Origin: Ardenticatenales bacterium
GTDB lineage: Bacteria; Chloroflexota; Anaerolineae; Promineifilales; UBA4811
DNA: 32,132 nt
Reading direction: 5' to 3'
Assembly: GCA_030593075.1 (NCBI GenBank)
Contig: JAUVHW010000013.1
Span: 1 to 32,132 of the forward strand
The stretch's first letter is position 1. Every line of letters begins with the position of its first letter. Under the pieces are notes generated by a model. That model was not told the origin of the DNA and did not search any database. It saw nothing but the letters and a program-made list of their open reading frames with translations. This document shows, one piece after another, positions 1-32,132 of the stretch. The position numbers were made by a program, and so were the translations under genes.

Positions 1-1
1 G

Positions 2-250
2 CTTCTCATCCAGCAGGCGCTGGGGGAGCTGCTCCAGGGGCGGACCAGCTTTGTGATCGCTCACCGGCTGAGCACGGTGCGGAATGCTGACCGCCTGCTG
101 GTCATCCAGGATGGGCGAATCGTGGAGCGCGGGACTCACGAAGAGCTGCTAGTTCAGGAAGGGGTGTACCGGCAACTGTACGCTAGCCAGTTCCGGCCGG
201 AGGAGGAGGGTCAGTCTCTGGCTCATCCCTCGCCGGACAGAGGGGCTTGA
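2..250 (+). CDS. ABC transporter ATP-binding protein, C-terminal fragment (5' end outside window)
   Basis: Frame open from base 2: [50 protein letters not shown], with the H-loop region and C-terminal signature of ABC exporters. Confidence 0.93.
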
Positions 251-337
251 GGGAAGGGCCGAAGCAGTCCAGCCCAGCAGTGAGCACGGGGCGCAGGTTT
301 CCTTCGCAGTACGCGAGCGCCTAGGGCAACCCCCACC

Positions 338-949
338 ATGCACAGGATCCGCGTCCGGTTCGGCAAAGGGGGACCAATGCGCTTCACGGGGCACCTAGAC
401 CTGGCGCGCGCCTGGGAGCGGCTGCTGCGGCGAGACGGCCTACCGGTAGCCTACTCCAAAGGGTACAACCCCCGGCCGCGCCTTAACCTGGCGGCCGCGC
501 TACCGCTAGGCATCACCAGCGAGTGCGAGGTCATGGACCTCTGGCTGGAAGAAGCCGTCCCATTGGAGGAACTACCGGCCCGCCTGTCGGCGGCCGCGCC
601 GCCCGGGCTGACCATCCACTCCGTCGAGGCAGTGCCCCTCAAGTCGGCCGCGCTCCAGGCGCAGCTGACGGCGGTCGAGTACCGGGCAGCGGTTGACCCG
701 GACCCGGAACTGGCGCGCCGGGTCGACGCGCTGCTGGCTGCCGCCTCTCTCCCACGGGAACGGCGCGGCAAGACCTACGATCTGCGGCCGCTGGTGGAGT
801 CGGTGTGGACGGAGGGTGGGGCGCTGTGGATGCGGCTAGCAGCCCGGCCGAGCAACACCGGGCGGCCGGACGAGGTGCTGCGTGCCCTGGGACTGGACCC
901 ACTGGGGGTACAAATCCACCGCACGCGCCTGATCTTCGGCGAGGGCTGA
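338..949 (+). CDS. DUF2344 / TIGR03936-family protein (radical SAM-linked family)
   Basis: N-terminus MHRIRVRFGKGGPMRFTGHLDLARAWERLLRRDGLPVAYSKGYNPRPRL matches the family pattern; 203 aa. Confidence 0.85.
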   Translation: MHRIRVRFGKGGPMRFTGHLDLARAWERLLRRDGLPVAYSKGYNPRPRLNLAAALPLGITSECEVMDLWLEEAVPLEELPARLSAAAPPGLTIHSVEAVPLKSAALQAQLTAVEYRAAVDPDPELARRVDALLAAASLPRERRGKTYDLRPLVESVWTEGGALWMRLAARPSNTGRPDEVLRALGLDPLGVQIHRTRLIFGEG

Positions 950-1016
950 GTCCATGGCTGTGGGGCAACGAGCGGCTGGCGCCGTCGGACCTGCTGCGAT
1001 GCCCCAGAGCAAGAAA

Positions 1017-1051
1017 GAGCCTTGCGGCGGTGAGAGACCGCCGCAAGGCTC
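1017..1051 (-). terminator. Intrinsic terminator between convergent genes, perfect 15-bp stem
   Basis: GAGCCTTGCGGCGGT-GAGAG-ACCGCCGCAAGGCTC; on the minus strand it is followed by TTTCTTGC. Lies between the stop codons of the 338-949 (+) and 1082-1780 (-) genes. Confidence 0.85.
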
Positions 1052-1081
1052 CTGGTTCCAATGGTGGCAGTTCGCGGCCGG

Positions 1082-1780
1082 CTATTCTCCAGCCGGTATC
1101 CTGATCTCCTGCCCAGCGTAGATCCAGTAAGGCCAGGGTATGTCGTTGTAGGCAGCCACCGTCTCGAAAGAAAGGCCGTACTCGAGCGCAATGCGGAAGA
1201 GGTCATCTCCGGGCTCAACCACGTGAACCAACTCTCCGGTGACCGCCTCCATCTCGGGCGCCACGGAGCCAGGCACAGGGATAACGAGTTCCTGGCCGAC
1301 CTCTAACTGGTGCAGGTTCACGATTCCGTTGCGGGCGGCGAGCTCCTCCAGAGAGACTCCGTAGCTGCCTGCAATGCTCACCAGGGTATCTCCCGGGAGA
1401 ACGACGTGGACCTCCTCCTCGGCCGGCAGCGCGGTGGGAACCGGCGCAGGTTCGGGAGCCGGTTCCGTTGGCAGCGCCGGCACGGCCGTAGCCTCAGGCG
1501 TGGGAGGCACGGGCGTTGGTTCCACTGTCGGCTGGTCACTCACCGCTGCCTCGACCGTGACCTCGAGGTCCTCCGCAACCGGCTCAGCCGCGGGTGCAAA
1601 CGCCGTGGGCATGACCTGTACCGGCCTATCTTCCCCCTCTTCCCCCCTACCAGCTATGTCTATGGAATCCGCTTTGCTAGCGGACCGATAACACCCCACC
1701 AGCAACAGCGGTCCAAGAAGCACCAGGACCGCCAGCCGGTATCTGAGGGCTGACTTGAGCCCCATGATCGCCTCCTGCAA
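1082..1780 (-). CDS. LysM-domain lipoprotein (two LysM repeats, Pro/Thr-rich linker)
   Basis: Signal peptide plus lipobox-like LLLVGC; two LysM repeats (VHVVLPGDTLVSIAGSYGVSLEELAARNGI..., VHVVEPGDDLFRIALEYGLSFETVAAYNDI...); SD aggagg upstream of ATG. Confidence 0.9.
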   Translation of the reverse strand: MQEAIMGLKSALRYRLAVLVLLGPLLLVGCYRSASKADSIDIAGRGEEGEDRPVQVMPTAFAPAAEPVAEDLEVTVEAAVSDQPTVEPTPVPPTPEATAVPALPTEPAPEPAPVPTALPAEEEVHVVLPGDTLVSIAGSYGVSLEELAARNGIVNLHQLEVGQELVIPVPGSVAPEMEAVTGELVHVVEPGDDLFRIALEYGLSFETVAAYNDIPWPYWIYAGQEIRIPAGE

Positions 1781-1949
1781 ATCACCTGCGCCAGCTCAGC
1801 TGCCGCCGGGCCCTACTTTATGTCGAGTTATGGCTCGGCGTGTGGCGAGCGCAGTGTCAAGATGCCAACTAGTGCATTGATTTGCAAGAATTATGCCAGG
1901 CCGCACCGCCCTCCAGGCTGGCGCCGTGCCCGACACAAGAGGCGACAAG

Positions 1950-2357
1950 TCAGCTCCCTTGGCTCATGACCGGCCGGAACTTGTAACCATAGACTATCAT
2001 CCCCTGCTCCCCCTCGGCGCGCAGCCGCCGGGTCACCATCTCCACCGGCATTCCAATCTCCGGCTCCTGGTCGCCCAGGTCCGTGAGCTGGGCAGTGAGC
2101 ATGGGGCCTTCGTCCAGCTTGACCAGAGCAACCGTGTAAGGAGCATACTCCTCGTAGCCGGCCGGGGCGCTGTAGACCGTGCTGTGGGAGTACACCTGAC
2201 CCCGGCCGCTGAAGGTGTACTGCTCGTGTGCTGGCTCCGCACACGAGGGGCAGACATCCCGCGGGGGGAACAGCTTGACCCCGCATTGGTCGCACACCTC
2301 TCCAACCAGGCCATAGCGCTGGTTCTGCAGTCGCCAGTGTCGCGGAAGTTCCATCAT
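1950..2357 (-). CDS. DUF35 Zn-ribbon / OB-fold protein (acyl-CoA-associated)
   Basis: CDQCGVKLFPPRDVCPSC rubredoxin-like knuckle followed by an OB-fold-like segment; sits in an operon with thiolase-like and HMG-CoA synthase genes. Confidence 0.9.
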   Translation of the reverse strand: MMELPRHWRLQNQRYGLVGEVCDQCGVKLFPPRDVCPSCAEPAHEQYTFSGRGQVYSHSTVYSAPAGYEEYAPYTVALVKLDEGPMLTAQLTDLGDQEPEIGMPVEMVTRRLRAEGEQGMIVYGYKFRPVMSQGS

Positions 2358-2396
2358 ACGCCTCCATCTGGGTGTTTGGGTCTCCCCATCACCCCA

Positions 2397-3554
2397 CTAC
2401 TCAATGGACTCCAGTATATGCACCACAGCGGTGCCGCCAGACCCGCCAACGTTGAGGGTCATCCCCCGGCGGGCGTTGGGCACCTGACAATCTCCGGCCG
2501 CGCCGCGGAGCTGCTGCACGACCTCAACCGCCTGATAGACGCCCGTACCACCACCAACATCGCCCCGCGCCTTCAACCCGCCGCAGGTGCTGATGGGAAT
2601 TCGCCCTTGCGGGCCAATGTCCCCGTTCTTTGCCAGGGTCCATCCTTCACCGCGCTGGGCGAACCCAGCTGCCTCCAGCTGTAGCGCGGCAAACACGGTG
2701 AATGAATCGTGAAGCTCCAGCAGGTCAATGTCACCCGGGACGACACCGGCCGCGTGGTATGCCCGGCCGGCAGCGGTGTTGGCGGCCGCCAGAACGAGCG
2801 GGTCGGCCCTATCGTGAAGGGCCGGCGCATCGGTGACCAAGGAAGAAGCCGCCACCCGAACCGGACTGGGGACCATGTCCTTGGCCATTTCGGTCGGGCA
2901 GAGCACGACGGCCGCCGCACCATCGCCGGCCGGCGCCGAGTCAAAGAGGTTCACTGGGTCAGCCACCATGGACCCCTTGACGAAGGAGCTGGCCTTGAGC
3001 GGGCGGCGGAACATGGCGTACGGGTTGCCCACGGCATTGGCGTGCGCGTTGACACTAAAGCCCGCCATGTCGGCCAGTTCCACGCCGTTCTCATGCATGT
3101 AGCGGCGCATCAGCAGCGCCCCGAGGGCGGCCGAGGTGACGCCGTGCACCGCCTCATGGTCGGCATCGGCCGCCGCAACCTGGGCAGTCGTCCCAGAGGC
3201 GCCAACCATGTCGGTCACCTTTTCGACGCCCACCACCAGCACTACCTCGGCCGCCCCGCTCCGCACCGCCAGCACAGCTTGCCGCAGCGCCGCTCCGCCG
3301 GAGGCGTCGGCAGCCTCTACTGTCACCGCCTCCACCCCGCGCAGGCCGGCAAAGTCGACAATCAGCGCTCCCAGGTGCTGCTGGCGAGAAAGCGCGCCGG
3401 CGAGCATGTTGCCCACATAGACCGCCTCAACCGCCTCAGTGCCAGCATCCGCCAGCGCCGCATGGATCGCTTCCCACGCCAGGTGGCGCAGCGACGTCGT
3501 CCAGTGTTCGCCCACCTTGGTCTGGCCAATCCCGATGACGCTTACGTCTCTCAC
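2397..3554 (-). CDS. Thiolase-like protein (archaeal acetoacetyl-CoA thiolase-related), substituted active-site motifs
   Basis: VRDVSVIGIGQTKVGEHW...VYVGNMLAGALSRQQHLGALIVDFAGL...HDSFTVFAALQ...LNVGGSGGTAVVHIL. GTG start at 3554 preferred over the 3608 ORF start because the HMGS stop is at 3565. Confidence 0.88.
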   Translation of the reverse strand: MRDVSVIGIGQTKVGEHWTTSLRHLAWEAIHAALADAGTEAVEAVYVGNMLAGALSRQQHLGALIVDFAGLRGVEAVTVEAADASGGAALRQAVLAVRSGAAEVVLVVGVEKVTDMVGASGTTAQVAAADADHEAVHGVTSAALGALLMRRYMHENGVELADMAGFSVNAHANAVGNPYAMFRRPLKASSFVKGSMVADPVNLFDSAPAGDGAAAVVLCPTEMAKDMVPSPVRVAASSLVTDAPALHDRADPLVLAAANTAAGRAYHAAGVVPGDIDLLELHDSFTVFAALQLEAAGFAQRGEGWTLAKNGDIGPQGRIPISTCGGLKARGDVGGGTGVYQAVEVVQQLRGAAGDCQVPNARRGMTLNVGGSGGTAVVHILESIE

Positions 3555-3564
3555 GGGGCCGCCC

Positions 3565-4680
3565 TCACTTGGTCCGCAGCTTGCGCCGGTAGCGGGTGTA
3601 GGTGGCATAGTCGATCTCGGTGCGCCGAGCCACGTAATCCCGCGTCATCGGGGCTCCGTCGCGCCGTTCCAGGACCTTGTCTGTCACCGTCAGGTCGAAC
3701 GCATCTGCGCCGGCGCCGGAGCCATAGGAAACCATCAGTATGCGATCGTCAGGCTGGGTTATGTCCAGAATGCCCGTCAACCCTACCATGCACGACCCAG
3801 CGTAAGTGTTGCCAATGTCGCCCACCAGCAGACCGGGGGCAGTCTGTTCCTGCTCGAAACCCAGCATCTTGGCAGCCCGCTGCGGGAACTTGAGGTTGGG
3901 CTGATGGAACACAGCCCAAGTGTAATCCGACGCACTGGTCTCCAGCGCCTCCATCAGAGCCTTGGCGGCCGAGAGCGTGTGGTTGAAATAGCCCGGTTCG
4001 CCGGTGAAGCGATCGCCGTGCGAAGGATAGCTATCGTCCGGCCGGCGCCAGAAATCGGGCGTGTCCGTGACGTACGAGTAGGAAGCCGAGATGGTAGCCA
4101 GCGACTCCTCGGCCGGGCCAATCAAGATTGCAGCGCCGCCAGCGGCGGCCGTGTATTCCAGAGCGTCGCCCGGGCGGCTCTGAGCGGTGTCCATCCCAAT
4201 ACAGAGCGCATAGCGAGCCATGGCCGCCCCCACCAGGCCAATGGCGGCCTGCATCGCTTCGGTGCCCGCCTTGCAGGCAAACTCCCAGTCGGCCGCCTGG
4301 GTGTTGGGAACCGCGCCAATCGCTTCGGCCACGATGGTGCTGGTGGGCTTGACCGCATAGGGGTGGGATTCGCTTCCCACCCAGACAGCGCGGATGAGAG
4401 CCGGATCGATCCCGGCCCGCTTGAGCGCATTGCGCGCCGCCTCGACGGACATGGTCGCAACGTCCTCGTCCAGGCCAGGCACCGCCTTTTCGCGGACGGG
4501 AAGTCCCCCTTTGCCGTCGGTCCAGATGCGGGCGACTTCGCTGGCGGGAAGCCGGTAGCGCGGGATGTACGCACCATACCCCACAATGCCTACTGGGTAG
4601 TGCGGCCGCATCAGAGGCGACACTCCGACGGCAGGATGCGCTGCCGGGTGCGTGCTCTGCGCCGGTGCAGTGCCGCTCAT
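3565..4680 (-). CDS. Hydroxymethylglutaryl-CoA synthase (archaeal type)
   Basis: [44 protein letters not shown] (active-site Cys), [26 protein letters not shown] overlaps the upstream TGA (ATGA). Confidence 0.94.
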
Positions 4681-5276
4681 TGCAAGTCGCTCCTCACCAA
4701 CTCCTCGGCCCGCTCCAAACGAATAGTGCCCTCGTCGATCATCTGTCGAGCGACCTGGGATACCTGGTCGCCGGCCGCCCCCGCTGCGCTGGCGAGCTGG
4801 CGGGCGTGCAGGCGCATGTGCCCGGCTTGAATGCCGGCCGTGGCCAAGGCGCGCAGGGCTGCCAGGTTCTGGGCCAGGCCAACGGCCGCCATGACTTCGG
4901 CAAGCTCGCGGGCGGTGCTGACACCCAGGACCTTGAGCGCCACCCGAGCACCGGGGTGAACGCGCGTGGCTCCTCCCACGATGCCGACCGCCAAGGGGAG
5001 TTCGAGCCGGCCGCGCAGATCACCCGCCTCATCCTGCCACCACTTGCTGAGTGGCCGGTAGTGTCCATTCCTCGCAGCATAGGCGTGGGCTCCTGCTTCG
5101 ACCGCGCGCCAGTCGTTCCCGGTCGCCAGCACCACGGCGTCAATCCCGTTCATTATCCCCTTGTTGTGGGTGGCGGCGCGGTAGGGGTCGGCCGCTGCAA
5201 ACGCATAGGCCTCCACGATCCTCTCGACAACCAGGGAGCCGGGAGTATCTCCGGCCGCCAGCAGGGCGGCCGGCAC
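4677..5276 (-). CDS. HMG-CoA reductase (class II-like), C-terminal portion downstream of the in-frame TAG
   Basis: [37 protein letters not shown]...[12 protein letters not shown]...[11 protein letters not shown]. Same frame as the upstream ORF 5301-5963. GTG start is only a possible re-initiation site. Confidence 0.85.
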
Positions 5277-5300
5277 ACGCCCCTCGGCCCAGGCCAGCCG

Positions 5301-5963
5301 CTAATCAGCCAGGTTAGATAGGATGCGGAGGTTGACTCTCCCACCGGTGAGCTGCTCGATTCGGGGGGTCAGCGCCTCGCACGCCGTGTTGACTGTGTTG
5401 GCGCCCATCGCGTCCCGGCAGTCGTACAGCAACTCGACCACCATCATTGGGTCGGCTTCGGTGTCGGGCAGGTGCCGGACGCGCACATCTCGCGCTCCCC
5501 CGCCCAACTCAACGACCACCGGGTCCAACTCGTCGGCCTGCGCCATGAGTCCCGCCTTGGCCGAGAGCACGGCCGCCTCAGCCGCGGCGGGATCCTCCAC
5601 CCCCAACACCTGTATCTGGCCTATCATCACCGGTTCAGATGACGACGCGGAGATGCCCCTAGCCTCCCGAAGCAGCTTCGCAGCGTGGCTGGCGCCAGCC
5701 ACCACCGACGGCTCCTCGACCACCATGGGCACCAGGTAGTCGCGGCCGTTAATGCGAAAGTTGGCAGCCACGCCCATCGGCAAGGCATAGGTGCCCACAA
5801 CGTTCTCTATCATCAGGTCGGCCTGCTCGGGCTTGAGCCCCATCATGCCCTGCAGCACCGCTTGCTCGTCAGGCGACAGGCCAGCCCACTGGGCTACCTG
5901 CGTTGCCCGCTCCACAAGAGGGCTATTGTATAGGCCGGGTATGCGTGATGTGGCTGAGGCCAC
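5301..5963 (-). CDS. HMG-CoA reductase (class II-like), N-terminal portion, ending at in-frame TAG
   Basis: TSRIPGLYNSPLVERATQVAQWAGLS...MIENVVGTYALPMGVAANF...VNLRILSNLAD*. GTG start with GAGGAG SD upstream. Reading continues in frame after TAG as [14 protein letters not shown]... Confidence 0.88.
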   Translation of the reverse strand: MASATSRIPGLYNSPLVERATQVAQWAGLSPDEQAVLQGMMGLKPEQADLMIENVVGTYALPMGVAANFRINGRDYLVPMVVEEPSVVAGASHAAKLLREARGISASSSEPVMIGQIQVLGVEDPAAAEAAVLSAKAGLMAQADELDPVVVELGGGARDVRVRHLPDTEADPMMVVELLYDCRDAMGANTVNTACEALTPRIEQLTGGRVNLRILSNLAD

Positions 5964-5981
5964 CTCTGGCTCCTCACAAAC

Positions 5982-6008
5982 AGAAAGGCCCAGTAGTTAC
6001 AGGGCCCT
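5982..6008 (-). terminator. Terminator-like hairpin in the leader of the HMG-CoA reductase gene (possible attenuator)
   Basis: Minus strand: GGCCC-TGTAACTACT-GGGCC followed by TTTCTGTTTGT, then the GAGGAG SD. Confidence 0.5.
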
Positions 6009-6062
6009 CTCAAGAATACCGACAATAATAAACGATCTATGCTGTCAAAAACTACCAGATAT

Positions 6063-6079
6063 CTGCCAGCAAGTGGCAG
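6063..6079 (-). terminator. Hairpin after polysaccharide deacetylase gene
   Basis: CTGCCA-GCAAG-TGGCAG inverted repeat; on the minus strand a TTTTT run lies a few nt downstream. Confidence 0.4.
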
Positions 6080-6082
6080 GAA

Positions 6083-6124
6083 GCGACAGGCGGCCCGCAA
6101 CAGGCGGCTAGCGATAGGCGGCCG
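6083..6124. repeat. Three tandem copies of a 14-bp unit
   Basis: GCGACAGGCGGCCC / GCAACAGGCGGCTA / GCGATAGGCGGCCG, period exactly 14, intergenic. Confidence 0.75.
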
Positions 6125-6134
6125 CTGCCCCGAG

Positions 6135-7175
6135 CTAGTCGCCCAGCTTGGCGGCGAGGATGGCGGCAGTGTCGCCACCTCTCACCCGAATGCGGAGAAG
6201 CTCATAGCGGTCCTCCCAGATGTGGTGGGAGCCGGACCAGATGGTGACGGCACCCCACATGTTGATCTCCTTGAGGAACTCTATGACCTGCTCGTCGTAC
6301 CGGCTATGAGGGTAGGCAAAGAAGCGGGGGTAGTGGCCCGTGTGCCCCTGGATCGATTGCACGCTGCCCAGGATCTCCCAGACCAGGGAGTCGCGATCAG
6401 CGCCCTGCAGATTGGGATGGCTTCGGCTGTGCGGCTCAATGTCCATTCCGGCGGCAGCCATCTCCTCAATCTGAGACCAGGTCATGTACCGCTCCGAGTT
6501 GTGGTCCATCGGCTCGGTGAGGACAAAGAAGGTAGCGGTAAAGCCGTACTCCAGGAGCAGGGGAGAAGCATTCTCATAGTTGTCGCGATAGCCGTCGTCG
6601 AGAGTAATGATGACCGGCTTGTCCGGGAGCGGCCGGCCCCAGGTGAGCGCGTCCATCAAGTGGTAGAGATCGATGCTGGTGTAGCCGGCGGACGTGAGAT
6701 ACGCCAGGTGATCGGCGAAATGGGATGGTGAGACAGAGAGATCCAGCCGGTACTCGTCCGCATCTTCAGGTGGCTCGCTGACATAGTGGTACATCAAGAT
6801 GGGCACCTCGAATTCGCGATACACCCCATCGGGCGTGGGCAGCGGCGTGAAGGTAGGCGTTGGGCTAGGAGTGTAGGTCGGGGACGGCGTATGCGTAGGC
6901 GTCGGAGTCAGGCTCGGCGTCTGGGTGCTGGTCGGCGTCGGACTGGCGGTGCTCGTGACCGTAGACAGACGGCTGGCGGCCGCGGTCGGTGTCCAGGTGG
7001 GCTTGGGAGATGGCGTTGGAGTGGCAGAGGCCTTGGGCAGCAGATCACGGGCCGCTATCACGGCGCCCTTGCGGGTCGGACCGGGGTTGGCTGCCAACAG
7101 CGGTACTGCCACCAGTACAGCCGCCAGGGCGAAGCCCAGGAAGCCGAGTGCTGCCCTGGAGGAGACTCTATTCAC
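6135..7175 (-). CDS. Secreted/anchored polysaccharide deacetylase (CE4-like)
   Basis: VPILMYHYVSE, VIITLDDGYRDNY, FTATFFVLTEP, EPHSRSHPNL; N-terminal hydrophobic anchor and T/P/S linker. The ORF's 7220 start overlaps a good -10 box, so GTG at 7175 is preferred. Confidence 0.88.
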   Translation of the reverse strand: MNRVSSRAALGFLGFALAAVLVAVPLLAANPGPTRKGAVIAARDLLPKASATPTPSPKPTWTPTAAASRLSTVTSTASPTPTSTQTPSLTPTPTHTPSPTYTPSPTPTFTPLPTPDGVYREFEVPILMYHYVSEPPEDADEYRLDLSVSPSHFADHLAYLTSAGYTSIDLYHLMDALTWGRPLPDKPVIITLDDGYRDNYENASPLLLEYGFTATFFVLTEPMDHNSERYMTWSQIEEMAAAGMDIEPHSRSHPNLQGADRDSLVWEILGSVQSIQGHTGHYPRFFAYPHSRYDEQVIEFLKEINMWGAVTIWSGSHHIWEDRYELLRIRVRGGDTAAILAAKLGD

Positions 7176-7208
7176 GACGATCCACTTGAATAACGAGATT
7201 GCTCGCAG

Positions 7209-7236
7209 ATTATAGAACACAAAGAACGCGAGTCAA
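7209..7236 (-). promoter_or_regulatory. Sigma70-like promoter for polysaccharide deacetylase
   Basis: Minus strand TTGACT-N16-TATAAT. Confidence 0.65.
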
Positions 7237-7387
7237 GGCTCAGCGCCGGCCGAGAGGGTGCCGAAAACAGATGTGGCGCCATTCCGGCTGCAGTTCTGCG
7301 CTGCGAGGGGGAGACAGGGAGCCCTTGGCGGGCTGATATCCAGCAGCCTCATACCCAGGTGTTGGAAGGTAAGGTACAATTCCCGCT

Positions 7388-8497
7388 GTGATGAACCCGG
7401 CAAGAACCCGTGTCGTGGTAGCCATGAGCGGCGGAGTGGATAGCTCGGTCGCGGCCGCTCTGCTGGCCAAGGCTGACTACCAGGTGGAAGGGCTGATGCT
7501 GCGGCTGTGGAGCGAGCCGGCCTCAGACGCTGGCGGCCGGCCGGAGAACCGCTGCTGCACACCGAGCCAGCTCGCCGATGCACAGTCCGTGGCCCAGACA
7601 CTGGGCATCCCTTTTCGCACTCTCGACGCGGTCGAGCTGTTCCGGAGCACAGTTGTCGAGAGCTATATCGGCGCTCACGCGGCCGGGCTGACTCCCAACC
7701 CTTGCGTGGTGTGCAACCGGCGGGTCCGATTCGGCTTTCTGCTGGACCAGGTGAGGGACTGGGGAGCGCAGTACCTGGCAACCGGCCATTACGTCCGCGT
7801 CCAGCAGAGCGGCCCCAGCTATCAGATCCTGCGCGGCGCCGATGCGGCCAAGGACCAGTCCTACGTGCTGTACTCGCTGAACCAGTCTCGCCTCCCCCAC
7901 CTGTTGTTCCCCCTGGGCGACTACACCAAGGCGGAGGTCCGGGCGCTGGCGCGGGAGTTTGGGCTGCCGGTGGCGGACAAGGCCGATAGCCAGGACGTCT
8001 GCTTCCTGGCAGACGGCGACTATCGCCGGTTTCTCCGCCAACAGGCACCGGACGCCATGCGGCCGGGACCGATCCTGGATCTTGGCGGGAATGTGGTAGG
8101 AAAGCACCAGGGGTTGGCCGCCTACACCATTGGCCAGCGAAAGAGACTCGGGATCAGCGCACCGAGCCCGCTCTATGTTCTGGCGACCGATCCGGCCCGC
8201 AACGCGCTGGTTGTGGGCCCCAGGAACGCTCTCGGCCGCCGAACCCTCACCACCGTGGACACCCGGTGGGTCGCCGGCCGGCCGCCGGCGGGGGATACCC
8301 CCTTCCAGGCCGAGATCAAGATCCGCTATCGGGGCCGGCTACTCCCGGCCGCCGTGACCCCTGGAAAGGACGGCAAGGCCACCGCCCGCTTTGAAGAGAC
8401 CCTCTCGGACATCACGCCTGGCCAGGCGGCCGTGTTCTACCAGGGCAGCACCTGCCTTGGCGGAGGGACAATCGCGCCCTGGGAGGAATCGACATGA
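7388..8497 (+). CDS. mnmA: tRNA-specific 2-thiouridylase MnmA
   Basis: VVVAMSGGVDSSVAAALL PP-loop; TPNPCVVCNRRVRFGFLL; ATGHYVRV; DQSYVLYSL; SQDVCFL. Confidence 0.96.
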   Translation: MMNPARTRVVVAMSGGVDSSVAAALLAKADYQVEGLMLRLWSEPASDAGGRPENRCCTPSQLADAQSVAQTLGIPFRTLDAVELFRSTVVESYIGAHAAGLTPNPCVVCNRRVRFGFLLDQVRDWGAQYLATGHYVRVQQSGPSYQILRGADAAKDQSYVLYSLNQSRLPHLLFPLGDYTKAEVRALAREFGLPVADKADSQDVCFLADGDYRRFLRQQAPDAMRPGPILDLGGNVVGKHQGLAAYTIGQRKRLGISAPSPLYVLATDPARNALVVGPRNALGRRTLTTVDTRWVAGRPPAGDTPFQAEIKIRYRGRLLPAAVTPGKDGKATARFEETLSDITPGQAAVFYQGSTCLGGGTIAPWEEST

Positions 8498-8796
8498 ATC
8501 TCCCCACCATTTCGCCCGGTATTGTCTTTGCGTTTCTGCTGGCCACAGCCTACGGGGCAGGTTTTCACCTGCTCTTCGGAGGGCCGCTGCGCAAGCTCGT
8601 GCTCTACCTGCTGGCAGGCTGGCTGGGATTCGCCCTGGGTCAGTGGGTGGGTGCCACTCTGGGCCTCTCGATCCTTGACATTGGGCCAGTCCACACCTTT
8701 GCTGCCAGCCTGGGTTCGTGGGTAGCGCTATTTGCCTCCCAATGGCTGAGCAAGGAGGGGCCCTCTGCAACAGACAACGACGCCCAGGCGCTTTGA
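8494..8796 (+). CDS. Small membrane protein, unknown function
   Basis: 100 aa, three hydrophobic segments; ATGA overlap with the mnmA stop. Confidence 0.75.
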   Translation: MNLPTISPGIVFAFLLATAYGAGFHLLFGGPLRKLVLYLLAGWLGFALGQWVGATLGLSILDIGPVHTFAASLGSWVALFASQWLSKEGPSATDNDAQAL

Positions 8797-8820
8797 CACC
8801 CAATCCAAACGTGCTATAAT
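8793..8820 (+). promoter_or_regulatory. Perfect-consensus sigma70-type promoter
   Basis: TTGACA-N16-TATAAT; the -35 overlaps the TGA stop of the upstream ORF; ATG at 8838 with GGAAAGG SD. Confidence 0.8.
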
Positions 8821-8837
8821 GCCGGAAAGGTAAGCCC

Positions 8838-9362
8838 ATGCCTGATGTCCCGGCCCCAGTGCACGAGGACAAGCAGACCGAACCCTCTGCGCCCGCCCCG
8901 GCCAAGCCGCTGATCCAGCGCAAGCACGTCTTTGCGGCCAGCTTTGTGTTGCTGATTGCACTGGCCGCGCTCGTTTTCCTGGTCATTCTGGCGGTCAACT
9001 ACCCTCTCCACACCGAGACTGTACGAGACATCGCCATCGTCGCGCTGGCGGCCGAGTCAGGGCTGATAGGCGTGGCTCTGATCGTACTCATCACGCAGGT
9101 CGCCCGTCTGGCCAACATGCTGGAGTACGAGATCAAGCCCATCATCCAGAACACGGCCGACACGGTCAGCACGGTGCGCGGCACAGCCGCCTTTATGAGC
9201 GAGCACATGGTATCGCCGGTCATCAAGGCATCCAGCTATACCAGGGGAATCCTGCGGTTGGCAGGAGCCGTTGGGAGCTTGATATCGATTGGAAGCGCTA
9301 GGAGCCCGGCAAAGCCACGGGCGGATTCGGAATCACAGCCATCAGAAGGAGGTAGACAATGA
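8838..9362 (+). CDS. Membrane protein, DUF948-like partner of YtxH protein
   Basis: 174 aa, two TM segments then an amphipathic region (EYEIKPIIQNTADTVSTVRGTAAFMSEHMVSPVI); ATGA overlap with the next gene. Confidence 0.7.
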   Translation: MPDVPAPVHEDKQTEPSAPAPAKPLIQRKHVFAASFVLLIALAALVFLVILAVNYPLHTETVRDIAIVALAAESGLIGVALIVLITQVARLANMLEYEIKPIIQNTADTVSTVRGTAAFMSEHMVSPVIKASSYTRGILRLAGAVGSLISIGSARSPAKPRADSESQPSEGGRQ

Positions 9363-9691
9363 GCAGCGGTGATGATTTTGGCGCCTTTTTTGCAGGATTT
9401 GTCGTTGGGGGGCTGGTAGGGGCAGCCACAGCCCTCATCCTGGCGCCGCAGTCCGGCGAGGAGACGCGCGCCCAGATACAGCAGCGAGGGATTGAGCTGC
9501 AGGCCAGGGCACAGGAGACGCTGGAGGACGCTCGCAGAAAGGCGGGTGAGAAGCTCACGGAGGCCCAAGAGCGCGGCAAGGTGATCCTGGAGGAGCAGAA
9601 GGTCAAGCTGGGATCGGCCCTGGAGGAGGGCAAGAAGGCCGTGGGCGACAAGATCAAGAAGGAAGAGCCTCCGGCCGAAGCCGAGGCCTAA
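9359..9691 (+). CDS. YtxH domain-containing protein
   Basis: FFAGFVVGGLVGAATALILAPQSGEETRAQIQQRG followed by a coiled-coil-like tail. Confidence 0.88.
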   Translation: MSSGDDFGAFFAGFVVGGLVGAATALILAPQSGEETRAQIQQRGIELQARAQETLEDARRKAGEKLTEAQERGKVILEEQKVKLGSALEEGKKAVGDKIKKEEPPAEAEA

Positions 9692-9711
9692 TCGACGCCA
9701 TCGGAGCGATC

Positions 9712-9750
9712 AAGCGGGAGCGGCGTACGACCAGCTCCCGCTTTGCTGTT
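9712..9750 (+). terminator. Intrinsic terminator
   Basis: AAGCGGGAGC-N12-GCTCCCGCTT perfect 10-bp stem followed by TGCTGTT. Confidence 0.75.
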
Positions 9751-9758
9751 CAGCGGCG

Positions 9759-10268
9759 ATGAACACAATCGCATTCAGGACTCCCTTTGGCGACGCGGCC
9801 GTGGTGTACAAGCCCGGACCCGACGCCGGCCTTGTGAGGCGGGTCATCCTTCCGACTATGGATCCCCAGGTCCTTGAGGCGGAGATGGCCTCGTATTCCG
9901 CTCATCTGGCGGACAAGCATCCGGACAACATCTCTGACCTGGTATGCCGCATCCAGGCGTACCTCAACGGGGAGCGCGCCGCCCTACCGATTGGGCCGCT
10001 CGACTTGACCGCTTGCTCTCCCTTCCAGCAGCAGGTCCTGCGTCTAGAGTACACCATTCCATACGGAGAAGTGCGCACCTATCAGTGGCTGGCGGACCGC
10101 CTCGGAAAGCCCCGGGCAGCCAGGGCGGTGGGCAATGCGCTGGCCCGCAATCCATTCCCTCTGGTGATCCCTTGCCACCGCTGCATTCGGTCGGATGGCA
10201 CGCTGGGCGGGTTCCAGCGGCCGGGCCTCAAGGCACAGCTGTTGGCACTAGAGGGGTACACCGGCTGA
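9759..10268 (+). CDS. ogt: Methylated-DNA--[protein]-cysteine S-methyltransferase
   Basis: FQQQVLRLEYTIPYGEVRTYQWLADRLGKPRAARAVGNALARNPFPLVIPCHRCIRSDGTLGGFQ; PCHR active site. Confidence 0.95.
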   Translation: MNTIAFRTPFGDAAVVYKPGPDAGLVRRVILPTMDPQVLEAEMASYSAHLADKHPDNISDLVCRIQAYLNGERAALPIGPLDLTACSPFQQQVLRLEYTIPYGEVRTYQWLADRLGKPRAARAVGNALARNPFPLVIPCHRCIRSDGTLGGFQRPGLKAQLLALEGYTG

Positions 10269-10407
10269 CGCTCCGGTAGAGGCCCAGGCCTCCCGCAATC
10301 CTCGGCTGGAGGAGACCAGGACAGGGACCAGGCACTCAGGCGCCTGTTCTCAACAGGGGGTCGGCTACGACATGAAGGCGCGCGGACCCCCAGTCCTCGC
10401 ACGAGCA

Positions 10408-11694
10408 ATGCGGATATACCTCGGCTCGATTGGCTGCAGGCTGAACCAGAGTGAGATCGAGAGCCTTGCTCGCCGCTTGGCGAGCGAGGGGCACTGCATC
10501 GCCCTCTCCCCAGCCGAATCAGCTATCTGCATCCTGAACACCTGCGCGGTCACGCGCAGGGCGGCGGCCAAATCGCGCCAGGCTGCCCGCCGCTGCCACC
10601 GGGCTGCTCCCCACGCGGCGGTGCTTCTCACCGGCTGCTACGCCACTCTCTTTCCGGCCGAGGCTCGTGCACTGCCCGGCGTAGTACGGGTGGTCAGCAA
10701 CCCAGAGAAGGCCAGCCTACTTCCAATGGTAGAGTCGCTAGGAGGCGCCGGCGACGGGGCTCAACTGGGTCCCAAGCCGCGGCCGGATGAGTGCGGACGG
10801 CTGCCAGGCGGGCGGACCCGCGCCTTTGTCAAGGTGCAAGATGGCTGCGACAACCATTGCACCTACTGCGTCACCAGAGTGGCGCGCGGCCTAGGCCGCA
10901 GCCGGCCGAAGGCCGAGGTGATGGCCGAGATCCAGGCGCTGGATGCGGCCGGCTATCAAGAGGTCGTCCTGACCGGCGTCCACCTGGGAAGCTACGGGCC
11001 GGAGACCAGCCTGCGCGAACTGGTCGAAAGCATCCTGGCCCAGACCAGCGTGGCTCGCATCAGGCTCTCGTCGCTGGAGCCGTGGGACCTGGAGCCAGGA
11101 TTCTTTGCTCTCTGGCAGGACCCTCGTCTTTGCCGGCAACTGCACCTGCCCCTGCAGAGCGGATCAGCGAGCGTCCTGCGCCGCATGGGGCGGCAGATCA
11201 CTCCTGAAGGGTACCGGGCGCTAGCCACGGCCGCTCTGGATGCCATCCCAGACCTGGCCCTGACGACCGATGTGATGGTAGGCTTTCCCGGCGAGACCGA
11301 AGAGGAGTTTGAGGACAGCCTGAGCTTGGTGCGCGAATCGCGCCTGGCGCGGCTCCACGTCTTCGGCTACTCTAGCCGGCCGGGCACGGCCGCCGCCCGG
11401 ATGCCGGGGCACCTTGCACCGGACGTCATCCGCGAGAGAAGCCGCTTGATGCGGGAACTGGGCCGCCAGAAACAGGAGCAGTTCATACAGCGATTCGTGG
11501 GCCGCACCATGGAGGTGCTCTGGGAGTCCCCGGCCGGCGACGGCCTGTGGCGCGGTCACACTGACCACTACATCCAGGTGACGGCTGCTAGCGACCTTCC
11601 TCTGAAGAATTCGCGGACGCCAACACTCCTGACCGGCCTGCGGCCGGGCGGGATGCACGGGAGAGTGATGCCAGAGACCCAGGAGGGCGCGTGA
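10408..11694 (+). CDS. mtaB: MiaB-like tRNA methylthiotransferase (MtaB type)
   Basis: YLGSIGCRLNQSEIES, NTCAVTRRAAAKSRQ, TGCYA, QDGCDNHCTYCVTRVARG radical-SAM motif. ORF extends to 10372; ATG 10408 (MRIYLG) preferred. Confidence 0.94.
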   Translation: MRIYLGSIGCRLNQSEIESLARRLASEGHCIALSPAESAICILNTCAVTRRAAAKSRQAARRCHRAAPHAAVLLTGCYATLFPAEARALPGVVRVVSNPEKASLLPMVESLGGAGDGAQLGPKPRPDECGRLPGGRTRAFVKVQDGCDNHCTYCVTRVARGLGRSRPKAEVMAEIQALDAAGYQEVVLTGVHLGSYGPETSLRELVESILAQTSVARIRLSSLEPWDLEPGFFALWQDPRLCRQLHLPLQSGSASVLRRMGRQITPEGYRALATAALDAIPDLALTTDVMVGFPGETEEEFEDSLSLVRESRLARLHVFGYSSRPGTAAARMPGHLAPDVIRERSRLMRELGRQKQEQFIQRFVGRTMEVLWESPAGDGLWRGHTDHYIQVTAASDLPLKNSRTPTLLTGLRPGGMHGRVMPETQEGA

Positions 11695-13718
11695 CCACGG
11701 CCGGCAAAGAGAGCCCAGTCCCCCTGGACACAGAATTCGACGTCGCCCTGGCCAACCAACTAGCCCACCTCGAATCCTACAACAAGCACCTCTACCGCCC
11801 CAACAGCTACCTGCACAAGTGGTGGGCCCGGCGCTGCGGCAGCACCTTTCGCCTCATCTTGAAGGCTCTGGCGGAGGACCCGCAGGAGCGGGACTATTAC
11901 GCAGCAGGCGGCCTGAAGGGCAAGGTCATCCTCGACCCCATGATCGGGGGTGGCACCGTACTACACGAAGCGATCCGCCTGGGGGCCAACGTTATCGGCG
12001 CTGACCTGGACCCCATCCCGGTCCTGCAGGCCCGCGCCACTCTGAGCCCCTGCCCTCTGGAGAAGCTCGAAGCTGCCTTTGACCAGCTCATGGTGAGTCT
12101 GCGCCGGGAGCTGCGGCCGCTCTTTGCCACCTCCTGCCCCGAGTGCCATCAGGCCACCGAGTTCCGATTCGTGCTCTGCGGAACACGCCGCGCCTGCCGG
12201 TGTGGTCCGGCCCTGCTAGTAGACTCCACGGTGCTGCGGCACGAATCGGACGGTACAAGGGTCCGCATCTGCCCCAGTTGCCGCACCATCGCCCGCCACC
12301 AGGGGCGCGCGGCCGGTCACTGTACCCACTGCCCGCCCGGCCAGCCCAGGCCGCCGCTAGTGGAAAAGGGGAACCGGAAATGCAGCGCCTGCGGAGCGCC
12401 CTACCAGGAGGACAGGCAGGCCCCCTTTTACGCCCGGTACGAGCCATTCGCGGTGGCCGGCCGGTGCCCGCAACACGGCCTTTTCTTCGCTGCCCCCACG
12501 GCGGCCGACCTGGCTCTCATAGAGCGCGCCAACAGCATGAGATCGACGGTCGAGCAGGCCTTGCGCTCTCCCGTACCGCCCATGCAGGCGGACCGTCCCG
12601 GTCCGGACGATTTCAGGATCAAGTCGGGCCCCAAGTCGGCCGACCTGCTCGGCCGGGGGATAGCCAGCTATCTGGACCTCTTTTCCAGTCGCCAGCTCCT
12701 GGTTATGCAGCAGGCCATCCGGCAGTTGGCTGCTTTCGAGCCTCTTGTCCGTCTCAATCTGGCCTTGCTGGTTTCCACCTCCCTGGAATTCAACTCGATG
12801 CTCTGTGGCTACAAAGGGGTCAACAAGCGCCGGCCGGGAGCGGTACGGCATGCTTTCTCCCATCACGCCTACTCTTTTCCCCACACCGCGCTGGAAAACA
12901 ACCCCCTCTACCCGGCGAGGGCTTCGGGCACCCTGGAGAGGCTGTTCCACGACCGCATACGCCGGGCTCGGCGCTGGGCTGATCGGCCTGTAGAGCGCGT
13001 GATCAAGGATGGGTCCCCCGTGACCCAGCCCGTGGACGAGGTAGACAGCGGCGTGGAAGTGAACCGGGCGGAGGGGCTGCGCCAGGGAGAGCGCCGCTTC
13101 CTGCTCATTCAGGCGCCATCTCAATCGCTCGCCCTCGAATCCGACAGCGCAGATGCCATCGTCACCGACCCGCCCTACTTTGACAGCGTGCAGTACAGCG
13201 ACCTGGCGGCGTTTTTCCACGTCTGGCTGAGAAGGATGCTCCCGGACGAGGCCAACTGGGACATCGATCTCGCAGAGTCCGCGGTGAACCCTCGCTCCGG
13301 CGGCGGGGAACAGTACACTCGGGTTCTGGGCGCCATCTTTTCCGAGTGCCACCGGGTCCTGCGTAAACCCCACGGGCGCCTGGTCTTCACTTTCCACCAC
13401 CGGCACAGCAGGGGATGGGCCGCCCTCACACGCGCCCTCAAGCGGGCCGGCTTTCGGCTGCGCAGCCGTTACGTAGTGCACTCAGAGAGCCCCGCATCGG
13501 TGCACATAGCCAACCTCAACTCCCTGACGCACGATGCAATACTGGTGCTGGCGCCGGCCGAGGCTGTACCGGCGCAAGGGTGGCAGCTTCCTTCCACGGT
13601 GGACAAGAGTGACAGCCGCCGCTTCTGCCAGGACTGCTCCTCCGCGCTGGGGTGGATGCTGGATGCTGGTCTCGACGGAGCCGAGATCGAACAGCAGTGG
13701 ACGCAACTCCTCGCGTAG
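11691..13718 (+). CDS. DNA methylase with Cys-rich (Zn-binding) insert, DUF1156/COG1743-like
   Basis: SYNKHLYRPNSYLHKWWARRCGSTFRLIL, DPMIGGGTVLHEAIRLGANVIGADLDP, TDPPYFDSVQYSDL; multiple CxxC pairs (CPEC, CPSC, CTHC, CSAC). GTGA overlap with the mtaB stop. Confidence 0.88.
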   Translation: MTTAGKESPVPLDTEFDVALANQLAHLESYNKHLYRPNSYLHKWWARRCGSTFRLILKALAEDPQERDYYAAGGLKGKVILDPMIGGGTVLHEAIRLGANVIGADLDPIPVLQARATLSPCPLEKLEAAFDQLMVSLRRELRPLFATSCPECHQATEFRFVLCGTRRACRCGPALLVDSTVLRHESDGTRVRICPSCRTIARHQGRAAGHCTHCPPGQPRPPLVEKGNRKCSACGAPYQEDRQAPFYARYEPFAVAGRCPQHGLFFAAPTAADLALIERANSMRSTVEQALRSPVPPMQADRPGPDDFRIKSGPKSADLLGRGIASYLDLFSSRQLLVMQQAIRQLAAFEPLVRLNLALLVSTSLEFNSMLCGYKGVNKRRPGAVRHAFSHHAYSFPHTALENNPLYPARASGTLERLFHDRIRRARRWADRPVERVIKDGSPVTQPVDEVDSGVEVNRAEGLRQGERRFLLIQAPSQSLALESDSADAIVTDPPYFDSVQYSDLAAFFHVWLRRMLPDEANWDIDLAESAVNPRSGGGEQYTRVLGAIFSECHRVLRKPHGRLVFTFHHRHSRGWAALTRALKRAGFRLRSRYVVHSESPASVHIANLNSLTHDAILVLAPAEAVPAQGWQLPSTVDKSDSRRFCQDCSSALGWMLDAGLDGAEIEQQWTQLLA

Positions 13719-13960
13719 CGCCCGCAAACGAGCAGAGGGATCTCCCACACGTGCGCTGGTCCGCCGGCCGGGCCTCTTCCGCTCGTCCTGGAGGACATGC
13801 AGCGCCAGACAGGGGGCGAGACAGTGACGCTTCCGGCCATGAGCCGCCCTTGTTTCAGAGGGCAATCTGGAGTAGACTGATCCAGACGGGCCACAGACTC
13901 TGCGCGCCCCTTCGCGGCTCCGCCGTCGAAGCGGACAGTGCATGAATAGGAGGAAGAAAG

Positions 13961-14446
13961 ATGCAGCTCTCAACCGTAGCCATTGACAAGCCGGAGGCCA
14001 CCAACTTTATCCTGGGCCAGACCCACTTTATCAAGTCGGTGGAAGACATCCACGAGGCGATGGTGACTGCAGTGCCGGGAATCAAGTTTGGCCTGGCCTT
14101 CTGCGAGGCCTCCGGCGAGTGCCTGATCCGCTGGACGGGCACCGATCCGGCGATGATCGAACTCGCGCAAAAGAACGCAGTGGCGCTCTCGGCTGGCCAC
14201 ACCTTTATCGTGTTTCTCGGAGAAGGCTACTTTCCTATCAACGTGTTGAACGCCATCAAGATGGTGCCCGAGGTCTGTCGCATCTTCTGTGCTACGGCCA
14301 ATCCGGTCCAGGTCGTCATTGGCGAGACCGACCAGGGGCGCGGCATCCTGGGCGTCATCGACGGTTTCACAAGCAAGGGTGTCGAGACAGACAAGGACAT
14401 CCAGTGGCGCAGAGATTTCCTGCGCACGATTGGCTACAAGCTGTGA
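13961..14446 (+). CDS. Adenosine-specific kinase (COG1839 / Adenosine_kin family)
   Basis: 161 aa: NFILGQTHFIKSVEDIHEAMVTAVPGIKFGLAFCEASG...FLGEGYFPINVLNAIKMVPEVCRIFCATANPVQVVIGETDQGRGILGVIDG; strong SD AGGAGG. Confidence 0.92.
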   Translation: MQLSTVAIDKPEATNFILGQTHFIKSVEDIHEAMVTAVPGIKFGLAFCEASGECLIRWTGTDPAMIELAQKNAVALSAGHTFIVFLGEGYFPINVLNAIKMVPEVCRIFCATANPVQVVIGETDQGRGILGVIDGFTSKGVETDKDIQWRRDFLRTIGYKL

Positions 14447-14533
14447 CCGGACCGGTGCGCTGCCGGCGCGAGGCTGGCGTTTGGCGGCGGCCGGTGTTAT
14501 ACTGTCTGGCAACGTGATCAGATCGGATAGGCC

Positions 14534-14983
14534 ATGACTACAATCAAGGAATCCCTGACCAGCGACCTCAAAGCCTCAATGCGCTCTGGCGACCGGCAGC
14601 GCCGAGACACTCTGCGCCTGCTGCTGGCAGCGGTCAAACAGGTAGAGGTGGACCAGCGGACCACGCTGGACGACAAGCAGCTTCAGGCTCTGTTGCACAA
14701 GGAAGCCAAGAAACGACAGGAGTCCATCGCCGACTTTACCCGGGCAGGCCGGCCAGAGGCGGCCGATACCGAACGAGCTGAACTTGCCATCATAGAGGAA
14801 TACTTGCCGGCCCAGGCCACGGCCGAAGAGATGACCGCCCGAGCAGCTGCCATAATCGAGGAGAAAGAGGTCAGCGGCCCCAGGGCAATCGGCCTGGTCA
14901 TGAAACAGATGATGGCCGAGTTTCAGGGCACAGCCGACGGCCGGCAGGTCAACGAGATAGTACGCAAGCTCCTCGGCTCTTGA
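14534..14983 (+). CDS. GatB/YqeY domain-containing protein
   Basis: LTSDLKASMRSGDRQRRDTLRLLLAAVKQVEV...KKRQESIADFTRAGRPEAADTERAELAIIEEYLPAQ. Confidence 0.94.
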   Translation: MTTIKESLTSDLKASMRSGDRQRRDTLRLLLAAVKQVEVDQRTTLDDKQLQALLHKEAKKRQESIADFTRAGRPEAADTERAELAIIEEYLPAQATAEEMTARAAAIIEEKEVSGPRAIGLVMKQMMAEFQGTADGRQVNEIVRKLLGS

Positions 14984-15007
14984 GGGGCTCCTACCGAGCC
15001 ACCGCCC

Positions 15008-17179
15008 ATGAGCGGACCTTCGGATTATGCCGGCTCGAACTCGCCCTGGTCACCGATCAGGCGTTGGTTGAGGATGGCGCGGCCGGCGGCTGTCGGCCTT
15101 CTGCTGGCCGCCGTGCTCGGCACCATTCTCGTCTCCAATCTCCTGCCCGCCCCGGAGTTCACCCTTGAGGCCGGAGACACCGCTCCTGAGGACATCCTGG
15201 CCCCGCAGAACATCACCTACGTCTCGGAGGTACTGACCGAGAGAGCGCGGCAAGAGGCACGCACCAACGTGCGCGATGCATATGATCCGCCCGACATGCG
15301 GGTAGCGCGCTCCCAGGTCAACCGCACCAGGCTCGTCCTCGATTTCCTCGAGACGATCCGGGCCGACTCGCTCGCCGACCGCGAACTCCAGATCGACTAC
15401 ATAGGCGCCATTCCCGAGTTGGATCTTCCGAGGGAGACGCTGGACACACTGCTTGACCTGACCGCCAGCGAGTGGGAGACCGTCCGTCAGGACACGCTCA
15501 CTGCGGTGGATCAGGCCATGCGCGAGCAGATCCGAGAAGACCGGCTCGACGAGGCCCGGGCAGCTGTTCCCTTGCTCGTCCGGTTGGAGCTTCCGGAGGA
15601 GCAGGCCACTGTGGTGACCGCTCTCGCGCAGCAACTGATCGTACCCAACTCATCGTACAACCCGCAGCTGACCGAGCAACGTCGGCAAGAGGCGGAGAAC
15701 AGCGTTGCCCCGGTGCAGCAGTCATTCGACATCAACTCCACTATCGTGTACCAAGGGGATACGGTCGACGAGGCAGATATTGAGGCCATGCAGCGGCTTG
15801 GCCTGATGCAGGCCGAGGCCGACTGGCGGGACAGCATCAGCCTTGTCGTCGCGGCCGTGCTCATCGTCGCCCTGCTCGGGCTGTATGTCCAGCGGCTACA
15901 CCCCGAGTTCTTTGCCAGCGGCCGCCACATGATGCTCCTGTCCCTCCAGCTAGTCCTCTTTGCCTTCACGGCCAAGCTTATTGTACCAGGGCGTGCAGTC
16001 GTCCCGTTTCTCTTCCCGGCGGCCGGGCTCTCCATGCTGCTCACGGTGCTGTTTGATCCCAACCTGGCCATCATGGTCAGCCTCTGCGTGGCAGCGGTAG
16101 TAGGCGTTATCAGTGAGAATTCGCTAGAGTTGGCGGTCTACACTGCTGCTGGCGGCATCATCTCCGCCCTGGTCATCAGAAAATCGGCCCGGATCAGCAC
16201 GTTCTTCAGGGCAGGAATCGTGGTGGGTGTCGCCAACGCCAGTGTGGTTCTGATCTTCAGGCTGGGCGGTTCAGACCTCCTGGGCATCCTTCAGCTGATC
16301 GGCGCGGGTCTCATCAACGGTCTCTTCTCGGCCGCGCTTACAGTGCTCGGCTTTTACGTGGTGGGCAACGTGTTCAACGTGGTAACTTCCCTGCAACTCC
16401 AGGAACTGGCCCGCCTGGACCACCCCCTGCTGCAGGAACTCCTGCGCAAGGCGCCCGGCACCTATCACCACAGCCTCATGGTGGCCAATTTGGCCGAGCA
16501 GGCCGCACAGCGGATCGGAGCGGATTCCGAGATGGTCCGGGTGGGCTCCTTCTACCACGACGTAGGCAAGATCGCCCGGCCGTACTTTTTCACTGAGAAT
16601 CAGAACGGTTCCAACGCTCACGCGCGCCTCGACCCTCACACCAGCGCTCAGGCTATCACCAACCACGTCAAGGATGGCCTGGACCTCGCAAGGCGCTACC
16701 GGCTACCCGAGAGGATTCGCGCCTTCATCCCCGAGCATCAGGGGACGCGTCTCGTGAGCTATTTCTACCACGAGGCGGTGGAGGCCGCAGGGGACGCAAG
16801 CCAGGTAGAGGAAGAGGATTATAGGTATCCGGGTCCCAAACCTCAGAGCCGCGAGACTGCTCTGGTGCTGTTGGCCGATTCCTGCGAGGCTGCGTCTACC
16901 GCGCTGCAGAGCCGCGCTGAGGAAGAAATCGAAAGGCTCGTTACCTCAATTGTGAATGAGATCGTGATGGAGGGTGAGCTGGACGAGTCGGGCCTGACAC
17001 TGGGTGACATCCAGGCAGTGAAGGAGAGCCTGACTGAAACCCTCCAGGGACGGTTCCATGATCGGCCAAGATACCCCGGACAGGAGGCAGCCGATCACCC
17101 GGACACGCCTCCCAAAGAGGATGACAAAGCCCGCACTCGGCCAGGGCTGAGCGTGGCGGGCAGCGAGGAGGAGGAGTAG
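15008..17179 (+). CDS. 7TM-HD family phosphohydrolase (PgpH-like, c-di-AMP phosphodiesterase family)
   Basis: Extracytoplasmic region, multi-TM core, HD domain TYHHSLMVANLAEQAAQRIG...GSFYHDVGKIARPYFFTENQNG; next to ybeY. Confidence 0.93.
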   Translation: MSGPSDYAGSNSPWSPIRRWLRMARPAAVGLLLAAVLGTILVSNLLPAPEFTLEAGDTAPEDILAPQNITYVSEVLTERARQEARTNVRDAYDPPDMRVARSQVNRTRLVLDFLETIRADSLADRELQIDYIGAIPELDLPRETLDTLLDLTASEWETVRQDTLTAVDQAMREQIREDRLDEARAAVPLLVRLELPEEQATVVTALAQQLIVPNSSYNPQLTEQRRQEAENSVAPVQQSFDINSTIVYQGDTVDEADIEAMQRLGLMQAEADWRDSISLVVAAVLIVALLGLYVQRLHPEFFASGRHMMLLSLQLVLFAFTAKLIVPGRAVVPFLFPAAGLSMLLTVLFDPNLAIMVSLCVAAVVGVISENSLELAVYTAAGGIISALVIRKSARISTFFRAGIVVGVANASVVLIFRLGGSDLLGILQLIGAGLINGLFSAALTVLGFYVVGNVFNVVTSLQLQELARLDHPLLQELLRKAPGTYHHSLMVANLAEQAAQRIGADSEMVRVGSFYHDVGKIARPYFFTENQNGSNAHARLDPHTSAQAITNHVKDGLDLARRYRLPERIRAFIPEHQGTRLVSYFYHEAVEAAGDASQVEEEDYRYPGPKPQSRETALVLLADSCEAASTALQSRAEEEIERLVTSIVNEIVMEGELDESGLTLGDIQAVKESLTETLQGRFHDRPRYPGQEAADHPDTPPKEDDKARTRPGLSVAGSEEEE

Positions 17180-17180
17180 G

Positions 17181-17639
17181 GTGTACCGAATTGAGGTGTC
17201 GATCGCCGAAGGTATCGACGCCACCATCTCGGACGGCCTGCTCCAGGCCGCGGCTCGCGCCGCGCTGGTCAACCAGAACGCACCCGAAGGCGAGTTGACA
17301 ATCCTCGTCACCAGCGACGAACGGATGGCGGAGCTCAACCAGGCCCACCGCGGGGTAGCCGCCACGACCGACGTCCTCTCTTTCCCGGCCGGCGATCCTC
17401 TCCCGATTCCAGACCATGTCCGCTACTTCGGCGACATTGCCATCAGCCTGCCCCAGGCCCGGGACCAGGCTGCTGAGCGGGGGCACGCTCTGGACGCAGA
17501 GCTCCAACTGCTGGTAGTCCACGGGGCCCTCCACCTACTCGGACACGACCATGCGATACGAGAAGACAAGCTCCGCATGTGGGCTGTGCAGGAGGAAATC
17601 CTGACCGCGCTGGGGGTATCTGTCTCGGTAGAGTCATAG
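17181..17639 (+). CDS. ybeY: Endoribonuclease YbeY (rRNA maturation factor)
   Basis: TTDVLSFPAGD; VVHGALHLLGHDH Zn-binding motif; GTG start immediately after pgpH-like stop. Confidence 0.95.
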   Translation: MYRIEVSIAEGIDATISDGLLQAAARAALVNQNAPEGELTILVTSDERMAELNQAHRGVAATTDVLSFPAGDPLPIPDHVRYFGDIAISLPQARDQAAERGHALDAELQLLVVHGALHLLGHDHAIREDKLRMWAVQEEILTALGVSVSVES

Positions 17640-17670
17640 CAGCACCTCCACGACCACCACCAGGTGCTGC
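17639..17670 (+). terminator. Hairpin after ybeY
   Basis: GCAGCACCT-N14-AGGTGCTGC, between the ybeY stop and the next likely ATG (17697). Confidence 0.5.
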
Positions 17671-17696
17671 CCCTGCCCCGTTCCGCCAGGAAAGCA

Positions 17697-19778
17697 ATGA
17701 CCACCTCTGGGTTAGCGGCCGCTGCATCCAGCACTGAGAGAAGCAGGGCGGCCGTCTGGCCCTTGCTGGTGGTAGGGCTGGCCTTTTTCCTCCGCGTCTA
17801 TCTACTCTCCAGCGTCCCTTTTGGCTGGCACCCCGACGAAGCCACCAAGGCTCTCCTGGCCCGCGATTTGCTGGCAGGCGAGGACCGCCCAGTATTCTTC
17901 TCGGCCTTTACCGGCCGGGATGCGCTGTACGTCTATCTGGAAGCGGCTACCTTTGCGTTGCTGGGCGAGGGGATGTTCGCCGGCCGGTTGCTCTCGGCGC
18001 TGATCGGGGTGCTCACGGTGGCCTGCACTTACGCAGTGGGCAGGGAGCTGTTCAATCGACGTGTGGGGCTGTTTGCGGCCGCGCTGCTTGGCGTGTCCCT
18101 CTGGCACCTCATCGCCAGCCGCAACGGTTATCGGGCGGTGATACAGCCGCTGGTGCAGCTTCCTGTGTTCTGGTTCCTGTTTCGGGGCTTGCGACTTCCC
18201 CCGTCAGGGTGGCGAGCAAGTGGGCGCCTCCTGGCCGCGGGGTTGTTCCTGGGCCTTACCCAGTACACCTATACGGCCGCTCGTGCATTCCCCATCCTCA
18301 TCCTAGCAGTGGTTCTTTCGATGTGGATGATCGCCCCTTCAGCGGTCGGACGCCGGTGGAGGCCCATCGCCGCCATGTTTCTCGTCGCGGCCGCCGTCGC
18401 TCTGCCGTTGGCAGGGCACTTTGCGCGGAACCCGACCGATTTCTACGGCCGCGCGACCCAGATTTCGGTATCGGCTCCTGCGTGGGCCGGAGGAGACCCA
18501 TGGGGCCGCCTGTGGCAGAGCGTCAGAGAGACTGCGGGCATGTTCACCAGCTGGGGCGATCCGAACTACCGCTTCAACCTGGCAGGCCGGCCGGTGTTCG
18601 GTCTGGCAGAGGGGACGCTATTCTACTGCGGCTTGCTGCTTGCCCTCTGGCTCACCTTCCGGCGACAGCAGTCGCACCGCGCTGCACACGCAGCGCTGCT
18701 CCTCTGGTTGGGGATCATGCTACTCCCGATGACGCTCTCGGCGGAGAGCCTGCCCTACTACCAACGCGCCATCGGCGTTCTGCCGGCAGTCTACTTCTTT
18801 CCCGCTTTGTCTGTGGACGCCGCTATCGCGTGGGTCGAGCGCCACAAGCTCTTCCTCGACTCCGCGCGGGCCGTGGGCATTCTGGTTCTCCTCTGGTGCC
18901 TCCTCTCTCTGGCCCTGGAGGTGCATCAGGCGTATTCCGTCGAGTGGCACCAGGCGGAGCGCAACGACAGCGACCGCCGCGTGGCGATGGTGTATGCGGC
19001 CGAGTACCTGAGACGATCAGAACCAGCCGGGGAACTCTATCTCTCAAGCGAGTACAGCGAGCACCCCACGCTGGCTTTCCTGGCCCCAGGGCAATACGAG
19101 GGCATACACTGGTTCGACGCACGGCAGAGCCTGCCGCTGGCACCGTCCGAGGCGACGTATCTGCTGCTCCTGGAGAACGCACCTCAGCCAGCGCTCCTGA
19201 GCCGGGTCCCGCGCCTGCAGCGGATCGATACCCGCCTCGATCGCTTTGGCCGACCCGTTCTAGAGGTCTACCGCTGGCGCGAAGGAGTCCCTCCGGCACC
19301 CTCCGACGTGTCACCTGTCATCTGGTCCTGGGAGGTGACGTTCGAACCGGGTGACCCTCAGGGGTTGCGCCACCAGATCCCCCCGCCCGTGAACCTGGGC
19401 AACGTGCTAGAGTACGTCGGAAACGACCGTAGCTCCGATGTGCTGCAACCGGGCGGGACCCTTGAGTTGGTGCTGTACTGGCGGCTGCTTCAGCGGCCGG
19501 AGCGTCACTACTCTATCTTTGCCCACCTACTGGATTCCCAGAGCCACATCGCGGCCGAGTACGACGCCAACCGCTACCCCACTTCTTTCTGGCAGGAGAA
19601 CGGTGGCGAGACCCTGCTGAGCTATTTCCCCTTATCGACTGAGGCGGGCATTGAGGCGGGAGAGTACCAATTGGAGATCGGCGTCTACCACCAGCCAACG
19701 GGGGAGCGGCTTCAGGTATATGACGGCGAGGAAACGGTGGCGGACCGCCTGCTGCTGCGGCCGGTGAAGGTGCACTGA
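17697..19778 (+). CDS. GT39/PMT-like polytopic glycosyltransferase with C-terminal beta-rich domain
   Basis: FGWHPDEATKALLARDLLAGEDRPVFFSAFTGRDALYVYLEAATFALLG (first-loop DE motif); many TM segments; soluble C-terminus LYWRLLQRPERHYSIFAHLLDSQ...YPTSFW...GEYQLEIGVYHQPTGERL. Confidence 0.82.
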   Translation: MTTSGLAAAASSTERSRAAVWPLLVVGLAFFLRVYLLSSVPFGWHPDEATKALLARDLLAGEDRPVFFSAFTGRDALYVYLEAATFALLGEGMFAGRLLSALIGVLTVACTYAVGRELFNRRVGLFAAALLGVSLWHLIASRNGYRAVIQPLVQLPVFWFLFRGLRLPPSGWRASGRLLAAGLFLGLTQYTYTAARAFPILILAVVLSMWMIAPSAVGRRWRPIAAMFLVAAAVALPLAGHFARNPTDFYGRATQISVSAPAWAGGDPWGRLWQSVRETAGMFTSWGDPNYRFNLAGRPVFGLAEGTLFYCGLLLALWLTFRRQQSHRAAHAALLLWLGIMLLPMTLSAESLPYYQRAIGVLPAVYFFPALSVDAAIAWVERHKLFLDSARAVGILVLLWCLLSLALEVHQAYSVEWHQAERNDSDRRVAMVYAAEYLRRSEPAGELYLSSEYSEHPTLAFLAPGQYEGIHWFDARQSLPLAPSEATYLLLLENAPQPALLSRVPRLQRIDTRLDRFGRPVLEVYRWREGVPPAPSDVSPVIWSWEVTFEPGDPQGLRHQIPPPVNLGNVLEYVGNDRSSDVLQPGGTLELVLYWRLLQRPERHYSIFAHLLDSQSHIAAEYDANRYPTSFWQENGGETLLSYFPLSTEAGIEAGEYQLEIGVYHQPTGERLQVYDGEETVADRLLLRPVKVH

Positions 19779-19791
19779 ACGCAATCCTGCC

Positions 19792-21147
19792 CTACTGCCG
19801 GTGAGGCTCGGCGTCAAGCGACGCCCGCGCTGGCGCCAAAGGCACGACGAAATAGCTGGTCAGGCTGTACTCCATGACCGGTGCAATCAGCCTCTGCGCT
19901 CTGTCGGCAATGCCGCCATAGCCCCCGCCCAGATACCAGATGGCAGCGCCTTTGACCTCGGGGAAAGGCGCATACAGCGCCGAAGTCCAGGCGATATCGC
20001 GCATGGCCTCGTTCACAGAGGGGACGTCGTTGTACACCCAGCCCCACTCGGTGATCAAGATGGTCGGCCGGGGGATGCCATGCTGGTCACAGACCTGAAA
20101 GAGGCGCAGAAAGCGACCGACACGGAATGGATACTGAGCCGCGATGTCATCCCGCGTTAGGCTGTACTCGTGCACTGCAACCGCCAGGCGGTCGGGATGC
20201 TCGCCCGCCAGCCGCAGGAAATCGAGCATGGCAGGGGACTGCCAGTCCTCGGGCTCTGGCTCCCCGGTCGACCAGCCAAAGGCAGCCCAGCGAAAACCCG
20301 CGTCCAACGTCATTTGGGCTGTTGCCAGGGAGAACAGAGCCAGCCACTCAGAGCGGTTCTTGTCTATCTCATTGACCGTCTCCAGCCAGACGAGGGAGGG
20401 GTCGAGTTCAGGCGGGAACAGGCTGCGGTGCTGCTCCCAGTGCAGTCGGGCTGCTTCCTCAGGCGGCAGGTCGTAATTCGGCACGCCGTCAGTACTCCGA
20501 AAGACAAGAGTGTGAGGCACTCCACTCGACTGCACGAGTCCCTGAGCTTCATAGAGGGGTCCGGCGTAATCCACACTCTTGAGGAAAAAGGGTACCCCAG
20601 CCTCATCCAGACGACGCATCCACTCTCCCAACCCCCTCTCGTTCCCACCCACACTGACGTGAAAGCCTATCTTGGCTGTACCGAGATCCTGACCGGAGGC
20701 TTGCAGCTCGGCCCTGACAACAGCGAAGTCAATGGTCGGGAATGGCGTGCTGGTAGGCGTCGCTGTTCGCGGTGCAGCCTTGGCGGCCGGCGTGCGCGGC
20801 ACAGGCGTCGCGCCAGCCGCCTCCCCTCCCGAGATCGCCGGGAGATAGACCTCTGAGACAGCGTTCACCCGTTCAGGCGAAGGAGTCGCCGCTAGACCGG
20901 TAGACAGGTCCGCCGCCGGAGCTGCGTCAGGCTCTGAATCAGGCAATGCTCCCGTTGCCGCCGGCGACCTGCTGTAGAGAGCGGTCCCGCTCCCTTTTGG
21001 CGGGGCAACCTCGGGTTCGGGCATGCGAATCCGTGCGTAGAAAACCATGGTCACAAGCAGGGCAAGCAGGGCCCCCGCGACCACAAGGAGCACAGTCCCA
21101 CGGCGAGCAGGGGGGCACAGCTGCCAGCCGTCAGCCGCCACTCCCAT
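19792..21147 (-). CDS. Membrane-anchored glycoside hydrolase-like (TIM-barrel) protein
   Basis: N-terminal TM, TP-rich linker, then GFHVSVGG...FLKSVDYAG...WLETVNEID...AVAVHEYSL...PTILITEWGWVYND; candidate catalytic Glu pair. Confidence 0.7.
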   Translation of the reverse strand: MGVAADGWQLCPPARRGTVLLVVAGALLALLVTMVFYARIRMPEPEVAPPKGSGTALYSRSPAATGALPDSEPDAAPAADLSTGLAATPSPERVNAVSEVYLPAISGGEAAGATPVPRTPAAKAAPRTATPTSTPFPTIDFAVVRAELQASGQDLGTAKIGFHVSVGGNERGLGEWMRRLDEAGVPFFLKSVDYAGPLYEAQGLVQSSGVPHTLVFRSTDGVPNYDLPPEEAARLHWEQHRSLFPPELDPSLVWLETVNEIDKNRSEWLALFSLATAQMTLDAGFRWAAFGWSTGEPEPEDWQSPAMLDFLRLAGEHPDRLAVAVHEYSLTRDDIAAQYPFRVGRFLRLFQVCDQHGIPRPTILITEWGWVYNDVPSVNEAMRDIAWTSALYAPFPEVKGAAIWYLGGGYGGIADRAQRLIAPVMEYSLTSYFVVPLAPARASLDAEPHRQ

Positions 21148-21213
21148 CGCCTCATCAGGCGCTTGCCGTCGTTCCTTCTCAGGGGTCAGGTCGGTCAGTC
21201 TCCCACTTGCTTG

Positions 21214-23553
21214 TTAACGCCAGCGCTCAAAGAGACGAGCCGGCCGCACGATGGCGATCACTAGCACTACCACTGCCAACAACGTCACCCCTGCGCCCCA
21301 CTGCAGCGATAGCGGCCGGTAGGCGAACTCCACCGAGTGCTTGCCGGCCGGGACGCAGACCGCCCGAACCGCCGTGTAAGCTACTAGCGGCTCTGCCGGC
21401 GTGTCATCCACCGTAACCCGCCACCCTGGGTAGGCGGTCTCGCTCAATACCAGAAGAGCTGGAGCCTGGCTATCTGTCTCGATCAGCCAGTAGCCTGGTC
21501 GCTCCTCCACGACGTGTGCCGTTCCAGGTGAATCCGGCGCCGGTCCCACCGTGCAGGCCGCCGGCTGGCTCAGGATCACGGTCTCAGCGGGGTCCAAGTC
21601 GGGTGCATGGATGCGAGCTATGGCGGTGACGGTATCGCTAATCTCCTCGGTCTGGTAGACCAGCCGGGCAATGGGCAGGCTCCGGGCTCGACGATAGACC
21701 CATACGGACGCGGTGTTGCCTACCAATTCCAGCGGCCGGTCGCCCTGCGTGTAATCGGCGAGAGGCACGGGAGCAATCACATACTCGGCTCCCAGGACAT
21801 CGTAGGCCGTCGACCGGGGGTCGGGCACCGAGGCAGCAAGGTCATGAGTAGCAGCGACCTCAAGGGCATTGTAGCCAAAGATGCTGCGCAGCCCGACCCG
21901 GCCGGCGCCGTTCTGGGCAAAGATGGAAACGCCCCACGGCAGGACACGACCACCTGTCTCACCGATGATCTGGTGGGCATCCGTCCACAATGGGTCAGGC
22001 GCGGTGGGCTCCAGCCGAACCAACTTGAGCCCAAAGCTCCACAGATCCACTACCGTCAGTGTCAGCAGCCCGGCCGCCAGGACCGGCCGCAGCTTGGTGC
22101 CACCGTCGCCAGTCCTCAGGTAACTCCAGAGAAGCGCCCCCGCCACCAGAAAGAGAGCCAGCGCCCAGGACCAGCCGCCAAGCTGGTGCCACAGCCGGCC
22201 GCTGGTTTCAGTCGGGTGCTGAGCAGCAAAGACTGCTCCGGTCACCGCCAGCCCCAGACAACCCAGCACGGCCGCCAAGACCAGCGACCGCCGCATCAGC
22301 GGGCGCAACAATGCGCGCCGCTCTTCGGCCGGCAGACGCTGCCATACCGAGATCGCCTCCCCCAGCAGCGCGCTGGCGGCGAAAGTGAACAGTATGAGCG
22401 CGCGGCCGGGCGCTCTCACCAGGCGAAAGAGCGGCAAGAGACCATAGGCTGCCCGATACAGGAATCCGTACCTGCCCAGTGCCAGCAATAGACCGAGCAG
22501 AGTCAGCCCCACGTAATACCAGGTGAGACGGCTCGGCTTGCGCAGGCCCAACAGCAATCCCAGGATGGGCAGCAGGCCAGCATAGTAAGTGAGCTCGGCA
22601 AAGTTCGGCACACTCCAGTAGCCGGCTCGCGTCGGCTCCCCAAAGTACTCCGGAATAAGCAAGGTGATGAGGTGGGACGGCGGAAAGGAGAAATCAGTGG
22701 CGAACTCAAAGGTCGACGCGGCGGCCCGAGCCGAATTCAGGCCCAGCTCGATGAAAGGCACCATCTGCACCCCGCTCAGAAATAATCCCCCCAGCCCGCT
22801 AAGCGCGGCCTGCCGCACCACCAGTCTCCACTGCCCGGTGGTAAGGCCCAGGAAGAGCGCAAACCCCATCCAAACCAGAACAAGGTAGAGCAGAGAGGCG
22901 GTGTGGCCTGCGAGGACCGCCAGCGCCACCGGCACCGCGGCGAACAGCGCCTCCCGGACAGTACCCCTCCCCACACTGCAATCCAAGGCCAGCAGCATCC
23001 ACGGCAGCCACGCGGACGTCGCCAGGAGCCCAATGTGCCCCGCCCACAGGCGCGCGGTGGCGAACCCGCTGAAGCAAAAGGCCATTCCCGCCAACAGCGC
23101 GGCCAGCGAGCTGCCCCGCATGCGCCGGACAAAGAGCAGCATGCCGACACCTGCCAGGCAGACGTGAAGCGCCACGTACCAACTGACGCCAAGATTGGCT
23201 GGCAATAGGATAGCCAACCAGGCAGGTGGATAGAACACGCCCGCTTGTGGGTTGCTGATGAACGGATACCCGCCGAAATGGTAGGGATCCCACAGCGGCA
23301 GACTACCTTGCCAGACCTCCTGGCGGGCGAAGCTGAACCAGGGGTAGAAGAGCCCCTGCACATCGTGTCCGCCCAGCGCCCGGCCCGAGGCAGGAAACAG
23401 GGACTGCCCCATGAAGACCAGGGTCAGAGCCATCAGCAGGGCGACGTGCGCCCAGGTTGACAGGCGATGCTGGCTGCTGCCGTGGTTGGGGCTGGCGTTT
23501 GGTCCACTTCCAGACATGTCAGCCATGGCTGCCAAAGGCGTGATGCGCTTCAC
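21214..23553 (-). CDS. YfhO-family polytopic membrane protein
   Basis: GHDVQGLFYPWFSFARQEVWQGSLPLWDPYHFGGYPFISNPQAGVFYPP; TM-rich; C-terminal VLSETAYPGWRVTVDDTPAEPLVAYTAVRAVCVPAGKHSVEFAYRP. GTGA overlap with the upstream gene. Confidence 0.9.
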   Translation of the reverse strand: MKRITPLAAMADMSGSGPNASPNHGSSQHRLSTWAHVALLMALTLVFMGQSLFPASGRALGGHDVQGLFYPWFSFARQEVWQGSLPLWDPYHFGGYPFISNPQAGVFYPPAWLAILLPANLGVSWYVALHVCLAGVGMLLFVRRMRGSSLAALLAGMAFCFSGFATARLWAGHIGLLATSAWLPWMLLALDCSVGRGTVREALFAAVPVALAVLAGHTASLLYLVLVWMGFALFLGLTTGQWRLVVRQAALSGLGGLFLSGVQMVPFIELGLNSARAAASTFEFATDFSFPPSHLITLLIPEYFGEPTRAGYWSVPNFAELTYYAGLLPILGLLLGLRKPSRLTWYYVGLTLLGLLLALGRYGFLYRAAYGLLPLFRLVRAPGRALILFTFAASALLGEAISVWQRLPAEERRALLRPLMRRSLVLAAVLGCLGLAVTGAVFAAQHPTETSGRLWHQLGGWSWALALFLVAGALLWSYLRTGDGGTKLRPVLAAGLLTLTVVDLWSFGLKLVRLEPTAPDPLWTDAHQIIGETGGRVLPWGVSIFAQNGAGRVGLRSIFGYNALEVAATHDLAASVPDPRSTAYDVLGAEYVIAPVPLADYTQGDRPLELVGNTASVWVYRRARSLPIARLVYQTEEISDTVTAIARIHAPDLDPAETVILSQPAACTVGPAPDSPGTAHVVEERPGYWLIETDSQAPALLVLSETAYPGWRVTVDDTPAEPLVAYTAVRAVCVPAGKHSVEFAYRPLSLQWGAGVTLLAVVVLVIAIVRPARLFERWR

Positions 23554-25307
23554 CCTGCGCAGTCATTCCAGTTCAGGATGAAATCGCGGAACTCGTCGTT
23601 TGAACCGCCGGTCCTCTGAATGACAATGAGGCCACCGGTTCGAAACACGACACCATAGCGCTCTATGTCCAGCTGAGCTACGTACTCGCGGTACTGATCA
23701 CAGACGATGTAGTCCTGATCGTACAGGTTGAGAAACACAATATCCGGATTGGTTGGGGCTTTGCGCTGGGTAGGGATACCAATGATATAGAGCTCCCGGC
23801 GCTGCGCCAGGTGGGGAGCATAGTCATTGGTGGTGACCAGAGAACCTGCAGCCGGCGTGACCTGAAGTGCCAACTCAACAACCTCAGCGTTGACAACCCG
23901 AGCCAGCGCGGAGGGTACTGCCTGGTTCTCGGTGAACGGATTGTCCGTCCAAAAGGCCGCCGCCGCGAGCGGAATCAATCCCAGGCCGAGCAGACGCCAG
24001 GTCCATGGAGAGGCATCTCTCGAAGCAGCTGCGGTCCTGAGACGGGAGAGTCCAAAGATAGTGGCAACGAACAGAAAAGGGATGAGGGGAACCGCGTATT
24101 GGCAGTATATGGTAGCTTGACAGTGGTGTTGCGCCAGTAGATTGAGAGCCAGTCCGGGAACGGCCGGGAGCAGCTCGGGCAGGCCCACCAAGGCCAGAAA
24201 CCCGACTGGCACCAGGAGCTGCAGCAGGTAGAGCAGCCGCTTGGGGTCCATAACGTGACGCCAGACCTCGGCCGGGCGAGATACCGGCGCCGCCAGCATC
24301 TGCAGGGGAGACTCACCCAGCCACAGGTACCGGCTCAGGGTGTCCGGACTCGCCCCTCGTACCGTGGGAATCAACCAGAACGATGCCGCCCAGAACGTCA
24401 GCAGGCCGATGCCAATCCAGACAACACCAAAGCCGACCTCGCGCCGCGCAAGCAGAGCATAGAGACCAAAGGCGGCGACGGTCAACCCCATGTTCTCCTT
24501 GCACAGCAGCGGAATCACAAGCCAGAAAGACGCCCATCTTTGATGGTTGCGCTCCAGCGCATAGAAGGCAGCAATGAAGGCCGGGATCGACAGGGCCTCA
24601 ACATGAAAGTCGAAGCGAGCCACAAAGCCTACGCTGGGTGAAGCCAAATAGGCAGCAGCCACCCCCAGTGCGATTGCCGGACTCGACAGCTTGTGCTTCG
24701 CCAGGCAGTAGAGAGGCACGGCCGCCGCCGAAAGGCCAACTGTCTGCAGAACCAGTAGCGTCACCGGCGAAGGGAACAGCGCGTAAAACGGCAGTGCAAC
24801 GGCCAGAAAGGGACGAAAATGGTCGGCAAACGAATTGTCAACCTCGATTGAGCTGGCGAAGAAGCGGCCGTGCAAGGTGTTCCATACTATCTGCTCATTG
24901 ATCGCCAGATCGTAACCGGTGGAATTGAAGCGCTGGTGGCGGGTGATAGACAGCCAACCGTACGCCGCCACGAATGCCGCCATCAGAGCAACCAGCGAGG
25001 CAGCTGGTACCCATGAGCGCACACCGGGCCAGCGAATTGACGTAGGTGAAGACCGCCTACCGGTGACGACAGCCACCAACGCTAGGCCAGCGACCGCAAG
25101 AAACCACACTACTGCCACCAGCAGCAGGCGGTAGAGCCGTTCACTCTGCCACGGGAAGAGGCCCCCGATCTGCCCCTGGGTCACGCCATAGGCGCCGAGC
25201 GCGGCCACGCCGAACAGCGCACAGCTAACCAGGACCAGTACGGCGCCCCAGGCTCGCCTCGCGGTCATCGCCGCCACGCCGCGGCCGCAGAGGAGACAAG
25301 CACCCAA
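23550..25307 (-). CDS. DUF2079 domain-containing polytopic membrane protein
   Basis: GYDLAINEQIVWNTLHGRFFASSIEVDNSFADHFRPFLAVALPFYALFPSPVTLLVLQT; start could be ATG 25268. Confidence 0.9.
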   Translation of the reverse strand: MGACLLCGRGVAAMTARRAWGAVLVLVSCALFGVAALGAYGVTQGQIGGLFPWQSERLYRLLLVAVVWFLAVAGLALVAVVTGRRSSPTSIRWPGVRSWVPAASLVALMAAFVAAYGWLSITRHQRFNSTGYDLAINEQIVWNTLHGRFFASSIEVDNSFADHFRPFLAVALPFYALFPSPVTLLVLQTVGLSAAAVPLYCLAKHKLSSPAIALGVAAAYLASPSVGFVARFDFHVEALSIPAFIAAFYALERNHQRWASFWLVIPLLCKENMGLTVAAFGLYALLARREVGFGVVWIGIGLLTFWAASFWLIPTVRGASPDTLSRYLWLGESPLQMLAAPVSRPAEVWRHVMDPKRLLYLLQLLVPVGFLALVGLPELLPAVPGLALNLLAQHHCQATIYCQYAVPLIPFLFVATIFGLSRLRTAAASRDASPWTWRLLGLGLIPLAAAAFWTDNPFTENQAVPSALARVVNAEVVELALQVTPAAGSLVTTNDYAPHLAQRRELYIIGIPTQRKAPTNPDIVFLNLYDQDYIVCDQYREYVAQLDIERYGVVFRTGGLIVIQRTGGSNDEFRDFILNWNDCAG

Positions 25308-25481
25308 ATGAGCATCAAGTAGAGGAGCCTGTCTGGTGTATGCACTGCTTCGATTCCCTCAGATGCCTCGGCGCAGTCGCTCCTCGGGCTGGTGGTCGTT
25401 GTAGCGTGAGGACCGCGGTCGAGTGCTCCGCTCAAGGCCTTCAGAGTATTCCTGCCACGTGCATAGTCGCGTCAGGCCACT

Positions 25482-25511
25482 ACTATAGCACAGTTGACGC
25501 CGTACGGGCAA
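25482..25511 (-). promoter_or_regulatory. Promoter for the DUF2079-YfhO-GH operon
   Basis: Minus strand TTGCCC-N18-TATAGT, interleaved with the opposite-strand promoter. Confidence 0.45.
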
Positions 25512-25522
25512 ACAGATACAAT
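25494..25522 (+). promoter_or_regulatory. Sigma70-like promoter for the 25646 gene
   Basis: TTGACG-N17-TACAAT. Confidence 0.65.
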
Positions 25523-25545
25523 GCTGTAGGTCAGGCCACTGGAGA

Positions 25546-25603
25546 GTGAACCGTTGCTGGTTCCGCAGAGAAACGGCCGTACGGCCTCTGTGCCACCGTT
25601 CAC
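25546..25603 (+). promoter_or_regulatory. Structured 5' leader element
   Basis: Nested inverted repeats: GTGAAC...GTTCAC enclosing CAGAG...CTCTG enclosing GGCCGTACGGCC. Confidence 0.45.
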
Positions 25604-25645
25604 TGTCCTGGCTAGGCGTGACCGGTATCCCACACTGAGAGGACC

Positions 25646-28219
25646 ATGAAGCGGCAGGCAGCCCTGTTTGCGCTGACACTGCTTCTGGGGGGTGGGGCGG
25701 CGGCAGCGCCGTGGCCTATTGTGCGCTATTGGCTGTCCTCCGCCCTCCTTTGGGTGCTTCCAGGGCTCGGCTGGGCATCGCTAGCTCTCGGCGATGCGCT
25801 TGACCGTGCTGAAAGGGTTGGCGTGGGTCTGGGGCTCAGCTTTGTTGCCACCCCCCTGGTTGTACTGCTGCTCTCGTACCGTCCCGGGCCACTCACGCGG
25901 GCCTCTCTCATTGGGGCGGCAGTGGTGAACGCCTCCTTCCCGATAGTGCTCTGCGCGCTGGTGCGCAAAGGTCGGCGTGGCGCCGAGGCGTCGGGGGACC
26001 AGGCGGGCTCCTCCCACAAAACTCGCCTGCCGACCTGGGGCGGCTCACCCGGCTCGGGGATGCTCGGCTCGCTATGGCGAGACGGGTGGGCATGGCTGCT
26101 GGCGGCAGTTCTCATTGCCACTGGCCTGCGTTTTGTGAACCTCAATTACTCCGAGTTTCAGGGGGATGAAGCCGCCGTCATGGTCCGGGCGGCGCGCGCA
26201 CTGACAGGAGACGAGACTATCGTCTTCCAGCACAAGAAGGGGCCGGCCGAACTGGCTGTGGTGATGGCTGTCTGGCGGCTGACGGGCATCACAAGCGAGT
26301 GGATGGCGCGCCTGCCCTTCGCCTGGGCTAGCGTGCTGGGAGTCACGGCGATCTTTCTGCTGGGAAGACGAATGGGGCAGCCACACGCAGGCGGCATCGC
26401 GGCCTGCATGGTCGCCATCGACGGCTACTTTGTGGGCTTTGGGCGCATCGTGCAGTATCAGAGCCTGACCTTCGCTCTTGGCTCGCTCGGCTTGCTCTGC
26501 CTGGTTGCCTACTCTGTCCAAGGTCACGGTAGGCTCGTCGTGGCGGGCGGCGTTCTTCTTGCTGGCGCTGTCCTGTCACACTATGATGCGATCCTGACTC
26601 TGCCTGCAGCGCTTTTCCTGGTCAGCGCACGGTTGTGGCACAACCGTCGGCGTCTCCGCCAATCTCTCGTGCCGATAGTGATCGCGGTGCTGCTCAGCGG
26701 GGGCATTCTCGGAGCATTCTACCTGCCCTTCCTGCACAGTTCCTATTTGGGCTCCACTGTCTCCTATGTCTCAGGCCGCATAGGCATCGATCAGCACGTT
26801 TACAATCACCTCTGGTCCTCCTTTCGGTTGAGCACAGTCTACAGCGCCGTGTATCTGCTGGTAGCGATGTTCCTCGGCTGCGCAGTGCAGACGGTAGCCA
26901 CCTGGGCCCGCCCAGGACCCATCTGGGCCGGGCTGGCGTTGGCACTGCTCGTGACGGCTGCTACGGGTCTGTTGTGGCCGCAGATCTGGTCATTTGGCGG
27001 AACGACGGCCGCCTGGGTCCCTGTCGGCATTCTGCTCGCGGGCTCGCTGGTGTGCTCAGGACAACCCGCGGCGATCCGCTTCTTGTGGCTCTGGCTAGGC
27101 GTGCCCGGGCTTTTCTACTTGTTCTTCGTCGCGCTGCCGCTGACGCACATCCACACTCTTCACCCCGCCATGGCAATACTGGCTGGCCTCGGACTCGTCA
27201 AGTCGGCCCACTGGCTATCGAATCGATCCAAGACCGCCATGTGGCTGTATGCATTCGCCGGAGCAGCCACGTACGCAGTGTGCGGATTCTACGCCGTCAT
27301 GCTATTCGTTGACCACACGCCCGAATACATGCGACACTTCCCCGCGTCGAATCACCCCCTGTACTGGACTCCGTACCAGCAGAAGCCCAAGGCCGGGCTA
27401 TTTGGGTTCCCCTACCGTGCCGGCTGGAAGGCTGCAGGGTATTTGATGGATAGAGAGGAACTGCTCGGAAGCTATGACAGCAATGAGGAGCCGGACGTCA
27501 CGGACTACTACATGCGCCGGGCGACTCGCCTGGGCTGTGCCAGCCCCGACCACTATGTAATCGCGCCTAACGTCCAAGACGAGGTAGCTATCCGCTGGGA
27601 CCAGGTCGAGGCAGCGTACCATCCGGCCCTCATCGTTACCGTTGGTGGCGAACCGAAGCTCACAGTGCACAGCCGCGAGCGAGCAGGCAATCCCGCGACT
27701 CACAGCGCAGAGGAGTACGAAGAGGAGTTTGACGCCGGATCAACGCCGGAGCGGGTTGCAGGGATTACAGCCACGAAACAGAGCCATGTGCTGCCTGATA
27801 AGTATGTCTCGCGGGAAGCGTTATTTGGGGATTTCGCGCGTCTAGTGGGCTACAGGATCCAGTCGGACAACGCCGTGCCGGGCGGCTATGTGGAACTTGC
27901 TCTGCTGTGGCAGGTGAGAGAGCGCACAGGCACGGACTACCACGTCTTCACGCATCTCTACGACGGCGAGATAATGAGGGGCCAGCTGGATGGACAGCCC
28001 GTATGTGGAAACCATCCAACATCGCACTGGCAGCCTGACCAATACGTCTTGGATCCATATCGCATTCCTGTCAGGCAGGACGCTCCCCTCGGTCCGGTGC
28101 CTCTGACGGTTGGCTTGTACGATTTCCAGACAATGGGGCGTGTTCCTGTGTCAGCACCTGACGGGTCCCCCGTCGGCGACCAACTACACCTTATCGATGT
28201 GACGATACTGCCGCCTTAG
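25646..28219 (+). CDS. GT39/PMT-like polytopic glycosyltransferase with C-terminal beta-rich domain
   Basis: LNYSEFQGDEAAVMVRAARALTG...FQHKKGPAELAVVMAVWRLTG; TM-rich; C-terminal LALLWQVRERTGTDYHVFTHLYDG...HPTSHWQPDQYVLDPYRIPV...PLTVGLYDFQT. Confidence 0.85.
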   Translation: MKRQAALFALTLLLGGGAAAAPWPIVRYWLSSALLWVLPGLGWASLALGDALDRAERVGVGLGLSFVATPLVVLLLSYRPGPLTRASLIGAAVVNASFPIVLCALVRKGRRGAEASGDQAGSSHKTRLPTWGGSPGSGMLGSLWRDGWAWLLAAVLIATGLRFVNLNYSEFQGDEAAVMVRAARALTGDETIVFQHKKGPAELAVVMAVWRLTGITSEWMARLPFAWASVLGVTAIFLLGRRMGQPHAGGIAACMVAIDGYFVGFGRIVQYQSLTFALGSLGLLCLVAYSVQGHGRLVVAGGVLLAGAVLSHYDAILTLPAALFLVSARLWHNRRRLRQSLVPIVIAVLLSGGILGAFYLPFLHSSYLGSTVSYVSGRIGIDQHVYNHLWSSFRLSTVYSAVYLLVAMFLGCAVQTVATWARPGPIWAGLALALLVTAATGLLWPQIWSFGGTTAAWVPVGILLAGSLVCSGQPAAIRFLWLWLGVPGLFYLFFVALPLTHIHTLHPAMAILAGLGLVKSAHWLSNRSKTAMWLYAFAGAATYAVCGFYAVMLFVDHTPEYMRHFPASNHPLYWTPYQQKPKAGLFGFPYRAGWKAAGYLMDREELLGSYDSNEEPDVTDYYMRRATRLGCASPDHYVIAPNVQDEVAIRWDQVEAAYHPALIVTVGGEPKLTVHSRERAGNPATHSAEEYEEEFDAGSTPERVAGITATKQSHVLPDKYVSREALFGDFARLVGYRIQSDNAVPGGYVELALLWQVRERTGTDYHVFTHLYDGEIMRGQLDGQPVCGNHPTSHWQPDQYVLDPYRIPVRQDAPLGPVPLTVGLYDFQTMGRVPVSAPDGSPVGDQLHLIDVTILPP

Positions 28220-28381
28220 GCCGACCGGCCGAGTGCCGCGGCTGCCGGGGAGAGCTGTCGGTCCCGCCTCACTGGGGTTGTGCAATATCCCTTCCGCACT
28301 GCGACCGGCTCACTTTCGCAGGCACGGGCGCGTCTGGTCCTTCCCAGGCTCCGCGGGACAGTGCAGTCTGCAGGAGCTTCC

Positions 28382-30004
28382 CTACAGATATCCCAGGCTG
28401 CGTAGTCGTTCCTCCACCTCGGCCGTCTCCTCAACGCCCAGGCCTGTCTCCTCTCGCGCATCAGGTGCGGTCTCCGCATAGGTCACCTCGGGAGTCGCTT
28501 CAAAGATGTCGGCGAGAACCCGACCGTCCATCTCCGGCCTGACCGGCACCCCGGCCAGATGCAGGATAGTCGGAGCCAGGTCCACCAATCTGGCCCCAGC
28601 AACCGTCTTTGCGGCTTTGATGCCACGACCACGCGCGATCAAGATCCCTTCGCTGCGGTGGCACCCAGAGTCACCCCGTATTTGCTGGGTGACCACCTTG
28701 CCATTCGTGGCAAAGAGAGGGAAGGAGATCATGTTGTACTCATCAAGCACCACGTGCAGGTCGGGACCGTGCCCCGCGTAGGGACCATGGTAGACATCGT
28801 CACGGGGGACCAACCTGGTCACCAACCGCCGGCCGTCTTGACCCCGCAACTCAAGCAGGGCATTGCTCACCCGCTCCAACACGGCCTTCCGGTCGGACTG
28901 ACTGACAACGCCGTTGGGCTCCCGGCCGGCCAGGTTCAGATAGATCTGGCCCACGTGTCCCATGCTGTAGGCCGTAGTGCGAGACCAATCCACCGCATCG
29001 TAGGAGAGGAACCTGCCCATTAACCTGTTGCGAGTCCCCTTGCTGACTCTGGCGACCAGGTTCTGAATGCGCAGGCGGGACATCCAGCCAAAGACGGCAG
29101 AGGGCGTGAGACCGTGGCGAAATGCAGACGCCTTGAACCGAGTCCAGGGATCTCGCCTGAGCCTCACGAACCCCTTCTCGATCAGGTAGTTGTTGAGATT
29201 GACGATGGCGTGCAGGGGGCCAAAACCGTGATCGGACATGACCAAGACGGTAGTAGAGTCATCGAGCTGTTCCAGCATCCGGCCGATGGCAGCATCCACC
29301 AGGGCATAGCCATCCCGGATGGCGTTCTCGAAAGCACTAGCCTCGTGGCGCGGATGGTTCCTGTCCATAAAACGCCACATCGCGTGCTGCATGACGTCCA
29401 GTGAGAGAAAGTGCAGCATAAAGACATCCCACGGTTCGTTCTGCATCAGGTGCAGTCCCCAGCGGCCGTGGGTCTCGATGAGGTCGTACAGGTCGGCGAC
29501 AAAATCGGCTTCGGCGCCGGGAGCGTACTGAACGCGCGGGGCAATGCGGTAGCGCCCCAGGTGAGGCTCATAGCGGCCGATCAGGTTCGCGGGGAAGCAG
29601 ATGTCGCCGCCTCGAGTGGGAGAAAGGAGGCCCGAGATCATGAAACCGTTCACCGGGCGTGGAGGGTAGGTGACCGGCAGATTCATGGACCCGACTTTCA
29701 GCCCGGCCTGCGAGAGAAGGTCCCAGATGGTCGGCTGCCGAATGCTGGTGGCGTTTACCAGATCAAAGCCGTCTCCCTTGGGCCGGATAAAGTCAAAGAC
29801 GCCGTGCTTTCCCGGGTTGCAGCCCGTCATGAACGTGGGCCAGGCGGGCGAAGTCACCGGAGGCAAGGTGGATTCCAGCTCTCCGTGCACTCCGCTCGCC
29901 AGCAGCTTCGAAAAGGTCGGAAGGTAGCCGGCCGCAGCCCAGGGGCGCACCAGGTCAAAGGTGGCGCCATCAACGCCAAATATGAGGATCCGGGCACGTG
30001 TCAT
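28382..30004 (-). CDS. Alkaline phosphatase superfamily protein (type I phosphodiesterase/nucleotide pyrophosphatase-like)
   Basis: ILIFGVDGATFDLVRPWAAAGYLPTFSKLLASGVHGELESTLPPVTSPAWPTFMTGCNPGKHGVFDF; LVMSDHGFGPLH. ATG 30004 (MTRARIL, SD GGAAGG) preferred over 30034 given the promoter. Confidence 0.92.
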   Translation of the reverse strand: MTRARILIFGVDGATFDLVRPWAAAGYLPTFSKLLASGVHGELESTLPPVTSPAWPTFMTGCNPGKHGVFDFIRPKGDGFDLVNATSIRQPTIWDLLSQAGLKVGSMNLPVTYPPRPVNGFMISGLLSPTRGGDICFPANLIGRYEPHLGRYRIAPRVQYAPGAEADFVADLYDLIETHGRWGLHLMQNEPWDVFMLHFLSLDVMQHAMWRFMDRNHPRHEASAFENAIRDGYALVDAAIGRMLEQLDDSTTVLVMSDHGFGPLHAIVNLNNYLIEKGFVRLRRDPWTRFKASAFRHGLTPSAVFGWMSRLRIQNLVARVSKGTRNRLMGRFLSYDAVDWSRTTAYSMGHVGQIYLNLAGREPNGVVSQSDRKAVLERVSNALLELRGQDGRRLVTRLVPRDDVYHGPYAGHGPDLHVVLDEYNMISFPLFATNGKVVTQQIRGDSGCHRSEGILIARGRGIKAAKTVAGARLVDLAPTILHLAGVPVRPEMDGRVLADIFEATPEVTYAETAPDAREETGLGVEETAEVEERLRSLGYL

Positions 30005-30036
30005 CAATTGCCTTCCAGGGGCACCGCTGGTCATCA

Positions 30037-30077
30037 GCTAGAACAGGATTCTAGCATCACGGCCAAGAGCCTGTCAA
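30037..30077 (-). promoter_or_regulatory. Promoter with palindromic operator-like element upstream of the AlkP gene
   Basis: Minus strand TTGACA-N18-TAGAAT; GCTAGAA-CAGGA-TTCTAGC palindrome (30037-30055) overlaps the -10 and expected TSS. Confidence 0.65.
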
Positions 30078-30239
30078 ATCGCGCTGCTCGGCGGGTACTA
30101 CCCATGGAGAAGGAACGCCCCGCAGACCTGGTAGCACGGCATGATGAAGGTTCGTCAAGAGCCGCGGCAGATCAGTCCGCCAGCCCAGTTCCACATCGGC
30201 GCCTCGCAGGCTGTTCCGGCCGCCGCTGCTCGCAGATCA

Positions 30240-32132
30240 CTACTGATCGGTCCATTCACCCTGGTCTCGTTCGATAGGTAGAGACAGCCATGGGCTGTTC
30301 TCGAAGGATCCGTCCTCCCGCCGACGATACATGGCCACTCGGACAGCGGCCGGCCGAGACCCGGGCGGTACCTGAACGGCATAATAGTCTGCCACGTACT
30401 CCCCCAGCGACCAGCGAGACGTGGGATACCATCCGTCCACCGGGTGCAGCGAATCGGCCTGGGCCAGGACATCCTCTGGTCCGCGCGGGGGCTCATTGGC
30501 TACCAGGTGGACCGCCACGCTATAGTCCGCGGGCGCCAGTCTGATGGCCTGCCAGACGACGTGTACTCCGAGCCAGTCACCTGAGCCACCGCTCAGGCTC
30601 GCGTGCGCCACACAAAGCCCGTTCTCCAGATCGAGAGAACACCCGGCCCAGGCAGCTTCCGGCACAGTCCGCGGACCCGTCGCGATCTGAACAATTCCTG
30701 GTCCGACTGACGACAGGAAGACTCGCTGTCCCAGGCGGTCCTCCCACCAGGAAACCGGGCGTAGATAGAACGTCTTGCTCAGTGTCCAGAGCCTGTGCCC
30801 CTGCGCCAGCAGCCCGGCAAAGTCAGCGTTGTGGTCCACCACCGTAAGGTCCGGCAGCCGTCCCTGATACTCCTTGGCATAGGCTAGAGCCCAGTAGTCG
30901 TGGCCCCAGAGAGCCATAAGGATCGTAGGCCGGTCGTCCGGAGGAGGAACCACCTGCTCAGCCAGGCCAATAACCTCTTCCGCGGCCGGGTCACGGGTAA
31001 CGGCAACGACTTCCTGATAGTGTGCCACCGCGAGGGCAGCTAGTCCGAGCAGCACAAGCCCGGCGACGCCTGTCTTGGCCCCGCGTTCCGCTCGCAGCCC
31101 GGCAAGCCGCTGCCAGACCCAGTCCAGCGCCAGACCCAGCCCGAGGCAAGCGGCCGGCAGAACAGGGAGTTTGGCTGCCAGGACAGCATCGCCAACCCGG
31201 CCGATCCAGATGAAGAGGCTCAGCCAGACATAGGGGAGCCACGCTAGCGTCAGCCCCAGCGCTTCTCGGCGGCTGCGCCTCCAGACAAGTAGGAGCAGGC
31301 TCCCCAGACCAACCGCCAGCAGAGGCCACGGCAGGTCATCGTGAAGCAGGCTTGACACCACCTGACCTCGCTCCACCCACTCCGCCAAGCCTATCGGCAC
31401 CTGCGCTATGCGATCCGCCCGGTTGTCGGTTAGCATGGTCCAGAGACCGCGAACAGATCCGATCTGGCCAAAGGTCCAATCGGCGCCCATCCAAGAGCGA
31501 AGGGGCAAGTACAGGTAGGTCAGCGGGGCGATGGCGCCGACACCCACAGCAGCCAGGGAGTGTTCCCAGATAGCCCTCCAGCGCGGTATCACCAGCAGCG
31601 CCACGGCCGGTGCCACAAAGACCAGCGCGCGTTGGTGAGCAATGCCCTGCGTGAATGCGAAGGTCAGCCAGAGCAGCTCGCTCCTCTGCCCGGTCCGGCC
31701 GAAGCGAAGCGCGAACCAGATGGTCGCGATGGTCAACGCGACCGTCATGGTGTGAACCTCGGCCAACGAAGCATCCGCCCAGAAGGAGGTGGACACTGCG
31801 AGAAACCACGACCCAATGACGGCCGCAGGCGCAGGCGCCCCCAGGTCACGGCCCAGCATGATGAGCAGACCGGCGGCGAGCGCCGCCCAGAGAGCGGACA
31901 CCAGAGAGGCGCCAGCAGCTGGAGCTATGCCCAGCGGCCGCAGCACAGTCACAGTCAACGAACCGATGAAGGTGTACAGCGGATAGCCGGTCCAGTGAAT
32001 GGTTCCCCACCGGGGAAGCGCGTTCTGGATCTCACCGGTATCGGTGGCGTATGGCGACGAACTGCCGTTGATAGTGGTCTGGAGCGTAGAGATGAACAGG
32101 AGCAGAGCCACCGTGATTCCGATGACCAGCCA
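30240..32132 (-). CDS. DUF2723-like polytopic membrane glycosyltransferase, 5' end probably outside window
   Basis: SSPYATDTGEIQNALPRWGTIHWTGYPLYTFIGSL...TSFWADASLAEVHTM...GIAHQRAL; frame stays open to the window edge (WLVIGITVALLLFIS). Confidence 0.82.
   Translation of the reverse strand, partial: WLVIGITVALLLFISTLQTTINGSSSPYATDTGEIQNALPRWGTIHWTGYPLYTFIGSLTVTVLRPLGIAPAAGASLVSALWAALAAGLLIMLGRDLGAPAPAAVIGSWFLAVSTSFWADASLAEVHTMTVALTIATIWFALRFGRTGQRSELLWLTFAFTQGIAHQRALVFVAPAVALLVIPRWRAIWEHSLAAVGVGAIAPLTYLYLPLRSWMGADWTFGQIGSVRGLWTMLTDNRADRIAQVPIGLAEWVERGQVVSSLLHDDLPWPLLAVGLGSLLLLVWRRSRREALGLTLAWLPYVWLSLFIWIGRVGDAVLAAKLPVLPAACLGLGLALDWVWQRLAGLRAERGAKTGVAGLVLLGLAALAVAHYQEVVAVTRDPAAEEVIGLAEQVVPPPDDRPTILMALWGHDYWALAYAKEYQGRLPDLTVVDHNADFAGLLAQGHRLWTLSKTFYLRPVSWWEDRLGQRVFLSSVGPGIVQIATGPRTVPEAAWAGCSLDLENGLCVAHASLSGGSGDWLGVHVVWQAIRLAPADYSVAVHLVANEPPRGPEDVLAQADSLHPVDGWYPTSRWSLGEYVADYYAVQVPPGSRPAAVRVAMYRRREDGSFENSPWLSLPIERDQGEWTDQ

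Follow-up and report, generated by a model that had tools for sequence, protein, structure and literature searches.

The closest described relatives of the gene considered here are the class II HMG-CoA reductases (HMGRs) of Pseudomonas mevalonii (PmHMGR; PDB 1qax) and Delftia acidovorans (6dio). HMGR of this class is an intertwined dimer whose two chains both contribute to the active sites (PMC10070635). For the class Chloroflexi, Dellas et al. 2013 (PMC3857490) described the absence of the DXP pathway and the presence of the alternative decarboxylase/IPK branch of the mevalonate pathway. Belinky et al. 2021 (PMC7918605) described short-lived in-frame stops in bacterial genes, with TAG at a Gln codon (CAG) as their worked example; by their findings, most of these stops have lifetimes similar to those of population polymorphisms, and many of the raw cases are artefacts.

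We analyzed a window of 32,132 nucleotides (contig JAUVHW010000013.1 of the Ardenticatenales bacterium assembly GCA_030593075.1), which contains a class II HMGR gene. Like the enzymes of P. mevalonii and D. acidovorans, its product aligns over the full length and conserves the catalytic residues; unlike PmHMGR, which has Leu220 at the site, the gene has an in-frame TAG. Its parts are as follows.

4677 to 5963, minus strand: class II HMGR gene, a single frame with one TAG inside
5304 to 5963, minus strand: N-terminal part, residues 1–220, which holds catalytic Glu84
5301 to 5303, minus strand: in-frame TAG, codon 221 (PmHMGR Leu220)
4677 to 5300, minus strand: C-terminal part, residues 222–428, which holds catalytic Lys268, Asp284, and His382

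The frame runs on the minus strand from a GTG at 5963 to a TGA at 4679–4677 and comprises 428 codons, with the TAG as its sole interruption. When read through, the 428 residues match the Pfam HMG-CoA_red domain in one stretch (E 7.7e-109; positions 5–368 of 368), and the alignment with 1qax is gap-free at the TAG site, so that one codon has been replaced with no insertion or loss; a sequence-only reading of this DNA had claimed as much, describing a TAG that splits HMGR without an indel. All four catalytic residues (E84, K268, D284, and H382) are kept in the alignments, corresponding to Glu 83, Lys 267, Asp 283, and His 381 in PmHMGR numbering, and they lie on both sides of the TAG, as that reading had also noted. 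Each half fits the degradative model TIGR00532 much more closely than it fits the models for NADP class I. The one feature of a class II HMGR that the assembled sequence lacks is a single uninterrupted frame, which is broken by the TAG at codon 221. A structure model with Gln at this position has a mean pLDDT of 88.9 and a TM-score of ~0.93 against PmHMGR crystal structures, and it places residue 221 in a short loop ahead of a strand formed by residues 223–230.

The interpretation that we consider probable is that of an isolated, recent nonsense change in an ordinary HMGR gene, due either to a consensus error or to an allele that is minor or transient in the population, with no special decoding required. 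We compared the gene with those of 58 related genomes, 49 of which gave an HMGR match, and with ~110 homologous loci. Inner stops were absent from the HMGRs of these 49, all of which are open apart from genes cut by contig ends, and a stop at the position of codon 221 was found in none of the ~110 loci. The residue at this position varies among the relatives (Arg 53, Leu 19, Gln 17, Lys 12, His 4, Glu 2, Asn 1, Tyr 1); in G003, the nearest relative, the codon is CAA (Gln), and in G001 it is GAG (Glu). The position hit by the TAG is a tolerant one, and several codons that are seen in this column (CAG, GAG, AAG, and TTG), common ones such as CAG among them, differ from TAG by a single base. The earlier description of a TAG within a conserved SNLAD-x-RLA segment thus stands for the flanking motif and fails for the stopped position, which is variable. 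The best named HMGR matches come mostly from Anaerolineae and other Chloroflexota (one of the related genomes, G044, is an Anaerolineae assembly), which makes that phylum the probable source of the window. As in the cases of Belinky et al. 2021 (PMC7918605), a single nonsense change lies in an otherwise constrained gene; those cases, however, were required to show the stop in at least two species, whereas the HMGR TAG occurs in one genome and does not pass this filter.

Conservation of the TAG at this codon in related genomes, by which programmed readthrough or recoding would be recognized, was not observed, and a search of the orthologues for either a conserved TAG or a split gene, as the sequence-only reading had proposed, yielded neither in the ~110 loci. 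One apparent split HMGR, on contigs C361 and C178 of G003, was rejected: the ends of the two contigs share an overlap of exactly 127 bases, and joining them gives an open frame that has Gln at the site, which identifies an assembly break and not a split gene.

A split enzyme had been suggested on the basis of a GTG at 5276 with GAGG five bases upstream, both of which are indeed found in the sequence.

5274 to 5276, minus strand: GTG, candidate re-initiation codon (residue 230), with GAGG at 5285–5282

Translation would stop at the TAG and restart at this GTG, and the two fragments, between which the catalytic residues are divided, would assemble into an enzyme. With this arrangement, residues 221–229 would be missing from both fragments, which consequently would not jointly hold the whole conserved domain; these residues form a predicted β-strand and include the nearly invariant Arg222 and Ala226, and their loss makes a split enzyme unlikely. 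Given the intertwined dimer (PMC10070635), the loss of a core strand would probably be hard to tolerate. Of 111 intact relatives, 60 likewise have a start-like codon at this place, so the GTG at 5276 needs no explanation, and no relative has a split gene, the G003 case being a contig break. We regard a split enzyme as highly improbable.

Selection on the two halves was compared next to the nearest relative and to the wider set of homologs. The dN/dS of HMGR against G003 was 0.117 before the TAG and 0.099 after it, values that are rough since synonymous sites are near saturation. At columns conserved in at least 97% of sequences, there was no deviation after the TAG and there were two before it (Gly102Arg and Gly171Asp).

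5658 to 5660, minus strand: codon 102, Arg (AGG); Gly in 108 of 109 relatives
5451 to 5453, minus strand: codon 171, Asp (GAC); Gly in 107 of 109 relatives

These two substitutions could reflect a real recent relaxation of selection; two such deviations in the N-terminal half are equalled by 8 of the 109 relatives, however, so that this HMGR is not exceptional. To judge from the alignments, the half after the TAG is constrained like any intact HMGR, which agrees with the earlier observation that the C-terminal half is not decayed. That reading would have given way had close relatives carried an intact HMGR while the C-terminal half here was under relaxed selection; such relatives were found, but the relaxation was not. 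The relaxed selection after the TAG that would mark a pseudogene is thus not seen (dN/dS 0.10), although a very recent pseudogene would look alike. The constraint indicates that the region was translated until very recently or still is, and hence that the change is recent or the sequence wrong; by itself, it does not tell a recent mutation from an error or from readthrough that is efficient.

The gene's setting bears on this choice. HMGR is the first gene of a mevalonate cluster, followed by an HMG-CoA synthase and then a thiolase-domain protein.

3565 to 4680, minus strand: HMG-CoA synthase (archaeal-type), directly downstream of HMGR (NF003274, E 9e-162)
2397 to 3608, minus strand: thiolase-domain protein, downstream of the synthase (NF004720, E 6e-129)

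The ATG of the synthase overlaps the end of HMGR, the synthase and thiolase genes overlap as well, and neither a promoter-like nor a terminator-like site was detected near the cluster. The genome has one HMGR, with no second copy (ESSENTIALITY). The MEP pathway enzymes IspH and DXR are absent from it, and IspH is absent also from 56 relatives, in agreement with the published lack of the DXP pathway in the class Chloroflexi (PMC3857490); like the Chloroflexi described there, this bacterium appears to make isoprenoids by mevalonate, with no DXP (MEP) pathway. A mevalonate kinase is present as one clear gene (C175), and a mevalonate-type decarboxylase is present but cut by a contig end; no inner stops were found in the remaining mevalonate genes tested. 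Two further mevalonate-kinase-like genes lie on C200 (L171) and C154 (L172).

With a single HMGR and no MEP pathway, cells that had truly lost HMGR should die unless they could scavenge mevalonate or isoprenoids, which argues that the living cells have an intact enzyme, however they come by it. This expectation favors a consensus error or a transient allele and leaves leaky readthrough as the main biological alternative. That the TAG is a real and very recent null mutation, in a lineage that has lost HMGR and scavenges mevalonate or isoprenoids, we consider unlikely: the two unusual substitutions at conserved glycines and the other interrupted genes of the genome would suit it, while the remaining mevalonate genes tested are present and free of inner stops, the part after the TAG shows no decay, and no alternative pathway was found. 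Since mevalonate is the only visible isoprenoid route and this the sole HMGR, the TAG is most likely an error or a minor or transient allele. In the probable case of an isolated nonsense change, the locus would encode an ordinary class II HMGR whose assembled sequence carries, at codon 221, one recent nonsense substitution of a single base; the fragmentary assembly most likely has a consensus error here, or else the allele is a minor or transient one in the population. The TAG base would be wrong or transient, and the living cells would carry an intact HMGR and presumably produce it at full length, with no special decoding. A literature search yielded no usable report of premature stops that arise from consensus errors in metagenome assemblies.

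We also considered whether TAG is read as a sense codon in this bacterium. TAG ends 174 of the 383 long ORFs sampled, and the four stops in the window cited earlier as normal uses of TAG (13718, 17179, 17639, and 28219) are all TAG; together with the differing residues replaced at the in-frame stops described below, this upholds the view that global reassignment is unlikely. Both RF1 and RF2 are present in the genome. The suppressor tRNA proposed by the sequence-only reading did not materialize: no tRNA with the anticodon CUA is among the 55 tRNA genes recovered, although, because this set is incomplete (outside tRNA arrays, no Ala, His, or Ile tRNA was seen), the absence is only moderate evidence. 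PylS is absent from the genome searched, and shuffled sequences fold as stably as the RNA that follows the HMGR TAG. If TAG were recoded in a programmed way, through a pyrrolysine system or a dedicated suppressor tRNA, such a suppressor could be missing from the incomplete tRNA set, and four of the six in-frame stops found in the genome are TAG; against this reading are the lack of a tRNA-CUA in that set and of PylS, the presence of RF1, a TAG share as expected by chance, the differing residues replaced, and the lack of conservation, and we judge it very improbable.

Low-level readthrough may nevertheless occur. The TAG could be real and fixed, with ordinary leaky readthrough (for example, near-cognate reading of UAG by tRNA-Gln) giving enough full-length HMGR, perhaps at a lower enzyme level. 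HMGR should be essential, the part after the TAG is fully constrained, position 221 accepts many residues including Gln, and short-lived readthrough has been suggested to be frequent in bacteria (PMC7918605), all of which speak for this possibility. Yet the TAG is conserved in no relative, no suppressor was found while RF1 is present, and, with TAG among the major normal stops, many proteins would be extended if general readthrough were strong. On balance we find leaky readthrough unlikely, if the least so of the alternatives to an isolated nonsense change. A stricter form, in which a fixed amber codon in the sole HMGR is read efficiently by an unassembled suppressor or near-cognate tRNA, making isoprenoids dependent on termination efficiency, seems to us quite improbable. 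Were the TAG real and fixed, an essential gene in a wild bacterium would be expressed only via stop-codon readthrough, an unusual and testable dependence.

The draft genome, which consists of 422 contigs, was also scanned for other genes in which a coding signal runs in frame through a stop, using a six-frame Markov score on 1.25 Mb sampled by region (139 stretches, about a third of the genome); 60 junctions were put to Pfam. In this sample, a Pfam domain spans an in-frame stop in five genes, HMGR and four others.

C112 (L204), 10502 to 12106, minus strand: L-lactate permease, divergent, with two in-frame TAGs
C124 (L207), 6917 to 7702, plus strand: MBL-fold hydrolase, AHL-lactonase-like, with one TAG at 7316
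C400 (L271), 2507, minus strand: PDDEXK_3 protein, with TAA
C304:20001-40000 (L294), 3372, minus strand: DsbA/Thioredoxin_4-like protein, with TGA

With HMGR included, the interrupted genes contain six stops (4 TAG, 1 TAA, and 1 TGA), and random substitutions in the codons of this genome predict 57–60% TAG, 21% TGA, and 21% TAA. The observed 4:1:1 is close to this expectation, which argues for a low background of isolated nonsense changes and not for a reassigned codon. Nor are the residues replaced the same (Tyr/Trp and Arg/Lys for the permease, Cys for the DsbA-like protein), so no single reassignment explains the stops; recoding would be expected to show an excess of TAG and one consistent residue replaced, and neither is seen (4 of 6 TAG against 57–60%). 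A hint of recoding among the raw candidates, in which 43 of 77 stops were TAG, was discarded, since most were neighboring same-frame genes by Pfam and the codon expectation removed the excess. Among 76 ABC-transporter domain matches, no interruption was found. If all the stops were consensus errors, the error rate would be ~1.5e-4 per base, a rough extrapolation from ~18 stops per genome and 3% of random changes being nonsense, with only part of the candidate junctions tested.

Of the explanations offered in the sequence-only reading, a nonsense mutation or assembly error is therefore the best supported, given a stop found in no relative, a variable residue, and at least six in-frame stops with a random spectrum; a dedicated suppressor is unsupported, albeit on an incomplete tRNA set, and a split enzyme is unlikely. 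A caution also follows: isolated in-frame stops in conserved genes of a 422-contig draft are explained, in both rate and spectrum, by random errors or transient mutations, and a single one should not be taken as recoding without reads or a second genome.

A few of these loci have features of their own. The tRNA genes of the genome include an array on contig C309 (L155, 20 kb), which is binned with the genome and phage-like, having 21 tRNA genes in <6 kb as well as a large terminase-like ORF and an RtcB-like protein (both named by eye); this array, which looks phage-borne, was considered as a source of a suppressor and contains none. The TGA of the DsbA-like gene sits exactly on the first cysteine of the CxxC motif (SDFG-TGA-GYCKQL), which would suit a selenoprotein of the UxxC type. 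The genome yielded no true tRNA-Sec, a match to the tRNA-Sec model at C280 being a tRNA-Ser, and the fold after the TGA lacks significance; a change from Cys to stop is therefore as likely as a selenoprotein. True pseudogenes may be among the interrupted genes. The lactate permease has no frameshift, and its TAGs fall at the Tyr/Trp and Arg/Lys columns (the second placed from the alignment); its relatives are only distant (~28% identity) and C329 carries a paralogue that is intact, as would suit an ordinary pseudogene.
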